Shown piece after piece: positions 1 through 64,000 of a DNA stretch of 64,000 bases. Origin of the DNA: Oceaniglobus trochenteri (lineage in GTDB: Bacteria; Pseudomonadota; Alphaproteobacteria; Rhodobacterales; Rhodobacteraceae); contig NZ_JACNMM010000003.1 of NCBI RefSeq assembly GCF_020529025.1, forward strand, positions 434,001-498,000, in the 5' to 3' direction. Numbering within the stretch: the stretch's first letter is position 1; each line of letters begins with the position of its first letter. The translations under genes were made by a program, and so were the position numbers. The notes below the pieces were generated by a model. It had not been told where the DNA came from. It was given only the letters and a program-made list of their open reading frames with translations, and searched no databases.

Positions 1-660
1 GTTCTGCACGATGTAGCGCGCCATGGCGCCCCGGGCCTTCTTGGCGAAAAAGCTCACGATCTTCGCCTTGCCGTCCTTCAGCTCCATGAACTGCGGCGTG
101 ACGACCCGGGGCGTCAGGCGTTTCAGATCGACGGCGCCGAAATATTCCTGGCTGGCACAGTTCACCAGGCTGTCGCTGCCCGTCTCGGCGGCCTGGGCAT
201 TCAGCGCCCTGGCAATGGTATCGCCCCAGAAATCATAGAGCGTCTGGCCGCGCCTGGTTTTCAGGCGGCTGCCCATCTCCAGCCGATAGGCCTGGATGGC
301 ATCGCGCGGGCGCAGGACACCGTAAAGCCCCGACAGGATGCGCAGGTGATCGCGCGCCCATTCCATGTCCTCGGGATCAAGGCTGGCGGCGTCCAGCCCC
401 ATGTAGGTATCCCCCGCAAAGGCCAGCGCCGCGGGCTTGCTGTTGTCTTCGGTCGGCTCTGGTTCGAAGGCGCGGAACCTGTCACGGTTCAGGCGGGCCA
501 GGTCATCGGAGAGCCCCATCAGCCCCTTCAGCTGCGCCAGCGTCAACTGGCGCGCATGACCGGCCAGGCGGTTTGCCTCGGCGTGGAAGTCCGGTGTGCT
601 GACCGCCCCGCGCTCCACATCCCAGTTCAGCCGTTTGGCCGGCGAAATCACCACAAGCAT
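1..660 (-). CDS. yaaA: Peroxide stress protein YaaA (DUF328), C-terminus cut by window edge
   Basis: The minus-strand frame from an ATG at 660 runs open to position 1, giving 220 residues without a stop. It begins MLVVISPAKRLNW, the family's hallmark N-terminus, and carries the conserved LSGLYGVLRPRD stretch and the FFAKKARG motif near the visible end. YaaA proteins are about 255 residues, so roughly 35 C-terminal residues lie outside the window. The family is cytoplasmic; in E. coli it limits peroxide damage by lowering free intracellular iron and has DNA-binding ability. The gene lies 49 bases downstream of recQ on the same strand, so the two may be cotranscribed. The family call is secure; the role here is by homology. 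Confidence 0.93.
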   Translation of the reverse strand, partial: MLVVISPAKRLNWDVERGAVSTPDFHAEANRLAGHARQLTLAQLKGLMGLSDDLARLNRDRFRAFEPEPTEDNSKPAALAFAGDTYMGLDAASLDPEDMEWARDHLRILSGLYGVLRPRDAIQAYRLEMGSRLKTRRGQTLYDFWGDTIARALNAQAAETGSDSLVNCASQEYFGAVDLKRLTPRVVTPQFMELKDGKAKIVSFFAKKARGAMARYIVQN

Positions 661-709
661 CTGCATCCCCCGTCTGTTGACCGTCCAGATAGCAGCCAGG
701 CGCGCAGGC

Positions 710-2758
710 TCAAGCGCTTTGCAGCAGTTCCAGGAAGGCGGGGCCGAAACGGGCGGCCCTCTGGGCGTCCATTCCGGGGGCATGTTCCAAGGCATCCAGG
801 GAATCGGGGCGCCGTTCGGCGATCCAGCGCAGGGTGCTGGTGGTGCAGCTCAGCGGCTTGTCGATCCCGTCGGGGCCGCGGGCCAGGCCCAGTTGCGCCT
901 CTTGCAGGGCATCGAACAGCGCGCCGGCGTCGCGCCCGGCCAGCTTGCGACGGGCCGGATGCATGGGGGCGGCGGCCTCGCCGGTGATCACCTCGAGGAA
1001 TGTCGCGCCGTAGCGTTCCAGCTTCTTGGCGCCCACGCCGGTGATCCCGGCCATCTGGTCCAGGCTGGTGGGGCGCCGCTCGGCCATCTCCACCAGGGTG
1101 CGGTCGGCGAAGATCACGAAGGCGGGCACGCGCTGGGCCTCGGCCAGGGCGCGGCGTTTCGCCTTCAGTGCCGAAAGCAGCGGCGCGTCCTCCTCGCTCA
1201 CCATGGCCTTGACGGCCGAGCGTGCGGATTGCGCCGCCTTGATCACGTCGCGGCGCAGCTCGATCGTCGCCTCGCCACGCAGGATCGGGCGGGCGCCTTC
1301 GGTCATGCGCAGGGCCCCGTGGCGTTCGGGATCGGGGCGCACCAGGTCGCGGCCCATCATCTGGCGGAAGATCGCCTGCCACTGCCCCTTGGAATACTTC
1401 GTGCCGACGCCGAAGGTGGGCAGCTTGTCATGCCCGCGCGCCGCCACCTTGTCGGTGCGGTTGCCCAGCAGGATGTCGATCAAATGGCCGGCGCCGAAAT
1501 ATTCCTCGGTGCGCAGGATCGCCGAAAGACCCATGCGCACGGCGGTGGTGCCGTCGAAGATCTCGGGGGCCTTGTCGCAGAGATCGCAATTGCCGCAGGG
1601 GGCGCTGTCCTCGCCGAAATAGGCCAGCAGGCGCTGACGGCGGCACCCCAGCGCCTCGGCCAGGCCTAGAAGCGCGTTCAGTCGCCCGTGATCGGCGCCC
1701 TTGCGTTCGCTGGGGGCCAGTCCCTCGTCGATCTGGGTGCGGCGCAGGCGGATGTCGTCAGGGCCATAGAGCGTCAGCGTCTCGGCAGGTGCCCCGTCAC
1801 GCCCGGCGCGGCCGATCTCCTGGTAATAGCTCTCGATGCTCTTGGGCAGGTCGGCATGGGCCACCCAGCGGATGTCGGGCTTGTCCACGCCCATGCCGAA
1901 GGCGACGGTGGCACAGACGATCAGCCCGTCTTCCTGGCTGAACCGCCGCTCCACCTCGCGGCGTTCGTCGGGGTCCATGGCGCCGTGGTAATGGCAGGCC
2001 GAATGCCGCTCGGCCCTCAGGGCGGCGGCCAGGTCGGCCGTCTTGGCGCGGGACGAACAATAGACGATCCCCGATTGCCCGCGCCGGGCGTCGGCATAGC
2101 TCAGGATCTGCTTGCGCGGGCCGTTCTTGGGCGCAAAGGCCAGGTGGATGTTGGGCCGGTCGAACCCGCCCATGAACAGCCGTGGCGCCACCCCGTCGAA
2201 CAGCCGCTGCACGATCTCGGCGCGGGTTTCCTCGTCGGCGGTGGCGGTGAAGGCGGCCAGGGGCACGTCCAGCGCCTGGCGCAGGGCCCCGATGCGCAGA
2301 TAATCGGGGCGGAAATCATGCCCCCACTGCGACACGCAATGCGCCTCGTCCACGGCGATCATCGTCACCCCGGCCTGGCGCAGCAACCGCTCCGTCCCGC
2401 CCGAGGCCAGCCGCTCGGGCGCCATGTAAAGCAGCTTCATGCTGCCGTCGTTCAGGGCCGCGAAGACGTCGTCCGTCTCTTCCTCGGTGTTGCCGCTGGT
2501 CAGGGCACCGGCCACCACCCCGGCCTCGCGCAATGCGCGCACCTGGTCGCGCATCAGCGCGATCAGCGGGGAAATCACCACGGTCACCCCCTCGCGGCAG
2601 AGGGCGGGCAACTGAAAGCACAGGGATTTTCCGCCACCCGTGGGCATGATCGCCAGGGTGTTTTCCCCGGCCCGCACGGCGTTCACGATTTCGGCCTGTC
2701 CGGGGCGGAAGGCGGAAAATCCGAAAACGGACGACAGAAGGTCGCTGGCCTGGGTCAT
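710..2758 (-). CDS. recQ: ATP-dependent DNA helicase RecQ with two HRDC domains
   Basis: This 682-residue protein unwinds DNA 3'-5' in recombinational repair and fork restart. Visible motifs are Walker A (PTGGGKS, near residue 40), the DEAH box (VDEAHCVSQWGHDFRP, near 136), helicase motif VI with EIGRAGRDG, and the RQC zinc cysteines (CRRQRLLAYFGE then CGNCDLC). The C-terminus holds two consecutive HRDC-like units (about residues 520-590 and 615-682), each with a helix-hairpin pattern such as ITGVGAKKLERYG. The length exceeds E. coli RecQ (about 610), consistent with the second HRDC. ATG start with no competing upstream start. yggT lies upstream and yaaA downstream on the same strand. I saw no alphaproteobacterial LexA box (GTTC-N7-GTTC) upstream. 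Confidence 0.97.
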   Translation of the reverse strand: MTQASDLLSSVFGFSAFRPGQAEIVNAVRAGENTLAIMPTGGGKSLCFQLPALCREGVTVVISPLIALMRDQVRALREAGVVAGALTSGNTEEETDDVFAALNDGSMKLLYMAPERLASGGTERLLRQAGVTMIAVDEAHCVSQWGHDFRPDYLRIGALRQALDVPLAAFTATADEETRAEIVQRLFDGVAPRLFMGGFDRPNIHLAFAPKNGPRKQILSYADARRGQSGIVYCSSRAKTADLAAALRAERHSACHYHGAMDPDERREVERRFSQEDGLIVCATVAFGMGVDKPDIRWVAHADLPKSIESYYQEIGRAGRDGAPAETLTLYGPDDIRLRRTQIDEGLAPSERKGADHGRLNALLGLAEALGCRRQRLLAYFGEDSAPCGNCDLCDKAPEIFDGTTAVRMGLSAILRTEEYFGAGHLIDILLGNRTDKVAARGHDKLPTFGVGTKYSKGQWQAIFRQMMGRDLVRPDPERHGALRMTEGARPILRGEATIELRRDVIKAAQSARSAVKAMVSEEDAPLLSALKAKRRALAEAQRVPAFVIFADRTLVEMAERRPTSLDQMAGITGVGAKKLERYGATFLEVITGEAAAPMHPARRKLAGRDAGALFDALQEAQLGLARGPDGIDKPLSCTTSTLRWIAERRPDSLDALEHAPGMDAQRAARFGPAFLELLQSA

Positions 2759-2839
2759 GAAATGCGCTTTGTCCTGCTCAACCGTTTGTCAGACTTGAGA
2801 ATCTCACATGAAGAATCCGTAAACAAGGCGCCATCGCCC

Positions 2840-2917
2840 CCATCTTTGGTCCGCAAGTATCCCGGGGGTGTGGGGGCTGGCCCCCACTTTAGGCTGTGTG
2901 TGGGGGGCAGCCCCCAC
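2840..2917 (-). terminator. Two tandem G/C hairpins plus one copy of the dispersed CTTTGGTC element, downstream of yggT
   Basis: The region between yggT and recQ holds CATCTTTGGTC (2840-2850) followed by a TATCCCGGGGG run. Next come two hairpins of the form GTGGGGG-CTGG-CCCCCAC (2870-2887) and GTGGGGG-GCAG-CCCCCAC (2900-2917). They follow the yggT stop directly, so on the minus strand they could terminate or attenuate yggT transcription before recQ. There is no strong T run, so classical intrinsic termination is uncertain. Confidence 0.5.
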
Positions 2918-2922
2918 GCGGG

Positions 2923-3210
2923 TCAATAGAAGGCGGCGGCGTTGTTGATCAGCACGATCCGCAGGGCATAGACCCCGATCAGCGCCATCAGGGGGGCCAG
3001 GTCGATCCCGCCCATGTCGGGCAGGACGCGCCGGATCGGCGCATAGAGCGGTTCAAGCAGGCGGTTCAGCCCGTACCAGATCTGCGCAACGATCGGCTGA
3101 TGCAGGTTCAGGACCTGGAAATTGATCAGCCACGACATGATGATATGGGCGATCATGATGAACCAGACCACGTCGAGGATCAGCATCAGGATTTGAAAGA
3201 TCGAGGTCAT
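2923..3210 (-). CDS. YggT family integral membrane protein
   Basis: This 95-residue protein has two hydrophobic segments (about residues 5-27 and 70-92) around a short loop holding the family signature PLYAPIRRVLPDMGGIDLAPL. YggT proteins are small inner-membrane proteins of unclear function, often linked to osmotic tolerance or to cell-division gene neighbourhoods. The length matches the one-repeat form of the family. A purine-rich site (acggacgg) precedes the ATG. The gene is divergent from the thioesterase gene, with about 165 bases between them. Confidence 0.92.
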   Translation of the reverse strand: MTSIFQILMLILDVVWFIMIAHIIMSWLINFQVLNLHQPIVAQIWYGLNRLLEPLYAPIRRVLPDMGGIDLAPLMALIGVYALRIVLINNAAAFY

Positions 3211-3378
3211 GGTCCGTCCGTTTCATGCAACAAGGTTCGCGATTACCTAATGTCCCCAGCCGCCGGGGGCAAGCGCGTGCCGCAACGTCGCCTTTGACGA
3301 ACCCCGCCGCGAGGGGCAGGTCAGGGGCGAACGCGCCCCGTTCGCGAAGCGGTGGCGCATTGTAACCCGGGAATGCCC

Positions 3379-3909
3379 ATGTATCCTGTCGTCCGCCTGG
3401 CCAAAGAGCTTTTGATCCACCGCAAGGCGCCCCGGCTGGGGCTGTTCGACACCCATGTGTCCCACCACATCTGCTGGCCCCAGGACATCGACGTGTGGAT
3501 GGAGTTGAACAACGGGCGCACGCTTACCCTTTACGATCTGGGGCGCATGGTGCTGTTCCAGCGCACGGGCATCATTGCGGTGATGCGGCGCAATGGCTGG
3601 GCCGGCACGGTGGCGGGCAGTTCGGTGCGCTATCGCCGCCGGGTGCGGATGTTCCACCGGGTCGAGATGCGCACGCGTATCCTGGGCTGGGACGCGCGGT
3701 TCCTCTACATGGAGCAGAGCATGTGGCGGAACGGCGAATGCACCAGCAACGCCCTGTTCCGCAACGCCGTGACCAGTGCGAAAGGCATGGTGCCGATGGC
3801 CGACACCGCCCAGGCCATGGGCGCCGATCCGGTCAGCCCAACCCTGCCCGAATGGGTGCGCGCCTGGGCCGAGGCCGACGCGCAGCGCCCCTGGCCGCCG
3901 CTGACCTGA
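3379..3909 (+). CDS. Acyl-CoA thioesterase-like protein (4HBT/THEM6 type, hotdog fold)
   Basis: About 176 residues with the layout of 4-hydroxybenzoyl-CoA-thioesterase-like hotdog proteins: an N-terminal DIDVWMELNNGR segment, where an acidic residue near the Asn is typical of the active site, followed by the strand-rich core. Homologues hydrolyse acyl-CoA thioesters, but the substrate here is unknown. Three starts are possible: GTG 3352, ATG 3373 and ATG 3379. I chose 3379 because GGGA at 3369-3372 is correctly spaced for it. Its stop codon abuts the stop of the convergent 4-TM gene with no spacing. Confidence 0.82.
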   Translation: MYPVVRLAKELLIHRKAPRLGLFDTHVSHHICWPQDIDVWMELNNGRTLTLYDLGRMVLFQRTGIIAVMRRNGWAGTVAGSSVRYRRRVRMFHRVEMRTRILGWDARFLYMEQSMWRNGECTSNALFRNAVTSAKGMVPMADTAQAMGADPVSPTLPEWVRAWAEADAQRPWPPLT

Positions 3910-4275
3910 TCAGGCGCGCCGCATCCCGGCCATCACCAGCCCGCCGGCCAGGCTCAGGAACACCCACTGGGGCAAAACGACCAGCCCGGCCAGGCCCGCC
4001 TGCCACAGCCCCACCAGGGCAAAGCACAGCGCGCCGCCGATCCAGACCGCGGCAAGCCCCGGTGCATCCGGCCCGCCGCGCCAGAAGCGCCAGGCGCTGA
4101 AGGCCAGAACAAACCCGAGGAAATGCCAGCAGGCGTGCAGGGTGCCGCGGACCGCCGGGGTCAGGCCGGGGGTGTCCAGCAGGGGCAAGAGGGTGTCGTA
4201 GGTGCCGACCAGGATGTGGACCGCCGCCGTCACCCCGGCCAGTATCGCGCCCGCGCGCACCATTCTTCGTCTCAT
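3910..4275 (-). CDS. Small four-helix membrane protein, function unknown
   Basis: 121 residues from an ATG at 4275 preceded by an AGGG-type ribosome site. The protein is almost entirely hydrophobic, with four likely transmembrane helices separated by short loops (for example HILVGTYDTLLPLLDTPGL and the RFWRGGPDAPGL loop). The frame continues open upstream for over 1 kb, but that part runs antisense to the UMF1 transporter and lacks membrane character, so the true gene is the short one. I do not recognise a named family. It converges with the thioesterase gene, whose stop codon it abuts, and diverges from the transporter gene, 108 bases away. Confidence 0.7.
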   Translation of the reverse strand: MRRRMVRAGAILAGVTAAVHILVGTYDTLLPLLDTPGLTPAVRGTLHACWHFLGFVLAFSAWRFWRGGPDAPGLAAVWIGGALCFALVGLWQAGLAGLVVLPQWVFLSLAGGLVMAGMRRA

Positions 4276-4383
4276 CGCGCCCTGCCTTCCCTGATTTTCG
4301 CGGCCACGCCAGTTGCGCGACGGCGTTTCCCATTGCCTTGACGTCACAGAGCGGGTTTGATCCGCCCAAGACAAGGGGGCGGG

Positions 4384-5721
4384 ATGTCGCAAATCACCAA
4401 ACGCAAACGGATCTGGGGCTGGTTCTTTTTCGACTGGGCCAGTCAGCCCTACAACACCCTTCTGCTGACCTTCATCTTCGGACCCTACATCAACGAGGTG
4501 CTGGGCGATGGCACGGCGGCGCAGTCGGCCTGGGGCTTCGGCATCGGAGCGGCGGGGCTGGTCATCGCGCTGCTGGCGCCGGTTCTGGGGGCGCTGGCCG
4601 ATACCTCGGGGCGGCGGGTGCGCTGGATCTGGGGGTTCTCGGTGCTTTACGTCGTCGGATCGGCGGGCCTGTGGTTCGCCGCGCCGGAGGAATTTCACCT
4701 TGTCACGATCATGGCCTGTTTCGCCATCGGGCTGATCGGCATGGAGTTCGCGACGATCTTCACCAACTCCATGCTGCCCGAACTGGGCACCCGGGAGGAG
4801 ATCGGCCGGCTGTCGGGCAACGGCTGGGCCTTTGGCTATGTCGGCGGGCTGATCAGCCTCGTGATCATGCTGGTTTTCTTCGCCGAAAGCGCGACCACCG
4901 GGAAAACCATCGTCGGGCTGGCCCCGGCGCTGGGGCTTGACCCCGAGGCGCGCGAAGGCACCCGGTTCGTCGGGCTGCTGACCGCGATCTGGTATGCGGT
5001 CTTCATGATCCCCTTCTTTCTCTACGTGCGTGATCCGCGCCGCATTGCCGCCCCCGCGGGGGCCTTCGGTGTGGCGCTGCGCGGGCTGGGCGGCACGATC
5101 CGCAACCTGCCCGCCCGGCCCAGCCTTTTCGCCTACCTGGTGTCGTCCATGCTGTACCGCGACGCGCTGAACGGGATGTATGTCTTCGGGGGCATCTATG
5201 CGGCGGGCGTTCTGGGCTGGGGTGTCGTCGATACCGGCATCTTCGGGATCATCGCCATCATCGCAGGGGCGATCTTTGCCTGGCTCGGCGGGCGGGCCGA
5301 CAGCTCCTATGGCCCCAAGCCGGTGATCGTGCTTTGCGTGTTGGTGCTGATCCTGGCGGCCATCGGCGTTGTCATGGTGTCGCCCGACGCCCTGTTCGGC
5401 GTTCCGGTGGCCGAAGGGTCGCGCCTGCCCGACAACGCCTTTCTCGTGCTGGGCGCCACCATCGGCGCGGCGGGGGGCGCGATGCAATCGGCCAGCCGCA
5501 CGATGCTGGTGCGCCAGGCCAACCCGGCCCGCATGACCGAGGCTTTCGGGCTTTACGCCCTTGCGGGCAAGGCCACCTCATTCGTGGCGCCGCTGCTGAT
5601 CGGGGCGGCCACCTATGTCAGCAGTTCGCAACAGATCGGGGTGTCGCCCCTGATAGCCCTTTTCGCATTGGGGCTGATTCTGCTACTGTGGGTAAAACCC
5701 GACGGAGATCGAGCAGAATGA
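4384..5721 (+). CDS. UMF1-type major facilitator superfamily transporter
   Basis: 445 residues with about 12 transmembrane helices. The N-terminal FFDWASQPYNTLLLTF motif is the signature of UMF1/Atg22-like transporters, and the ALADTSGRRVRW loop after helix 2 is the MFS motif-A equivalent. Substrates of bacterial members are mostly unknown, although the yeast relative exports amino acids from the vacuole. The start is the ATG at 4384 behind an AAGGGGGCGGG ribosome site; the longer TTG frame from 4357 adds only non-conserved residues. The gene overlaps mepA by an ATGA junction, so the two are translationally coupled. Confidence 0.93.
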   Translation: MSQITKRKRIWGWFFFDWASQPYNTLLLTFIFGPYINEVLGDGTAAQSAWGFGIGAAGLVIALLAPVLGALADTSGRRVRWIWGFSVLYVVGSAGLWFAAPEEFHLVTIMACFAIGLIGMEFATIFTNSMLPELGTREEIGRLSGNGWAFGYVGGLISLVIMLVFFAESATTGKTIVGLAPALGLDPEAREGTRFVGLLTAIWYAVFMIPFFLYVRDPRRIAAPAGAFGVALRGLGGTIRNLPARPSLFAYLVSSMLYRDALNGMYVFGGIYAAGVLGWGVVDTGIFGIIAIIAGAIFAWLGGRADSSYGPKPVIVLCVLVLILAAIGVVMVSPDALFGVPVAEGSRLPDNAFLVLGATIGAAGGAMQSASRTMLVRQANPARMTEAFGLYALAGKATSFVAPLLIGAATYVSSSQQIGVSPLIALFALGLILLLWVKPDGDRAE

Positions 5722-6635
5722 GATCCATCAAACCGCTTTTCGCACTGGTGTTCCTGTGCGCCCTTGCCGCCTGTGGCGGGCGCGAACGCCCCGGCGCCGC
5801 CCTTCCGACCCCCGCCTTCGCGGGCGACGTGGCAACCCGCAATGCCATCGCCAAGCAGTTGTTCGGCGCCGAAAGCGTGGCGTCGCGGCAATCGCCCGAT
5901 CCCTACGGCTCTTACGCCAAGGGGTGTCTTGCCGGGGGCATGCAACTGGCCGAGACGGGCCCCACCTGGCAGGCCATGCGCCTGAGCCGCAACCGCAACT
6001 GGGGCCATCCAGAAACCATCGCCTATATTCAGGATCTGTCGCGCAAGGCGGCCGGGCTGCCGGGCTGGAACGGCCTTTACGTCGGCGACATCAGCCAGCC
6101 CCGCGGCGGGCCGATGCTGACCGGTCACGCCAGCCATCAGATCGGGCTGGATGCCGACATCTGGCTGCGCCCGGCCGACCGGCTGAACCTTTCGGTGAAC
6201 GAGCGCGAGAACATTTCGTCGATCTCGCTGCGCCGGGCCGCCGGCGCCTATACCAACGACAACTGGACGCGGGCGCACCACGAACTGCTGAAGGCGGCGG
6301 CCAGCGATCCGCGTGTGGCGCGGATATTCATTTTTCCCGGCGCCAAGGTGCGGATGTGCAACGATGAAACCGGCTCCAAGGCCTGGCTGAACAAGATCCG
6401 TCCCTGGTACGGGCATCACTATCATTTTCACGTCCGGCTGAAATGCCCGCGCGGCGCGCGTGGCTGTGTCGACCAGGATCCGCAACCGGCGGGCGATGGC
6501 TGCGCCGATGCCCAGGCCTGGGTGAACAACATCCTGAACCCGCCGCCGCCCGATCCGAACTACAAACCCAAGCCCAAGCGCGAAATCCGCATGGCCGATC
6601 TGCCGGGACAATGCCAATCCGTCCTGTCGCAGTAA
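5718..6635 (+). CDS. mepA: Penicillin-insensitive murein endopeptidase MepA, lipoprotein form
   Basis: This 305-residue LAS-family metallopeptidase cleaves D-Ala-meso-DAP cross-links in peptidoglycan. Zinc-site motifs are visible in HASHQIGLDADIW and HHYHFHVRL. The N-terminus MRSIKPLFALVFLCALAACGG has a lipobox (LAAC), so the mature protein is probably a lipid-anchored periplasmic enzyme rather than soluble like E. coli MepA. Cysteines in the C-terminal third (CPRGARGC and others) probably form disulfides. The start overlaps the transporter stop (ATGA), and the phytase-like gene starts 25 bases before the mepA stop, making a compact three-gene operon. Confidence 0.95.
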   Translation: MRSIKPLFALVFLCALAACGGRERPGAALPTPAFAGDVATRNAIAKQLFGAESVASRQSPDPYGSYAKGCLAGGMQLAETGPTWQAMRLSRNRNWGHPETIAYIQDLSRKAAGLPGWNGLYVGDISQPRGGPMLTGHASHQIGLDADIWLRPADRLNLSVNERENISSISLRRAAGAYTNDNWTRAHHELLKAAASDPRVARIFIFPGAKVRMCNDETGSKAWLNKIRPWYGHHYHFHVRLKCPRGARGCVDQDPQPAGDGCADAQAWVNNILNPPPPDPNYKPKPKREIRMADLPGQCQSVLSQ

Positions 6636-7495
6636 TCCTTGCGCTGCTTGCCGCGATCACGGCCCCGATGGCAGATGCCGCCGGGGCCGAATTTCTGTCG
6701 CGGTACGTCTGGGAACGGCCCGACCCGGTGCATGGCGGGTTCTCGGGGATCGAACTGCGCGCGGATCGGGCCGGGTTCATCGCGATCTCGGACCGCGGGC
6801 GCATCGCGCAGGGGCGGCTTGTGCGCGAGGACGGTTTGATCGCCGGGGTGGCCGACCTGCAGTTCGAACGCCTGCGCGATCGCAAGGGCAACCCGGTGGC
6901 CACCCGGATCGAGGATGCCGAGGGCCTGGCCCTGGCCCCGGACGGCAGCCTTTACGTTTCCTTCGAGGGTGCGCACCGGGTCTGGCGCTATCCCGCCTTC
7001 GGAGCGGCGGCGCAGGCGCTGCCGTCGCACCCGGATTTTGCCGGGTTGCAGATGAATTCCTCGCTGGAAGCGCTGGCCATCGATACGACAGGAGCCGTCT
7101 TCACGCTGCCCGAACGCTCGGGCAGTCTCAGCCGTCCGTTTCCCCTGTACCGGTTCAAGGACGGACGCTGGACGGTGCCCTATCAGGTGCCGCGCGTGGG
7201 GGAACACCTGCCGGTGGGGGCCGATTTCGGGCCCGATGGAAAACTCTATCTGCTGGAGCGCCGGTTCAGCGGGCTTCTGGGCTTTTCGTCGCGCATTCGC
7301 CGGTTCACCCTTGGGCCGAAGGGGGCGTTGGGCGAAGAAACCCTTCTGACCACCCCCAACCTGACCCATGGCAACCTTGAGGGGTTGACCGTCTGGCGCG
7401 ACAGGGCGGGCGCGATCCGGCTGACCCTGATCGAGGACGACAATTTCAGCATGTTCCAACGCACCCAGTTCGTGGAATATCGCGTTACCGAATGA
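6611..7495 (+). CDS. Secreted esterase-like protein of the phytase-like beta-propeller family
   Basis: 294 residues with a clear signal peptide (PVAVILALLAAITAPMADA) followed by a beta-propeller pattern typical of the 'esterase-like activity of phytase' family (PF13449 type). Recurrent blade motifs include GFSGIELRADRAGFIAISDRG, DAEGLALAPDGSLYVSFEG and GADFGPDGKLYLLERR. The protein should be exported to the periplasm. The enzymatic substrate is not established for most members. The start lies inside the end of mepA in another frame, so it belongs to the same operon. Confidence 0.88.
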   Translation: MPIRPVAVILALLAAITAPMADAAGAEFLSRYVWERPDPVHGGFSGIELRADRAGFIAISDRGRIAQGRLVREDGLIAGVADLQFERLRDRKGNPVATRIEDAEGLALAPDGSLYVSFEGAHRVWRYPAFGAAAQALPSHPDFAGLQMNSSLEALAIDTTGAVFTLPERSGSLSRPFPLYRFKDGRWTVPYQVPRVGEHLPVGADFGPDGKLYLLERRFSGLLGFSSRIRRFTLGPKGALGEETLLTTPNLTHGNLEGLTVWRDRAGAIRLTLIEDDNFSMFQRTQFVEYRVTE

Positions 7496-7615
7496 CGCGG
7501 TTCCGGGGGGGCGTGACGGAATGGCTTGCCTTGCGGCGGGCGCGGCGGTAGCAGGGCGCGTCCCGCATGGCGCGGGGCCAAGTCTCCGAACCCCTTGTCA
7601 AAACGGAACACATCA

Positions 7616-8236
7616 ATGACCCGCATCCTTCCCGGCATCATCGCCATGGCCACCGTCGTGCTGGCCTCGAACATCCTCGTGCAATATCTCTGGGGCAACT
7701 GGCTGACGCTGGGGGCTTTCACCTATCCGCTGGCCTTCCTGGTGACGGATGTGATGAACCGGGTTTACGGTGCCGCGATGGCGCGCCGCGTCGTTCTGGC
7801 CGGTTTCGTGACCGGGCTGGCCTGTTCGCTGGTGGGCACCCAGATCATGGGCGAATTCGGCCCGCTGGTGACATGGCGTGTGGCGCTTGCCTCGGGGACG
7901 GCCTTCCTGGTGGCGCAACTGGCCGACGTGGCCATCTTCGACCGGCTGCGCGGCGGGGCCTGGTGGCGGGCCCCCCTGGTCAGCACCCTGATCGGGTCGG
8001 CGCTGGACACTGCCCTGTTCTTCACCATCGCCTTTTCCGCCGCGCTGAGCTTTGTCGAGCCGGGCAACGACGTGGCCTGGGCGAACGAGGCGCTGCCGCT
8101 GCTGGGCCTGGGTCCGGTGGCACCGCTCTGGGCCTCGCTGGCGCTGGCGGACTGGGGCGTGAAACTGTCCCTCGCGCTGATCGCACTGATACCCTTCCGC
8201 CTCATCGTGGCGCGATTGCTGCCGCGGGTGGCGTAA
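7616..8236 (+). CDS. yhhQ: Queuosine precursor transporter, YhhQ family (VUT/ECF-S like)
   Basis: 206 residues with about six transmembrane helices and the family signature AFLVTDVMNRVYG in the N-terminal third. YhhQ imports queuosine precursors (preQ0/preQ1) for tRNA modification. The start ATG follows a gene-free 120-base stretch (7496-7615) that is very GC-rich, with a potential CCCGC/GCGGG hairpin at about 7563-7577. I could not match this leader to the preQ1 riboswitch consensus. The gene is followed 69 bases later by a very short ORF. Family assignment is firm. Confidence 0.93.
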   Translation: MTRILPGIIAMATVVLASNILVQYLWGNWLTLGAFTYPLAFLVTDVMNRVYGAAMARRVVLAGFVTGLACSLVGTQIMGEFGPLVTWRVALASGTAFLVAQLADVAIFDRLRGGAWWRAPLVSTLIGSALDTALFFTIAFSAALSFVEPGNDVAWANEALPLLGLGPVAPLWASLALADWGVKLSLALIALIPFRLIVARLLPRVA

Positions 8237-8242
8237 AAAAGT

Positions 8243-8248
8243 TTGACA
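8243..8248 (+). promoter_or_regulatory. Consensus -35 element (TTGACA) upstream of the 22-codon ORF
   Basis: A perfect TTGACA lies 7 bases after the yhhQ stop. No good TATAAT-like -10 follows at 16-18 bases (ACCTTC at 8266-8271), so the -10 is weak or the promoter depends on an activator. It is the only plausible promoter for the short ORF that ends at the 8435-8461 terminator. Confidence 0.45.
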
Positions 8249-8305
8249 TGTACGGGATGTGTGCCACCTTCGCCTTATCGGCAATCAATGAAAGGAGGTG
8301 GTCCA

Positions 8306-8374
8306 GTGTCTAGAATGAACCAGGAGCTTGAGGTCGGAACAGTCATGGGGGCCGTCGCCCAAGGGCAGTCCTGA
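8306..8374 (+). CDS. 22-residue small ORF with a perfect Shine-Dalgarno, between yhhQ and smpB
   Basis: GTG-initiated ORF encoding MSRMNQELEVGTVMGAVAQG plus two residues (22 in total). It is preceded by AAAGGAGGTG (8291-8300), a perfect 10-base complement to the usual alphaproteobacterial 16S 3' end, with 7 bases between GGAGG and the GTG. A TTGACA element lies upstream and an intrinsic terminator downstream (8435-8461), so it sits on its own transcript of about 190 nt. It could be a translated micropeptide, a leader peptide controlling smpB by attenuation, or the coding part of a dual-function small RNA. I do not recognise the peptide. An internal ATG at 8315 is an alternative start but is spaced too far from the ribosome site. 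Confidence 0.6.
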   Translation: MSRMNQELEVGTVMGAVAQGQS

Positions 8375-8434
8375 GGGCAGAACATCCATGATTGGGCAAC
8401 CGTTCTAACCGGACCCATCTCCGCGACATTCGAA

Positions 8435-8461
8435 GGGCCACCGTCATCCGGTGGCCCTTTT
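8435..8461 (+). terminator. Intrinsic terminator before smpB
   Basis: A 9-bp perfect stem GGGCCACCG / CGGTGGCCC (8435-8443 and 8449-8457) with a 5-base loop is followed by TTTTCGTTT. It ends the short-ORF transcript and lies 46 bases before the smpB ATG, so any yhhQ or small-ORF transcript reaching smpB would have to read through it. Confidence 0.9.
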
Positions 8462-8507
8462 CGTTTGTCCAGTTGAAGCGGCGCGCGTTGATCGCTATCT
8501 GGGACGG

Positions 8508-8984
8508 ATGGCCAAGGCAAAAGAACAGACGAACTACAAGGTGATCGCCGAGAACCGCAAGGCGCGGCACGACTATGCCATCGAATACGATGTCGAGGTC
8601 GGGATCGTGCTGCAGGGGTCGGAGGTGAAGAGCCTGCGGGTGAACAGCGCCAACATCGCCGAAAGCTACGCGGCGGTGGAGGATGGCGAGCTGTGGCTGG
8701 TCAACTCCTATATCGCCCCCTATCTGCCCGCCAAGACCTGGGGCCACGAGGACCGGCGCCGTCGCAAGCTTCTGGCCAAGAACAAGGAACTGAGCCGGAT
8801 GTGGAACGACACCCAGCGCAAGGGCATGACCATCGTGCCGCTGGTGATGTACTTCAACCACAAGGGCCTGGTGAAGCTGAAGGTGGGCGTCGCCAAGGGC
8901 AAGCAGAACCACGACAAGCGCGCCGATGCGGCCAAGGCCGACTGGCAGCGCCAGAAGGCGCGGCTGCTGCGCCACAACGGTTAG
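8508..8984 (+). CDS. smpB: SsrA (tmRNA)-binding protein SmpB
   Basis: 158 residues with the full SmpB pattern: [33 protein letters not shown], then the NSYIAPY core and a basic C-terminal tail ending RLLRHNG. SmpB binds tmRNA and delivers it to stalled ribosomes for trans-translation. The start is ATG 8508, which matches the family N-terminus and follows GGGACGG. The longer frame from 8451 overlaps the terminator stem and is rejected. In related genomes smpB often follows dapA; here it follows yhhQ and a small ORF. Confidence 0.98.
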
Positions 8985-9090
8985 CGGTGATCCAAAGGCG
9001 GCGCTGACGCGCCACGACATTCTTTGCGGGCGCCCTTGGCGGCTGTTCCGGCGCTGCGGCGGTGTGCGTGCCTGCTGCTGCCGGTGGCAT

Positions 9091-9112
9091 GAGTATTTTC
9101 AGCAAGAAAGAG
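9091..9112 (+). repeat. Dispersed 3'-end element, copy after smpB
   Basis: GAGTATTTTCAGCAAGAAAG followed by AG, lying in the 215-base gap between smpB and sseA. Close copies occur at 27319 and 57890 and a looser one at 54821. All lie just downstream of a gene end. The rest of this gap is GC-rich and shows no other feature. Confidence 0.6.
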
Positions 9113-9199
9113 AGGGGCGTGGGGCGCCGGGCGGCCCTTGTCTTGGGGCGTCGGTGGGTTTACGCAGGGGGCGGTTTTCAAAGCCCGGAGACGTGTTTC

Positions 9200-10054
9200 A
9201 TGGCCCATGACGATCCGACGACGCTGGTGTCCACCGCCTGGCTCGAGGCCCATCTCAGGGACCCCGACCTGCGGATCCTGGATGGCAGCTGGTACCTGCC
9301 CGACATGGGCCGCGACCCGCGGGCCGAATACGAGGCGGCGCATATCCCGGGCGCGCGGTTCGTCGCGCTGGACGATGTATCGGACAGCCGGTCGGAGCTG
9401 CCGCACATGGCGCCCCCCACCGAGAAATTCGTCAGCCGGATGCGGGCGCTGGGGGTGGGCGACGGCCACCAGGTGGTGGTCTATGACGGGCTGGGGCTGT
9501 TTTCGGCGGCGCGGCTCTGGTGGTTGTTCCGCCTGGTGGGCAAGGTGAACGTGGCCGTTCTGGACGGCGGTTTTGCCAAGTGGCGGGCCGAGGGGCGTGC
9601 CGAGGAGGATTTGCCCCCCGTGGTGCGCGACCGGCACATCACCGTGACCCGTCAGAACCACCTGGTGCGCGACGTGACCCAGGTGGCGGCGGCCAGCAAG
9701 CTGGGCGATCACCAGATCGTCGATGCCCGCGCCGCGCCGCGCTTTGCCGGTGCCGCGCCCGAGCCACGCAAAGGGCTGCGGGCGGGGCATATCCCCGGCG
9801 CGGTGAACCTTCCCTACAAGACCTTGCTGAACGAGGATGGCACGATGAAAGCGGCGCCCGCCCTGCGCGCCGCTTTCGAGGCCGCGGGGGTGGATCTGAA
9901 CCGCCCGGTCATCACCACCTGCGGGTCGGGGGTGACGGCGGCGATCCTGTCGCTGGCGCTGGAGGTTCTGGGCCACCGCGATCACGGACTTTACGACGGC
10001 TCTTGGGCCGAATGGGGCATGTACAACGACCTGAAGGTCGCCACCGGAGAATGA
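9200..10054 (+). CDS. sseA: 3-mercaptopyruvate sulfurtransferase (tandem rhodanese)
   Basis: 284 residues with two rhodanese domains. The first is catalytically inactive (about residues 8-140). The second carries the active-site loop CGSGVTA with Cys241, the sequence typical of mercaptopyruvate rather than thiosulfate sulfurtransferases. It transfers sulfur from 3-mercaptopyruvate to thiol acceptors or cyanide. The interdomain DARAAPRFAG and HIPGAVNLPY motifs also fit. The start at ATG 9200 matches family alignment, with GGAG about 9 bases upstream. It is followed directly by the aminotransferase gene, which could supply the 2-oxo acid from cysteine, so a cysteine-sulfur salvage pair is plausible. 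Confidence 0.95.
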   Translation: MAHDDPTTLVSTAWLEAHLRDPDLRILDGSWYLPDMGRDPRAEYEAAHIPGARFVALDDVSDSRSELPHMAPPTEKFVSRMRALGVGDGHQVVVYDGLGLFSAARLWWLFRLVGKVNVAVLDGGFAKWRAEGRAEEDLPPVVRDRHITVTRQNHLVRDVTQVAAASKLGDHQIVDARAAPRFAGAAPEPRKGLRAGHIPGAVNLPYKTLLNEDGTMKAAPALRAAFEAAGVDLNRPVITTCGSGVTAAILSLALEVLGHRDHGLYDGSWAEWGMYNDLKVATGE

Positions 10055-10056
10055 AG

Positions 10057-11241
10057 ATGCTTGAGACATTGAAGGCGCAACCCGCGGACAAGATCCTGGC
10101 CCTGATGCAGGCCTACCGCGACGATCCGCGCGACACGAAGATCGACCTGGGCGTGGGGGTTTACAAGAACGCCGATGGCCAGACCCCGGTGATGCGCGCG
10201 GTGAAAGAGGCCGAGCGGCGCCTGGTGGCCGAGCAGGACACCAAGGCCTATGTCGGGCTTCTGGGCGATCCGGCCTATTCGGATGCCATGCGCCAGATGA
10301 TCCTGGGCGATGCGGTTCCGGCCGACCGGGTTTCGGCGGCCGCCACGCCGGGTGGCACCGGGGCGATCCGCCAGGCGCTGGAGCTGATCCGCATGGCCGC
10401 CCCCGAGGCGACCGTCTGGCTGAGTGCGCCGACCTGGCCGAACCATCCGTCGATCATCCGCTACCTGGGGATGAAGATGTCGGAGTATCGCTATTTCGAC
10501 GATGCCACGCGGGGCGTCGATTTCGACGGCATGGTGGCTGATCTTGACGGTATCGCCGAGGGCGACGTCGTGCTTCTACACGGCTGCTGCCACAACCCGA
10601 CGGGGGCCAACCTGACGCTGGAACAGTGGCAGAAGGTGTCGGACCTGTTGAACGCGAAGGGCGCGATTCCCTTCATCGACATCGCCTACCAGGGCTTCGG
10701 CGACGGGTTGGATGCCGATGCCGCGGGCACCCGGCTGATGGCGAAGAACGCGCCGCAGATGTTGATCGCGGCCAGTTGCTCGAAGAATTTCGGCATCTAC
10801 CGTGAACGTACCGGCCTGGTCATGGCCATCGCGCCCGAAGCGGGGATGAAACCCGTTACGCAGGGCACGCTGGCCTTTCTGAACCGCCAGAACTACAGCT
10901 TTCCGCCCGATCACGGTGCGCGGGTCGTCACCACGATCCTGAACGACCCCGAGTTGAAGGCCGACTGGATGGCCGAGCTGGAAGAGATCCGCAACGGGAT
11001 GCTGGCCCTGCGCCGGCAGCTGGCCGACGAGCTGCGCCAGCGCAGCAATTCCGACCGCTTCGATTTCATCGCCGATCACCGCGGCATGTTCTCGCGGTTG
11101 GGCGCGAGCCCCGAGCAGGTGGAGCGGATGCGCGAGGAGAACGGCATCTACATGATCGGCGACAGCCGGATGAACATTGCCGGGCTGAACGCCAGGACCA
11201 TCCCGATCCTGGCTCAGGCGATCGTCGACGCCGGAGTCTAG
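10057..11241 (+). CDS. Aromatic/aspartate aminotransferase (class I PLP)
   Basis: 394 residues of the aspartate/tyrosine aminotransferase type: DLGVGVYKNADGQTPVM N-terminal segment, HGCCHNPTGANLT, and the PLP-binding Lys243 in SCSKNFGIYRERTG. It transfers amino groups between aspartate or aromatic amino acids and 2-oxoglutarate. An ATG at 10051 overlaps the sseA stop, but GGAG at 10046-10049 is only one base from it. The ATG at 10057 is spaced correctly and gives the standard MLETLKAQPADKIL start. It is cotranscribed with sseA and converges with the DUF1643 gene, overlapping it by 4 bases at the 3' ends. Confidence 0.95.
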   Translation: MLETLKAQPADKILALMQAYRDDPRDTKIDLGVGVYKNADGQTPVMRAVKEAERRLVAEQDTKAYVGLLGDPAYSDAMRQMILGDAVPADRVSAAATPGGTGAIRQALELIRMAAPEATVWLSAPTWPNHPSIIRYLGMKMSEYRYFDDATRGVDFDGMVADLDGIAEGDVVLLHGCCHNPTGANLTLEQWQKVSDLLNAKGAIPFIDIAYQGFGDGLDADAAGTRLMAKNAPQMLIAASCSKNFGIYRERTGLVMAIAPEAGMKPVTQGTLAFLNRQNYSFPPDHGARVVTTILNDPELKADWMAELEEIRNGMLALRRQLADELRQRSNSDRFDFIADHRGMFSRLGASPEQVERMREENGIYMIGDSRMNIAGLNARTIPILAQAIVDAGV

Positions 11242-11753
11242 GGCGCTTCGTCCCAGGGGCGGGGCTGTTCGGCATATCCGATGTAAAGCGGATGTTTCGG
11301 ATGGCCCGCCTTGGACAGCCCGAGGTGAAACAGCGGCCGGGCGGTGGCGCGCAGCAGCGTTTCAACCGCCGGGCCTCGGTTCAGGTGGGCGCCATGGGTG
11401 CCCCAGGCGCAGAGCACCGTATCGGCCCAAAGCGCGGCATCGCGGATCGCGGCGTCATTGGCCGGGCCGACAGGATCGGCGGCGGCGCGCATCTTTTTCG
11501 GGTCGGTATCGCGCCAGGCGAAGATGTTGGTCACCCGGAAACCGCCATACCCCAGCGCCCGCGCCCTTCGTTCGCAGCGTTCGACAGTGGGGTCGTTCTG
11601 CACCTCGGTCGCGGTCGAGGGGTTGAGCATGACGAAGGCGATCCTGCGCCCGGTGTCGTCCCACACGCGGGTCAGGTCGTAGCGATAGTGTTCGCAGTCG
11701 GAATAGGTGGCGATGCTGTGGGCATCGCCCTTCAGGTGCCGTCGGGTGATCAC
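11238..11753 (-). CDS. DUF1643 domain protein
   Basis: 171 residues with the DUF1643 hallmarks: [28 protein letters not shown] and [16 protein letters not shown]. The function of this family is unknown; it is widespread in bacteria and phages. GTG start that overlaps the truB stop as GTGA, indicating translational coupling. It is the last gene of the rbfA-truB operon. The C-terminal [11 protein letters not shown] and [15 protein letters not shown] motifs are strongly conserved in the family and may form a nucleotide or RNA site, but that is inference. Confidence 0.93.
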
Positions 11754-12652
11754 GTCACGAACACGCGGCTGGGGTGCAGTTCGCCGCTGCGGTAGATGCC
11801 CACGGCAACGGCGCGGCCTTCGAAGCTGGCCCAGGCCTCATCGCCGTATTCTGCATCCGACGCGATGACCATGCCGGGGTTGCCATTGCGCAGTTTCGCC
11901 GCGCCTTCGGGGGTGCAGCGCACCTCGGGCAGGTCATCCAGCCCCTGTTCCAGGGGGCGCAGCCAGGCATCCAGTGCGGGGGTGCGGGCCAGTTGGTCAA
12001 GCAGTTCCAGCGACAGGCCCTCGTCCGCCTCGAAGGGGCCGGACCAGACCCGGCGCAGCGACAGGACATGCCCGTGGCATCCCAGCGCCTCGCCCAGGTC
12101 GCGGGCGATCGAACGGACATAGCCGCCCTTGCCGCAGACCATCTCGATCTCGGCATGGTCGGGGTCGGGGCGCGACACCATGGCCAGTTCCTCGACGAAC
12201 AGGGGGCGGGCGGCGATCTCCATGGTTTCGCCGTCGCGGGCGCGCTTGTAGGCGCGTTCACCGTCGATCTTCACCGCCGAGAATTGCGGCGGCACCTGCA
12301 TGGTGTCGCCGGTCAGGGGCAACAGGGCCTGGCGGATCGCGTCGTCGGTGGGGCGCAGATCGGACGTGGCGATCACCTCGCCTTCGGCGTCGTCGGTGTT
12401 CGTCGCCTCGCCCAGCTTGACGGTAAAGCGATAGGCCTTCATGGCGTCGGTGATCCAGGGGACGGTTTTCGTCGCCTCGCCCAGGGCCACCGCCAGAACG
12501 CCGGTCGCCTCGGGGTCAAGCGTGCCGGCATGGCCCGCCTTCTTTGCGTCGAAGGCCCAGCGTACCTTGTTCACCACGGCGGTCGAACTGAGGCCCGCGG
12601 GCTTGTCGATCACCACCCAACCCGAAATGTCGCGTCCCTTGCGTCGGCCCAT
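11750..12652 (-). CDS. truB: tRNA pseudouridine-55 synthase TruB
   Basis: 300 residues. The catalytic motif [17 protein letters not shown] contains the nucleophilic Asp, and the [20 protein letters not shown] and [17 protein letters not shown] motifs are all present. It modifies U55 in the T-loop of nearly all tRNAs. Start ATG at 12652 behind CAGGAGCGGAAC, an excellent ribosome site; the frame extends 19 codons upstream without conservation. It sits in its usual position downstream of rbfA, but separated from it by a phosphodiester glycosidase-like gene. Confidence 0.98.
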
Positions 12653-12705
12653 GTTCCGCTCCTGCTGTGTCAAAGCCGGGGGCCTAGCGCCGCCGACGGC
12701 CAAGG

Positions 12706-13446
12706 TCAATTCATTGACTGCACGGTGCCGATGATCGGACCCATGGGAAAGCCCGGATCGTTGCGTTTGATCGACGGCGCGTAAAGCCGCGAGATGTTGC
12801 CATCCAGGAACAGCGCGTTGGGCGTTTCGAATTCATCGCGGAACAGGCGCCCGAAGTGGTGAAAGTTGACCGGGCGGTCGGAAATGGCCATCACCACCTC
12901 GGTGCCGTCAGCCGAAACGCCCACCCCGTTGCGGATATAGCGTGAGGTGCCATCTTCCAGGAAACGCGGATGCAGCTTGCCGTCGATCACCAGCATCGGC
13001 CCCGATTGCGTGGCGAAGGTGCAGGCGGGGGGCGCCTTTTCATAGCTGCGGCTTTCCACCACCGCCGCCTTTTTGCCCATCATGCAGAAGACGCCGTTGG
13101 GCAGCAGGCCGAAGTTGCCCGGCCCCTCGGAGGTGATCACGCGCATCTCTTCGCGCCCGTCCTCGATGTAAAGCCCGACAGGCGCTCGGTCGGGGTGGTA
13201 CATCCCGCCGTTCATCGCCACCCCCAGCGCCTTGCCCTCGGCGTTCAGCGCACGGTCGAGGTTGCGGAAGCTGCCGAAGGGCTTGCCCGCATCGTCGTAG
13301 AGCCAGAGGCGCATGGGGTCTTTTTCAAGGTCGATCCGGCAGAAGGTGAAGGGCGCGCCATCGAACTGCACCTTGCCACAGTCGGGCGCGGCCTGTGCCG
13401 CCACGGGCAGGACGGCCGCGGCGATCCATCCGAGAATCCGTTTCAT
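12706..13446 (-). CDS. Secreted phosphodiester glycosidase-like protein (NAGPA/DUF2233)
   Basis: 246 residues with a signal peptide ([18 protein letters not shown]), so it is exported. The core shows NAGPA-family motifs: [23 protein letters not shown], a PNGVFCM strand, [15 protein letters not shown], and [19 protein letters not shown]. The human relative removes a covering GlcNAc from phosphodiesters, and bacterial members act on cell-wall or polysaccharide phosphodiesters. The start ATG overlaps the rbfA stop (ATGA), so it is coupled to rbfA although functionally unrelated. There are 53 bases to truB. Confidence 0.9.
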
Positions 13447-13874
13447 CCGGTGGCGGTTCCGTCGTCGTCCCCTTCCTCGGGGGTGTCGAGATCACGGCGC
13501 ACTTCTTCGCGGTTCAGAAGTTCGCGGGTGTGGTCCATGCGGTCGAAGGTCTCGTCGATCAGGAACCGCAGTTCCGGCGCGTTCTTCAGAGTGATTTCCC
13601 GCACCAGGGCGCGTCGGATCTCATACTTGTTGCGCTTCAGCGCGGCGATGGCGCCTTCCTTGTCCTTGCCGCCCAGGGGCAGGACATAGATCGTCGCGAC
13701 CCGCAGATCGGGCGAGGTGCGCACCTCGGAGACGGTGATCGACATGCGGTTCAGCTCGGGGTCGTGGATATCGCCCCGGTTCAGCAGGTCGGACAGGGCA
13801 CGCCGGATCAGCTCGCCCACGCGAAGCTGCCGTTGCGAAGGGCCGGAGCCACTGGAAAATCGGTTCTTTGCCAT
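13443..13874 (-). CDS. rbfA: Ribosome-binding factor A
   Basis: 143 residues, a single KH-type domain typical of Rbf[20 protein letters not shown], then [20 protein letters not shown]. It binds the 30S subunit and helps mature the 5' end of 16S rRNA. A charged acidic tail ([11 protein letters not shown]) follows the domain. First gene of the minus-strand rbfA operon; the divergent dapB starts 99 bases away, so their promoters share this short space. Confidence 0.97.
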
Positions 13875-13973
13875 GGGTGTGATCTAGGCGCGATCGCCCC
13901 GCCTTGCAACTGGGGGTTTTCGTGCTGTTCCGGCTCGGCTAGACCATGCGCAACGTCAAGCAGGGGGCAGGCC

Positions 13974-14786
13974 ATGGCACAGGGACCGGGAATCGCGATC
14001 ACGGGGGTATCGGGCCGCATGGGGCGGATGCTGGCCGCGATGGTGGGCGAAAGCGACGCGATGCATCTGTGCGGCGCGCTGGAACGTCCGGGCCACGACT
14101 GGATCGGCCAGCACCTGGGCCAGGCCATGGGCAGCGCCGCCTCGGGGGTGATCGTGTCCGACGATGCCGCCGCGGTGATCGGCCAGGCGCAGGCGGTGAT
14201 CGATTTCACCGCCCCCGCCGCGACGGTTGCTTTTGCCGAACTGGCGGCCGGGGCGGGCGTCGTGCATGTGATCGGTACCACCGGCCTGACCGAGGATGAT
14301 ATTGCCGCTATCGAAGGCTGCGCCGATCGCGCCGTGATCGTGCGGGCCGGCAACATGAGCCTGGGGGTCAACCTTCTGACCCAACTGGTGAAACAGGTCG
14401 CCGCCGCGCTGGATGACAGTTACGATATCGAGGTGATCGAGGCACACCACCGCCACAAGGTCGACGCGCCCTCGGGCACCGCGCTGATGCTGGGCCAGGC
14501 CGCCGCCGAGGGGCGGGGCGTGGCGATGAACGATGTGGCCGACCGCGGGCGCGACGGGATCACCGGCGCCCGGCAGACCGGCGCCATCGGGTTCTCGGCG
14601 ATCCGCGGGGGCGACATCATCGGCGAACACGACGTGATGTTCGCCGCCGAGGGCGAACAGATCGTGCTGCGCCACCGCGCCACCGACCGTTCGCTCTTCG
14701 CCCGGGGTGCGCTGAAGGCCGCGCTTTGGGGCCAGGGGCGGGCACCGGGGCATTACGACATGCTGGATGTTCTGGGCCTGAAGTGA
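13974..14786 (+). CDS. dapB: 4-hydroxy-tetrahydrodipicolinate reductase DapB
   Basis: 270 residues. The N-terminal [10 protein letters not shown] glycine motif binds NAD(P)[11 protein letters not shown] marks the cofactor domain, and [16 protein letters not shown] is the DapB catalytic signature with the active-site His and Lys. It reduces hydroxytetrahydrodipicolinate in the lysine and meso-DAP pathway, supplying peptidoglycan. ATG start at 13974. Followed 58 bases later by a small secreted-protein gene. Confidence 0.98.
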
Positions 14787-14844
14787 TCCGGGGCGCGGCG
14801 GGGCGGGTATATCCCATGTCCGTTCCCCGGCCAGAAGGTGCCCC

Positions 14845-15210
14845 ATGCTCCGTTTCCTCCGCCTCTCCGCCCTAACCACGTTCCTTGTCACGCTCGCCCT
14901 GCCGGTCACGGCGCAGGAGTTTCGCGCCGTCACAGACAGGGCCACGTTCGTGCAACTGGTCGAGGGGCGCGCCCTGGGCCGCTTTGCCGTGACATTGCGT
15001 GTCGGGCGCGATGGCACGATCAACGGCCGCGCCTTCGGCCGCAAGGTGACGGGCAGCTGGGAGTGGCAGGGGCAGTATTTCTGCCGCGATCTGTCCTACG
15101 GCGACAGTGCGCTTGCGGCGAACTGCCAGCAGGTGCTGGCGCGCGGCGATACCATCCGCTTCGTGGCCGACCGGGGCAGGGGGCAATCGGCGGATCTGAC
15201 CCTGCGCTGA
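14845..15210 (+). CDS. Small secreted protein, function unknown (often misnamed dihydrodipicolinate reductase)
   Basis: 121 residues with a cleavable signal peptide (LSALTTFLVTLALPVTAQ). The mature part is a compact beta-rich domain with two cysteines (YFCRDL and NCQQV) that may form a disulfide, and the repeated pattern GTINGRAFGRKVTGSWEWQGQYF. From memory, related Rhodobacteraceae proteins are labelled dihydrodipicolinate reductase by neighbourhood with dapB, but there is no nucleotide-binding motif here and that name should not be used. No function is inferred. Confidence 0.75.
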   Translation: MLRFLRLSALTTFLVTLALPVTAQEFRAVTDRATFVQLVEGRALGRFAVTLRVGRDGTINGRAFGRKVTGSWEWQGQYFCRDLSYGDSALAANCQQVLARGDTIRFVADRGRGQSADLTLR

Positions 15211-15217
15211 GCGCGGC

Positions 15218-15394
15218 TCAGAAATCGACGGCGATGCCCTTCTTCTCCCAATCGCCATAGCGCACCGGCTCGGGGCCGTCGCGCCCGCCCAGCTCCACCG
15301 GAAGATCGGCAGGCCGTGCCTTGGCGCGCCGCTCTTCGGCCTCGGCCAGGGCGCGCTGCGCTGCGGGGGGAAGGGGGGTGGTCGGCTCGCTCAT
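15218..15394 (-). CDS. DUF1674 protein (succinate dehydrogenase assembly factor 4-like)
   Basis: 58 residues ending in the diagnostic GPEPVRYGDWEKKGIAVDF sequence of DUF1674/SdhAF4. Mitochondrial and alphaproteobacterial members chaperone the flavinylated SdhA subunit during complex II assembly. ATG at 15394 with AAGGA about 7 bases upstream. It converges with the dapB-linked secreted protein gene and diverges from rsmB. The role in succinate dehydrogenase assembly is known for the family and inferred here. Confidence 0.9.
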   Translation of the reverse strand: MSEPTTPLPPAAQRALAEAEERRAKARPADLPVELGGRDGPEPVRYGDWEKKGIAVDF

Positions 15395-15486
15395 GGCGTC
15401 ATCCTTGCTGAGAGGCGCTTGTTCAGGGGCTGAGGGTGATATACGCCGCCCACAGGTTTTCTCAACCCGCGCGAAGGATGCACCCG

Positions 15487-16752
15487 ATGGCCGAACCTGT
15501 TGATGCCCCGCGCCGCGCGGCGCTTGCCCTGCTGACGGGCGTGACCGAAGATCGCCGCCTGCTGGCCGAAATGCTGCCCAAGGCCATGGCGCCCCTGGCC
15601 CCGGCCGACCGCGCCCGCGCCCAGCGGCTGGCCACCGGCACCCTGCGCTGGATGGACCGCGCGGACCGCGCACTTGGCCCCTTCCTGCGGATGAAGCCCT
15701 GGCCGCGCACCCACAACGCTTTGCGCATGGCCCTCTACGAGATCTTTGTCGAGGGCGCGGCGCACCACGGCGCGGTCAATGCCGCGGTCGAACTGGTGCG
15801 CGCGGTGCCCGACACCGCGCCCCAGGCCGGGCTGACCAACGCGGTCCTGCGCAATGTGCTGCGCAAGGGCGGCTGGGACGATCTGCCGCTGCCCCGCTTG
15901 CCCAAATGGCTGCGCAAGCCGCTGGTGTCCGACTTCGGAAAGGCGCGCGTCGCCGCGATGGAGGCGGCCTTTGCCCAAGGCGCACCGCTTGACCTGACGC
16001 CAAGGGATGGCGATGCCGCCGCGCTGGCCGCCCGGCTGGGCGGCACGGCGCTGCCCACCGGTTCGGTGCGGCTGAAGGATGCGGGGCAGGTCTCGGCCCT
16101 GCCGGGGTACGAAACGGGCGACTGGTGGGTGCAGGATGCCGCCGCCGCGCTGCCCGCCCGCCTGCTGAACGCGCAGCCGGGCGAAAGGGTGCTCGATCTC
16201 TGCGCCGCGCCGGGGGGCAAGACGATGCAACTGGCCGCCACCGGCGCCCATGTGACCGCGCTCGACAGTTCCGAAGGGCGCATGGCCCGCCTGCGCGAAA
16301 ACCTCGCCCGCACCGGGCTTGCCGCCGAAACCGTGGTGACCGAGGCCGAAAGCTTCACCACCGACACCCCCTTCGATGCGGTCCTGCTGGATGCGCCCTG
16401 TTCGGCCACCGGCACCATCCGCCGCCACCCCGACCTGCCCCAGGCCAAGGACGGCAGCGAATTCCCCGCGCTCTTCAAGCTTCAGGAAGACATGATCGAC
16501 GCCGCCCTGCGCCTGGTCAAACCCGGCGGGCGGGTGATCTATTGCACCTGTTCGCTGCTCATCGACGAGGGCGAGGAACAGGTTCGCGATGCCCTGCTGC
16601 GCAATCCCGGCGTCACGGTCGATCCGCTGGACCACCCCGCAATCGAAGCGCAGTGGCGCACCCCCGAGGGCCTGCGACTTACCCCGGAAGACTGGCCCGG
16701 TCTCGGCCATCTCGACGGCTTCTTCATCACCGCCCTGCGCCGCCCGGCCTGA
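15487..16752 (+). CDS. rsmB: 16S rRNA m5C methyltransferase, RsmB/NOL1-NOP2-Sun family
   Basis: 421 residues. An N-terminal NusB-like all-alpha domain (about 1-140) is followed by the SAM-binding LDLCAAPGGKT and the two catalytic cysteine motifs, DAPCSATG and YCTCSLL. It methylates C967-equivalent positions in 16S rRNA. The ATG at 15487 fits GAAGG spacing better than the ATG at 15478, which overlaps that ribosome site. Divergent from the DUF1674 gene. The downstream gap carries the composite palindrome at 16794-16900. Confidence 0.93.
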   Translation: MAEPVDAPRRAALALLTGVTEDRRLLAEMLPKAMAPLAPADRARAQRLATGTLRWMDRADRALGPFLRMKPWPRTHNALRMALYEIFVEGAAHHGAVNAAVELVRAVPDTAPQAGLTNAVLRNVLRKGGWDDLPLPRLPKWLRKPLVSDFGKARVAAMEAAFAQGAPLDLTPRDGDAAALAARLGGTALPTGSVRLKDAGQVSALPGYETGDWWVQDAAAALPARLLNAQPGERVLDLCAAPGGKTMQLAATGAHVTALDSSEGRMARLRENLARTGLAAETVVTEAESFTTDTPFDAVLLDAPCSATGTIRRHPDLPQAKDGSEFPALFKLQEDMIDAALRLVKPGGRVIYCTCSLLIDEGEEQVRDALLRNPGVTVDPLDHPAIEAQWRTPEGLRLTPEDWPGLGHLDGFFITALRRPA

Positions 16753-16793
16753 CGATTCCGCAGTTTCGCCCGTTCCGGGCGAAGCCTCCGGCG

Positions 16794-16900
16794 GGGATAT
16801 TTAAGGACCAAAGATGATGCGCGGTCCGCCCTCATCTTTGGTCGGGCAAATATCCCGGGGGGAGTCGCCGCAGGCGACGGGGGGCTGGCCCCCCGGCCAC
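16794..16900. repeat. Composite palindromic 3'-end element: two facing copies plus two hairpins
   Basis: A plus-orientation unit GGGATATTTAAGGACCAAAG (continuing ATGA, 16794-16817) faces an inverted unit that starts TCATCTTTGGTC and ends AAATATCCC (16832-16856). The arms pair over 12 and 9 bases with a small internal bulge. Two further hairpins follow: GTCGCC-GCA-GGCGAC (16864-16878) and a GGGGGG-CTGG-CCCCCC stem. The same inverted unit with a CTGG hairpin lies at 2840-2887. It is located after rsmB and before the heparinase gene, so it may terminate transcription; the rest of the 247-base gap shows nothing else. Confidence 0.75.
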
Positions 16901-16999
16901 ACCTGCGCCGGGCGCCGAGTTTTGAAATGACAGCACGCCGCCCAAGGGGTATCATGGCGCACAACCAGACCCCGCACCAAGGCGAGGCATTACAGGCCC

Positions 17000-18748
17000 G
17001 TGTCCCGATCTGAACCCTGGACAGTGCGCAAGACGCGCTGGATGAACCGTTTGCGCGCGCGTCTCAGCACCCTGAGCGCGCCGGCCACCGGCTTTGTCAG
17101 CCAACCGGAACCGCGCACCATCGGCAGCTTCGCGCGGGGGCGGCAGATTTCAGCGGGCAACTTCCTCTTTGCCGGCTACCTGGTCGAGGCGCCTGACACT
17201 GCGATCTGGGATCTGCCGATGCCCGACCTGGCGTTCGAACAGGAACTGCACGGCTTCACCTGGGTCGATGACCTGGCCGCCGTGGGCGATGGGGCCGCGA
17301 ACCTGCGCCAACGCACCTGGACCCACGCCTGGATCGCCCGGTTCGGCAAGGGCACCGGCCCCGGCTGGACGCCCGATCTGACGGGCCGGCGGCTGATCCG
17401 CTGGATTCACCATGCCGTCGTCCTGCTGAACGGCCAGGACAAGACCACGAGCGAGGCCTTCTTCCGTTCGCTGGCGCAGCAGACCAGCTTCCTGGCGCAC
17501 CGCTGGTCGGCGGCCTCGCCGGGCCTGGCGCGGTTCGAGGCACTGACCGGGCTGATCTATGCGGGGATCGCCCTGACCGGCATGGAGCGCCACATCGCCC
17601 CCGCCATCAAGGCCCTGGGCCGCGAATGCGCGGGGCAGATCGATGAGCAAGGCGGCATCCCGACCCGCAATCCCGAGGAACTGATGGAGGTCTTCACCCT
17701 CCTGTCCTGGGTGGCCGCCGCGCTGCGCGAAACCGGGCGCGCCCCCGGGGCCGCCCACCTGGCCGCGATGGAGCGGATCGCCCCCTCGCTGCGCGCCCTG
17801 CGCCACAACGACGGCGGGCTGGCGCGGTTTCACGGCGGCGGGCGCGGGGCCGAGGGGCGTCTGGACCAGGCGCTTGCCGCCTCCGAGGTGAAGGGCGCGA
17901 AGCGGGCAGGGCTGGCCATGGGGTTTGCCCGGCTGTCCCACGGGCGCACCACGCTGATCGTCGATGCCGCCGCACCCCCGGTGCGCGAGGCCAGCGCCCA
18001 TGGCCATGCCAGCACCCTGGCGTTCGAACTGACCTCGGGACGGCGGCCGCTGATCGTGAATTGCGGGTCGGGGCGCACCTTCGGGGAAAAGTGGCGCCGC
18101 GCCGGGCGGGCCACGCCGTCGCATTCCACCGTCGCGCTTGAGGGATATTCCTCGTCGCGCCTCGGGGTTGCCGGGTTGATCTCGGGGCAGAACGCCGAAC
18201 TGCTGGTGGATGCCCCGCGCGACGTGCGCATCGAGATGCGCGACAGCGACCTGTCCTCGGGGCTGATCGCGGGGCATGACGGATACCTGGGCACTCACGG
18301 GCTGACCCATGTGCGCCAGTTGTACCTTAGCTTCGACGGGCGCGGCGTGCAGGGTGAAGACGTATTGGCCACCGTCGAAAAATCCGACGAGCGGCAGTTC
18401 AACCGCGCCCTGGACCAATCCGATCTCAAGGGTATTCCCTTCAAGGTGCGGTTCCATCTGCACCCCGATGTCGATGCCGAGCTTGACATGGGCGGCGCCG
18501 CCGTATCCATGGCGCTGAAAAGCGGTGAAATCTGGGTGTTCCGCCATTCCGGCGATGCGCGCCTGTCGTTGGAGCCTTCGGTCTATCTTGAGCGCGGACG
18601 GCTTGCCCCCCGTGCCACGAAACAGATCGTCTTGTCGGCAATTGCGCTGGATCTGGCCACTCGGGTCAGTTGGACGCTTGCCAAGGCGCAGGATACCCCC
18701 GATACGATCCGCGACCTTGAACGCGACGATCCCGCGTCCGAGGCGTGA
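17000..18748 (+). CDS. Heparinase II/III family protein
   Basis: 582 residues with an N-terminal all-alpha toroid and a C-terminal beta-sandwich domain, as in heparinase II/III proteins. The C-terminal half contains the family block AHGHASTLAFELTSGRRPLIVNCGSGRTFG and HSTVALEGYSSS. No signal peptide is visible, which is common for alphaproteobacterial members. The natural substrate of these proteins is unknown; cell-envelope or exopolysaccharide roles have been suggested for neighbours of this kind. GTG start at 17000 behind a weak AAGGCGAGG; ATG 17042 is an alternative. purH follows 22 bases later, so the two are probably cotranscribed. Confidence 0.9.
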   Translation: MSRSEPWTVRKTRWMNRLRARLSTLSAPATGFVSQPEPRTIGSFARGRQISAGNFLFAGYLVEAPDTAIWDLPMPDLAFEQELHGFTWVDDLAAVGDGAANLRQRTWTHAWIARFGKGTGPGWTPDLTGRRLIRWIHHAVVLLNGQDKTTSEAFFRSLAQQTSFLAHRWSAASPGLARFEALTGLIYAGIALTGMERHIAPAIKALGRECAGQIDEQGGIPTRNPEELMEVFTLLSWVAAALRETGRAPGAAHLAAMERIAPSLRALRHNDGGLARFHGGGRGAEGRLDQALAASEVKGAKRAGLAMGFARLSHGRTTLIVDAAAPPVREASAHGHASTLAFELTSGRRPLIVNCGSGRTFGEKWRRAGRATPSHSTVALEGYSSSRLGVAGLISGQNAELLVDAPRDVRIEMRDSDLSSGLIAGHDGYLGTHGLTHVRQLYLSFDGRGVQGEDVLATVEKSDERQFNRALDQSDLKGIPFKVRFHLHPDVDAELDMGGAAVSMALKSGEIWVFRHSGDARLSLEPSVYLERGRLAPRATKQIVLSAIALDLATRVSWTLAKAQDTPDTIRDLERDDPASEA

Positions 18749-18770
18749 ATTCTGACCTGAAGGACCTGCA

Positions 18771-20357
18771 ATGACCCAAGCCACCCCCATCCGCCGCGCC
18801 CTGCTTTCCGTTTCGGACAAGACCGGACTGGTCGACCTGGCAAGGGCCCTGGCGGGCCAGGGGGTCGAGTTGCTGTCGACCGGGGGGTCGGCGGCGGCGC
18901 TGCGGGATGCCGGGCTGGCGGTGCGCGACGTGGCCGAGGTGACGGGGTTTCCCGAGATGATGGATGGCCGGGTCAAGACGCTGCACCCCATGGTGCATGG
19001 CGGGCTTCTGGCCCTGCGCGACGACGAAGGCCATGTGGCGGCGATGAAGGATCACGGGATCGGCGCGATCGACCTGCTGGTGGTCAACCTCTATCCCTTC
19101 GAGGAGACCGTGGCCAAGGGCGCCGATTACGCCACCTGCGTTGAGAACATCGACATCGGCGGCCCGGCGATGATCCGCGCGGCGGCCAAGAACCACGGCT
19201 TCGTCACCACCATCGTCGATGTGCAGGACTACGATGCCCTGCTGGCGGAAATGGCCGGGAACGACGGGGCCACCACCTATGGCTTCCGTCAGAAGATGGC
19301 GCAGATCGCCTATGGCCGCACCGCTGCCTATGACGCCGCGGTCAGCACCTGGATGGCTGGCGCGCTGGACGATCCCGCACCGCGCCGCCGCGCCGTGGCG
19401 GGCACCCTGGTGCAGACCATGCGCTATGGCGAGAACCCGCACCAGGGCGCGGCCTTCTATGCCGACGGCAGTGCCCGGCCCGGCGTGGCCACGGCGGTGC
19501 AGCACCAGGGCAAGGCGCTGTCCTACAACAACATCAACGATACCGACGCCGCCTTCGAACTGATCTCGGAATTCGCCGATGCCGGTCCGGCCTGTGCGAT
19601 CATCAAGCACGCCAACCCCTGCGGCGTGGCCGAGGGCGCGACCCTGGCCGATGCCTACCGCAAGGCCTTCGATTGCGACCGGACCAGCGCCTTTGGCGGG
19701 ATCATCGCCCTGAACCGTCCGCTGGACGGCGAAACGGCCGAACTTATCAGCGGTATCTTCACCGAAGTGGTCATTGCGCCCGGGGCCGACGACAGCGCGA
19801 TGAGGATTTTTGCAAAGAAGAAGAACCTGCGTCTGCTTACCACCACCGGCCTTGCCGATCCGGCGGCCGCCGGGCGGGTGATCAAGCAGGTGTCGGGCGG
19901 CTACCTGGTGCAGGACAAGGACACGGGCCGCATCACCGCCGATGACCTGAAGGTGGTGACCAAGCGCCAGCCGAGCGCGGCCGAGATGGCCGACCTGCTG
20001 TTCGCCTGGACGGTGGCCAAGCATGTGAAATCCAACGCCATCGTCTATGCCAACGGCGGCGCGACCGTGGGCGTGGGGGCCGGCCAGATGAGCCGGGTCG
20101 ACAGCACCCGCATCGCCGCCCGCAAGGCCCAGGACATGGCCGAGGCGATGGGCCTTGAGGCGCCGCTGACCCGGGGTTCGGTTGCCGCGTCGGATGCCTT
20201 CTTTCCCTTCCCCGACGGCCTTCTGACCGTGGCCGAGGCGGGGGCCACGGCGGTGATCCAGCCGGGCGGCTCCATGCGCGACGACGAGGTGATCGCCGCC
20301 GCCGACGAGGCCGGGTTGGCCATGGTCTTTACCGGCATGCGGCATTTCCGGCACTGA
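18771..20357 (+). CDS. purH: Bifunctional AICAR formyltransferase/IMP cyclohydrolase PurH
   Basis: 528 residues. The N-terminal IMP cyclohydrolase (MGS-like) domain begins [20 protein letters not shown] and includes [16 protein letters not shown]. The C-terminal transformylase domain includes [11 protein letters not shown] and [20 protein letters not shown]. It performs the last two steps of IMP synthesis: formylation of AICAR by 10-formyl-THF, then ring closure. The length is normal. lspA begins one base after the stop codon, so the two genes form a tight operon. Confidence 0.98.
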
Positions 20358-20358
20358 C

Positions 20359-20844
20359 ATGGGGGTGCTGTTCAAGACCGCCGCCTATGTCTTCGTGATC
20401 GACCAGATCAGCAAATACCTGGTCGTTCACATGATGAACCTTGCCTCGGTCGGGTCGATCGACGTTCTGCCGCCCTTCCTGAACCTGCGGATGGCCTGGA
20501 ACCGGGGCGTGAACTTCGGACTGTTTTCCAGCGACGAGAACGTCATGCGCTGGGTTCTGATCGCCGTGGCGCTGGTGATCACTGCCTGGGTCGTTGTCTG
20601 GATGCGGCGTGAAAAGGCCGGACGCAAGGCGCTGATTTCTGCCGGTTTCCTGGTGGGTGGGGCCCTTGGCAACGTGGTGGACCGTCTGATTTACGGGGCC
20701 GTGGCGGATTTTCTGAACATGTCCTGCTGCGGGATCGAGAACCCCTATGCCTTCAACGTCGCCGACATCGCCATCTTTGCGGGCGCGCTGGGGCTGGTGC
20801 TGTTCACCGGGACATCGGGAAAGAAGAAGAAAGGCGGCGCGTGA
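20359..20844 (+). CDS. lspA: Lipoprotein signal peptidase II (LspA)
   Basis: 161 residues with four transmembrane helices. All family motifs are present: [33 protein letters not shown] and FNVADIAIF, the last two carrying the catalytic aspartates. It removes signal peptides from prolipoproteins in the inner membrane; MepA and the DUF3035 protein in this window are likely substrates. A lysine-rich C-terminus (GKKKKGGA) follows the last helix. Translation is probably coupled to purH. Confidence 0.98.
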
Positions 20845-20916
20845 GCGGCGCAAAATGCCCGTGACGGGCTGGCGGGGATCGGTTACACCAACCGCCAAGG
20901 AATATGGGAGGCGCGG

Positions 20917-21450
20917 ATGACCACGGGCGCGACACTTTTCAGGATCGGAGCCGGGATCATGGCTCTTGGCCTGTTGATCGGCTGTGGCGGGGCGGATCAG
21001 CCCCGGCTGCTGAACCTGAAGAAATCGGGCAGCGGGCCCGACGAATTCGCCATCCTGCCCACCAAGACCCTTGAGGCCCCCGAGGATTACGCGGCCCTGC
21101 CCGCGCCCACGCCCGGCGGCGCCAACCTGACCGATCCGACGCCTAAGGCCGATGCCGTGGCGGCCCTGGGCGGCGATCCGCGCCGTCTGTCGGGGGGCGG
21201 GCTGAACGATGGCGCGCTGGTCAGCCACACCACCCGTTTCGGGGTGAAGCCGGACATCCGCCAGGAACTGGCCGAGATCGACCTGCAATACCGCCGCGAC
21301 AACGACGGGCGCTTGCTGGAGCGGCTGTTCAACGTGAACGTCTATTTCAAGGCCTACCGCAAGTTCGAGCTGGACCAGTACCGCGAGCTTGAGAGGTTCC
21401 GCCGTGCCGGCGTGCGCACGCCCGCCGTGCCGCCCGATCCGGCCCGCTGA
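20917..21450 (+). CDS. DUF3035 lipoprotein
   Basis: 177 residues. The N-terminal hydrophobic stretch with LLIGCGG is a lipobox, so this is a predicted lipoprotein. The mature part is proline-rich and low-complexity (about residues 40-110), then a more ordered C-terminal part containing RFGVKPDIRQELAEIDLQYRRD. The family is restricted to alphaproteobacteria, with unknown function and sometimes annotated as beta-barrel-assembly-associated. Good ribosome site (GGGAGGCGCGG) before the ATG. Upstream of the M16 peptidase pair on the same strand, 91 bases away. Confidence 0.88.
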   Translation: MTTGATLFRIGAGIMALGLLIGCGGADQPRLLNLKKSGSGPDEFAILPTKTLEAPEDYAALPAPTPGGANLTDPTPKADAVAALGGDPRRLSGGGLNDGALVSHTTRFGVKPDIRQELAEIDLQYRRDNDGRLLERLFNVNVYFKAYRKFELDQYRELERFRRAGVRTPAVPPDPAR

Positions 21451-21541
21451 GCGCCGGTTCTGTCACGTCCGCGTGCGCGGGGTTGAAGCGGGCCGGGCTC
21501 TGCGCACATAACCCGCAGAGATATTGCCCGAAGGAGCCCCC

Positions 21542-22894
21542 ATGCGCCGCCTGTCCCGTGTCTTTCCGACGCTTGCCCTGATCGTTGCGCCGCTTGCGGC
21601 CCTGGCTGCCGACCCCACCACCTTTACCCTGGACAACGGGCTTGAGGTGGTGGTGATCGAGGATCACCGCGCGCCGGTGGTGGTGCAGATGGTGTGGTAC
21701 AAGGTGGGCGCGGCGGATGAGCCGCCGGGCGTGTCGGGCATTGCCCATTACCTGGAACACCTGATGTTCAAGGGCACCGACGACATGGCGCCGGGCGAAT
21801 TTTCCGATATGGTGGCCGCCAATGGCGGTTCGGACAATGCTTTCACCGGGCAGGATTACACCGCCTATCACCAGCGTGTGGCGGCCAACCGCCTGGAACT
21901 TATGATGAAGATGGAAGCCGACCGGATGCGCGATCTGCAACTGGACGGCACCGACATCCTGACCGAACGCCAGGTGGTGCTGGAGGAGCGCAACCAGCGC
22001 ACCGAAAGCGACCCGGGCGCCTTGTTCAGCGAACAGCGCAGTGCGGCGCAGTACCAGAACCACCCCTACGGCATCCCGGTGATCGGCTGGAAGCACGAGA
22101 TGTCGTCGCTGACGCTGGAGGATGCGCTGTCGTTCTATCGCACCTATTACGCCCCCAACAACGCGGTGCTGGTGGTGGCGGGCGATGTGGACCCGGCCGA
22201 GGTGAAGACCCTGGCCGAAACCTATTACGGCGTTCTGGCCCCCACCGAAGACCTGCCCGAACGCATGCGCCCGCAGGAGCCTCCGCAACTGGCCGAACGT
22301 CGGCTGACCTTCGAAGACCCGCGCGTGGCCCAACCCTATGTGATCCGCACCTACCTGGCGCCCGAGCGCGATGCCGGGGCGCAGGAAAAGGCCGCCGCGC
22401 TGACCATGCTGGCCGAGGTTCTGGGCGGATCGTCGCAGACATCGGAACTGGGCCGCCGGTTGCAGTTCGAGGAGAAGACCGCGCTTTACACCTCGGCCTT
22501 CTACAGCGGCGTGTCCTACGATGACACGACCTTCGGCCTTGTGGTGGTGCCCGCCCCGGGCGTCAGCCTGCAAGAGGCCGAGGATGCGCTGGACCGCGAA
22601 ATCGCGGCCTTCCTTGAACGCGGGGTGGACGGCGAACAGTTGGAGCGGATCAAGATGCAGCTTCGCGCGGCGCTGATCTATGGCGAGGATTCGGTGCAGT
22701 CGCGGGCGCAGAACTATGGCTCGGCCCTGACCAGCGGCCTGACGCTGGAGGATGTCGAGGCCTGGCCCGAGATCCTTCAGGCCGTGACGGCGGATGACAT
22801 CATCGCCGCCGGACGCGAGGTGTTCAACCGCAACAATGCCGTCACGGGCTGGCTGAAGGCCCCCGAAACCGCCGCGACGGAGGTATCGCAATGA
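21542..22894 (+). CDS. M16 family zinc metallopeptidase (catalytic subunit)
   Basis: 450 residues with a signal peptide ending ALAA, then the inverted zinc motif HYLEH in GIAHYLEHLMFKGTDD (about residue 74), with further glutamates downstream as the third ligand. M16 peptidases (pitrilysin/mitochondrial processing peptidase type) degrade small peptides inside a two-lobed chamber; this one should act in the periplasm. ATG 21542 follows GAAGGAG, and the TTG at 21524 is rejected. It overlaps the next gene by ATGA, and that partner lacks the zinc motif, the usual arrangement of heterodimeric bacterial M16 enzymes. Confidence 0.94.
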   Translation: MRRLSRVFPTLALIVAPLAALAADPTTFTLDNGLEVVVIEDHRAPVVVQMVWYKVGAADEPPGVSGIAHYLEHLMFKGTDDMAPGEFSDMVAANGGSDNAFTGQDYTAYHQRVAANRLELMMKMEADRMRDLQLDGTDILTERQVVLEERNQRTESDPGALFSEQRSAAQYQNHPYGIPVIGWKHEMSSLTLEDALSFYRTYYAPNNAVLVVAGDVDPAEVKTLAETYYGVLAPTEDLPERMRPQEPPQLAERRLTFEDPRVAQPYVIRTYLAPERDAGAQEKAAALTMLAEVLGGSSQTSELGRRLQFEEKTALYTSAFYSGVSYDDTTFGLVVVPAPGVSLQEAEDALDREIAAFLERGVDGEQLERIKMQLRAALIYGEDSVQSRAQNYGSALTSGLTLEDVEAWPEILQAVTADDIIAAGREVFNRNNAVTGWLKAPETAATEVSQ

Positions 22895-24204
22895 TCCGTT
22901 TCGTCTTCACCCTGGCCCTCGCGACGCTGGCGGCCCTTCCCCTGCGGGCCGAGGTCGATATCCAGAAGGTCACATCGCCCGGCGGCATCACCGCCTGGCT
23001 GGTCGAGGAACGTTCGATCCCCTTCACCGCGCTGGAAATCCGGTTCAAGGGCGGCGCGTCGCTGGATCGCGCGGGCAAGCGCGGATCGGTCAACCTGATG
23101 ATGGGGCTGCTTGAGGAAGGCACCGGCGATCTGGATGCCCAGGGCTTTGCCGCCGCGCGGGAATCGCTGGCTGCCAGCTACGGTTTCGATGCCTGGAATG
23201 ACGCGGTGTCGGTGTCGGCGCAGTTCCTGACCGAGAACCGCGATGATGCGGTGGCCCTGCTGCGCCGGGCGCTGGTCGAACCCAGCTTCGACCAGGTGGC
23301 GCTGGACAGGGTGCGCGAACAGGTGCTGTCCAGCCTGCGCTCGGACGCCACCGATCCGGGCAGCATCGCCTCGGAAACCGCGTCTCGGCTGGCCTGGGGC
23401 GATCATCCCTATGGATCGGATGCCAGTGGCACCATCGAATCGGTCAACGCCCTGACCCGCGAGGATATCGTGCAGGCCCATGACGACGTGCTGGTGCGTG
23501 ACCGGCTGTTCGTGGGCGCGGTGGGCGACATCACCCCCGAGGCACTGGGCAAGCTGCTGGACGACCTGCTGGGCGGGTTGCCGCAATCGGGCGCGCCGCT
23601 GGCGGGGCCCGCCGCCTATCTGGGCGAACCGGGGGTGACGGTGGTGCCCTTTGACACGCCGCAATCGGTGATCGTCTTCGGCCATGAGGGCATCGCCCGC
23701 GACGACCCCGATTTCTTTCCGGCCTTCGTGGTGAACCAGATCTTCGGCGGCGGCAACTTCTCGTCCCGCCTGATGACCGAGGTGCGCGAAAAGCGCGGGT
23801 TGACCTATGGCATCGGCAGCTATCTGGCGACCTACGACAACGGCCATGCCCTGCTGGGGCAGGCCTCGACCGCGAACGAAAGGGCCGGTGAGACGGTGCA
23901 GGTCGTGCGCGACGAATGGGCCCGTCTGGCGAAGGAAGGCGTGACGCAGGAAGAACTGGACGCCGCCAAGACCTATCTGACCGGCGCCTATCCGCTGCGC
24001 TTTGACGGCAACGGGCGCATCGCCGCGCAACTGGTGGGCATGCAGATGGAGGGGCTGGGGCTGGACTACATCGTCACGCGCAACGACATGGTGAATGCCG
24101 TGACGCTGGAGGATGCCAACAGGGTGGCAAAACGGCTGTACCGGCCCGAGGATCTGCACTTTGTCATAGTCGGCCGCCCCGAGGGTGTGACCGCCACCCG
24201 GTAG
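22891..24204 (+). CDS. M16 family protein lacking the zinc motif (partner subunit)
   Basis: 437 residues with a signal peptide ([13 protein letters not shown]). Where the active paralogue has HYLEH, this protein has the sequence [16 protein letters not shown], with no HxxEH, so it should be catalytically inactive. It retains the C-terminal glycine-rich and arginine/tyrosine region ([16 protein letters not shown]) that contacts substrate in the alpha-type subunit. By analogy with mitochondrial processing peptidase and paired bacterial enzymes, it probably forms a heterodimer with the preceding gene product. Confidence 0.93.
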
Positions 24205-24253
24205 AAGATTTGGCCATGGTCGAATCAAAGGTGGCCATGCTAGGGCTTGTGGC

Positions 24254-26122
24254 ATGGCAGTGACACAACCCCACATGAGCGATAACCACCCCGTCATCCG
24301 ACAGCTGGACGACGCCGCGATAAACCGCATCGCGGCGGGCGAGGTGGTGGAGCGCCCGGCCTCGGCGGTCAAGGAACTGGTGGAAAACGCGCTGGATGCC
24401 GGCGCGCGGCGCATCGAGGTGGCCTATGCCGACGGCGGCAAGAGCCTGATCCGCGTCACCGACGACGGCTGCGGCATCGACGCCGAGGCGCTGCCCCTGG
24501 CGCTTTCGCGCCATGCCACCAGCAAGATCGACGGCTCGGATCTTCTGAACATCCACACCTTCGGGTTTCGCGGCGAGGCGCTGCCGTCGCTGGGGGCCGT
24601 GGGGCGGCTGACGCTGACCTCGCGCGTGGCGGGGGGCATGGGGGCCTGCCTGTCGGTCAGCGGCGGCGTGGCCAGCGCGGTGCGCCCGGCCGCCCTGGGC
24701 GGCGGTACGGTGGCCGAGCTGCGCGATCTGTTCCATGCCACGCCCGCCCGCCTGAAGTTCATGCGCAGCGACCGGGCCGAGGCACAGGCCATCGGCGACG
24801 TGGTAAAACGCCTGGCCATGGCGGAACCCTTCGTCAGTTTCGTGCTGCGCGACGTGACGGGAGGCGGCGAGGGGCGCGTGGTGCTGCGGGCCGATGCCGG
24901 CACCGGCGATCTGTTCGATGCGTTGCACGGACGGCTGGCGCGGATCATCGGCAGTGATTTCGCGCAGAACGCGCTGCGGATCGAGGCCGAGCGTGAGGGG
25001 CTGAGCCTGACCGGCTATGCCGCGCTGCCCACCTATTCGCGCGGGTCGGCCAGCACGCAGTATCTGTTCGTCAACGGCCGCCCGGTGCGCGACAAGCTTC
25101 TGCATGGTGCGCTGCGCGGGGCCTACCAGGATTTCCTGAGCCGCGAGAGGCATCCGGCGGCGGTGCTGTTCCTCGACTGCGATCCGCAACTGGTGGATGT
25201 GAACGTGCATCCGGCCAAATCCGAGGTGCGGTTCCGCGATCCGGGTGTGGCGCGCGGCCTGATCGTTTCGGGCCTGCGCCATGCGCTGGCCGGGGCGGGG
25301 CACCGGGCCTCGACCACGGTGGCGGGGGCGACGCTGGGTGCCATGCGCTCCGAGGTGGTGGAGCCGCGGGTCTATCAGATGGACCGGCCCTCGGCGGGGG
25401 CGCTGCGCCAGTCCCACGCGGCCCAGGCGCCGGGCTTCGGAGAGGCGCTGCCGGTGATGGCGCGGGCCTCATCGCTCCCTGACGGTCGCTCTTCGCAGGA
25501 GGGCGCACCGCTTGAAGAGCGACCGTCAGGGAGCGATGAGAGCTTCCCGTTGGGTGCGGCGCGCGGGCAGGTGCACGAGAATTACATCATCGCCCAGACC
25601 GCCGACGGCATGGTCATCGTCGATCAGCACGCCGCACACGAACGGCTGGTCTATGAAAAGCTGAAACGCCAGATGGCCGAGAACGGCGTGGCGGCGCAGG
25701 CGCTGCTGATCCCCGAGATCGTCGAACTTTCCGAGGGCGACGCGGCGCGGCTGATGGAACTGGCCGAGGAATTCGCCCGCCTTGGCCTTGGCATCGAACC
25801 TTTCGGTGGCGGCGCCGTGGCGGTGCGCGAGACGCCTGCCATCCTTGGCACCGTCAACGCCGAGGCGATGCTGCGCGACATCCTGGACGAGTTGGACGAT
25901 CTGGGATCGAGCGCCATGGTCCAGACCCGGATCGAGGCCGTGCTGAGCCGGATCGCCTGTCACGGGTCCATCCGCTCGGGCCGCTGGATGCGCCCCGAAG
26001 AGATGAACGCCCTGCTGCGCGAGATGGAGGCCACCCCCCATTCCGGCCAGTGCAACCACGGCCGCCCCACCTACGTCGAGTTGAAGCTGGCGGATATCGA
26101 GCGGTTGTTCGGGCGGACATGA
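24254..26122 (+). CDS. mutL: DNA mismatch repair protein MutL, endonuclease type
   Basis: 622 residues. The GHKL ATPase motifs are NALDAGA, DDGCGID and [10 protein letters not shown]. The C-terminal domain has the metal-binding endonuclease motif [12 protein letters not shown] (DQHAx2Ex4E) starting at Asp457, so this MutL should nick DNA itself, unlike the E. coli protein. A variable linker (about residues 330-435) separates the domains; in it, codons 405-429 are formed by a perfect 27-bp inverted repeat. Starts at ATG 24254 or 24275; neither has a strong ribosome site. Overlaps rmuC by ATGA. Confidence 0.97.
25468..25540. repeat. Perfect 27-bp inverted repeat with 19-base loop inside mutL
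   Basis: Left arm 25468-25494 (begins CTCATCGCTCCCTGACGGTC) and right arm 25514-25540 (begins GAAGAGCGACCGTCAGGGAG) are exact reverse complements across all 27 positions. The loop is 25495-25513. The element stays in the mutL frame and encodes a serine-, glutamate- and proline-rich stretch ([11 protein letters not shown] and so on) in the interdomain linker. Neither flank extends the pairing. No other copy was found by eye in this window. No transposase or target-site duplication is visible. Confidence 0.97.
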
Positions 26123-27282
26123 TCACCCTTGGCGACCGGAGCTTCGATCCCGGCGATCCCGTGACCCTGGCCCTTGTGGTGGCGGCCTTGCTGGCCCTTC
26201 TGGTCGTGATCCTGGTGGTGGTGACCCTGCGGCGCGCCGGGCGCACGGCCCGGATGCTGGCCCCCCTGGCCCAGCAGCTTCAGTACATGAACCAGCGGGT
26301 GCAGGCCCTGGGCGATGGCCAGCAACAGCTGAGCGGCAATCTGACCGGCGTGGCCGAGGCCCAGGCCGCCGCCCAGGCCCGCACGCTGCACCTGATGGAA
26401 ACCCGGCTGGCCGAAGTGGGCGAGCGGATGGATCGGAACCTCACCGGATCGGCCACCCGCACGGCGCAATCCCTGGGCGAATTGCAGCAGCGCCTGAAGA
26501 CGATCGACCGCGCCCAGGCGAATATCGAGAAGCTGTCGGGCAATGTCCTGTCGTTGCAGGATATCCTGAGCAACAAGCAGACCCGCGGTGCCTTTGGCGA
26601 AATCCAGTTGCACGACATCGTCGGCAAGGCGCTGCCCAGCGACAGTTTCACCTGGCAGGCCACGCTTTCCAACGGGCGGCGGGCCGATTGCCTGATCCAC
26701 CTTCCCAAACCGCCCGGCCCCATCGTGATCGACAGCAAGTTCCCGCTGGATGCCTATGAGGCGCTGCGCCGGGCCGAAAGCGACCATGAGAAACGCGCGG
26801 CCGTGGCCGGAATGCGCACGGCGGTGCGCGCCCATGTCCGGGCGATCTCGGAGAAATACATCCTTGAGGGCGAAACCGCCGACGGGGCGCTGATGTTCCT
26901 GCCCTCGGAAGCGGTCTATGCCGAGCTGCACGCCAATTTCCCCGAACTGGTGCGCGAGGGTTTCGATGCCCGGGTCTGGATCGTGTCGCCCACCACCTGC
27001 ATGGCGACCCTGAACACCATGCGCGCCATCCTGAAGGACGCGCGCATGCGCGAACAGGCCGGGGCAATCCGCCGGACCCTGAAGCAGTTGCACCGCGACA
27101 TGGAGCTGGTGGTGGGCCGGGTCGAGAAGCTGAACACCCATTTCAACCAGGCCCGGGCCGATCTTGACGGCATCGGCACGGCAGCTGAACGGGCGGGCAA
27201 GCGGGCGGCGCGGCTGGACAATTTCGACTTCGAGGAGGTCGAGCCGGCCACCATCCTGCCGGGCGGTGACGGGCGCGCCTGA
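26119..27282 (+). CDS. rmuC: DNA recombination protein RmuC
   Basis: 387 residues. An N-terminal transmembrane anchor ([21 protein letters not shown]) is followed by a long coiled coil rich in Gln and Ala (about residues 55-165). The nuclease-like domain carries [28 protein letters not shown] and [14 protein letters not shown], all RmuC signatures. RmuC proteins limit inversions at short repeats in E. coli. Cotranscribed with mutL, start ATG within the mutL stop (ATGA); this linkage of two genome-stability genes may be functional. Confidence 0.95.
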
Positions 27283-27318
27283 AGCAGCGGCACCCCCCCG
27301 GGGCAGGCGTCGGGATTT

Positions 27319-27340
27319 GAGTATTTTCGGCAAGAAAGAG
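27319..27340 (+). repeat. Dispersed 3'-end element, copy after rmuC
   Basis: GAGTATTTTCGGCAAGAAAG followed by AG, 36 bases after the rmuC stop and just before the convergent chrR stop. It differs from the smpB copy (9091) by one base. A short CCCCCCGGGG run precedes it. Confidence 0.65.
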
Positions 27341-27349
27341 CCAGGCCGG

Positions 27350-28003
27350 TCAGATTCCCAGGAAGGGCTGCGCGATCCTCTGGACAAGGCCGTTGAATTT
27401 CAGCGGCGCGTCGGTGGCAGCCAGGCAGATGCAATCCTCGCCCTGTTCGGCCACGGGGGTGTGATGCACCGCTTCGTTGGCGATTTCGATGTCGCCGCGC
27501 GCGAATCTTCCGTCCTCGTCGCTGAAGGCCCCTTGCAGGACCAGGGTCATTTCAAGGCCCCGGTGGCCGTGATCGGGCAGCCGGGTGCCGGCGGGGATAT
27601 GGAGCAGGCGCAGGCTGGCCCCCGGTGCGGTGTTCAGCCGGGCCTGGCGCAGCCCGCCGCCCATGGCCCGCCAGCGGACCGCCGCAACGTCGGGCCCCGC
27701 ATAGGCCCGCAGCGGGGCCGGAAAGGGCGTGTCGGGTGGCGCGGGTGCCGGCGCCGGGGGCGTGTCATCGGCGTGCGTGGCGATGCGGTGCAGCGTGGCC
27801 TGGAAAGCGCCGGGCGCGAGGGGGCGCGGCGCGCAATCGTCCAGCAGGCAGCCGCCCACCGTTTCGAATTCGCCCAGCCGGGCGCGGCAGTCGTCGCAGA
27901 GGCTGATGTGGGTGGCCACGACCAGGCTGAAGGCCTCGGGGAGCGAGCCGGCGGCATAGCCGATCAGCAGCGGATCGGTGAGGTGATGTTGGATCTGTCC
28001 CAT
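27350..28003 (-). CDS. chrR: ChrR, zinc anti-sigma factor with cupin domain
   Basis: 217 residues. The N-terminal zinc-binding anti-sigma domain carries His6, His32, Cys36 and Cys39 (HISLCDDC), the same pattern as R. sphaeroides ChrR. The C-terminal cupin domain includes HGHRGLEMTLVLQG and is the singlet-oxygen/peroxide-sensing part in that model. ChrR sequesters RpoE until singlet oxygen triggers its proteolysis. It follows rpoE by 13 bases, forming the classical rpoE-chrR operon. Confidence 0.96.
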   Translation of the reverse strand: MGQIQHHLTDPLLIGYAAGSLPEAFSLVVATHISLCDDCRARLGEFETVGGCLLDDCAPRPLAPGAFQATLHRIATHADDTPPAPAPAPPDTPFPAPLRAYAGPDVAAVRWRAMGGGLRQARLNTAPGASLRLLHIPAGTRLPDHGHRGLEMTLVLQGAFSDEDGRFARGDIEIANEAVHHTPVAEQGEDCICLAATDAPLKFNGLVQRIAQPFLGI

Positions 28004-28016
28004 GGTCGGGGTTCTT

Positions 28017-28562
28017 TCACTTCATGGCGTGGCGCAGCCGTTCCAGCGCCAGCCTTATGCGGGATTTTATCGTACCGAGCGGCAGGCCCGTTTCCGCCGC
28101 GATTTCGCTGTGGGACAGCTCGGCATAATAGGCACGTTCGATCAGGACACGTTGTTTTTCGGGAAGCTTCGCCAGGGCGTCGCCCAGTTGCGCGGTTTCC
28201 TGGGCCAGGGCCAGGACATCGCCCTGGTCGGGTTCTTCCTCGGGGCCCCAGGCGATGTCTTCGGGTTCGGGGCGGCGTTGCTTGCGCAGGGCGTCGATCC
28301 GCTTGTTGCGGGCGATGGTGAAGATCCAGGTCGAGACGGCGGCGCGCGAGGGATCGAACTGGTGGGCCTTGTGCCAGAGGGTTGCCATCACGTCCTGCAC
28401 GCAGTCCTCGGCCATGGATTCGGACGCGCCCGAGCGGATCAGGAAGCCCTTGATCCGGGGCGCGAAGTGATCGAACACCGCGCCGAAGGCGGCCTGGTCG
28501 CGGTCCTGCCGGATGCGGCGCATGTATTCGGCCCAGTCTGGTGTTCGGTCAGGATTGGGCAT
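28017..28562 (-). CDS. rpoE: ECF sigma factor RpoE (ECF11, singlet-oxygen response)
   Basis: 181 residues. Region 2 is visible as EDCVQDVMATLWHKAHQFDP and region 4 as LSHSEIAAETGLPLGTIKSR. The pairing with a ChrR-type anti-sigma defines the ECF11 class. It directs transcription of singlet-oxygen and photooxidative stress genes. The ATG at 28562 gives the standard length; the open frame extends 34 codons upstream but is not conserved. An RpoE-like promoter at 28669-28698 suggests autoregulation. Confidence 0.96.
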   Translation of the reverse strand: MPNPDRTPDWAEYMRRIRQDRDQAAFGAVFDHFAPRIKGFLIRSGASESMAEDCVQDVMATLWHKAHQFDPSRAAVSTWIFTIARNKRIDALRKQRRPEPEDIAWGPEEEPDQGDVLALAQETAQLGDALAKLPEKQRVLIERAYYAELSHSEIAAETGLPLGTIKSRIRLALERLRHAMK

Positions 28563-28668
28563 CTTGGTCCTGAATGCTCCGGTCTGGGTGCGGTTGCGCC
28601 GTGGCGAGCACCATACCCCGGGGGGCGGCGCCGTCTGCGTGATATGTACGTTACCGGTTTGCATGTAT

Positions 28669-28698
28669 CAATTACGCCGCAAGTCGCGGGCCGGATCA
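28669..28698 (-). promoter_or_regulatory. Candidate RpoE (ECF11) autoregulatory promoter
   Basis: On the minus strand TGATCC (28698-28693) is followed after 18 bases by TAATTG (28674-28669). The -35 TGATCC matches the R. sphaeroides RpoE consensus and the spacing is right; the -10 is only a partial match. It would give a leader of about 100 bases before the rpoE ATG. It lies in the intergenic region shared with the divergent amine oxidase operon. Confidence 0.6.
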
Positions 28699-28774
28699 CC
28701 GCTTTGCCAACTTTCCTTTAATCTGGCCGGACCCCTGGCGCGTATAGATCCCGAGCAACAGGTTCGGAGACAAG

Positions 28775-30067
28775 ATGCCGTTCGAGACAGGAAAAGCCGC
28801 CGCCCAGAGAATCGCCGTGATCGGCGGGGGCATATCGGGAATGGGGGCGGCGCACATGCTGTCGGACCGTCACCAGGTCGTGCTGTACGAGGCGGCACCG
28901 CGGCTGGGCGGGCATGCACGCACCGTCATCGCGGGCAAGCGGGGCGATCAGCCGGTGGATACCGGGTTCATCGTGTTCAACAAGGTGAATTACCCCAACA
29001 TGGTGCGGCTGTTCGACGATCTGGGCGTGCCCGTGGTGGAAAGCAACATGAGCTTTGGCGCCTCGATCAATGGGGGCGCCCTGGAATACGGGTTGCGCAG
29101 CTTCGGTTCGGTCTTCGCGCAGCGGCGCAACATCGCCAACCCCAGGTTCCTGCGGATGCTGTCGGACATCGCCCGCTTCAACAGCCGCGCGGTTTCCGTT
29201 GCCAACCGCCCCGACATGACCATCCGCGCCTTTCTTGACGCCCTTGGCACCGGCGCGTGGTTTCGCGACTATTACCTGCTGCCGCTTTCGGGGGCGATAT
29301 GGTCGACGCCCACGCGCGGCATCCTGGATTTTCCGGCGCAGGCGATGATTTCATTCTTCCGCAACCATGCCCTGCTGGGCGCGACGGGTCAGCATCAATG
29401 GTACACCGTGAAGGGCGGATCGGTGGAGTATGTCCGCCGCCTTCAGGACCGGATGGAGCGGCGCGGGGTCGATATCCGCACCCGCGCCAGCGTGCAGGAG
29501 GTACGGCGCGGTGCCCAGGGCGTGCAGATCAAGGCCGAGGGGCAGCCGCTGGAGCAGTTCGACCAGGTGGTTCTGGCCACCCATTCGGACGACAGCCTTG
29601 CCCTTCTGGGCGATGCCTCGCCCGCCGAAAGGGCGGCTTTGGGGGCGGTGAAATACCAGCCCAACCGCATCGTGCTGCATTGCGACGAAACGCTGATGCC
29701 GCGCCGCAAGGGGGCCTGGGCCAGCTGGGTCTATGCCGAGCCGAAGGGCGGCGCACAGTCCGACCGGATCGACCTGTCGTACTGGATGAATTCGCTGCAG
29801 CCGATCCCCCGTGACGATCCGATGTTCGTGACCCTGAACAGCACCCGCCCCATCGACCCGGCCAAGATCTATGACGAGGCCGAGTTCCGCCACCCGGTCT
29901 ATGACCTTGCCGCGCTTGAGGGACAGGCGGCGGTGCGGCGCATGAACGGCGCGCGCAACACCTGGTTCTGCGGTGCCTGGATGCGCAACGGCTTTCACGA
30001 GGATGGCCTGTCCAGCGGGCTGGAGGTTGCGGGCGGCATCGCGCAGGGGCATCTTGCCGTGGGATGA
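28775..30067 (+). CDS. FAD-dependent amine oxidase-like oxidoreductase (RSP_1091-type)
   Basis: 430 residues with an N-terminal dinucleotide-binding motif (AVIGGGISGMGAAH) and the COG2907 layout of NAD/FAD-binding amine oxidase-like proteins. By synteny this is the counterpart of R. sphaeroides RSP_1091, divergent from rpoE-chrR. From memory, that gene is tied to RpoE-dependent lipid modification (furan and cyclopropane fatty acid pathway) and to ChrR turnover; I cannot check which exact step. ATG with GGAG at -8. Overlaps the DUF1365 gene by ATGA. Confidence 0.9.
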   Translation: MPFETGKAAAQRIAVIGGGISGMGAAHMLSDRHQVVLYEAAPRLGGHARTVIAGKRGDQPVDTGFIVFNKVNYPNMVRLFDDLGVPVVESNMSFGASINGGALEYGLRSFGSVFAQRRNIANPRFLRMLSDIARFNSRAVSVANRPDMTIRAFLDALGTGAWFRDYYLLPLSGAIWSTPTRGILDFPAQAMISFFRNHALLGATGQHQWYTVKGGSVEYVRRLQDRMERRGVDIRTRASVQEVRRGAQGVQIKAEGQPLEQFDQVVLATHSDDSLALLGDASPAERAALGAVKYQPNRIVLHCDETLMPRRKGAWASWVYAEPKGGAQSDRIDLSYWMNSLQPIPRDDPMFVTLNSTRPIDPAKIYDEAEFRHPVYDLAALEGQAAVRRMNGARNTWFCGAWMRNGFHEDGLSSGLEVAGGIAQGHLAVG

Positions 30068-30822
30068 GGGATTGCGTCGAACATATCGAGGGAACCACCT
30101 TTCACGGTCGGCGCGGGGCAATTTCCAACAGCTTTCGCTATTCCATCGATTATGTCCTGGCCGAGCCCGAACGCACCCAGGACGCGCCCTGGCTTTTCGT
30201 GCGCAACCGGGCGGGGCTGACCTCGCTTCATGACAGCGATCACGGCGGTGCGCCGGGGCAGGGGCGCGGTGCCGCCTGGGTGCGCGAGGTGCTGGCGGCC
30301 CATGGTCTTGCCGTGACGGGGCGCGTCCTGCTTCTGGCGCAACCGCGTGTTCTGGGCCATGTCTTCAACCCGGTGTCGTTCTGGTTGGTCTACGGGGCGG
30401 ATGATACCCTGCGCGTGGTGATCGCCGAGGTCAGCAATACCTTCGGCGACCGGCATTCCTATCTGTGCCATCACGCCGACCTTGCCCCGATCACGCGCGA
30501 GGATACGCTGGAAGCGCGCAAGATATTCCACGTTTCGCCCTTTCAGCCGGTGGGCGGCGGATACCGGTTCCGCTTTGACATCGGCGCCGAGAAGATCGGC
30601 ATCTGGATCGACTATCGCCAGGAGAACGGCGGGCTTTATGCCACGCTGACCGGGCCGCGCCGGGCGCTGAGCAACCGCGCGATCCTTCGCGCCTGTCTGC
30701 GCCGGCCCTTCGGATCGCGCCGGGTGCTGGGGCTGATCCACTGGCAGGCGCTGAAGCTGTGGTGGAAGGGTGCCGGCTATCGCCCCCGCCCCGAACCGCC
30801 CGGAGACGAGGTGAGCCGGTGA
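30064..30822 (+). CDS. DUF1365 protein (RSP_1090-type)
   Basis: 252 residues with the DUF1365 signatures: EGTTFHGRRGAISNSFRYSIDYVLAEP at the N-terminus, LLAQPRVLGHVFNPVSFW and VIAEVSNTFGDRHSYL. The family almost always accompanies COG2907 oxidases and fatty-acid cyclopropane-type methyltransferases. Its reaction is not established. Second gene of the RpoE-linked operon; it overlaps its neighbours on both sides (ATGA upstream, GTGA downstream). Confidence 0.92.
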   Translation: MRDCVEHIEGTTFHGRRGAISNSFRYSIDYVLAEPERTQDAPWLFVRNRAGLTSLHDSDHGGAPGQGRGAAWVREVLAAHGLAVTGRVLLLAQPRVLGHVFNPVSFWLVYGADDTLRVVIAEVSNTFGDRHSYLCHHADLAPITREDTLEARKIFHVSPFQPVGGGYRFRFDIGAEKIGIWIDYRQENGGLYATLTGPRRALSNRAILRACLRRPFGSRRVLGLIHWQALKLWWKGAGYRPRPEPPGDEVSR

Positions 30823-32039
30823 GTGCCGGGCTGGCGCGCTATTCCGTCTTTGCGGCCATGCTGGCCATGGCGGGGCTGCCGATCTATATCCACGCGCCGA
30901 AATTCTATGTCGATCAGCATGGCGTCGGGCTGGGTGTGCTGGGCGCCGTGCTGGCGGCGCTGCGCCTGATCGACGTGGTGCAGGACCCGGTGCTTGGCTG
31001 GCTGGCCGACAGGTTGCGGCGCTGGCGGACCGTGTCGGTCGCGCTGGCCGGGGGGCTGATGGCGGTGTCGATGGTGGCGCTTTTTGCGCTGCCGCCCGCC
31101 CTGCCGCCGGTGGCCTGGTTCGCGGTGACGCTGACCGGGCTATTCTCGGGGTTCAGCTTCCTGACCATCACCTTCTATGCACAGGGGGTTGCCAGGGCCG
31201 GTGCCCTTGGCGCGGGCGGGCATGTGCGCCTGGCGGCCTGGCGGGAAACCGGCGCGCTTCTGGGGGTCTGTCTGGCGGCGGTGGCGCCGACCGCGCTGGT
31301 GGCCAGTGGCGCGCCCTTCGCCGTCTTTGCCTGGGGCTTTGCCGGGCTGGTGGTGCTGGCCATGCTGGCCATGGCGCGCGAATGGTCGGCCGGGGCGGTG
31401 GTGCCGGGGGAAACCGGCCTGCGCCCCATCCTGGCCGACCCGACGGCGCGGCGCCTGTTGCTGATCGCGCTGCTGAACGCGATGCCGGTTGCCGTCACCT
31501 CGACGCTGTTCCTGTTCTTCGTGGAAAGCAGGCTGGAGGCGCCCGGAGCGGCGGGGCCGCTTCTGTTGCTGTTCTTCCTTGCGGCGGCGGTTTCGGCCCC
31601 TCTTTGGGGGCGGATCGCGGCGCGGGTCGGGGAAAAGCGCGCCCTTGTCGCGGGGATGTCACTGGCCATCCTGTCGTTCGCCTTTGCCGCGATGCTGGGG
31701 CCGGGCGACAGCCTGCTGTTCGCGCTGATCTGTGCGGCATCGGGCGCGGCGCTGGGGGCGGACATGACGATCCTGACCGCGATCTTCGCCGCCCGCATGG
31801 GGCGCATCACCACGGGGGCCGAACAGGCCTTTGGCCTCTGGTCCTTCGTCAGCAAGGCGACCCTGGCTTTGGCTGCGGTGATTCTTTTGCCGGTGCTCGA
31901 GATTTCCGGCTTCGAATCGGGAACCGGGAACGATGCTCGCGCGCTTTTTACACTGACAGTGTTATATGCTTTGTTGCCCTGTGTACTCAAGTTGTGTGCG
32001 CTCGCCCTTCTGGCGGGCATGCCCATCGAAAGAGGTTGA
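30819..32039 (+). CDS. MFS transporter of the GPH (glycoside-pentoside-hexuronide) type
   Basis: 406 residues with about 12 transmembrane helices. The N-terminal pattern LAMAGLPIYIHAPKFYVDQ and the loop DVVQDPVLGWLADRLRRW are typical of MFS_2/GPH transporters. GTG start at 30819 overlapping the DUF1365 stop (GTGA); the longer frame from 30759 lies inside DUF1365. Its position in the lipid-modification operon suggests it moves a lipid or precursor, not a sugar, but no substrate can be read from the sequence. Confidence 0.87.
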   Translation: MSAGLARYSVFAAMLAMAGLPIYIHAPKFYVDQHGVGLGVLGAVLAALRLIDVVQDPVLGWLADRLRRWRTVSVALAGGLMAVSMVALFALPPALPPVAWFAVTLTGLFSGFSFLTITFYAQGVARAGALGAGGHVRLAAWRETGALLGVCLAAVAPTALVASGAPFAVFAWGFAGLVVLAMLAMAREWSAGAVVPGETGLRPILADPTARRLLLIALLNAMPVAVTSTLFLFFVESRLEAPGAAGPLLLLFFLAAAVSAPLWGRIAARVGEKRALVAGMSLAILSFAFAAMLGPGDSLLFALICAASGAALGADMTILTAIFAARMGRITTGAEQAFGLWSFVSKATLALAAVILLPVLEISGFESGTGNDARALFTLTVLYALLPCVLKLCALALLAGMPIERG

Positions 32040-32042
32040 TCG

Positions 32043-32606
32043 ATGGTGGTTGTTATCTGGTTTCTTGCGGGCATCCTTCTGGTGGTGGCGGTGATCGTCC
32101 TGCGACATTACTTCGCGTCCTTCAGCGGACAGCGCCCGTCCGACTATGATCACCTCGGCCCCGAATTCGATCTGCGCCGACACCTTGGGGGGCCGTTGCA
32201 ATGTGATGGCGTGATCTATGGGCCCGGCGGGCGCATCACGTCGCGGTTCACCGCCGACATGACGGGAAGCTGGGACGGGGCAAAGGGAACGCTGGATCAG
32301 GTGTTCCGCTATGACAACGGCGAGAGGCAGGAGCGCGCCTGGCACCTGGCACTGGACGACGAGGGGCGGTTTCGCGCTGACGCCGAGGATGTGATCGGCA
32401 CCGGGCGCGGCGCGCAATCCGGGCCGACCGTGCAACTGAAATACACCATCCGATTGCCAAAGGAGTCCGGTGGCCACATTCTGAACGTCATTGACTGGAT
32501 GTACCTGGTGGACCAGACGACGATCATAAACCGCAGCCAGTTTCGAAAATACGGAATCAAGGTGGCCGAATTGGTCGCCACAATACGACCAAAGGACAAG
32601 ACATGA
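32043..32606 (+). CDS. DUF3833 membrane-anchored lipocalin-like protein
   Basis: 187 residues beginning with a single hydrophobic anchor (VVIWFLAGILLVVAVIVL), then a beta-rich domain with the DUF3833 features: RGAQSGPTVQLKYTIRLP and the conserved WMYLVDQTTIINRSQF strand. The anchor lacks a lipobox, so it is a membrane-tethered rather than lipid-anchored form. Function unknown; it accompanies COG2907/DUF1365 lipid genes in many genomes. It begins 3 bases after the MFS stop and overlaps the SDR gene. Confidence 0.85.
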   Translation: MVVVIWFLAGILLVVAVIVLRHYFASFSGQRPSDYDHLGPEFDLRRHLGGPLQCDGVIYGPGGRITSRFTADMTGSWDGAKGTLDQVFRYDNGERQERAWHLALDDEGRFRADAEDVIGTGRGAQSGPTVQLKYTIRLPKESGGHILNVIDWMYLVDQTTIINRSQFRKYGIKVAELVATIRPKDKT

Positions 32607-33346
32607 GGGAATGGAACGGGAAACGATACTGGCTTGTGGGGGCTTCCGAAGGGCTGGGCCGGGCGCTGGCCCGGCGGCTGAGCGCGGCCGGTGCCGAGGT
32701 GATCCTCAGCGCGCGCAGTGCCGACCGCCTGAAGGACCTGGCCGATGACCTGCCGGGCAAGGCCAGTGTCGTGACCTGTGACGTGACCGACCCCGAAAGC
32801 CTGCGCCGCGCCGCCGAAGAGGCGGGCGACATCGACGGGCTGGTCTATCTGGCCGGTGTCTACTGGCCGCAGAAGGCCGGCGAATGGAACGCCGAACAGG
32901 TGGCCGCCATGTGCGACGTGAACTTCGGCGGCTGTGCCCGGGTTCTGGGCCAGGTGGTGCCGAAGATGGCGCAGAAGGGGGCCGGGCATATCGTGGTGAC
33001 AGGCTCGATCTCGGGGTATCGCGGCTTGCCAGGGTCGATCGGTTATGGCGCGTCGAAGGCGGGTGTGATGCACCTGGCCGAACAGCTTTACGGCGAAATG
33101 CGCGGTTCGGGTGTCGGTGTCCAACTGGTGAACCCGGGCTTCATCCGCACCCGCCTGACCGACAAGAATGATTTCAAGATGCCCTTCATCATGGAACCGG
33201 ACGAGGCCGCGCAGGAGGTCTTCGAACACATGCAGGGCGAAGGCTTCAAGAAGAGCTTCCCCATGGGGTTCGCCGCGATGTTCCGCCTGTCGCAGTTCCT
33301 GCCCGACTGGCTGTATTACCGGCTGTATTTCAGCGGCAAGCGCTGA
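32603..33346 (+). CDS. Short-chain dehydrogenase/reductase
   Basis: 247 residues of the SDR family. The Rossmann motif VGASEGLG near residue 13 corresponds to TGxxxGxG, and the catalytic pattern includes TGSISGYRG and YGASKAG (YxxxK). It probably reduces or oxidises a hydroxyl or keto group using NAD(P)H. Last gene of the five-gene cluster divergent from rpoE, matching the position of RSP_1087 in R. sphaeroides. The specific substrate is unknown. It converges with trkH after 3 bases. Confidence 0.9.
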   Translation: MREWNGKRYWLVGASEGLGRALARRLSAAGAEVILSARSADRLKDLADDLPGKASVVTCDVTDPESLRRAAEEAGDIDGLVYLAGVYWPQKAGEWNAEQVAAMCDVNFGGCARVLGQVVPKMAQKGAGHIVVTGSISGYRGLPGSIGYGASKAGVMHLAEQLYGEMRGSGVGVQLVNPGFIRTRLTDKNDFKMPFIMEPDEAAQEVFEHMQGEGFKKSFPMGFAAMFRLSQFLPDWLYYRLYFSGKR

Positions 33347-33349
33347 GTC

Positions 33350-34669
33350 CTACCCGAGGTAGATCTGCCCCTCGGGATAGCGCACCCGCGGTTTCGACCG
33401 GGTCGCCAGGAAGAACCCGAGGGTCAGGGGCCCCACCCGGCCAAGGAACATCACGACGATCACGATCAGCCGGCCGGCGGTGTTCAACTCGCCGGTTTCG
33501 CCCATGGACAGGCCGACCGTCCCGAAGGCCGAGGCGATTTCAAAGCTGAGCTTGAGGAAATCGCCGTCCTGCACCACCATCAGCATGAACAGCGAGACCA
33601 TGACCAGCAAAAGGCTGATCGTGGTCAGGGCCAGCACCTTCATGATCTCGGTCGCGGCGATGCTGCGCCCGAAGGCGCGCAGTTCCGAATGGCGGCGGAA
33701 AAAGGCGATGGTGGCCAGGATCAGCACGATGAAGGTTGTCACCTTGATCCCCCCGGCGGTCGAGGCGCTGCCGCCGCCGATCAGCATGAGGGATATGGTG
33801 ATCAGCACGGTTTCATCGTGCATGGCCGAGGTGTCGATGGTGTTGAACCCGGCGGTGCGCGGCGTGACCCCTTGGAACCACGACACCATGGCCTTTTCCC
33901 AGGCGTGATCGAACAGGCCCAGGGTGGCGGGGTTGTTCCACTCCAGAAGCGCAAAGCTGAGACTGCCCCAGGCGATCAGGCCCAGGGTGCCGACGATCAT
34001 CAGTTTCGTGTGCATCGAAAGCCGGTTCCAGGCCCGCACGCGCATGATGTCACCGATCACCACGAAGCCCAGGCCGCTGATCACGAACATCAGCGGAATC
34101 ACCAGGTTGACGAGGGGATTGGTGGCAAAGCCCGACAGGCTGTCGGAAAACAGCGAGAAGCCGGCGTTGTTGAAGGCCGAGACCGAGTGAAACACCGCCT
34201 GCCACAGGCCCGGCCGCCAGCCGAATTCCGGCACGAAGACCGCCGCCAGAAGGAGTGCGCCCAAGACTTCGACCGCGATGGCGATCTTCATCACCCGCAG
34301 GGCCAGTTTCCCCAGGTTCGACAGTGATGTCTGGTTCAGATCCTCGCGCAGGACCATGCGCTGGGGCAGGTTGATCGGGATGCCCAGCACCGACAGCAGC
34401 AGCACCGCAAAGGTCATCAGGCCCAGCCCGCCCATCTGGATCAGGACGGCCACCACCGCCTGTCCGAAGGGGGTAAAGGCGCTGCCGGTGTCCACCACGG
34501 CCAGCCCGGTCACGGTCACGGCCGAGGTCGAGGTGAATAGCGCCTCCATCCAGCCCACGCTGTCGTCATGGGCCAGGGGCAGGCGCAGGATGATGGTGCC
34601 CACCACGATCAGGGCAAGGTAAAGCAGCGCCAGAAGCGCGGGCGGGGGCAGTTTGCGCAGGGCGATCAA
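33350..34669 (-). CDS. trkH: TrkH/KtrB family potassium transporter
   Basis: 439 residues with four repeated M1-P-M2 units. The four pore loops can be read as SAVTVTGLAVVD, VSAFNNAGFSLF, TPRTAGFNTID and ASAFGTVGLSMG, each centred on the selectivity-filter glycine. It imports K+ together with the TrkA/KtrA subunit encoded just upstream. The start is a TTG at 34669, one base after the trkA stop, with no separate ribosome site, so it relies on coupling to trkA translation. Confidence 0.94.
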   Translation of the reverse strand: MIALRKLPPPALLALLYLALIVVGTIILRLPLAHDDSVGWMEALFTSTSAVTVTGLAVVDTGSAFTPFGQAVVAVLIQMGGLGLMTFAVLLLSVLGIPINLPQRMVLREDLNQTSLSNLGKLALRVMKIAIAVEVLGALLLAAVFVPEFGWRPGLWQAVFHSVSAFNNAGFSLFSDSLSGFATNPLVNLVIPLMFVISGLGFVVIGDIMRVRAWNRLSMHTKLMIVGTLGLIAWGSLSFALLEWNNPATLGLFDHAWEKAMVSWFQGVTPRTAGFNTIDTSAMHDETVLITISLMLIGGGSASTAGGIKVTTFIVLILATIAFFRRHSELRAFGRSIAATEIMKVLALTTISLLLVMVSLFMLMVVQDGDFLKLSFEIASAFGTVGLSMGETGELNTAGRLIVIVVMFLGRVGPLTLGFFLATRSKPRVRYPEGQIYLG

Positions 34670-34670
34670 G

Positions 34671-35336
34671 TCACACCGTATCCGCGAACTGGCGCAGGTT
34701 GCTGCGCTGGCCCAGGATCATCAGGCGGTCGTTTTCCTCAAGCGTGCAATCGGCGTGTTCGCTGCCCTTGTAGGTGCTGCCCTGCATGACGCCGACACAA
34801 CGCAGATCGAAGCGTTCCAGCAGGTTCAGATCGGCCAGGGATTTCCCGGCCAGCCGTTCGGGCACCACGATGTTGACGACGTGAAACCCGTTGCCCAGGC
34901 TGACGTAATCGCGCACCAGCGGATTGTGCAGCATCTGGGCGATATGGCGGCCCATCTGTTCCTCGGGGTGGATGATCCGGTCGACGCCGACCTTCGACAG
35001 GATGCGGTGGTGCATCCGGGTGGTGGCCTTGGCCCAGACCTCGGGAACGCCGGCCATCTTCACCGTGATCGACGACACGATGCTGGCTTCAAGATCCTCG
35101 CCCATGGCGATGACGGCCACGTCGTATCCGTCCAGCCCCATTTCGCGCAGCGCCGCTTCGTCGCCGCCGTCGGCGATCACGCATTGCGACAGCTCGTCTG
35201 CCATGCGGTTCACCGCCGCCGGGTCACGGTCGATCCCCAGGACGTAGTTGTCGAAGCGGGCCAGTTCCTTGGCGATGGTCGCCCCGAACGAGCCAAGCCC
35301 GATCACGGCGAAGTTGCGACGTTTCAAGTTGGGCAT
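34671..35336 (-). CDS. trkA: TrkA/KtrA potassium channel regulatory subunit
   Basis: 221 residues with an N-terminal RCK_N domain (nucleotide-binding motif VIGLGSFGATIAKELA near residue 11) and a C-terminal RCK_C/TrkA_C domain (from about residue 140). It gates the TrkH channel in response to ATP/ADP or NADH. A single RCK pair matches the KtrA form rather than the duplicated E. coli TrkA. It is the upstream gene of the trkA-trkH operon. Confidence 0.94.
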   Translation of the reverse strand: MPNLKRRNFAVIGLGSFGATIAKELARFDNYVLGIDRDPAAVNRMADELSQCVIADGGDEAALREMGLDGYDVAVIAMGEDLEASIVSSITVKMAGVPEVWAKATTRMHHRILSKVGVDRIIHPEEQMGRHIAQMLHNPLVRDYVSLGNGFHVVNIVVPERLAGKSLADLNLLERFDLRCVGVMQGSTYKGSEHADCTLEENDRLMILGQRSNLRQFADTV

Positions 35337-35375
35337 TGCACGCGGCCTTTGCTGTCAGTGCGCCGGTTGCCCCGC

Positions 35376-36035
35376 CTAGATATGGGTGCGGGCGTGAAAC
35401 CGGTCGGCCCGCTCAAGATGGGGCAGGGCGTTGAAGGTGTCCAGCAACAGGGCATTGCCGCCTTTCACATAGCGGTGCAGCGAGGTGTTGTTGATCTGCA
35501 GCAGGACATTGGCATAGCTGGCCACCTCAAGGCGCAGCAGAACCCGCATCGCCATCCCGATCAGCCCGCCCGAGGTGACCAGCATCACCCGCCCGCCCAG
35601 CGATTCGGCGTGGTCGATGATGGCCCGCACGCGCCCCTCGAAGGCGGCGAAGGTTTCCAGTTCGCTGTGAAGCTGCCCGGCCTCCCATGCGGTCATGAGT
35701 TGCGGCATGTGGTGAAGGAATTCGTCGCGGTCCCTTGGCATCGGGATGGCGTGGTTGTCGCGCAGCGACGTGGCCAGCCCGTAATAATCCAGCTCGTTCA
35801 GGCGCGCGTCCTGGCTGAATTCAAGGTCCAGGCAGGAGGCAATGGCCTTTGCGGTGTCGTGCTGGCGGTTCAGGGTGCCGCAGATGACGTGATCGAAGGT
35901 TTGCCGCGTGTCGCGCAGGTGTTCGCCCAGCCATGCCGCCTGTTGGCGGCCCAGGTCGGACAGGCGGTCATACCCGGCCTCGTCCGTCGCGGCGGAATTT
36001 GCCTGCCCGTGGCGCACCAGTGTGATTTCAACCAT
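35376..36035 (-). CDS. Histidine phosphatase family protein
   Basis: 219 residues. The branch-2-like motif VRHGQANS at the N-terminus contains the phosphorylated His, with a second His in VMLVTSGGLIGM (replacing the common GGxIR). Members include phosphoglycerate mutase-like and broad-specificity phosphatases. Substrate unknown. It lies 39 bases upstream of trkA on the same strand and 136 bases from tctA, so it may be the first gene of a trk unit or independent. Confidence 0.85.
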   Translation of the reverse strand: MVEITLVRHGQANSAATDEAGYDRLSDLGRQQAAWLGEHLRDTRQTFDHVICGTLNRQHDTAKAIASCLDLEFSQDARLNELDYYGLATSLRDNHAIPMPRDRDEFLHHMPQLMTAWEAGQLHSELETFAAFEGRVRAIIDHAESLGGRVMLVTSGGLIGMAMRVLLRLEVASYANVLLQINNTSLHRYVKGGNALLLDTFNALPHLERADRFHARTHI

Positions 36036-36171
36036 GCCGCTCTCCCTTGTCTGGGTGGGATTTGGCCCATGGGCGCGGGATGTGCAACACGGCTTTGGAA
36101 AACAGGCGCCCGCCAGCGCAGGGGCCCGGGGGAACCGACCACCCCGGGCGGGGGCGGTCGGTTCGTCGGTG

Positions 36172-37710
36172 TCAGTCGCGGGTCGACCCTTCTTCGTCGC
36201 CGCGGGCCCGCATTCCGGCCTTGACCCGCGCGCCCACGATCAGCGGCAGGACAAAGCCGACGATGGCCACCAGCCACAGCCCGATGGCCAGGGGGCTGTC
36301 GATCAGGGTCAGCCAGTTGCCGTTGTCGATGGTCACCGCGCGGCGCAGGTTGTTTTCCATCGCGTTGCCCAGCAGCGTGCCCAGGATGATCGGCACCAGC
36401 GGCACGTCGAACTTGCGCAGCAGCCAGCCCATCACGCCAAAGCCGATCATCACCAGCAGATCGAAGCTGGAGCCCGAGATGCCGTAGATGCCGACAAAGC
36501 TGACCATGGCGACAATCGGCATCAGGATGCGCGAGGGGATCATCAGCACCCGGGTGAACAGCCCGACCATGGGAATGTTCATGGCCAGAAGCATGAAGTT
36601 GGCGATGAAAAGCGCCGCGATCAGGCCCCAGACCACATCGGGGTTCTGCGAAAACAGCAGCGGCCCCGGCGTGATGTTCAGCGACAGAAGCACCGCCAGA
36701 AGCACCGCTGTCGTTCCCGATCCGGGCACGCCCAGGGCCAGCATCGGCACCAGCGCGCCACCGGCGGCGGCGTTGTTGCCGGCCTCGGGGGCTGCCACGC
36801 CGCGCGGATCGCCGGTGCCGAAGGTGCCTTCCTTGTCCACCAGCCGCTTTTCCATGGAATACGAGATGAACGACCCCAGAGAGGCCCCCGCGCCGGGCAG
36901 GACGCCCGCCACGAAGCCCAGGAACGAGGTGCGCAGCATGGTCGGCGTGCACTGCCGGATCATCGACCAGGGCGGATAGATCCGGCCGATCTCCAGCTTC
37001 TTGCCCTGTGCCTCGGACCCGCCGTGGCGGTTTTCAAGAAAGATGAAGACCTCGGACAGGGCGAACAGCCCGACGATGGCCACCAGGAAATCAAGCCCGT
37101 CGTAGAGATGCACCTCGCCGAAGGTGAAGCGCGGAACGCCGGTCTGGGTGTCGACCCCGACCATGGCCAGCCCGATTCCCAGGGCGGCGGCAAAGGCCGA
37201 CTTGGCCTGGTTGGTCGAGGAAACGCCGCCCAGGGTCATGAAGGCCAGGGCGAAAAGGGCGAAATACTCGGCCGGGCCGAACAGAAGGGCGATCTTCACC
37301 AGTTGCGGCGCCAGAAAGATCAGGCCCCAGGTGGCGATGAAGGCACCGACGAAGGACGCGATGCCCGAAAGCGACAGCGCCTCGCCGGCAAGGCCCTTCT
37401 TTGCCATGGGGTGCCCGTCGAGACAGGTCATCATGGCCGGTTCATCGCCGGGAATGTTCAGCAGGATCGACGATATGCGCCCGCCGTACATCGCCCCGTA
37501 ATAGACCGAGGTCAGCAGGATCAGCGATGGCGTCGCGCCCAGCCCCAGGGTGAAGGCCAGCGGAATCAGGATCGCCACGCCGTTCGAGGGGCCAAGACCG
37601 GGCAGCGCGCCCATGATGGTGCCCAGGAAACAGCCCAGCAGGGCCAGCCCGAGGTTCTGCCATGTCAGCGCGACGGCAAAACCGTCGCCCAGGGATGCAA
37701 GAGTGTCCAT
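36172..37710 (-). CDS. tctA: Tripartite tricarboxylate transporter, large permease TctA
   Basis: 512 residues and about 11 transmembrane helices. The TctA signature GALPGLGPSNGVAILIPLAF near the N-terminus and the second conserved block GVLPGAGASLGSFISY define the family. It is the large membrane subunit taking up tricarboxylates or related carboxylates, driven by an ion gradient. ATG 37710 is preceded by CTGAGGAGCATACA, an excellent ribosome site. It is the third gene of tctC-tctB-tctA on the minus strand, with 10 bases after tctB. Confidence 0.96.
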   Translation of the reverse strand: MDTLASLGDGFAVALTWQNLGLALLGCFLGTIMGALPGLGPSNGVAILIPLAFTLGLGATPSLILLTSVYYGAMYGGRISSILLNIPGDEPAMMTCLDGHPMAKKGLAGEALSLSGIASFVGAFIATWGLIFLAPQLVKIALLFGPAEYFALFALAFMTLGGVSSTNQAKSAFAAALGIGLAMVGVDTQTGVPRFTFGEVHLYDGLDFLVAIVGLFALSEVFIFLENRHGGSEAQGKKLEIGRIYPPWSMIRQCTPTMLRTSFLGFVAGVLPGAGASLGSFISYSMEKRLVDKEGTFGTGDPRGVAAPEAGNNAAAGGALVPMLALGVPGSGTTAVLLAVLLSLNITPGPLLFSQNPDVVWGLIAALFIANFMLLAMNIPMVGLFTRVLMIPSRILMPIVAMVSFVGIYGISGSSFDLLVMIGFGVMGWLLRKFDVPLVPIILGTLLGNAMENNLRRAVTIDNGNWLTLIDSPLAIGLWLVAIVGFVLPLIVGARVKAGMRARGDEEGSTRD

Positions 37711-37720
37711 TGTATGCTCC

Positions 37721-38152
37721 TCAGAAGCCCCAGGGCCCGCGGGCAAGCGACAGCCCCAGCACCAGGTGGAAGATGACGTAGATGCCGACCGAGGTGCCGA
37801 CCCCGGTGGCGACTGCCTCGAAGGGGGACGAACCCAGCCGCCAGGCCAGGTATCCGGCCGCGAAGGCGGTCGAGAGCACGAAGCCCGCTTCGGGCAACAG
37901 GTTGGCATAAAGGATCATGACGACAGCGGCGGCACCGATTTCCACGAGGCGGCCAAGGGCGGGCCAGGCGGGCTCGGGGTCGGGGCGCAGGGCGATGACG
38001 GCGCTGGACAGGCCAAGGATCGCGGCGATGATCAGGGGAAAGGCCTTGGGGCCCACGGCATCGGACAGGAAGCTTTCCTCGATGGCGATCGCCGCAATGG
38101 CGAACCCGATGGCGAGAAGCATGCCGAAGACACCGAAGATGCGATCACTCAT
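37721..38152 (-). CDS. tctB: Tripartite tricarboxylate transporter, small permease TctB
   Basis: 143 residues with four predicted transmembrane helices. The N-terminal SDRIFGVFGMLLAIGFAIAA and the centre LRPDPEPAWPALGRLVEIG are TctB-like. It is the poorly conserved small membrane subunit of the transporter. The ATG 38152 with GGAG at the right distance is preferred to the TTG at 38164. A strong 14-bp hairpin separates it from tctC. Confidence 0.9.
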   Translation of the reverse strand: MSDRIFGVFGMLLAIGFAIAAIAIEESFLSDAVGPKAFPLIIAAILGLSSAVIALRPDPEPAWPALGRLVEIGAAAVVMILYANLLPEAGFVLSTAFAAGYLAWRLGSSPFEAVATGVGTSVGIYVIFHLVLGLSLARGPWGF

Positions 38153-38182
38153 TGAGATCTCCAATTCGGAACAGGTTGGGCA

Positions 38183-38218
38183 GGACCGGGCGCCGCATGG
38201 TGGGGCGGCGCCCGGTCC
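38183..38218 (-). promoter_or_regulatory. 14-bp perfect hairpin between tctC and tctB
   Basis: The arms GGACCGGGCGCCGC (38183-38196) and GCGGCGCCCGGTCC (38205-38218) are exact complements with an 8-base loop. It sits 21 bases downstream of the tctC stop. Stem-loops here commonly protect the binding-protein mRNA 3' end or partly terminate transcription, which yields more binding protein than permease. No T run follows, so full termination is unlikely. Confidence 0.8.
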
Positions 38219-38239
38219 GGGCCGTGGTGTCGGCGGCGT

Positions 38240-39217
38240 TTACTTGATGATGCCGATTTCCTTCGAAATCGCCTGGATGCGTGCCACGCTGTCGGCGACG
38301 AACTCTTCGAACTCGGCGCCCTGAAGGCCGAGGGGGGCCAGGCCGTTCACGGCCATGATCTCTTTCCACTCGTCCGAAGCGTAGAGGGCGGCGATCTTTT
38401 CGACCCAGGCGTTGTAGGCTTCATCGCTGGAGCCGCCGGGGGCGTAGAAACCGCGCCAGTTGGCGCCAAGCGCATCGACGCCCTGTTCCTTGGCGGTGGG
38501 GATATCGGCGAAATCGCCGTCCAGACGCTCGGGCGCGAGAACGGCAAGCACCTTGATGTCACCGGATTCGACGAAACCCTTGGCTTCGGACAGATCGCCC
38601 GTGAAGCCCTGCACCGACCCGGCCAGAAGCTGGGTCACCGCCTCGCCGCCGCCGTCGAAGGCGATGTACTTGACGGAACGCACATCGTCGATGCCATAGG
38701 CGTCGGCGGCGATCAGCACCTTCAGGTGGTCCCAGCCACCCACGGCAGAACCGCCGGCGATGGAAACCGATGTGGGGTCGTTCTTGATCTGGTCAAGAAA
38801 CTGCGGCAGCGTCTCGATCTCGCTGTCGGCGGCAACCGCGATCACGCCGTAATCGGCACCGATCGAGGCGACCCAGCGGACCTGGTCCATGGTGTTGCCC
38901 GGATAGCTGCCCTGGGCCAGGCGGGTTGCCGTGGCCGACGAGGCGGCGACGATCAGGTCATCGGAATCGTTGCGCTTGTTCACCACCTCGGCGAAGGCCA
39001 CGCCGCCACCGCCACCGGCAAGGTTGACGACCTGCATGGTCTTGTCGATCTGGCCCAGGTCCTGCAGCACCTTGCCGACCTGGCGGCAGGTGAAATCCCA
39101 GCCGCCGCCGGGGTTGGCGGGCGCGATGCATTCGGGGTTTTCCTGGGCCGATGCGGTCACGGCCGACAGCGACAGGGCGACAGCGGCAATCAGGCCGCGG
39201 GTTGCGGATGTTCTCAT
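38240..39217 (-). CDS. tctC: Tripartite tricarboxylate transporter substrate-binding protein TctC
   Basis: 325 residues. A cleavable signal peptide (RGLIAAVALSLSAVTASA-QE) exports it to the periplasm. The mature protein has the TctC pattern with ECIAPANPGGGWDFTCRQVG and GGSAVGGWDHLKVLIAADAYG, plus a conserved cysteine pair near residues 31 and 46. ATG 39217 is preceded by GAGGAGGAACCC. First gene of the operon, divergent from tctDE and so probably controlled by TctD through the 149-base intergenic region. The specific carboxylate bound is unknown. Confidence 0.95.
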   Translation of the reverse strand: MRTSATRGLIAAVALSLSAVTASAQENPECIAPANPGGGWDFTCRQVGKVLQDLGQIDKTMQVVNLAGGGGGVAFAEVVNKRNDSDDLIVAASSATATRLAQGSYPGNTMDQVRWVASIGADYGVIAVAADSEIETLPQFLDQIKNDPTSVSIAGGSAVGGWDHLKVLIAADAYGIDDVRSVKYIAFDGGGEAVTQLLAGSVQGFTGDLSEAKGFVESGDIKVLAVLAPERLDGDFADIPTAKEQGVDALGANWRGFYAPGGSSDEAYNAWVEKIAALYASDEWKEIMAVNGLAPLGLQGAEFEEFVADSVARIQAISKEIGIIK

Positions 39218-39366
39218 GGGTTCCTCCTCAGAAGTTGCTCGGCGCACTCCCTTGCGCCGAGGTCGTTCCCGTGGGGGGCATTCGCCCTTTCCCGCGGGTC
39301 AGGGATGTGTAACGGATATAGCTGTCATGAACCTGTCAGTTCGGGCAGAGGGGGGACTGCCGCGCC

Positions 39367-40038
39367 ATGCGAATCCTGCTGGTCGAGGATACCGAGGATC
39401 TGGCCGAGGGCGTTATGGCGCACCTTGCCCGCTCGGGGATCGTCTGCGATCTGGCCGTCAGCATCGAGGCGGCAGACGATTACCGCGCGGTCCAGAGATA
39501 TGACGCCGTGATCCTCGATATCAACCTGCCCGACGGATCGGGGCTGGCCCTGCTGCGCGATCTGCGCCGCGAGGCCGACCGCACGCCCGTGCTCATGCTC
39601 ACGGCGCTGACCTCGATCGATGACAGGGTGGCGGCGCTGGACCAGGGGGCCGACGATTACCTGGGCAAGCCCTTCGATCAGCGCGAGCTTGAGGCGCGGC
39701 TGCGCGCGCTCGTCCGGCGCGAGGCCGAGCGCAAGGAGGAACGGATTACCCTGGGCAGCCTTGTCTTTTCGCTGAACGACCGCAGCGCACGGTTGAACGG
39801 CCGCCAGATGGGCCTGACCCGGCGCGAGGCGGCCCTTCTGGATACGCTGATCCGCCACCAGGGGCAGTACCTGTCGAAAACCCGCCTTTACGATTCCCTT
39901 TTCGGGTTCGACGATGCCGATGTCGGGGTGAACGCCATCGAGCTTTACATCGCCCGCCTGCGCAAGAGGTTCGCCGACAGCGATGTGCGCATCGAAACCC
40001 AGCGCGGTGTCGGATACCGCATCTTTGCCGATGGCTGA
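39367..40038 (+). CDS. tctD: Response regulator TctD (OmpR family)
   Basis: 223 residues. The receiver domain has the phosphoacceptor Asp51 (AVILDINLPDG), acidic Glu-Asp near residue 7, and the Lys in YLGKPFDQ. The C-terminal winged-helix domain includes RREAALLDTLIRHQGQYLS and DVRIETQRGVGYRIF. It is expected to activate the divergent tctCBA genes when the substrate is sensed by TctE. The start follows a normal spacing. It overlaps tctE by 8 bases. Confidence 0.96.
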   Translation: MRILLVEDTEDLAEGVMAHLARSGIVCDLAVSIEAADDYRAVQRYDAVILDINLPDGSGLALLRDLRREADRTPVLMLTALTSIDDRVAALDQGADDYLGKPFDQRELEARLRALVRREAERKEERITLGSLVFSLNDRSARLNGRQMGLTRREAALLDTLIRHQGQYLSKTRLYDSLFGFDDADVGVNAIELYIARLRKRFADSDVRIETQRGVGYRIFADG

Positions 40039-41422
40039 GCGTCCGCCCACCCGCAGCCTTGTCACCCGGGTGCTGTTCGCCGTTCTCGCGATCCTGTTCC
40101 TGGGGGGGCTTCTGGTGGCCGGGTCGATGTGGCTGAACGGTCAGACGGCGGTGCGGCGGGCCTATGACCAGATCCTGCTGGGGGCCGCCAACGACATTGC
40201 CGAATCCATCCGCATTCTGGGCGGGCGGCCCGTTGCCGACCTGCCGGTTTCGGCCTTCGAGCTTTTGGCGCAGGCCCCCGAGGACCGGATCTATTACCGC
40301 GTGCGTGGCCCCGAGGGCGAATTCATCACCGGGCTGGATGCCGAGATGCAGATCGACGGCCCCGCGCGGCGCGGCGATGCGCCGGTCTATTTCGATGCCC
40401 GGCTGAACGGCGAGGCCGCGCGCTTCATCCGGGTGAACCGCCGCTTTGCCGAACGCGATTTTTCGGGCCTTGTGGAAATCGTGGTTGGCCAGACCCTGCG
40501 CGCGCGCACCGCGATGATGACCGACCTGATGCTGAACGCGATCCTGCCGATGGCGCTGGCCGGTCTGGCGCTGGTGCTGGTGGCCTGGATGGTCATCCGT
40601 CGCGCGCTGCGCCCGCTTGAGGCGATCACCCAGGGCCTGTCCGAGCGCGACCCCCACGATCTGACGCCCATTCTGCCCGACCGGCTGCCGCAGGAATTGC
40701 AGGTCATGATCGGGGCGATGAACCGGTTCATGGGCCGGCTTTCGGATCAGTTCGAGGGTACACGCAACCTCATATCCGACACCGCCCACCAGTTGCGCAC
40801 GCCGGTTGCCGCCATCCGCGTTCACGCCGAAACCGCCATCATCGAACCCGACGGTCCGGCCCGCAGCCGGGCGATGGACAGGCTGTTGTCGCGCACCCGG
40901 TCGCTTGGCACGCTGCTGGACCAGCTTCTGAACCGGGCGCTGGTGCTGCACCGAAGTGATTCTGTGCCCCGCGCCCCTGTCGATCTGCGCGACGTGGCGC
41001 TTGAGATCATGGAGCGCGACGACCAGGGCGTTCTGGCGCCGGCGGTCGATCTGCGGCTTGAGATCGGGGAAGAGCCGGTGATGGTGCGGGCCGATGCCTT
41101 TTCCCTGCAAGAGGCCGGGCGAAACCTTCTGGGCAATGCCGTGGCCCACGGGGTGCCTCCGGTGGTGATCGGCGCCGAACGGCGCGGGGCCGAGGCCATC
41201 CTGTGGGTGCGCGATCAGGGCCCCGGGCCGGATCAGAAGATCCTCGCGCGGTTGGGCGAAAGGTTCAACCGCAACGCCGATTCGCGCGAGGGCAGCAATG
41301 GCATCGGCCTTTCCATCGTCCAGTCGGTGGCCCGGGCCTTTGGCGGCGCGGTCGAGATGACACGCGACGAAAAGGGGTTTCGCGCCGCCATCGTCCTGCC
41401 GACCGGGGGGGAGGGGACATGA
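40031..41422 (+). CDS. tctE: Sensor histidine kinase TctE
   Basis: 463 residues: transmembrane segment 1 (VLFAVLAILFLGGLLVAGSMW), a periplasmic sensor region of about 125 residues, transmembrane segment 2 (ILPMALAGLALVLVAWMVI), then HAMP, the dimerisation His253 (SDTAHQLRTPVAA) and a catalytic domain with the N box (NLLGNAVAHG) and G boxes (VRDQGPGP, GSNGIGLSIV). It senses extracytoplasmic carboxylates and phosphorylates TctD. ATG inside the tctD end; the following gene begins at its stop (ATGA), giving a three-gene operon. Confidence 0.95.
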   Translation: MAERPPTRSLVTRVLFAVLAILFLGGLLVAGSMWLNGQTAVRRAYDQILLGAANDIAESIRILGGRPVADLPVSAFELLAQAPEDRIYYRVRGPEGEFITGLDAEMQIDGPARRGDAPVYFDARLNGEAARFIRVNRRFAERDFSGLVEIVVGQTLRARTAMMTDLMLNAILPMALAGLALVLVAWMVIRRALRPLEAITQGLSERDPHDLTPILPDRLPQELQVMIGAMNRFMGRLSDQFEGTRNLISDTAHQLRTPVAAIRVHAETAIIEPDGPARSRAMDRLLSRTRSLGTLLDQLLNRALVLHRSDSVPRAPVDLRDVALEIMERDDQGVLAPAVDLRLEIGEEPVMVRADAFSLQEAGRNLLGNAVAHGVPPVVIGAERRGAEAILWVRDQGPGPDQKILARLGERFNRNADSREGSNGIGLSIVQSVARAFGGAVEMTRDEKGFRAAIVLPTGGEGT

Positions 41423-42462
41423 CCGCGCTGCTGCGTCTCGTGCTTTGCGCCCTGCTGGCGCTGTTGCCGGTGCAGGCCACGGCGCAGGAGGCGACGGTGC
41501 GCATCGGCGGGGGCGATACCGCTTTCCTGATGCGGTCAACCACCGATATCGCCATCATCCGCCCGGTCATCGAACGCTTTGCCGAACGCAACCCCGAACT
41601 GGCGATCACCTATGAACAATGGGGGTCGAACGCTCTGTTTGCCCGCACCCGGGAAGATTGCCGGGGGGATGGCCCGGGCGCCGATGCGGTGTTTTCCTCG
41701 GCGGTGCAGCAGATGGTCTGGCTGGTCAATGCCGCCTGTGCGCAGCCCCACCGGTCGGCCGCGACGCTGGCCCTGCCCGCAACGCGCCGCTGGCGGGATG
41801 AATTGTGGGGCGTCACGACCGAACCGGCCGTCATCGTCTACAACAAGCGCCTGCTGCGGGCCGATGCCGTGCCGCAGAACCGGTTTGCCCTGCTGGACGC
41901 CATGCGCGCCCGGCCCGAATTCTATCGCCGCAAGATCGCCACCTACGATATCGCCGCCTCGGGGCTTGGCTATCTCTTTGCCTATAGCGACAGCCTTGAG
42001 GCGACGACATTCGGCGGCCTGATGGAAAGCTTCGCGCGGATCGACGCCGTGGCGACCTGCTGTTCCGCCGAGATCATCGCCGGGGTGGCGCGGGGGGAAT
42101 ACCTGATCGCCTACAACGTGCTGGGGTCCTACGTCTCGAACGCGGCCTCGCCCGAGGTGGGGGTGATCCTGCCCAGGGATTACACGCTGTTCCTGTCGCG
42201 GGCCTATTTGATCCCCCGCAAGGCCCGCCGGGGTGAAATGGCCGCCCGCCTGCTGGATTTCCTTCTGTCGCCCGAAGCGCAGGGATTGCTGCTGCGGGCG
42301 GGGCTTGTCACCGATCTGGAGGACGCCGAAACCAGCCTGCCCCCCAGTGCGCGCCGTGCGATCCCGCTTTCCCCGGCGCTTCTGGTGGCGCTTGACGCCA
42401 ACCGGCGGGCGCTGATGCTTGAATTCTGGCGCGATACCTTCGAGGAGGACACGTTGCCCTGA
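41419..42462 (+). CDS. Periplasmic substrate-binding protein (iron/polyamine-type fold) in the tctDE operon
   Basis: 347 residues with a signal peptide (LLRLVLCALLALLPVQATAQ) and the two-lobe layout of ABC-type solute-binding proteins, with conserved EQWGSNALFARTREDC, WGVTTEPAVIVYNKRLL and GEYLIAYNVLGSYVS. No transport permease or ATPase genes follow, so it cannot by itself be an ABC transporter. It is translationally coupled to tctE (ATGA). A binding protein in a kinase operon often acts as a ligand-loaded partner of the sensor; this is inference. Substrate unknown. Confidence 0.85.
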   Translation: MTALLRLVLCALLALLPVQATAQEATVRIGGGDTAFLMRSTTDIAIIRPVIERFAERNPELAITYEQWGSNALFARTREDCRGDGPGADAVFSSAVQQMVWLVNAACAQPHRSAATLALPATRRWRDELWGVTTEPAVIVYNKRLLRADAVPQNRFALLDAMRARPEFYRRKIATYDIAASGLGYLFAYSDSLEATTFGGLMESFARIDAVATCCSAEIIAGVARGEYLIAYNVLGSYVSNAASPEVGVILPRDYTLFLSRAYLIPRKARRGEMAARLLDFLLSPEAQGLLLRAGLVTDLEDAETSLPPSARRAIPLSPALLVALDANRRALMLEFWRDTFEEDTLP

Positions 42463-42603
42463 GCGGCCAGGACGTTTGCCAGCAAGAGTGCGGCAAGCTG
42501 TCGGCCCGATGTCTAAAAAGACGCGCAACCGGTCGCCGGTGATTATCGCCTTCCCCTGCGTTACGGTCTAGGGTGGCGGCAATTGTGACCCGGAGACTGA
42601 AGA

Positions 42604-45384
42604 ATGTCCGATACCCTGCGTTTTACCCTCGATGGTCAAGAGGTCGAAGCCGAGTCCGGCGAGACCATTTGGGAGGTGGCCAAGAGGGTGGGCACCACAA
42701 TCCCGCACCTGTGCCACCGGGATGAGCCGGGCTATCGCGCCGATGGCAATTGCCGCGCCTGCATGGTCGCCATCGAAGGAGAGCGCAACCTTGCCGCCTC
42801 CTGCATTCGCCAGCCCGCCGATGGCATGGTCGTGTCGTCGCAGGGCGCGCGCGAGGTCAAGGCTCGCCGGATGGTCATGGAAATGCTGCTGGCCGATCAG
42901 CCAAAGCAGGACGTGGCGCACGACAAGTCGGCGCATCTCTGGGACATGGCGGCGCAACAGGGCGTGGATGAAAGCCGCTTTCCGCCGCTGGAGCCATCGC
43001 GCATTCCGCTGCTGGACGATTCCCATGTGGCGATGTCGGTGAACCTTGACGCCTGCATTCAATGCGGGCTGTGCGTGCGCGCCTGCCGCGAGGTGCAGGT
43101 GAACGACGTGATCGGCATGTCGGGGCGGGGGCACGACAGTTACCCGACCTTCGATCTGGGCGATCCCATGGGCGATTCCACCTGCGTGGCCTGCGGCGAA
43201 TGCGTGCAGGCCTGCCCGACGGGCGCGCTGATGCCGTCGTCGGTGGTGAACGAGGCGCAGGTGGGCGACCGCGCCGATTTCGACAGCGAAACCAAAAGCG
43301 TCTGCCCCTTCTGCGGCGTCGGTTGCCAGGTGTCGATCAAGGTCAAGGATGGCAAGGTCAAATATGTCGAGGGCATCAACGGCCCGGCCAACGAAGGGCG
43401 GCTTTGCGTCAAGGGGCGGTTCGGGTTCGACTATATCCACCACCCGCACCGCCTGACCAAACCGCTGATCCGCCGCGACGATGCGCCCGAAAAGGGGCTG
43501 AACGTCGATCCCGCCAATCCCTGGACCCACTTCCGCGAGGCGACCTGGGACGAGGCGCTGGAAAAGGCCGGTGCCGGGCTGGTGGACATCCGCAGCTATT
43601 ACGGCGGCAAGGCGGTGGCCGGGTTCGGCAGCGCGAAATGCACCAACGAAGAGGCCTATCTGTTCCAGAAGCTGATCCGGCAGGGGTTCGGCCACAACAA
43701 CGTGGACCACTGCACGCGGCTTTGCCATGCCTCTTCGGTGGCCGCGTTGATGGAGAATGTCGGATCGGGCGCCGTGACGGCGACGTTCAACGAGATCGAG
43801 AATGCCGATGTGGCCATCGTGATCGGCGCCAACCCGACCGAAAACCACCCCGTCGCCGCCACCTTCTTCAAGCAGTTCGCCAAGCGGGGCGGGCAGTTGA
43901 TGGTCATGGACCCGCGCGGCCAGGCGCTGAAACGCCACGCCAGCCACATGCTGCAATTCCGCCCGGGCACCGATGTGGCGCTTCTGAATGCGATCATGAA
44001 CGTGATCGTCGAGGAAAAGCTCTATGACCGGCAGTATATCGAGGGGTTCACCGAAGGCTTCTTCGAATTCCGCGATCATATCCGCGCCTTCACCCCCGAA
44101 CGGATGAGCGATCTTTGCGGCATCAGCGCCGAGATGATCCGCGACGTGGCCCGCACCTATGCCGGGGCAAGCCGGGCGATGATCTTCTGGGGCATGGGGA
44201 TTTCCCAGCATATCCACGGCACCGACAACGCCCGCTGCCTGATCGCGCTGGCGCTTCTGTGTGGCCAGATCGGGCGCCCGGGCACCGGGCTGCACCCGCT
44301 TCGCGGCCAGAACAACGTGCAGGGCGCATCCGATGCCGGGCTGATCCCCCAGGTCATGCCCGATTATCAAAGCGTGGCCGACCCCGAGGTGCGCGAGCTG
44401 TTCCGCCACATCTGGAAGGGCACCGCGATCCAGGAAACTCCGGGCCTGACGGTGGTGGAGATCATCGACGCCATCTATCGCGGCGAGATCAAGGGCATGT
44501 ATATCCTGGGCGAAAACCCCGCCATGTCCGACCCCGACGTGGAACATGCCCGCGATGCCCTGGCCAAGCTGGATCACCTGGTGGTGCAGGATATCTTCCT
44601 GACCGAAACGGCGAACTATGCCGATGTGATCCTGCCCGCGTCGGCCTTTCCCGAAAAGCGCGGCACCGTGACCAACACCAACCGGCAGGTGCAGATGGGC
44701 CGCCAGGCCGTCCCGCCCCCGGGAGAGGCGCGCGAGGATTGGGCGGTGATCGTCGATCTGGCCCGGCGCGTCGGGCTGGACTGGGATTATGACGGCCCGC
44801 GCAGCGTGTTCGACGAGATGAAGATGTCCATGCGCAGCCTGCACCACATCACCTGGAAGCGGCTTCAGAACGAGGGCGCCGTCACCTATCCCTGCCAGTC
44901 GCCCACCGATCCGGGGCAGGCCGTGGTCTTTGGCGACGGCTTTCCGCGCCGCGCCGGGCGGGCCAGGTTTGCACCCGTCCGGGTGACACCCCCCGCCGAG
45001 GTGCCCAACGACGAATACCCGATGATCCTGACCACGGGCCGGCAGCTTGAACACTGGCACACCGGCAGCATGACCCGCCGGGCCAGCGTGCTGGACAGTA
45101 TCGAACCCGAGGCGAATTGTTCGCTGCACCCGGCCACGCTGCGCAAGCTGGGCGTGGCGCCGGGTGAACACGTCCGTCTGACCACGCGGCGCGGTTCGGT
45201 CGACGTGATGGCGCGGGCGGATCGCGCCGTGGCCGAGGACATGGTGTTCCTGCCTTTTGCCTATGTCGAAGCGGCGGCGAACATCCTGACGAACTCGGCT
45301 TTGGACCCCTTCGGCAAGATCCCCGAGTTCAAGTATTCCGCCGTGCGCGCGGAAAAACCCGACGGGGCACTGGCGGCCGAATAG
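42604..45384 (+). CDS. Formate dehydrogenase alpha subunit, molybdenum-containing (FdhA/FdsA-like)
   Basis: 926 residues. An N-terminal 2Fe-2S ferredoxin-like domain (about residues 1-80; CHRDEPGYRADGNCRAC) is followed by two 4Fe-4S motifs (CIQCGLCVRACR, CVACGECVQACP). A further 4Fe-4S motif (CPFCGVGC) begins the molybdopterin domain, where the Mo ligand Cys374 lies next to His375 (RLCHASSVAAL). Formate is oxidised to CO2. The His-Cys3 cluster motif found between the ferredoxin and 4Fe-4S modules in FdsA-type enzymes is missing (HDKSAHLWDMAAQ instead). No beta, gamma, FdhD or chaperone gene is present nearby. Confidence 0.93.
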   Translation: MSDTLRFTLDGQEVEAESGETIWEVAKRVGTTIPHLCHRDEPGYRADGNCRACMVAIEGERNLAASCIRQPADGMVVSSQGAREVKARRMVMEMLLADQPKQDVAHDKSAHLWDMAAQQGVDESRFPPLEPSRIPLLDDSHVAMSVNLDACIQCGLCVRACREVQVNDVIGMSGRGHDSYPTFDLGDPMGDSTCVACGECVQACPTGALMPSSVVNEAQVGDRADFDSETKSVCPFCGVGCQVSIKVKDGKVKYVEGINGPANEGRLCVKGRFGFDYIHHPHRLTKPLIRRDDAPEKGLNVDPANPWTHFREATWDEALEKAGAGLVDIRSYYGGKAVAGFGSAKCTNEEAYLFQKLIRQGFGHNNVDHCTRLCHASSVAALMENVGSGAVTATFNEIENADVAIVIGANPTENHPVAATFFKQFAKRGGQLMVMDPRGQALKRHASHMLQFRPGTDVALLNAIMNVIVEEKLYDRQYIEGFTEGFFEFRDHIRAFTPERMSDLCGISAEMIRDVARTYAGASRAMIFWGMGISQHIHGTDNARCLIALALLCGQIGRPGTGLHPLRGQNNVQGASDAGLIPQVMPDYQSVADPEVRELFRHIWKGTAIQETPGLTVVEIIDAIYRGEIKGMYILGENPAMSDPDVEHARDALAKLDHLVVQDIFLTETANYADVILPASAFPEKRGTVTNTNRQVQMGRQAVPPPGEAREDWAVIVDLARRVGLDWDYDGPRSVFDEMKMSMRSLHHITWKRLQNEGAVTYPCQSPTDPGQAVVFGDGFPRRAGRARFAPVRVTPPAEVPNDEYPMILTTGRQLEHWHTGSMTRRASVLDSIEPEANCSLHPATLRKLGVAPGEHVRLTTRRGSVDVMARADRAVAEDMVFLPFAYVEAAANILTNSALDPFGKIPEFKYSAVRAEKPDGALAAE

Positions 45385-45416
45385 GCCGCCAACCCGGCCG
45401 CTTTGGCAGGGGCCTG

Positions 45417-45459
45417 TTGACTCGGGTCAGATATATCCATACATCGTGATATATGGATA
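45417..45459 (+). promoter_or_regulatory. arsR promoter/operator overlapping the start codon
   Basis: TTGACT (45417-45422) with a 17-base spacer leads to TACATC (45440-45445), placing transcription start at or next to the arsR ATG (45453). An imperfect-spacer dyad TATCCATA-N10-TATGGATA (45434-45441 and 45452-45459) is the likely ArsR operator; its right half contains the start codon. No Shine-Dalgarno is visible upstream of this ATG, so the transcript is probably leaderless. The other start possibilities are absent. Confidence 0.65.
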
Positions 45460-45785
45460 CGAATCACGCCCTCGCCGCCTTTGCCGCCCTGTCTCAGCCG
45501 ACCCGGCTGGACGTGTTCCGCCTGCTGGTGAAGGCCGGTCCCGAAGGGATGGCGGCCGGTGACATCGGTGCAAGGCTGGATGTGCGCCAGAACACCATGT
45601 CGGCCAACCTTTCCGTGCTGGCCCAGGCGGGCCTGATCCGCGCCCAGCGGCAGGGGCGCAGCATCCGCTATTTCGCCGACATGGAGGGGATGCGCGGGCT
45701 GCTTGCCTTCCTCATGGAAGATTGCTGTGGCGGCCGGCCCGAACTGTGCCAGCCGCTCCTCGAAGAACTTGCCTGCGGTTGTTAG
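45453..45785 (+). CDS. arsR: Arsenic-responsive repressor ArsR
   Basis: 110 residues. A winged helix-turn-helix of the ArsR/SmtB type is visible in QPTRLDVFRLLVKAG and RQNTMSANLSVLAQAGLI. The arsenite-binding cysteines lie at the C-terminus (EDCCGGRPELC and ACGC), not in the alpha-3 helix as in E. coli ArsR; this is a known variant of the family. It represses the ars operon and is released by arsenite binding. First gene of the operon, with its operator at its own start codon. Confidence 0.95.
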   Translation: MDTNHALAAFAALSQPTRLDVFRLLVKAGPEGMAAGDIGARLDVRQNTMSANLSVLAQAGLIRAQRQGRSIRYFADMEGMRGLLAFLMEDCCGGRPELCQPLLEELACGC

Positions 45786-45794
45786 GAGCCTGCC

Positions 45795-46304
45795 ATGACC
45801 GACACCCCCTATAACGTCCTGTTTCTCTGCACCGGCAATTCCGCCCGGTCGATCATCGCCGAGGCGATCATGAACCGCGAAGGCCAGGGCCGGTTTCGCG
45901 GCTTTTCGGCCGGATCGCGGCCCAAGGGCGCGCCTCATCCCTATGCCATCGACCTTCTGAAGGGGCTGAACCACGACACCGCCTTCGCCCGCTCCAAAAG
46001 CTGGGAGGAATTCGCCGCGCCCGATGCGCCGAAGATGGATTTCGTCTTTACCGTTTGTGACAATGCCGCCGCCGAGGAATGCCCCTTCTGGCCAGGTCAG
46101 CCGATGACGGCGCATTGGGGCCTGCCCGACCCGGTTGTCGCCGAAGGGGGCGAGGCCACCCGCCGGCTGGCCTTTTCCGAAACCTACCGGATGCTGCGCA
46201 GCCGGATTTCCGTTTTCGCCAGCCTGCCCATCCATTCGCTGGATCGCATGACGCTGCAACGCAACCTGACCGAGATCGGCCAGGATACCGTCAGCGCCGT
46301 CTGA
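45795..46304 (+). CDS. arsC: Arsenate reductase, thioredoxin-type (LMW-PTP fold)
   Basis: 169 residues. The P-loop CTGNSARS (Cys12) of the low-molecular-weight phosphatase fold is followed by two further cysteines, Cys88 ([10 protein letters not shown]) and Cys96. This Cys triad is the hallmark of the thioredoxin-coupled reductase. It reduces arsenate to arsenite. Starts 9 bases after arsR. A second, unrelated ArsC follows two genes later in the operon. Confidence 0.94.
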
Positions 46305-46326
46305 CCCCAACTTCGAAAGCACTTTC

Positions 46327-47394
46327 ATGACCGATACTCCGCTTCCCGCCGCTGCCGGGCTTGGCACCTTTGAACGCTGGCTGTCGCTTTGGGTGGCGCT
46401 GGCCATCGGTGCGGGGCTGCTGCTGGGCAATCTCTTTCCCGGTGTCTTTGCGGCGCTGGCCGCGCTTGAGGTGGCCTCGGTCAACCTGCCGGTGGCCGTC
46501 CTGATCTGGGCCATGGTCTTTCCGATGATGGTGGGCGTGGATTTCGGCGCCCTGGCCCGGGCAGGGGACAAGCCCAAGGGGCTGATCGTGACGCTGGTGG
46601 TGAACTGGCTGATCAAACCCTTCACCATGGCGGCCCTCGGCGTGCTGTTCTTTGAATACGTCTTCGCCGGTCTGATCCCGCCCGACGATGCCCAGGCCTA
46701 TCTGGCCGGCGTGATCCTTCTGGGCGCGGCGCCCTGCACGGCGATGGTCTTTGTCTGGTCGAACCTGACGCGGGGCGATGCCACCTATACCCTGGTGCAG
46801 GTCAGCGTGAACGACGTGGTCATGGTCTTTGCCTTCGCGCCCATCGTGGCCTTCCTTCTGGGGGTGACCGATATCGTGGTGCCCTGGGATACGCTGCTGC
46901 TGTCGGTGGGCCTTTACGTCATGCTGCCGCTGGTGGCGGGCTATCTGACCCGCAACCGCCTTGTGGCCGCGGGCGGCGAAGCGGCGGTGGATGCCTTCAA
47001 GGCGCGGGTACAGCCCTTTTCCATCTTCGGCCTGCTGGTGACGGTGGTTCTGCTGTTCGGCTTCCAGGGCGAGGTCATCCTGGACCGCCCGCTGGTCATC
47101 GCGCTGATCGCCGTGCCCCTGCTGATCCAGTCCTACGGCATCTTCTTCGTCGCCTATGGCGCGGCGCGGGCCTGGGGCATTCCGTTCAACATCGCCGCGC
47201 CCTGTGCCCTGATCGGCACGTCGAATTTCTTCGAACTGGCGGTGGCGGTGGCGATCTCGCTGTTCGGCCTGGGCTCGGGCGCGGCGCTGGCAACGGTGGT
47301 CGGCGTCTTGGTCGAGGTGCCGGTCATGCTGTCGCTGGTGGCCTTTGCCAACCGCACGAAACATTGGTTTCCCGCAGAAAGGGGCGCATCATGA
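46327..47394 (+). CDS. ACR3-type arsenite efflux permease
   Basis: 355 residues with about ten transmembrane helices. ACR3 features include the conserved Cys in [21 protein letters not shown], which is needed for transport, and the [11 protein letters not shown] loop. It extrudes arsenite through the inner membrane, driven by the proton gradient. It overlaps the second arsC by ATGA. It is a different family from the ArsB permease of E. coli, although commonly annotated arsB. Confidence 0.95.
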
Positions 47395-47813
47395 GCATCG
47401 TCATCCACCACAACCCCGGTTGCGGCACCTCGCGCAACGTTCTGGCAATCATCGAGGCTTCGGGCGAAACGCCCGTGGTGATCGAGTACCTGCAAACCGG
47501 CTGGACGCGGCCCCAGCTTCTGGGCCTTTTCGCGGCCGCCGGCCTGACACCGCGCAACGCGCTGCGCACCACGAAATCCCCGGCCGAGGAACTGGGCCTG
47601 CTTGATCCGTCGGTGTCGGAGGAAACCATCCTCGACGCGATGCTGAAGCATCCGGTTCTGGTCAACCGGCCCATCGTCTGTTCCCCCCGGGGCGTGCGCC
47701 TGTGCCGGCCCAGCGAGGCGGTGCTTGACCTGCTGGACCGCCTGCCGCCCGGGCCGATGGCCAAGGAAGACGGCACGCCACTGATCGATAAGGAGGGCAA
47801 TCGCCTTGACTGA
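47391..47813 (+). CDS. arsC: Arsenate reductase, glutaredoxin-type (ArsC/Spx fold)
   Basis: 140 residues. The single catalytic cysteine Cys11 lies in [11 protein letters not shown], and the conserved arginines follow ([29 protein letters not shown]). This ArsC uses glutathione and glutaredoxin, unlike the thioredoxin-type enzyme at 45795, and belongs to a different fold. ATG 47391 overlaps the ACR3 stop; the longer TTG/GTG frames are not needed. Presence of both reductase types in one operon is redundancy worth noting. Confidence 0.94.
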
Positions 47814-48516
47814 CACCCCCAACCTGGACGAGGGCCACTTTCAGCCGCTGGACACCGACCGCCTGTTCCCCCGCCCGCACAGCAACCACGCGCCCCGCAT
47901 CCTGCTTCTTTACGGGTCGTTGCGCGAACGCTCCTACAGCCGGTTGATGACCGAGGAAGCGGCCCGCATCCTGACCCGGCTGGGCTGCGAGACGCGCACC
48001 TTCCACCCCTCGGGGCTGCCGCTGCCCGACGATGCCGGGGCCGATCACCCCAAGGTGGCCGAACTGCGCGACCTGGTGGGCTGGAGCGAGGGCATGGTGT
48101 GGTCTTCGCCCGAACGCCACGGCGCGATGACCGGCATCATGAAAGCCCAGATCGACTGGATCCCGCTGTCGCTGGGCGGTGTGCGTCCGACCCAGGGCAA
48201 GACGCTGGCGGTGATGCAGGTCAGCGGCGGATCGCAAAGCTTCAACGCGGTGAACCAGCTGCGCATCCTGGGCCGCTGGATGCGGCTTCTGACCATCCCC
48301 AACCAATCGTCCACCCCCAAGGCGTTTCTCGAGTTCGACGAGGCGGGGCGCATGAAGCCTTCGCCGTTCCACGACCGGATGGTGGACGTGATGGAAGAGC
48401 TGGTGAAGTTCACCGTCCTGACCCGCGACAGCAAGGATTACCTGCTGGACCGCTACAGCGAGCGTCGTGAAAGCGCCGCGCAGCTTTCGGCGCGGGTGAA
48501 CCAGAAGGCGATCTGA
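47806..48516 (+). CDS. arsH: Organoarsenical oxidase ArsH (NADPH:FMN reductase)
   Basis: 236 residues with a flavodoxin-like fold: [15 protein letters not shown] (the FMN phosphate-binding loop), the [17 protein letters not shown] segment and the [15 protein letters not shown] block, all diagnostic for ArsH. It is an NADPH-dependent FMN protein that oxidises trivalent methylarsenicals. The start is a TTG at 47806 with AAGGAGGG (47790-47797) at good distance; it overlaps the preceding gene by 8 bases. Last gene of the arsenic operon. Confidence 0.93.
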
Positions 48517-48580
48517 CAGGTCTTCGGATTCGGGGCGGGAACATGCTAAGCAGGCCGCAAACCACCCGGAAGGAGCCACG

Positions 48581-49768
48581 ATGACCGAGCCTGACACCGA
48601 ACGTTTCCTCGCCGATCTTCACAAGCTGCGCAGCTTTGGCGCCAGCGGGATCGGCAAGGGCGTGATGCGCCCGGCCTACAGCGACGCCGACCTCGCCTCG
48701 CGCGATTGGCTGGCGGGGCGGATGGCCGAGGCGGGGCTGACACCGGTGTTCGATTCCATGGGCAACCTTTTTGGCCTGTCCGACCGGCCCGGCCCCCTTT
48801 TGGGCAGCCACAGCGACACCCAGCCCGAGGGCGGCTGGCTGGACGGCGCCCTTGGCGTGATCGCGGCACTTGAGGTCGCGCGCTGCGTGCCCGGGGTTTC
48901 GGTGGTCAGCTTCCAGGATGAGGAAGGCCGTTTCGGGGTCTGCACCGGCAGCGAGGTCTGGTCGGGCGGCACCCCCCAGGACGAGGCCGACCGCCTGAGC
49001 GACGACGACGGCATCACCCTGGGCGTGGCCCGCAGGGCCCTGGCCGAACGGGCCGGCGAACCGGTGCGCCCTGACCGCTTTACCGGCTATGTCGAGATGC
49101 ACATCGAACAGGGGCCGGTTCTGGACAGTTGCGAAGACGTGGTCGGCGTTGTCAGCGATATCGTGGGTATCCGCGACATGCTGATCACCTTCACCGGTCA
49201 GCAGAACCATGCAGGCACCACCCCCATGGCCCTGCGCCAGGATGCGTTTCAGGGGCTGGCGGCCTTCAGCACCGCCCTGAACGACGCGCTGCGCAATGTG
49301 GTGACACCCCAGACCGTGTGGACCATCGGCCATGTCTCGGTGCACCCCAATGCCAGCGCCATCGTCCCGGGGCGCGTCACCTTCTCGATGCAGTGGCGGG
49401 ATGGCGACAAGGGACGGCTGCACCGAATGGAACAGGTGGTGCGCGACACGGCCCGAAAGGTCGCGGACGAGCGGGGGTTGCAATGCAGCTTTGGCGAGAT
49501 GCTGGGCCTTGATCCCGTGGCGATGGACGGGCGGCTGGCCGATGCGCTGGCCCAGGCGGCCGAAGAGGTGGTGCCGGGGAAATGGCGCCGGATGCCTTCG
49601 GGTGCGCTTCACGATGCGACGAACGTGGCGCGTGTCCTTCCGGTGGCCATGCTTTTCGTGCCGTCGATCGGTGGGCTCAGCCACGACTTTGCCGAGGATA
49701 CCGACGAAGCCGACCTGGCCACCGGCCTGCGTGTTCTGACCGGGGCGGCGCGGAAACTGGTGTCGTGA
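48581..49768 (+). CDS. M20-family Zn-dependent amidohydrolase (carbamoylase/allantoate-type)
   Basis: 395 residues. The metal and active-site motifs are [19 protein letters not shown] and [10 protein letters not shown], then EMHIEQGP, the pattern of N-carbamoyl-L-amino acid amidohydrolases and allantoate amidohydrolases. It hydrolyses a carbamoyl or ureido amide and is cytoplasmic. Specificity cannot be read from the sequence. ATG with GGAG 8 bases upstream. Separated from arsH by 64 bases, so it may be a downstream member of the same transcript. Confidence 0.9.
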
Positions 49769-49875
49769 CGGCGGGCCTGTCTTTCCTGGGCCGCGCCTGC
49801 GGAACAATTTGACGCCTGAGAATTTCCTGCCACGATACCGGGGACAGGCCCCGCGCCGGGGCCGGAGGGCCGGGG

Positions 49876-50565
49876 ATGGGCAATATCAACCGAAGAGTTA
49901 TGGCTGGGTGGCTGCGATTCCCCGCCGCCGGATGGGCGGTGGCGCGCTGCTTGATCCTGGCGGGCCTTTGGGCGGTCACGGCGGTGCCACAGGCCGCGCG
50001 CGGGGCGGATGCGGCGCTGAGCGAGGGCTGGATCGCCATGGCCGAAGGTTGCCTTGGCTATGCGGAAAGCGGAAGCCGCGCCGTGTTCGACGGCTGGCCA
50101 GCCACCACGCCCGCCGGGCCGTGCAACGGCGATCCGGTCTGCGAGAGCGACGAGATGATCTTTGCCCTGCCCGAAGGCCGGGGCATCGGCGCCGTGACGG
50201 TGCGTGTGGGGGCGGCCGATTGGGTGGGCCGCCGGTACCATGGCAGCGATCCGGCGGCGCTGCGGGTGGGGGACGCACCGGCCCATGCCTTCTGCGCAAG
50301 CGCGCCGGACGTGCCGCATCGAACCGGCGACATCGACAGGGCGCACCGGCTGTGGGTCATGCGCCAGCGGGCAAGCCATCGTCTGTACCCCGCCGAGGGT
50401 TATGTGAGCCTGCCGGCGGGGCCCTATATCGGTTGTGGTCATGACGGGCGGCGGTTTCTGGTGGAATTCTCGTTGGCCCGGCCCGGTGCCGCCATCATGC
50501 GGCTGAACTATCCGACGCGCACCCCTGCGCTGGAGGGTGGGATCTGCGCCGGGCCGATGAGTTGA
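49876..50565 (+). CDS. Secreted cysteine-containing protein, unknown
   Basis: 229 residues with an N-terminal hydrophobic segment (CLILAGLWAVTAVPQAARG) that looks like a signal peptide and a mature part with six cysteines (EGCLGY, GPCNGDPVC, AFCASAP, IGCGHDG, GICAGP), suggesting disulfide bonds in the periplasm. No motif or family is recognised. ATG 49876 or 49900 could be the start. It converges with the SHOCT gene. Confidence 0.6.
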   Translation: MGNINRRVMAGWLRFPAAGWAVARCLILAGLWAVTAVPQAARGADAALSEGWIAMAEGCLGYAESGSRAVFDGWPATTPAGPCNGDPVCESDEMIFALPEGRGIGAVTVRVGAADWVGRRYHGSDPAALRVGDAPAHAFCASAPDVPHRTGDIDRAHRLWVMRQRASHRLYPAEGYVSLPAGPYIGCGHDGRRFLVEFSLARPGAAIMRLNYPTRTPALEGGICAGPMS

Positions 50566-50614
50566 AGAGGCTGGCCATGGGGGCGCATGTGACCATGGCG
50601 CCCCGTGGCGGGGC

Positions 50615-50914
50615 CTATCCCTCACTCTCGCGGAAGCGGGCGATGAGGATGGCGGCCAGGATCGTTATTCCCAGGGTCAGCGACAACATGGCAGGAATGC
50701 CAAGCGCAAAGACGATGGCCGATGCCAGCGCCGGGGGCAGCAGGCAGGCCAGCAAAAGCACCAATGCGTCGCGCCGGGCAGAGCGGCGGGCGGGCTGTTC
50801 GGCCTCGGGCACCTCGTCGAGGATGGCCTGTTTGGCGGCGGTGAACTCGGCCTCGCTCAGGATGCCTTCGGCCCGCAGCCGCGAGAGCGCTTCGATTTCC
50901 TTGACGAGGGGCAT
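50615..50914 (-). CDS. SHOCT-like domain protein with two transmembrane helices
   Basis: 99 residues from ATG 50914. The N-terminus (LVKEIEALSRLRAEGILSEAEFTAAKQAIL) is a SHOCT-type helical pair, followed by two closely spaced hydrophobic helices (about residues 50-95). The upstream ATG 50998 would add 28 residues with a CRDC motif and is not excluded. Function unknown; SHOCT domains occur at oligomerising ends of many membrane proteins. Confidence 0.7.
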   Translation of the reverse strand: MPLVKEIEALSRLRAEGILSEAEFTAAKQAILDEVPEAEQPARRSARRDALVLLLACLLPPALASAIVFALGIPAMLSLTLGITILAAILIARFRESEG

Positions 50915-51281
50915 GGCCTGGCCTTTGCGGTTGATCCTGCGCCAGATTGGCCGGCAATCGCGGCACAAAGGCGGCAACCCGTTGTCAAAATATCCCATGG
51001 TTAACAGTGTCTTGCCCGTTGATCCGGTCGTGCGACCCCGTGTCGCCCTGCGCCACGAGGCCCGCCCGCCCGGAACCACGCCGCAGGCCTCGGGCGTTGG
51101 GGCAATGTCACCGGGATTGCGCGGGTGGCCGGATTGCTATCGGATAACCACGGGTGGTTGTTGCATGACAGCCCGCTGGCGCCGAGGCTTCGTGGGACTG
51201 TGAATGGCGCGCCTGTCCTGATCGCTTCCCAAGTTGACAGGGCAGCGCGACACCGACCGGGCTTGGAGAAGGACCGTTGAG
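50915..51281. other. 367-base intergenic region between the divergent SHOCT and repeat-protein genes
   Basis: The part near 50915-50998 may be the N-terminal extension of the SHOCT gene. The remainder is GC-rich with no ORF of interest, no clear promoter pair and no strong palindrome that I can see. A TTGACA at 51234-51239 lies 43 bases upstream of the repeat-protein start but has no good -10 at 16-18 bases. Confidence 0.5.
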
Positions 51282-53435
51282 ATGACGAGATCATTGTTTG
51301 CCAAGGGGGGCATCATGGCCCTGCTGATCGGAGCCTTGGGCACCCCTTCATGGGCCGAGGATATCGCGCTGGTGATCGGCAACCGCGACTATCGCGGCGC
51401 GGCGCCGGTGACAGGGGCCGACGAGGTGGTGAACGCCGCCAAGGCGCTGCGCGACAATGCGGTGACGGTGGTTCAGGGCGAGGACGCGACCCTGGCCGAT
51501 CTGAGGGGCCTTTTGGGCCAGTTCGAACAGATGGCGCCCTCGGCCGATGGGTTGCTGGTGGTGCTGGCGGGGCAGTTCGTGCAGGGCGGAAACGACACCT
51601 TCTTCCTGCCCGTCGATGACGACCGGCCCGGCCTGACCGGCCTTGCCGCGCAATCCCTGTCGATCTCCTCGGTTCTTCAAATCCTGTCGACCGCACCGGG
51701 CGAGGCGGTTCTTGTGCTGGCCGAAGACGGGCGCAGGGGCGAGAGGGGGCCGTTCCTGCAGGATGGCATCGGGCCGCTGGATGTGCCCCAGGGGGTCACG
51801 CTGGTTCAGGGGGCGCCGCTGCCGGTTGCCAACTTGGTGCGCCGGGTGCTTGCCGTGCCGGGGGCGCCGCTGGATGCGGTGGAGGGCGGATCGTTGCGCC
51901 TGTCGGGGTTCCTGCCCGAGGGGCACAGTTTTCTGAGCGACGGGGATCGCGAGAGCGACGATGGCGCGCTGCGCGATGCCCTGGACGATGCCGACCGCCA
52001 GCGGCGGCGCGCCGACCGGGCCGAGCGCGCGGCGGCCGAGGCCCGTTCTACCGCACGGGAGGCCGAAGTGTCGCTGGCCCGGGCGGACGAGGCGCTGTGG
52101 CGCATGGCCCAGACCGAGGATTCGGCCAGCGGCTATGCCCGCTATGTCGATGTCTTCCCCGATGGGGCCCATGCCACCGAAGCCGCGCGCCTGATTCGCG
52201 GCATTCGCGACGAACCGTACCGCGATGCGCGCCTGGCCGAAGAGGCGCTGTCGCTGAGCCGTGGCCAGCGCCAGGCGGTGCAGCGCGACCTGACCGCGCT
52301 TGGCTATAACACGCGCGGAATCGACGGTATCTTCGGCCCCGGCACCCGCAGCGCGATCCGCGCCTGGCAGGCACAGGCGGGGCAGGTGCAATCGGGCTAT
52401 CTGGACGGCGCGCAACTGCGCCGGCTGGACCGCGAGGTGAAGCGGAAGCAAGAGCAGGCCGCCGCCGAGGAACGCGCCCGCCAGGAAGAAGCCCGGCGTC
52501 GCGACGATGCCTTCTGGCGCGAGCTTGGGTCGGGGCGCACGGAGGAGGCGCTGCGCCGCTATCTTGAACGGTATGCCCGCGGACAATGGTCGGATCAGGC
52601 CCGCGCGCAACTGGCCGAGATCGAACAGGCCCGTCGCGTGGAGGAAGAGCGGCAGGCCGACGATGCCTTCTGGCAGCGGCTGGGCGCGGGTCAGGATGAA
52701 CGTGCCCTGCGCCGATACCTCGAGAGGTTTCCGCGCGGACGGTGGTCACGCGAGGCGCGTAACCGGCTGGAGCGGATCGAACAGGACCGCGCCGCCGAAG
52801 CCCGCCGCGAGGAAGAGCGCCGCGCCGAGCAGGCCCGCCGGGAAGAGGCGCGCAAGGCCGAGGAGGCGCGTCGCCAGAAGGAAGAGCGCGAGAGGGCCGA
52901 CAATGATTACTGGCGCCGCACCGGTGCGCGTGGCAGCGAAGAGGGCCTGCGCGCCTACCTGAGGGAATTTCCCGAGGGCGTTCATGCGAACGAAGCGCGC
53001 GATGCCATCGCCCAGCTTCTGAATGACAGCGGCATCGACGTGCCGAAGGCCGAACAGATCGCCTGGGAAAAGGCCGCAGCGCAGAACACGCCCGAATCCT
53101 ACCGTGTCTATGTGATCGCCTATCCGAACGGCTACTGGATCGCCGAGGCGAAGAAGCGCCTGGCGCGGCTGGTGAACGGCACGGACAGTGAAAGGGAACA
53201 GGCGCGGGCCGAGGAAGCGGCCCTGGGCCTGAGCCGCCCCCTGCGCCGGGCTGCGGAAGACCGGCTGGCCGCGCTTGGCTATGACGTCGGCAAGGTCGAC
53301 GGAAAGTTCGACCGTCAGACGCGCAGGGGCATCACCGACTATCAGCGCAACACCGGCCTGCCGGCCACGGGTTTCCTGAGCGAACAGATGGTGGTGCAGC
53401 TGTTGCAGGATTCGATTCGCAACCTTCTGCGCTGA
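51282..53435 (+). CDS. Secreted pseudo-caspase with five TPR-like repeats and two peptidoglycan-binding domains
   Basis: 717 residues with a signal peptide ending in WAED. An N-terminal caspase-like (C14) domain (about 20-200) has the expected strands (ALVIGNRDY, TFFLPVDDD), but the catalytic His position reads Gln98 (LAGQFVQ) and the Cys position is near Glu148 (VLAEDGRR), so it should be inactive. A helical stretch follows, then five repeats of about 35 residues with pattern W-x(17)-YL-x(2)-FP-x-G-x(4)-EA, near 272, 408, 460, 541 and 591. Peptidoglycan-binding domains lie at 325-380 and 648-707. ATG 51282 follows GAGAAGGA. Confidence 0.88.
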   Translation: MTRSLFAKGGIMALLIGALGTPSWAEDIALVIGNRDYRGAAPVTGADEVVNAAKALRDNAVTVVQGEDATLADLRGLLGQFEQMAPSADGLLVVLAGQFVQGGNDTFFLPVDDDRPGLTGLAAQSLSISSVLQILSTAPGEAVLVLAEDGRRGERGPFLQDGIGPLDVPQGVTLVQGAPLPVANLVRRVLAVPGAPLDAVEGGSLRLSGFLPEGHSFLSDGDRESDDGALRDALDDADRQRRRADRAERAAAEARSTAREAEVSLARADEALWRMAQTEDSASGYARYVDVFPDGAHATEAARLIRGIRDEPYRDARLAEEALSLSRGQRQAVQRDLTALGYNTRGIDGIFGPGTRSAIRAWQAQAGQVQSGYLDGAQLRRLDREVKRKQEQAAAEERARQEEARRRDDAFWRELGSGRTEEALRRYLERYARGQWSDQARAQLAEIEQARRVEEERQADDAFWQRLGAGQDERALRRYLERFPRGRWSREARNRLERIEQDRAAEARREEERRAEQARREEARKAEEARRQKEERERADNDYWRRTGARGSEEGLRAYLREFPEGVHANEARDAIAQLLNDSGIDVPKAEQIAWEKAAAQNTPESYRVYVIAYPNGYWIAEAKKRLARLVNGTDSEREQARAEEAALGLSRPLRRAAEDRLAALGYDVGKVDGKFDRQTRRGITDYQRNTGLPATGFLSEQMVVQLLQDSIRNLLR

Positions 53436-53450
53436 GGCGGAAAGGAAAAG

Positions 53451-53477
53451 GGCCACGCGTGTGTTTCACGCGTGGCC
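53451..53477 (-). terminator. Terminator hairpin between the repeat-protein gene and rpmJ
   Basis: A perfect 11-bp stem GGCCACGCGTG/CACGCGTGGCC (53451-53461 and 53467-53477), 5-base loop. On the minus strand it is followed by CCTTTTCC, fitting termination of rpmJ. In the plus direction it is 16 bases after the repeat-protein stop and may serve both. Confidence 0.85.
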
Positions 53478-53502
53478 CCAAAACCGTTTTGTCGTTCGTG
53501 GA

Positions 53503-53628
53503 TCAGCCCTGGCGGGCCTTGAACCGACGCTGTGTCTTGTTGATCACGTAAACGCGACCTTTCCGACGAACCACGCGGCAATCGCGGTGGCGGTTCTTCA
53601 GCGAGCGGAGCGAGTTGCGGACTTTCAT
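53503..53628 (-). CDS. rpmJ: 50S ribosomal protein L36, zinc-free (C-) form
   Basis: 41 residues: [20 protein letters not shown] at the start and [12 protein letters not shown] at the end, an L36 pattern. Only a single cysteine remains, so the CxxC-C-H zinc ribbon of the standard form is lost. Such C- paralogues replace the zinc form under zinc limitation in some bacteria. It is a late component of the 50S subunit. The tRNA-Val gene is just upstream on the same strand. Confidence 0.96.
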
Positions 53629-53696
53629 GTTCCGTATCCCTCATATCGCGGCGCTGGCGCGCCAGTTGCATTTGCCGGTTGCCCGGTGCGAATTCA

Positions 53697-53771
53697 TGGT
53701 GGGCGATACTGGGATCGAACCAGTGACCCCTTCGATGTCAACGAAGTGCTCTACCGCTGAGCTAATCACCC
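53697..53771 (-). tRNA. tRNA-Val (anticodon GAC)
   Basis: 75 bases on the minus strand, including encoded CCA. The acceptor stem pairs GGGTGAT with ATCGCCC, the anticodon loop reads TTGACAT (anticodon GAC, reading GUC), and the T-arm contains GGTTCGATCCC. Acceptor, D-loop (AGCTCAGCGGTAGAGC), anticodon and T-loop features are all present. A promoter for it lies at 53837-53865, and rpmJ follows downstream. Confidence 0.96.
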
Positions 53772-53836
53772 ATATGGCCCCGTTTCCGGCCCGTTTCAAC
53801 GAAACGGAGGCACGGGAAACCCGTACCGGTGCGCGG

Positions 53837-53865
53837 TCTATAAAAGGAGTCGGGGGTGGGTTCAA
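53837..53865 (-). promoter_or_regulatory. Housekeeping promoter for tRNA-Val (and possibly rpmJ)
   Basis: On the minus strand TTGAAC (53865-53860) and TATAGA (53842-53837) are separated by exactly 17 bases, giving a close sigma-70 match. Transcription start would be near 53830, about 60 bases before the tRNA 5' end. The tRNA and rpmJ may share the transcript; the hairpin at 53451 would end it. Confidence 0.75.
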
Positions 53866-53871
53866 GGGCTT

Positions 53872-53899
53872 TTGGCAACGAGTTTTTTCGCCCTATACT
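53872..53899 (+). promoter_or_regulatory. Housekeeping promoter for the N-formylglutamate amidohydrolase gene
   Basis: TTGGCA (53872-53877) and TATACT (53894-53899), 16-base spacer. Expected start near 53906, 24 bases before the ATG at 53930. The two divergent promoters here lie next to each other, -35 elements facing, within 62 bases. Confidence 0.65.
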
Positions 53900-53929
53900 C
53901 TTTATCGTGGGAAAGGCGGGCAAAACGGC

Positions 53930-54793
53930 ATGAACCAACAGGAACCGTTCCAGATTTTCATGCCGCGCCGGCGCGATACCAGCGTTGTTTTCGCGTCGCC
54001 GCATTCGGGGGCCGACTATCCCCGCGACATGATGCGCCGCACGATTCTGGACCGGGAGGCGGTGCGGTCTTCGGAAGATGCCTTTGTCGATCACCTGTTC
54101 GACCTCGCACCGGTGACGGGCGCGCCCTTTCTGGTGGCCACCGCGCCGCGGGCCTATGTCGATCTGAACCGCGCCAGCGATGAACTGGACCCCGCCCTGA
54201 TCGAGGGCCTGCGCCGCATCGGGCACAACCCGCGCGTGGCCTCGGGGCTGGGGGTGGTGCCGCGGGTGGTGGCGGGCGGGCGCGCGATCTATCGCGGCAA
54301 GCTGAGCCTTGAGGATGCGCGGGGGCGGATCCGCGATGTCTGGCGCCCCTATCATGACGCCCTGCACGGGCTTATGGCGCAAAGCATGGCCGAGTTCGGG
54401 CAGGCGATCCTGGTGGATTGCCACTCGATGCCCCATGAAGCCGTCGAATCGCTGGCCCATACGCGGGGCGGGCGGCCCGACGTGGTGCTGGGCGACAGGT
54501 TCGGCGCGGCCGCCTCGGGGGCGGTCGTCGAGAGGATCGAGGCGGCCTTTGCCTCGGCCGGCCTGCGGGTGGCGCGTAATGCGCCCTTCGCGGGCGCCTA
54601 TATCGCGCAGACCTATGGCCGCCCGTTGCGCCGCCAGCATGTCGTGCAAATCGAGATCGACCGTGCCCTTTACATGGACGAGGCGAAGATCGAACCGCTG
54701 CCCGGCTTTGCCGCCTTCAAGCGGGTGATCGACGGGGTGGTGGCCGAAATCTCGGAGATCGGCCGGCGCGATCATGCGCTGGCGGCGGAATAG
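53930..54793 (+). CDS. N-formylglutamate amidohydrolase family protein
   Basis: 287 residues of the N-formylglutamate deformylase family. Motifs are VVFASPHSGADYP, the arginine/aspartate segment YVDLNRASDELDP, LVDCHSMPHEA and YGRPLRRQHVVQIEIDRALYMDE. It hydrolyses N-formyl-L-glutamate or a related N-acylamino acid; in some bacteria it is the last step of histidine degradation, but no hut genes are present in this window. ATG 53930 matches the family N-terminus. Ends near a dispersed repeat copy. Confidence 0.88.
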   Translation: MNQQEPFQIFMPRRRDTSVVFASPHSGADYPRDMMRRTILDREAVRSSEDAFVDHLFDLAPVTGAPFLVATAPRAYVDLNRASDELDPALIEGLRRIGHNPRVASGLGVVPRVVAGGRAIYRGKLSLEDARGRIRDVWRPYHDALHGLMAQSMAEFGQAILVDCHSMPHEAVESLAHTRGGRPDVVLGDRFGAAASGAVVERIEAAFASAGLRVARNAPFAGAYIAQTYGRPLRRQHVVQIEIDRALYMDEAKIEPLPGFAAFKRVIDGVVAEISEIGRRDHALAAE

Positions 54794-54820
54794 CGCGCAG
54801 CGGCGGGACGCCTTCGGCGC

Positions 54821-54844
54821 GAGAGTATTTCTGCAAAGAAGAAA
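54821..54844 (+). repeat. Divergent copy of the 3'-end element
   Basis: GAGAGTATTTCTGCAAAGAA followed by GAAA in the gap between the convergent amidohydrolase and dinB genes. A preceding CGCCTTCGGCG hairpin resembles the GCCTCCGGC lead of other copies. Similarity is looser than for the 9091, 27319 and 57890 copies. Confidence 0.5.
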
Positions 54845-54886
54845 CCATGGTGGTTCTCATCTGACCAAAGGGCACTGGCGCGGGAC

Positions 54887-56140
54887 TTAGCGCAGGGCGC
54901 GTCCTTTCAGGATCGCCTTGTCGCCGAAGCGGGCGCGAATCTGGTCGGCGGCGCGTTCGGCCCTTTCGCGGCGTTCGGCATCGGGATCGAGAAGGTCGCC
55001 TGCCCCCACGGCGGTATCGGCGGGGCCCAGTTCAGACAGGCCGACGCCCAGCAGCCGGAAGGGCCCTTCACCGGCCACCGGATCATAGAGCGCGCGGGCG
55101 GTGCGATAGATCCGGTCGGCGGTCTGGGTGGGATCGTGCAGGGTGGTGCGCCGTGTCAGCAGGCTGTGGTTGGCACGTTTCAGTTTCAGCGTGACGATAC
55201 GCCCGGCGATGCCCTTGGCCTTGGCGCGGCCCGATACCTTTTCGGCCAGCCGCCAGATGTGACCGTCCAGGATATCGCCGTCGGCGGTGTCGTCGTGGAA
55301 GGTGGTTTCGTTGCTGATTCCCTTCACCGGCGTATGGCCCGACACGCGCCGGGCATCCTGGCCCCGCGCAAGGTGCCAGAGCCGTTCGCCCATCCCGCCG
55401 AAGCGCGCGGTCAGGTCGCGCCTGTCCCAGCGCAGCAGGTCGGCGAAGGTGCGGATGCCGGCCTTTTCCAGCGCGGTCTGCGACACCGTGCCGATGCCCC
55501 AGATCATGCGCACCGGCTTGTCGTGGAGGAAATCCATGGTTTCGGCCTGGCCGATCACCGAAAAGCCGCGTGGTTTGTCGAGGTCCGAGGCCACCTTGGC
55601 CAGGAACTTGTTGTGCGACAGCCCGATCGACCCGGTGATGCCGATTTCGTCCTTCATCCGCTTCACCAGCCGGGCCAGCATCACCGCGGGCGGTGCACCG
55701 TGCAGGCGGGCGGTGCCGGTCAGGTCCATGAAGGCCTCGTCCAGCGACAGGGGTTCGACCACCGGGGTCAGTTCGTCCATCAGCGCGCGAATCTGGCGCG
55801 ACACTTTGACATAGACCTCCATGCGTCCGCGCACGACCACCGCCTCGGGGCAGAGCTTGAGCGCCTGAAACATGGGCATGGCGCTGCGCACGCCCTTGAT
55901 TCGCGCGATGTAGCAGGCCGTCGAGACCACCCCCCGCCGCCCGCCGCCGATGATCACCGGCTTGTCGCGCAGTTCGGGGTTGTCGCGCTTCTCGACGCTT
56001 GCGTAGAATGCGTCGCAATCCATATGGGCTATGGTAAGATCCCAAAGTTCGGGATGTACCGCGATGCGCGGGCTTGCGCAGGCGGGGCAGCGACGGCCGG
56101 TTTCGAACCGGGTCAGGCATTCGCGGCAAAGTGCGGGCAT
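54887..56140 (-). CDS. dinB: DNA polymerase IV (DinB) with N-terminal zinc ribbon
   Basis: 417 residues. The N-terminus (residues 4-27) is a zinc ribbon with CRECLTRFETGRRCPAC, then the Y-family polymerase motifs: AHMDCDAFYASVEKRD, the DEAFMDLTG catalytic loop with its acidic pair, and the GSIGLSHNKFLAKVAS palm motif. Little-finger domain ends at about 350, with a charged tail. It performs translesion synthesis. ATG 56140; the preceding codons are not conserved. A LexA box was not found upstream. Divergent from the NUDIX gene with only 23 bases between starts. Confidence 0.95.
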   Translation of the reverse strand: MPALCRECLTRFETGRRCPACASPRIAVHPELWDLTIAHMDCDAFYASVEKRDNPELRDKPVIIGGGRRGVVSTACYIARIKGVRSAMPMFQALKLCPEAVVVRGRMEVYVKVSRQIRALMDELTPVVEPLSLDEAFMDLTGTARLHGAPPAVMLARLVKRMKDEIGITGSIGLSHNKFLAKVASDLDKPRGFSVIGQAETMDFLHDKPVRMIWGIGTVSQTALEKAGIRTFADLLRWDRRDLTARFGGMGERLWHLARGQDARRVSGHTPVKGISNETTFHDDTADGDILDGHIWRLAEKVSGRAKAKGIAGRIVTLKLKRANHSLLTRRTTLHDPTQTADRIYRTARALYDPVAGEGPFRLLGVGLSELGPADTAVGAGDLLDPDAERRERAERAADQIRARFGDKAILKGRALR

Positions 56141-56163
56141 CGGAGGCTCGGCTGGAGAGAGGG

Positions 56164-56649
56164 ATGCAGGATGATACGGCAAGGAGCGGCAGGTTGACCA
56201 CAGAGGTTTTTCAGGGAGACGATCCGGGGCGGTTCACCGGCGCCAAGCTGGCCCTGCTGACGGGGGACAAGGTGATCTCGATCCTGCGCGACGACCGGCC
56301 CGATATCGAATATCCGGCCTTTTGGGATCTGCCCGGCGGCGGGCGCGAGGGCGACGAGACACCGGTGGATTGCGTCTTGCGCGAAACCCACGAGGAACTG
56401 GGCCTGCGGCTGGAGGAAGAGGCGCTGATCTGGCGGCGTGCCTTCGTATCCACCAACGATCCGACGGCGGCGGGGTGGTTCTTTGCCGCCCATATCACCC
56501 CCGACCAGGTGGGGCGCATCCGTCTTGGCAACGAGGGGCAGCGCTGGCGGCAGATGGGCGTGGCACAGTTCCTGCGGCTTTCGGATGCCGTGCCCTATCT
56601 TCAGGGGCGGTTGCGGTTCTATCTTGACGACATCGAACAGGGCGGCTGA
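56164..56649 (+). CDS. NUDIX hydrolase
   Basis: 161 residues with a perfect NUDIX box GX5EX7REUXEEXGU read as GGREGDETPVDCVLRETHEE and LGL. The metal-dependent reaction hydrolyses nucleoside diphosphate derivatives; which substrate is unknown. ATG 56164 follows GGAGAGAGG. It lies back-to-back with dinB. A role in cleansing the nucleotide pool would fit the neighbour, but that is inference. Confidence 0.9.
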   Translation: MQDDTARSGRLTTEVFQGDDPGRFTGAKLALLTGDKVISILRDDRPDIEYPAFWDLPGGGREGDETPVDCVLRETHEELGLRLEEEALIWRRAFVSTNDPTAAGWFFAAHITPDQVGRIRLGNEGQRWRQMGVAQFLRLSDAVPYLQGRLRFYLDDIEQGG

Positions 56650-56679
56650 TGTGGCGGCCCTGAGGGGCAGGGGGCGGAG

Positions 56680-57576
56680 ATGGATATTGAAACGGTACTG
56701 ATCGACCTGATCGGCGGGAATTTCGCGCTGATCGCGCTGGCCCTTTTCGTGGTTCTCTGCATCCTGCTGGGGGTGCGGATCGTGCCGCAATCCGACAAGT
56801 TCGTGGTGGAGCGGTTCGGGCGGCTGCGTTCGGTCCTGGGGCCGGGGATCAACCTGATCGTGCCCTTCCTTGACAAGGTGGCGCACAAGGTTTCGATCCT
56901 GGAGCGCCAGTTGCCCAATGCCGAACAGGACGCGATCACCCGCGACAACGTGCTGGTGCGGGTGGAAACCAGTGTATTCTACCGCATCCTCGAGCCGGAG
57001 AAGACCGTCTATCGCATCCGCGACGTGGACGCCGCCATTGCCACGGTGGTGGCCGGGATCGTGCGCGCCGAAATCGGGATGATGGAACTGGACGAGGTGC
57101 AGAGCAACCGCGCCGAGCTGATCGGCAAGATCAAGGTGCAGGTCGAATCGGCGGTGGATGACTGGGGCATCGAGGTGACGCGCGCCGAACTGCTGGACGT
57201 TAACCTGGACCAATCGACCCGCGAGGCGATGTTGCAGCAGTTGAACGCCGAACGCGCCCGTCGCGCCCATGTGACCGAGGCCGAGGGCAAGAAGCGCGCA
57301 GTCGAACTGTCGGCCGATGCCGAGCTTTACGCCGCCGAGCAGGTGGCCAAGGCGCGGCGCATCTCGGCGGATGCCGAGGCCTATGCCACGGCGGTGGTGG
57401 CCCAGGCGATCCGCGAGAACGGGATGGAGGCGGCACAGTACAACGTGGCGCTGAAGCAGGTCGAGGCGCTGGGCCGGATTTCCGAGAAGCCCGGATCGCA
57501 GACGGTGGTTCTGCCCTCGGACGCCGTGGATGCCTTTGGCGATGCCTTCAAGATGATGTTCGGGCGCAAGCCATGA
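56680..57576 (+). CDS. SPFH/band-7 membrane protein (stomatin/QmcA-like)
   Basis: 298 residues. An N-terminal transmembrane segment (FALIALALFVVLCILLGVRIV), then the SPFH domain with VVERFGRLRSVLGPGINLIV, and a coiled C-terminus rich in alanine and glutamate (EAEGKKRAVELSADAELYAA). Such proteins oligomerise on membrane microdomains and often associate with a partner NfeD, here the next gene. Overlaps nfeD by ATGA. Confidence 0.94.
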   Translation: MDIETVLIDLIGGNFALIALALFVVLCILLGVRIVPQSDKFVVERFGRLRSVLGPGINLIVPFLDKVAHKVSILERQLPNAEQDAITRDNVLVRVETSVFYRILEPEKTVYRIRDVDAAIATVVAGIVRAEIGMMELDEVQSNRAELIGKIKVQVESAVDDWGIEVTRAELLDVNLDQSTREAMLQQLNAERARRAHVTEAEGKKRAVELSADAELYAAEQVAKARRISADAEAYATAVVAQAIRENGMEAAQYNVALKQVEALGRISEKPGSQTVVLPSDAVDAFGDAFKMMFGRKP

Positions 57577-57857
57577 GTTGGGCCGACTGGTGGCTATGGG
57601 CGGTGGCGGCACTGGTGCTTGGGTGCCTTGAAATGCTGCTGCCGGGGTTCATCCTGCTGGGCTTTGCCATCGGCGCCGGAATCGTCGGCCTGCTGTTCCT
57701 GGTGGGCGGGCCGGTCGCCCTGTGGCTGAGCGGCAGCCTGCCGTTGACGCTGGTGGTTTTCGCTGTCCTGTCGCTTCTGGCCTGGATCGCGTTGCGCCGC
57801 TTTGTCGGGCTGCGCGAGGGCCAGGTGAAGATGTTCGATCAAGACATCAACGATTAG
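57573..57857 (+). CDS. NfeD-like small membrane protein (short form)
   Basis: 94 residues with three hydrophobic helices and the short NfeD pattern ALVLGCLEMLLPGFILLGFAIGAG. Only the membrane part is present; the OB-fold C-terminal domain of longer NfeD proteins is absent, as in YbbK-like partners. It probably binds the preceding SPFH protein. ATG within the SPFH gene end (ATGA). Confidence 0.88.
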   Translation: MSWADWWLWAVAALVLGCLEMLLPGFILLGFAIGAGIVGLLFLVGGPVALWLSGSLPLTLVVFAVLSLLAWIALRRFVGLREGQVKMFDQDIND

Positions 57858-57874
57858 GATCGTCGCCGACGGGG

Positions 57875-57909
57875 GAGCCTCCGGCAGGAGTTTTCGAGGC
57901 AAGAAAGAG
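57875..57909 (+). repeat. Dispersed 3'-end element, copy after nfeD
   Basis: GAGCCTCCGGCAGGAGTTTT and then CGAGGCAAGAAAGAG, in the gap between the convergent nfeD and pyrF genes. It combines the GCCTCCGGC lead seen before the rsmB copy (about 16784) with the GGCAAGAAAGAG end of the 9091 and 27319 copies, linking both forms to a single family. Confidence 0.65.
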
Positions 57910-57915
57910 CCGGGG

Positions 57916-58644
57916 TCAGCGGTTCGGTTGCCGGGCCTGGGGCGATGCCATTTCGGCCAGGATGTCGCCGGCGGCGGCGCGGGGATCGTCCGCCCGCCAG
58001 ACCGGGCGGCCGACGACAATGTGGTCGGCACCGTCGCGCATGGCCTGGGCCGGCGTCGCGATGCGTTTCTGATCGTCGCTGGCGCTGTTGGCCGGGCGCA
58101 CGCCGGGGGTGACGATCAGCCTGCCGTCGGCTTCGGGCAGGGCGCGGATCGCGCGCGCCTCTTGCGGGGAGGCGATGACACCGTGTGCCCCGGCCTGAAA
58201 CGCGCCGGCGGCGCGGTCGGTCACCAGTTGCGACACCGAGCCGTCGCGCATGAGGCAGGCGTCAAGATCATCGCGTTCCAGCGAGGTGAGGATGGTGACG
58301 GCGAGGATCTTCAGGTTCGATCCCTCGGCGCCGTTGCGCGCGGCCCGCACGACATGGGGGTCGCCATGGACGGTGAGGAAATCGAGATCGAACTGCGCGA
58401 TGCCGCGCACCGCGTTTTCGATGGTGGCGCCGATGTCGAACAGCTTCATGTCGAGGAAGATCCGCTTCTGATGCTGTTCCTTCAGCTCGATAGCGAGGGC
58501 CATGCCGCCGCCGGTCAGCATCCCCAGACCGATCTTGTAGAACGAGACGGCGGGGCCGATCCGTTGGACCATCTCCATGCCTGCGACGGCGTTCGGCACG
58601 TCGAGGGCCACGATCAGGCGGTCGTCGGTCATGGTGTCTTGCAT
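57916..58644 (-). CDS. pyrF: Orotidine 5'-phosphate decarboxylase
   Basis: 242 residues of the class I enzyme. The N-terminus DRLIVALDVPNA, the catalytic DMKLFDIGATI (DxKxxD) and the phosphate-binding segment near the C-terminus (IVTPGVRPANS and DHIVVGRPV) are conserved. It performs the last step of UMP synthesis. ATG 58644 fits GGGG spacing; ATG 58632 is an alternative. Convergent with nfeD. Confidence 0.97.
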   Translation of the reverse strand: MQDTMTDDRLIVALDVPNAVAGMEMVQRIGPAVSFYKIGLGMLTGGGMALAIELKEQHQKRIFLDMKLFDIGATIENAVRGIAQFDLDFLTVHGDPHVVRAARNGAEGSNLKILAVTILTSLERDDLDACLMRDGSVSQLVTDRAAGAFQAGAHGVIASPQEARAIRALPEADGRLIVTPGVRPANSASDDQKRIATPAQAMRDGADHIVVGRPVWRADDPRAAAGDILAEMASPQARQPNR

Positions 58645-58673
58645 CGCGTGTTCCCCGGTGAACGGACGGCAAA

Positions 58674-58709
58674 GGCGCGGCCCGCCCCGCTTTTGGGAAA
58701 AGCCGCGCC
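58674..58709 (-). terminator. Possible terminator of the small-gene cluster
   Basis: On the minus strand GGCGCGGC-(loop of 20)-GCCGCGCC, then TTTGCC. The arms are 58702-58709 and 58674-58681, exact complements. It follows the stop of the 58723 gene by 13 bases. The T stretch is short and the loop is long, so efficiency is uncertain. Confidence 0.55.
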
Positions 58710-58722
58710 GTGATGCAAGGGG

Positions 58723-58968
58723 TCAGGCGGCGATAATGCCCGTCTCCTGCCCCGGGAGGCGGGACAGGTGGCCCGCGATCATCTTGCCATCGGCCACGAG
58801 CCGGTCGCGCAGCGGCGCCTTGCCCCGGGCCGGAACATGGGCATGCACCGAGATCAGGTGGGGCGGATGGCCCGTTCTGGTCTTGGCAAGAAGGGTCACG
58901 CGCGCCTCGACCATGCCGAAATCGCGGTTGCGGTGGACGTTGGAAATACGTGTTTCAAGTACGATCAT
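58723..58968 (-). CDS. Hypothetical protein, 81 residues, second gene of a tiny pair
   Basis: 81 residues, starting MIVLETRISNVHRNRDFGMV. The central part ISVHAHVPARGKAPLRDRLVADG suggests a compact beta-alpha fold. No family is recognised. Starts inside the stop of the 58965 gene (ATGA), so the two are translationally coupled, and the pair ends at the hairpin 58674-58709. Confidence 0.65.
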   Translation of the reverse strand: MIVLETRISNVHRNRDFGMVEARVTLLAKTRTGHPPHLISVHAHVPARGKAPLRDRLVADGKMIAGHLSRLPGQETGIIAA

Positions 58969-59180
58969 TTGTCCGATCCTTTGGCAAAACGGTGGGGCGT
59001 GCGGGCAGCCGCGATCAGCGATGTCAGAATGCGCTGGTGTTCCTGATCGGGAGTGCCGGGGGCGGAGACGTGAAAGCGCCGTTGCGACCCGCGAATGTCG
59101 AGCCATGACACATCCGCCTCGAAACGGCGGGTGCGGGCGTCATATGTGACCGATCTAATCTGCGTGCCTTGAGCCTTCAT
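58965..59180 (-). CDS. Hypothetical protein, 71 residues, first gene of a tiny pair
   Basis: 71 residues beginning MKAQGTQIRSVTYDARTRRF. A ribosome site CAGGAGCAATGCA precedes the ATG at 59180; the longer frame to 59213 is not needed. A beta-strand pair around EADVSWLDIRGSQRRFHVSA suggests a small beta-rich protein. Unknown function. It could be cotranscribed with the upstream 59291 gene, 110 bases away. Confidence 0.65.
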   Translation of the reverse strand: MKAQGTQIRSVTYDARTRRFEADVSWLDIRGSQRRFHVSAPGTPDQEHQRILTSLIAAARTPHRFAKGSDK

Positions 59181-59241
59181 TGCATTGCTCCTGTCTTGCG
59201 CATGCGTCAGCATCCGCGCTTGGGAATATAACTAGGAAGCC

Positions 59242-59250
59242 TGTGGATAA
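59242..59250 (-). promoter_or_regulatory. Single perfect DnaA box (TTATCCACA on the minus strand)
   Basis: TGTGGATAA on the plus strand, the exact complement of TTATCCACA. It lies within a CCTGTG-N9-CACAGG dyad (59240-59260) between two small unknown genes. No cluster of further boxes, and no dnaA, parA or hemE-type origin genes are nearby, so it is not evidence for an origin. Confidence 0.55.
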
Positions 59251-59290
59251 GTTTCACAGGTGGAACGAAAATGTGATGTTCCGGCCGTCT

Positions 59291-59587
59291 TTATACGTTC
59301 AGTCTGACGTTTTCCGTCGCAGCGCACAAGGTAAGGTCAGCCTCACCCAGCCAGACCTCGGGCATGCGGCGCAGCTGTCCCAGGGCGTTCTGGATCAGGG
59401 CATCGCGCACCGCCGGAAGGGGCGCGTCGGCGGGCAGGCTGCTGTGGCAGAGGCAGTCGGTGGTGCCGGCCTGGCCCCCGCCGGTTGTGCCATATTCGAA
59501 CTGGACCCGCGCGTTGTGCCGGGCCGGCGCGGTTTCGAAATGCCAGTCGTCGATGGTGACTCCGATGATGCGGATCTGTCTTGTCAT
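59291..59587 (-). CDS. Hypothetical protein, 98 residues
   Basis: 98 residues: MTRQIRIIGVTIDDWHFETA at the start, two cysteines (DCLCHSS) in the middle, then a helix near LIQNALGQLRRMPEV and a beta-like end. No family is recognised. ATG at 59587 after a weak GGAAAGGGGC. It may be the first gene of a three-gene minus-strand cluster with the 58965 and 58723 genes, divergent from clpB. Confidence 0.6.
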   Translation of the reverse strand: MTRQIRIIGVTIDDWHFETAPARHNARVQFEYGTTGGGQAGTTDCLCHSSLPADAPLPAVRDALIQNALGQLRRMPEVWLGEADLTLCAATENVRLNV

Positions 59588-59631
59588 GGCCGAAAGCCCC
59601 TTTCCCCCGGCCCGGAGAGGCCTGTTGCGAT

Positions 59632-59660
59632 CTTGACACAGCCGCTGGCCGCTCCCATTT
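59632..59660 (+). promoter_or_regulatory. RpoH-like heat-shock promoter of clpB
   Basis: CTTGACA (59632-59638) and CCCATTT (59654-59660) at spacer 16 match the alphaproteobacterial RpoH pattern CTTGAC ... CYTATNT at all but one position. It lies 78 bases before the clpB ATG, in a position consistent with sigma-32 control of a heat-shock chaperone. TTGACA inside it also resembles the sigma-70 -35, but no TATAAT follows. Confidence 0.65.
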
Positions 59661-59737
59661 CAGACGGGCAAGGCCGAGGGGAAGCGTGCCGCCAAAGCGG
59701 GCGTTTCCGATCAGGCGCTTAACCAAAGGAGAGACCC

Positions 59738-62353
59738 ATGAACTTGGACAAGTTCACCGAGCGGTCGCGCGGTTTCATTCAGGCCGCCCAGACGATCGCC
59801 ATGCGCGAAAGCCATCAGCGGCTTGCGCCCGAGCATCTGCTGAAAGCATTGCTTGATGATGAACAGGGATTGGCCACGAACCTGATTTCGCGCGCGGGCG
59901 GGGCCCCGGCGCGGGTGGTCGAGGCGGTGGAACTGGCCGTGGGCAAGATGCCCAAGGTCAGCGGCGACGCCGGCCAGACCTATCTGGATGCCACCACCGG
60001 CAAGGTGCTGGCCGAGGCCGAGAAGCTGGCCCAGAAGGCGGGCGACAGCTTTGTTCCCGTTGAAAGAATCCTGATGGCCCTGGCCATGGTGAAGTCGAAG
60101 GCGAAAGACGCCCTGGACGCCGGCGGCGTGTCGGCGCAGGGGCTGAACGGCGCGATCAACGACATCCGCAAGGGGCGCACGGCGGATACGGCCAGTGCCG
60201 AAGAGGGCTATGACGCGCTCAAGAAATATGCGTTGGATTTGACCGAACGCGCCGAACAGGGAAAGATCGACCCGATCATCGGCCGCGACGAGGAAATCCG
60301 CCGCGCCATGCAGGTTCTGTCGCGCCGCACCAAGAACAACCCGGTTCTGATCGGTGAGCCGGGTGTGGGCAAGACCGCCATCGCCGAGGGCCTGGCCCTG
60401 CGCATCGTCAACGGCGATGTGCCCGAAAGCCTGCGCAACAAGAAGCTGCTGGCGCTGGACATGGGGGCGCTGATCGCCGGGGCGAAATACCGCGGCGAGT
60501 TCGAGGAACGTCTGAAGGCCGTGCTGAACGAGGTGACGGCGGCCGCCGGGGAAATCATCCTGTTCATCGACGAGATGCACACGCTTGTCGGCGCGGGCAA
60601 ATCCGATGGCGCCATGGATGCCGCCAACCTGATCAAGCCGTCGCTTGCCCGGGGTGAGTTGCACTGTGTCGGGGCCACCACCCTGAACGAATACCGCAAG
60701 TACGTTGAAAAGGACGCGGCCCTGGCCCGGCGGTTCCAGCCCGTGATGGTCGAGGAACCGACAGTCGAGGATACCATCAGCATCCTGCGCGGCATCAAGG
60801 AGAAGTACGAGCTGCACCATGGTGTGCGGATTTCGGACAACGCCCTGGTGGCGGCTGCAACGCTGTCGCACCGCTATATCACCGACCGGTTCCTGCCCGA
60901 CAAGGCCATCGACCTGATGGACGAAGCGGCCAGCCGGTTGCGCATGGAGGTGGACTCCAAGCCCGAGGCGCTAGACGCGCTGGACCGCGATATCCTGCAA
61001 AAGCAGATCGAGGCCGAGGCGTTGAAGAAAGAGGACGACGCCGCCTCGCGCGATCGGCTTGCCGCCATCGAGAAGGACCTGGCCGAGTTGCAGGAGCGGT
61101 CGGCCGAACTGACCGCCAAGTGGCAGGCCGAACGTGACAAGCTGGAAGGCGCGCGCGAGTTGAAGGAAAAGCTGGACCGTGCAAGGGCCGAGCTGGACAT
61201 CGCCAAGCGCGAGGGCAACCTGGCCAAGGCCGGTGAGCTTTCCTATGGCGTGATCCCGCAGCTTGAGAAGCAACTGAACGCGGCGGAAGAGGCCGAAAGC
61301 GACGTGATGGTCGAAGAGGCCGTGCGCCCCGAGCAGATTGCCGGGGTCGTCGAGCGCTGGACCGGCATCCCCACCAGCAAGATGCTGGAGGGCGAGCGGG
61401 ACAAGCTTCTGCGCATGGAAGAGCAGATCGGCAAGCGCGTCATCGGTCAGCGCCGTGCGGTGAAGGCCGTGGCCAACGCCGTGCGCCGGGCCCGTGCGGG
61501 CCTGAACGACGAGGCGCGCCCGCTGGGCAGCTTCCTGTTCCTCGGGCCGACGGGCGTGGGCAAGACCGAGCTGACGAAAGCGCTGGCCGAGTACCTCTTC
61601 GACGACGACAGCGCCATGGTGCGGATCGACATGTCCGAGTTCATGGAGAAACACGCCGTCGCCCGTCTGATCGGCGCGCCTCCGGGCTATGTCGGTTATG
61701 ACGAAGGCGGGGTGCTGACCGAGGCCGTGCGCCGCCGCCCCTATCAGGTGGTCCTGTTCGACGAGGTGGAAAAGGCGCACCCGGATGTGTTCAACGTGCT
61801 GTTGCAGGTGCTGGACGACGGTGTGCTGACCGACGGGCAGGGCCGGACCGTGGATTTCAAGCAGACGCTGATCATCCTCACGTCCAACCTTGGCGCGCAG
61901 GCGCTGAGCCAACTGCCCGAGGGGGCCGATGCGTCGGTCGCCAAGCGTGACGTGATGGACGCCGTGCGCGCCCATTTCCGGCCCGAATTCCTGAACCGGC
62001 TGGACGAGACGATCATCTTCGACCGTCTGGGCCGCGAGGATATGGGCGGGATCGTCGATATCCAGCTTGGCCTGTTGCAAAAGCGGCTGGCCGGGCGCAA
62101 GATCACGCTTGATCTGGACGACGGTGCGCTGAAGTGGCTGGCGGACGAGGGCTATGACCCGGTGTTCGGTGCAAGGCCGCTGAAGCGGGTGATCCAGCGG
62201 GCGTTGCAGGATCAACTGGCCGAGATGATCCTGGCTGGCGATGTGCGCGACGGCGAGGTCGTGCATGTCAGCGCAGGTGTCGATGGCCTGTTGGTGGGCG
62301 ACCGGGTGTCGGCCAGCAACCGCAGGCCGCCGGAAGACGCGGTGGTACACTGA
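59738..62353 (+). CDS. clpB: ATP-dependent disaggregase ClpB
   Basis: 871 residues with the complete plan: N-terminal ClpN repeats (about 1-150), the first AAA+ module with GEPGVGKT near 206, a long coiled-coil M domain (about 410-530; [20 protein letters not shown]), and the second AAA+ module with GPTGVGKT near 606. Both Walker B acidic pairs are present ([17 protein letters not shown]). It rescues aggregated proteins with DnaK/DnaJ. ATG follows AAAGGAGA. Preceded by an RpoH-like promoter and followed by a strong terminator. Confidence 0.98.
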
Positions 62354-62360
62354 ACGACAA

Positions 62361-62387
62361 GGGGCGCCCCACCGGGCGCCCCTTTTT
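62361..62387 (+). terminator. Intrinsic terminator after clpB
   Basis: GGGGCGCCC (62361-62369), a CACC loop, GGGCGCCCC (62374-62382), then five T bases. A classical rho-independent terminator only 7 bases after the clpB stop. Confidence 0.93.
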
Positions 62388-62419
62388 CATTCACCGGCAA
62401 TTTCTGAGGGGCGCGCGCG

Positions 62420-63232
62420 TCAGCCCTGGGTCGGGTGGAAACGGCCCGCGGGGGACAGCGTGAAGATCTCGCACCCCTTGGCCGTCACGCCGACCGAATG
62501 TTCGAACTGTGCCGACAGCGATTTGTCGCGCGTCACCGCTGTCCAGTCGTCGGCCAGGATCTTGGTTTCCGGGCGGCCGATGTTGATCATCGGTTCGATG
62601 GTGAAGAACATGCCCTCTTCCAGCACCGGACCGGTGCCCGGGCGGCCATAGTGCAGCACGTTGGGGGGCGCGTGAAAGACCCGCCCCAACCCGTGACCGC
62701 AGAAATCGCGCACCACCGACATGCGCTGGCCCTCGGCATAGGTCTGGATCGCGTGGCCGATGTCACCGAAGGTATTGCCGGGCTTCACCGCCTCGATGCC
62801 CTTCATCAGGGAATCGTGGGTCACCTGGATCAGGCGTTCGGCCTTGCGCCCCAGCTTGCCCGCCACATACATGCGCGACGTGTCGCCGAACCAGCCATCG
62901 ACAATTACGGTCACGTCGATGTTCAGGATGTCGCCGTCCTTCAGGGTCTTGTCGCCGGGAATGCCGTGACAGACGACGTGGTTCACCGAGATGCAGCTGG
63001 CGTGCTGGTATCCCTTGTACCCAATGGTGGCCGAACGTGCCCCGGCCTCGTCAACCCACTGGGTGATCAGGCGGTCCAGCTCGCCCGTGGTCTGGCCCAC
63101 GGTCACATGATCGGCGATATCGTCAAGAATTCTGGCCGCCAGCGCCCCGGCGACATGCATGCCTTCGAAATCGGCGGATTCGTAGATGCGGATGCCGTCC
63201 TTGGTCAGGCGGCCACGGTTCGTCTGGTCCAT
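62420..63232 (-). CDS. map: Methionine aminopeptidase type I
   Basis: 270 residues. Metal-ligand segments match type Ia: DGDILNIDVTVIVDGWFGD (two Asp), GHGLGRVFH (His), FFTIEPMI (Glu) and the final Glu in SAQFEHSVGVT. A His within CISVNHVVCHGIPGD completes the active site. It removes initiator Met after deformylation. It converges with clpB. The upstream gap to 63460 contains no other gene. Confidence 0.97.
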   Translation of the reverse strand: MDQTNRGRLTKDGIRIYESADFEGMHVAGALAARILDDIADHVTVGQTTGELDRLITQWVDEAGARSATIGYKGYQHASCISVNHVVCHGIPGDKTLKDGDILNIDVTVIVDGWFGDTSRMYVAGKLGRKAERLIQVTHDSLMKGIEAVKPGNTFGDIGHAIQTYAEGQRMSVVRDFCGHGLGRVFHAPPNVLHYGRPGTGPVLEEGMFFTIEPMINIGRPETKILADDWTAVTRDKSLSAQFEHSVGVTAKGCEIFTLSPAGRFHPTQG

Positions 63233-63459
63233 GCGGGAACCTCATATCGGATGGGCGCGATCCGGGGATAATAAGCGCAGTGCACCAATTGTTCCAGCCC
63301 CCCGGTGGCCGGGGGCGGGGCGCCGCATTGACCGAAGGTCGGCCGCCTTGCTATGATCGCGCCACCAGCCGGAGTAGGGCCAGTGATCAATTAACCCTTG
63401 CCAGAAGACGAACGACCGCCGCGCGGCTGTCATTTCCGTGTTTTTGCAGAGGTTTCTTC

Positions 63460-63996
63460 ATGCGACGCATCATCTATGACGTGGCCGTCAGCCTTGACGG
63501 TTTCATTTGCGCATCCGATCACGACGTTTCGGCCTTTCCTGCCGAGGGCAGCCATGTGACTGCCTACCTTGAACGGTTGGCGGGCTATGACACCGTCATC
63601 ATGGGGCGTACCACCTATGAATTCGGCTATCGCTTCGGTCTTGTTCCCGGCGCGCGCGCCTATCCACACATGGACCACCACATCTTTTCCCGAACACTGA
63701 GCGTTCCGCCGACGGCGGATGTCACCGTGGTGCGCGACGATCAGGCCGGTGCCTTGCGTCGCCTTTGCGCGGCCCGGGGCGGAGATATCTATCTTTGCGG
63801 CGGCGGTATCCTTGCCGGATGGGTCGCCCGGCAGAGGCTGCTTTCGCTGTTGCGGATCAAGCGGGCGCCGGTGGTTCTGGGGTCGGGGGTGACCCTCTTC
63901 GAAGGGCTGGCCGCTCCTGTGCGGTTCACGCTGATCCGCAGCACGGCCCATGACAGCGGTGTGATCTTTTCCGAGTACGCTGTTCAGGGCGCCTGA
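63460..63996 (+). CDS. Dihydrofolate reductase-fold protein (RibD C-terminal type)
   Basis: 178 residues in the DHFR/RibD_C fold: IIYDVAVSLDGFICASDHDVSAF at the start, DTVIMGRTTYEFGY, and GDIYLCGGGILAGWVA containing the nucleotide-binding glycines. Members are NADPH-dependent reductases of unknown substrate and are not the canonical folate DHFR. ATG 63460 fits the family N-terminus; the frame from 63280 is longer but without conservation. It ends 4 bases before the window end. The gap 63233-63459 shows no recognisable feature. Confidence 0.85.
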   Translation: MRRIIYDVAVSLDGFICASDHDVSAFPAEGSHVTAYLERLAGYDTVIMGRTTYEFGYRFGLVPGARAYPHMDHHIFSRTLSVPPTADVTVVRDDQAGALRRLCAARGGDIYLCGGGILAGWVARQRLLSLLRIKRAPVVLGSGVTLFEGLAAPVRFTLIRSTAHDSGVIFSEYAVQGA

Positions 63997-64000
63997 ACCG

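Follow-up and report, generated by a model that had tools for sequence, protein, structure and literature searches.

Rickettsia palindromic elements (RPEs) were reportedly described by Ogata et al. in 2000. As set out in PMC2229807, they are palindromic repeats that lie between genes and are also fused in frame into genes for conserved proteins. A second class, the REPs tagged with GTAG or CGTC, mostly has convergent or same-direction genes as neighbours and lies less than 20 bp from their 3' ends according to PMC3733652, with some copies inside ORFs, many of them for DNA synthesis or repair (uvrA, DNA polymerase I, recBCD). E. coli REPs no more than 15 nt from a stop codon are reported to lower translation of the upstream gene (PMC12306157). 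Imperfect inverted repeats can also be made perfect by quasipalindrome correction, in which one arm is copied via template switching (PMC8794818; PMC7202029). The palindrome family that we report here has seemingly not been described: the REP and palindrome literature covered, mainly open-access, names no Rhodobacter or Roseobacter repeats, and term searches of PMC3733652, PMC12306157 and PMC2267715 met none.

The locus that led to this family lies in mutL, a gene of 622 codons at 24254..26122 on the + strand of the window, the whole stretch of 64,000 nucleotides of DNA that was analysed. Its inverted repeat consists of two perfect 27-nt arms, the left (CTCATCGCTCCCTGACGGTCGCTCTTC) at 25468..25494 and the right, the exact reverse complement of the left, at 25514..25540, both given on the + strand and separated by a 19-nt loop (25495..25513). 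The repeat forms codons 405-429, counting from the ATG at 24254, and leaves the reading frame intact. Because the N-terminal Pfam domains of MutL run to residue 345, where DNA_mis_repair ends, and resume with MutL_C from 438, the hairpin falls within the linker. Coordinates, codons and Pfam limits therefore agree with the preliminary description, which had reported a perfect in-frame inverted repeat in the mutL linker, far beyond chance in arm length and very stable when folded. The latter two points held as well. When perfect arms in the window were ranked by length, with loops of up to 100 nt, the first three measured 27, 14 and 12 nt, and the maximal arm in 60 dinucleotide shuffles of the window was 11-15 nt, at or below 15 in all 60. 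The computed fold of the hairpin reached -69.4 kcal/mol as RNA (z -8.8) and -39 kcal/mol as DNA (z -10.5). An AlphaFold2 model of MutL, made from a 22-row alignment, was poor (mean pLDDT 42.9) and gave no reliable picture of the linker. No terminator-like site was present in window positions 24100-26300. At 26119-26122 mutL and rmuC overlap by ATGA, an arrangement that makes translational coupling between them probable.

An exact search with a 16-nt core found just the two mutL arms in the focal genome (G000), which would imply a unique palindrome; this idea was dropped when related palindromes appeared elsewhere in the same genome once mismatches were allowed. We built a covariance model, R1, from four intergenic copies of the focal genome, excluding the copy in mutL. 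R1 identified six loci in that genome, mutL among them (the weakest was C27:173527, E 0.012), and within the window it scored mutL at E 2.7e-9, ahead of an unrelated sequence at E 0.2. A broader model, R2, was derived from an alignment (A3) of 22 copies from 8 genomes, which included an amidase copy from G002, a genome of the same genus, and left out both the focal and the G002 mutL copies. R2 matched the mutL genes of the focal genome at E 2.2e-11 and of G002 at E 2.7e-6. By the limits of this model the focal element occupies 25464..25544 (25464-25543 on the - strand, 25466-25544 on the + strand), corresponding to 24 protein letters in the mutL frame. Relatives of the palindrome, sought in the focal genome and in other Rhodobacteraceae, were thus found with both models, and the mutL palindrome belongs to a family of interspersed palindromic repeats, low in copy number, in Rhodobacteraceae.

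The shared structure of the family is evident in A3, where 84.5% of cells are paired, compared with 80.4% after shuffling of columns (0/500 as high) and merely 36-54% when the structure is slid along the alignment. Thirty cells are changed on both sides of a pair, a number that none of 500 shuffles reached; the count of pairs with such changes, nine, is not conclusive, as 53 of 500 column shuffles attained it. Two mismatches recur across genera at fixed positions, each in roughly half of the 22 copies (loci L061-L180), C-C at columns 11/66 (12 rows) and G-G at columns 24/53 (10 rows), and give the otherwise palindromic element a direction. The unit is mostly 55-75 bp long. Perfect and imperfect copies exist side by side in the family, nine of 127 having perfect arms of at least 27 nt; the mutL copy is the sole one with such arms known in the focal genome. 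Two loci with arm-like sequence, L010 and L013, did not reach E 0.01 with R2 and were dropped. Rfam searches of nine loci gave no match at gathering score at the elements, and we took hits to mir-8515 in L092 (50.4 bits, gathering 100) and to snoR9 in L081 (E 0.46) as chance.

At E 0.001, R1 matched at least 10 of 198 family genomes, and at E 1e-4, R2 matched at least 25 of 394 Rhodobacteraceae genomes, the focal genome being included in both counts. The first-look candidates scored per genome numbered at most 150, 27, 13 or 22, usually out of thousands, so that copy numbers are lower bounds; in 11 genomes for which more candidates were scored, carriers gave at least 11 to 69 rows, one copy usually yielding one row per strand. 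Within the genus, R1 at E 0.05 matched two of six members, G000 and G002, and no copies were seen in G001, G003, G004 and G005 among the few first-look candidates scored. R2 matched nothing beyond the focal genome among the first-look candidates scored in a class sample of 240 genomes, and the plasmid collection gave no match to the family. Within the searches made, these palindromes were met solely in Rhodobacteraceae, unlike RPEs. The examined set comprised 127 copies fetched from 23 genomes, which is less than all found; copies from G097, G195 and G269, and some rows from the search of the 11 genomes, were left out.

Most copies sit directly behind stop codons. Using gene calls from our own codon-based script, a non-standard caller, we found seven of the 127 copies inside called ORFs and the other 120 outside them. 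Both neighbours were called for 111 copies, 71 of them between tandem, 36 between convergent and 4 between divergent genes; for a further five, all from G355, no neighbour was called. A neighbour's 3' end was faced by 109 copies, at a median distance of 4 nt and within 10 nt in 82 of them (slight overlaps counted), and a 5' end by 81, at a median of 65 nt and within 10 nt in eight. Fifty of the 71 tandem copies lay within 10 nt of the stop, where uniform placement in the spacer would predict 19.1, and in 26 of the 36 convergent cases both stops were no more than 20 nt away. One example, L062, follows an EF-Tu gene (by Pfam), and L061, which lies at a contig edge elsewhere in the assembly, shares its flank. 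This post-stop position is typical of the family without defining it, and the focal copy, being inside mutL, deviates from it. The tails contained at least five T in 8 nt in 4 of 124 cases and thus lack the T-tract of an intrinsic terminator. Together with the placement behind stops, this points to a role in RNA at the 3' end other than intrinsic termination; the intergenic copies probably act as an RNA hairpin that protects or defines the mRNA end. E. coli REPs occupy the same post-stop position and differ in sequence (PMC12306157). In L092 (G093; 1115-1573) a copy starts 4 nt past the 3' end of a match to RNase P RNA, which shows that placement at a 3' end extends beyond protein genes.

PF01797, which we take to be the RAYT domain, was not found in seven of nine carrier genomes tested (G000, G002, G091, G140, G219, G308 and G330); G093 and G355 gave partial matches above the cut-off, that of G355 containing a stop. 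The family is therefore usually without a RAYT-type transposase, unlike GTAG REPs and REPINs. Compared with the GTAG/CGTC REPs as described in PMC3733652, it is similar in its position at gene ends and in having intragenic copies, and different in its lack of a constant GTAG or CGTC tag and of a CCA tail. In place of an unpaired tag and a short tail, the ends of the element read GCTCNTCG...CGANGAGC and are paired in A3. Its stem is also far longer, with 24-25 model pairs as against 8-9 bp in the CGTC repeats (PMC3733652).

Six copies reside in clear proteins: in mutL (G000, G002), in a gene for an Amidase_2 protein (G002, G093), in rsmE (G002) and in uvrA (G141). Clean insertion could be demonstrated for the last three genes by comparison with solved relatives or orthologues. 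UvrA of G141 has 23 positions that are lacking in 2r6f, between UvrA_inter (to 239) and UvrA_DNA-bind (from 313), and the closest solved relative of RsmE, 4j3c, is without 24 positions of the G002 protein. In the amidase the copy follows the Amidase_2 domain, and the segment concerned has 83 (G002) and 79 (G093) residues in the carriers versus 64-71 in 20 of 22 aligned non-carriers (24 of 30 loci were recovered in this alignment); no copy was detected in the orthologue of the focal genome. The non-carriers L322 (G219, 81 residues) and L329 (G012, 89 residues) have other inserts in the same linker, including PPPPPSPTRGEEGALPD in L322. These inserts gave no R2 match at E 0.1 and possibly belong to another repeat class that uses the same amidase site.

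The suggestion in the preliminary description that the mutL palindrome is an in-frame element of the Rickettsia kind is accordingly well founded, with relatives in this and other Rhodobacteraceae and, besides mutL, three further genes (uvrA, rsmE, the amidase) that carry it in frame. The two families are alike by description, each being intergenic and also in frame within conserved proteins. They differ in that RPEs measure 105-146 bp, as given in PMC2229807, whereas the Rhodobacteraceae unit is mostly 55-75 bp and mostly post-stop.

All six protein copies are read at codon offset 2 and yield SSxPxGxSS...GPQGxDE-like peptides. Open frames at offsets 0, 1 and 2 were present in 157, 175 and 189 of 254 strand-copies, respectively. 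Given four to five independent events, such a coincidence of frame has by simple thirds a probability of about 1/27 to 1/81. Reading the family consensus through the code, we found that the other offsets encode less polar peptides, which points to survival of the tolerable frame, and selective survival of this kind is the simplest explanation for the shared offset. Lengths were a multiple of three in five of the six, the exception being the rsmE copy (100 nt by our own delimitation). A seventh intra-ORF copy, L194, had offset 1 and was dismissed, its ORF being weak (85 aa).

The mutL gene of G002 carries its copy at the same site and in the same frame as the focal gene, with imperfect arms. 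Among 110 sources, some genomes being represented twice, R2 at E<0.01 matched within mutL just the window and the G002 locus (L034); L056 scored E 0.11 there. Across 23 mutL loci from other carriers R2 had no match in the gene; L259 has a copy outside it. Alignment of the mutL linkers of relatives, in which 18 of 30 loci were recovered, gave 108-126 residues for 16 non-carriers, as against 123 and 127 for the carriers. Linker length varies in all relatives, and clean insertion is not demonstrated for mutL; for neither mutL nor the amidase did the protein-level alignments reveal a recognisable empty site bearing the target duplication expected of a MITE. Relatives' linkers, to which the preliminary description had pointed, therefore supplied a same-site copy in G002 and no clean empty site. 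Its proposal of a recent insertion survives in part: the matching position and frame of the G002 copy speak against recency of the insert, whereas the perfection of the focal arms does look recent.

The two mutL copies differ mainly in their right arms. In G002, exact complementarity fails at 10 of 27 positions, and at two mismatched positions (11/66 and 24/53) the G002 right arm keeps the commonest family states, while the focal arm does not. Compared codon-wise and without gaps, the left arms of G000 and G002 differ at 3 of 27 positions and the right arms at 10 of 27, although the latter number would be smaller if a shift were allowed at positions 13-15. At eight of the ten right-arm differences the focal base is one that could equally form a pair with the left arm of G002. 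One pair is changed on both sides between the two copies, but the 10 of 27 non-complementary positions in G002 leave maintenance of the pairing not established. All three left-arm differences are synonymous; two follow the letters usual in the other copies of each species, and at the third the G002 rows are divided (3 of 6). The copies have the peptide SSLPDGRSS in common, and both contain a dinucleotide GA (TGACGG) that is absent from the five other G000 and six other G002 rows aligned and that also occurs in two G140 rows. From the shared GA, the arm states of G002 and the right-arm differences, we infer one older insertion in which the focal right arm was rewritten from the left.

These observations suggest the following history. 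The usual copy is an imperfect hairpin of about 55-75 bp in the spacer of a convergent or tandem gene pair, just past a stop codon; occasional copies occupy tolerant protein linkers, where the clear cases use the offset giving a short polar peptide. One copy was probably present in the mutL linker before the focal species and G002 split. In the focal lineage its right arm was then probably overwritten by the reverse complement of the left, most simply through template switching at a quasipalindrome during replication, with perfect 27-bp arms as the outcome. Such rewriting would resemble quasipalindrome correction as presented in PMC8794818, with one orthologue pair as the basis in the mutL case. 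At the protein level the insert would probably be a near-neutral linker extension. We put the probability of this account as a whole, from family copy and older linker insertion to template-switch rewriting and near-neutrality, at roughly 0.8. Counting against it are the variable linker lengths noted above and the four of six genus members without detected copies (few candidates having been scored), so that ancestral presence requires either losses or a carrier subclade; nor did any transposase partner of the family come to light.

The synonymous and partly species-typical differences in the left arms could instead mean that two elements inserted independently at one permissive mutL site, in G000 and in G002, the focal copy being young and hence perfect. 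Reuse of a site is conceivable, as the amidase site is occupied in two genera while the G000 orthologue has no detected copy, and perfect copies do occur elsewhere (9 of 127). Independent insertion nevertheless sits poorly with the GA found in both mutL copies and unseen in the further rows of either species, five from G000 and six from G002 (for all its presence in two G140 rows), with the common frame and SSLPDGRSS peptide, and with left-arm differences that are synonymous at all three positions. Moreover, the other copies detected in G000 have no perfect arm of 18 nt or longer, which means that no perfect donor is known in the focal genome. We consider two insertions unlikely and prefer a single older insertion with later rewriting of the right arm.

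A hairpin of this stability, in a gene that overlaps rmuC by ATGA so that a structure might affect both, could also be a dedicated regulatory RNA of mutL that evolved in place and acts by attenuation, RNase III cleavage or ribosome pausing. Its membership in a dispersed family argues to the contrary, as do the restriction of in-mutL matches (E<0.01) to the window and L034 among the 110 sources (L056 at E 0.11), the lack of any in the 23 mutL loci of other carriers, and the 10 of 27 non-complementary positions in G002; we judge such a function very improbable. Less credible still is a palindrome due to chance or codon bias, or a fold-back artefact of assembly. The focal genome is a draft of 33 contigs, which would leave room for an artefact, but this view is already contradicted by the shuffles, none of which exceeded 15 nt, by recognition of the site with R1 and R2, both built without the mutL copy, by the intact frame and by occupation of the same site in a species of the same genus.

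Read as an older insertion with a rewritten arm, the mutL site, with imperfect arms in one species and perfect arms in another, offers a clean test case for template-switch rewriting. The family adds a group of short palindromes to a large, well-sequenced set of bacteria and one more lineage, outside Rickettsia, in which palindromic repeats have colonised proteins in frame, and the use of a single frame by copies in unrelated proteins suggests that which insertions survive follows a simple rule. A far bolder scheme, to which we give little credence, would have the element spread and stay palindromic through replicative template switching with no transposase; its copies in mutL and uvrA would then be no accident, and the mutL hairpin would serve as a slippage or deletion hotspot that now and then breaks and restores mismatch repair, a self-referential mutability switch. 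Repair genes make up two of the four host genes (mutL, uvrA), a number too small to test. These two hosts recall the list of REP-bearing ORFs given in PMC3733652.
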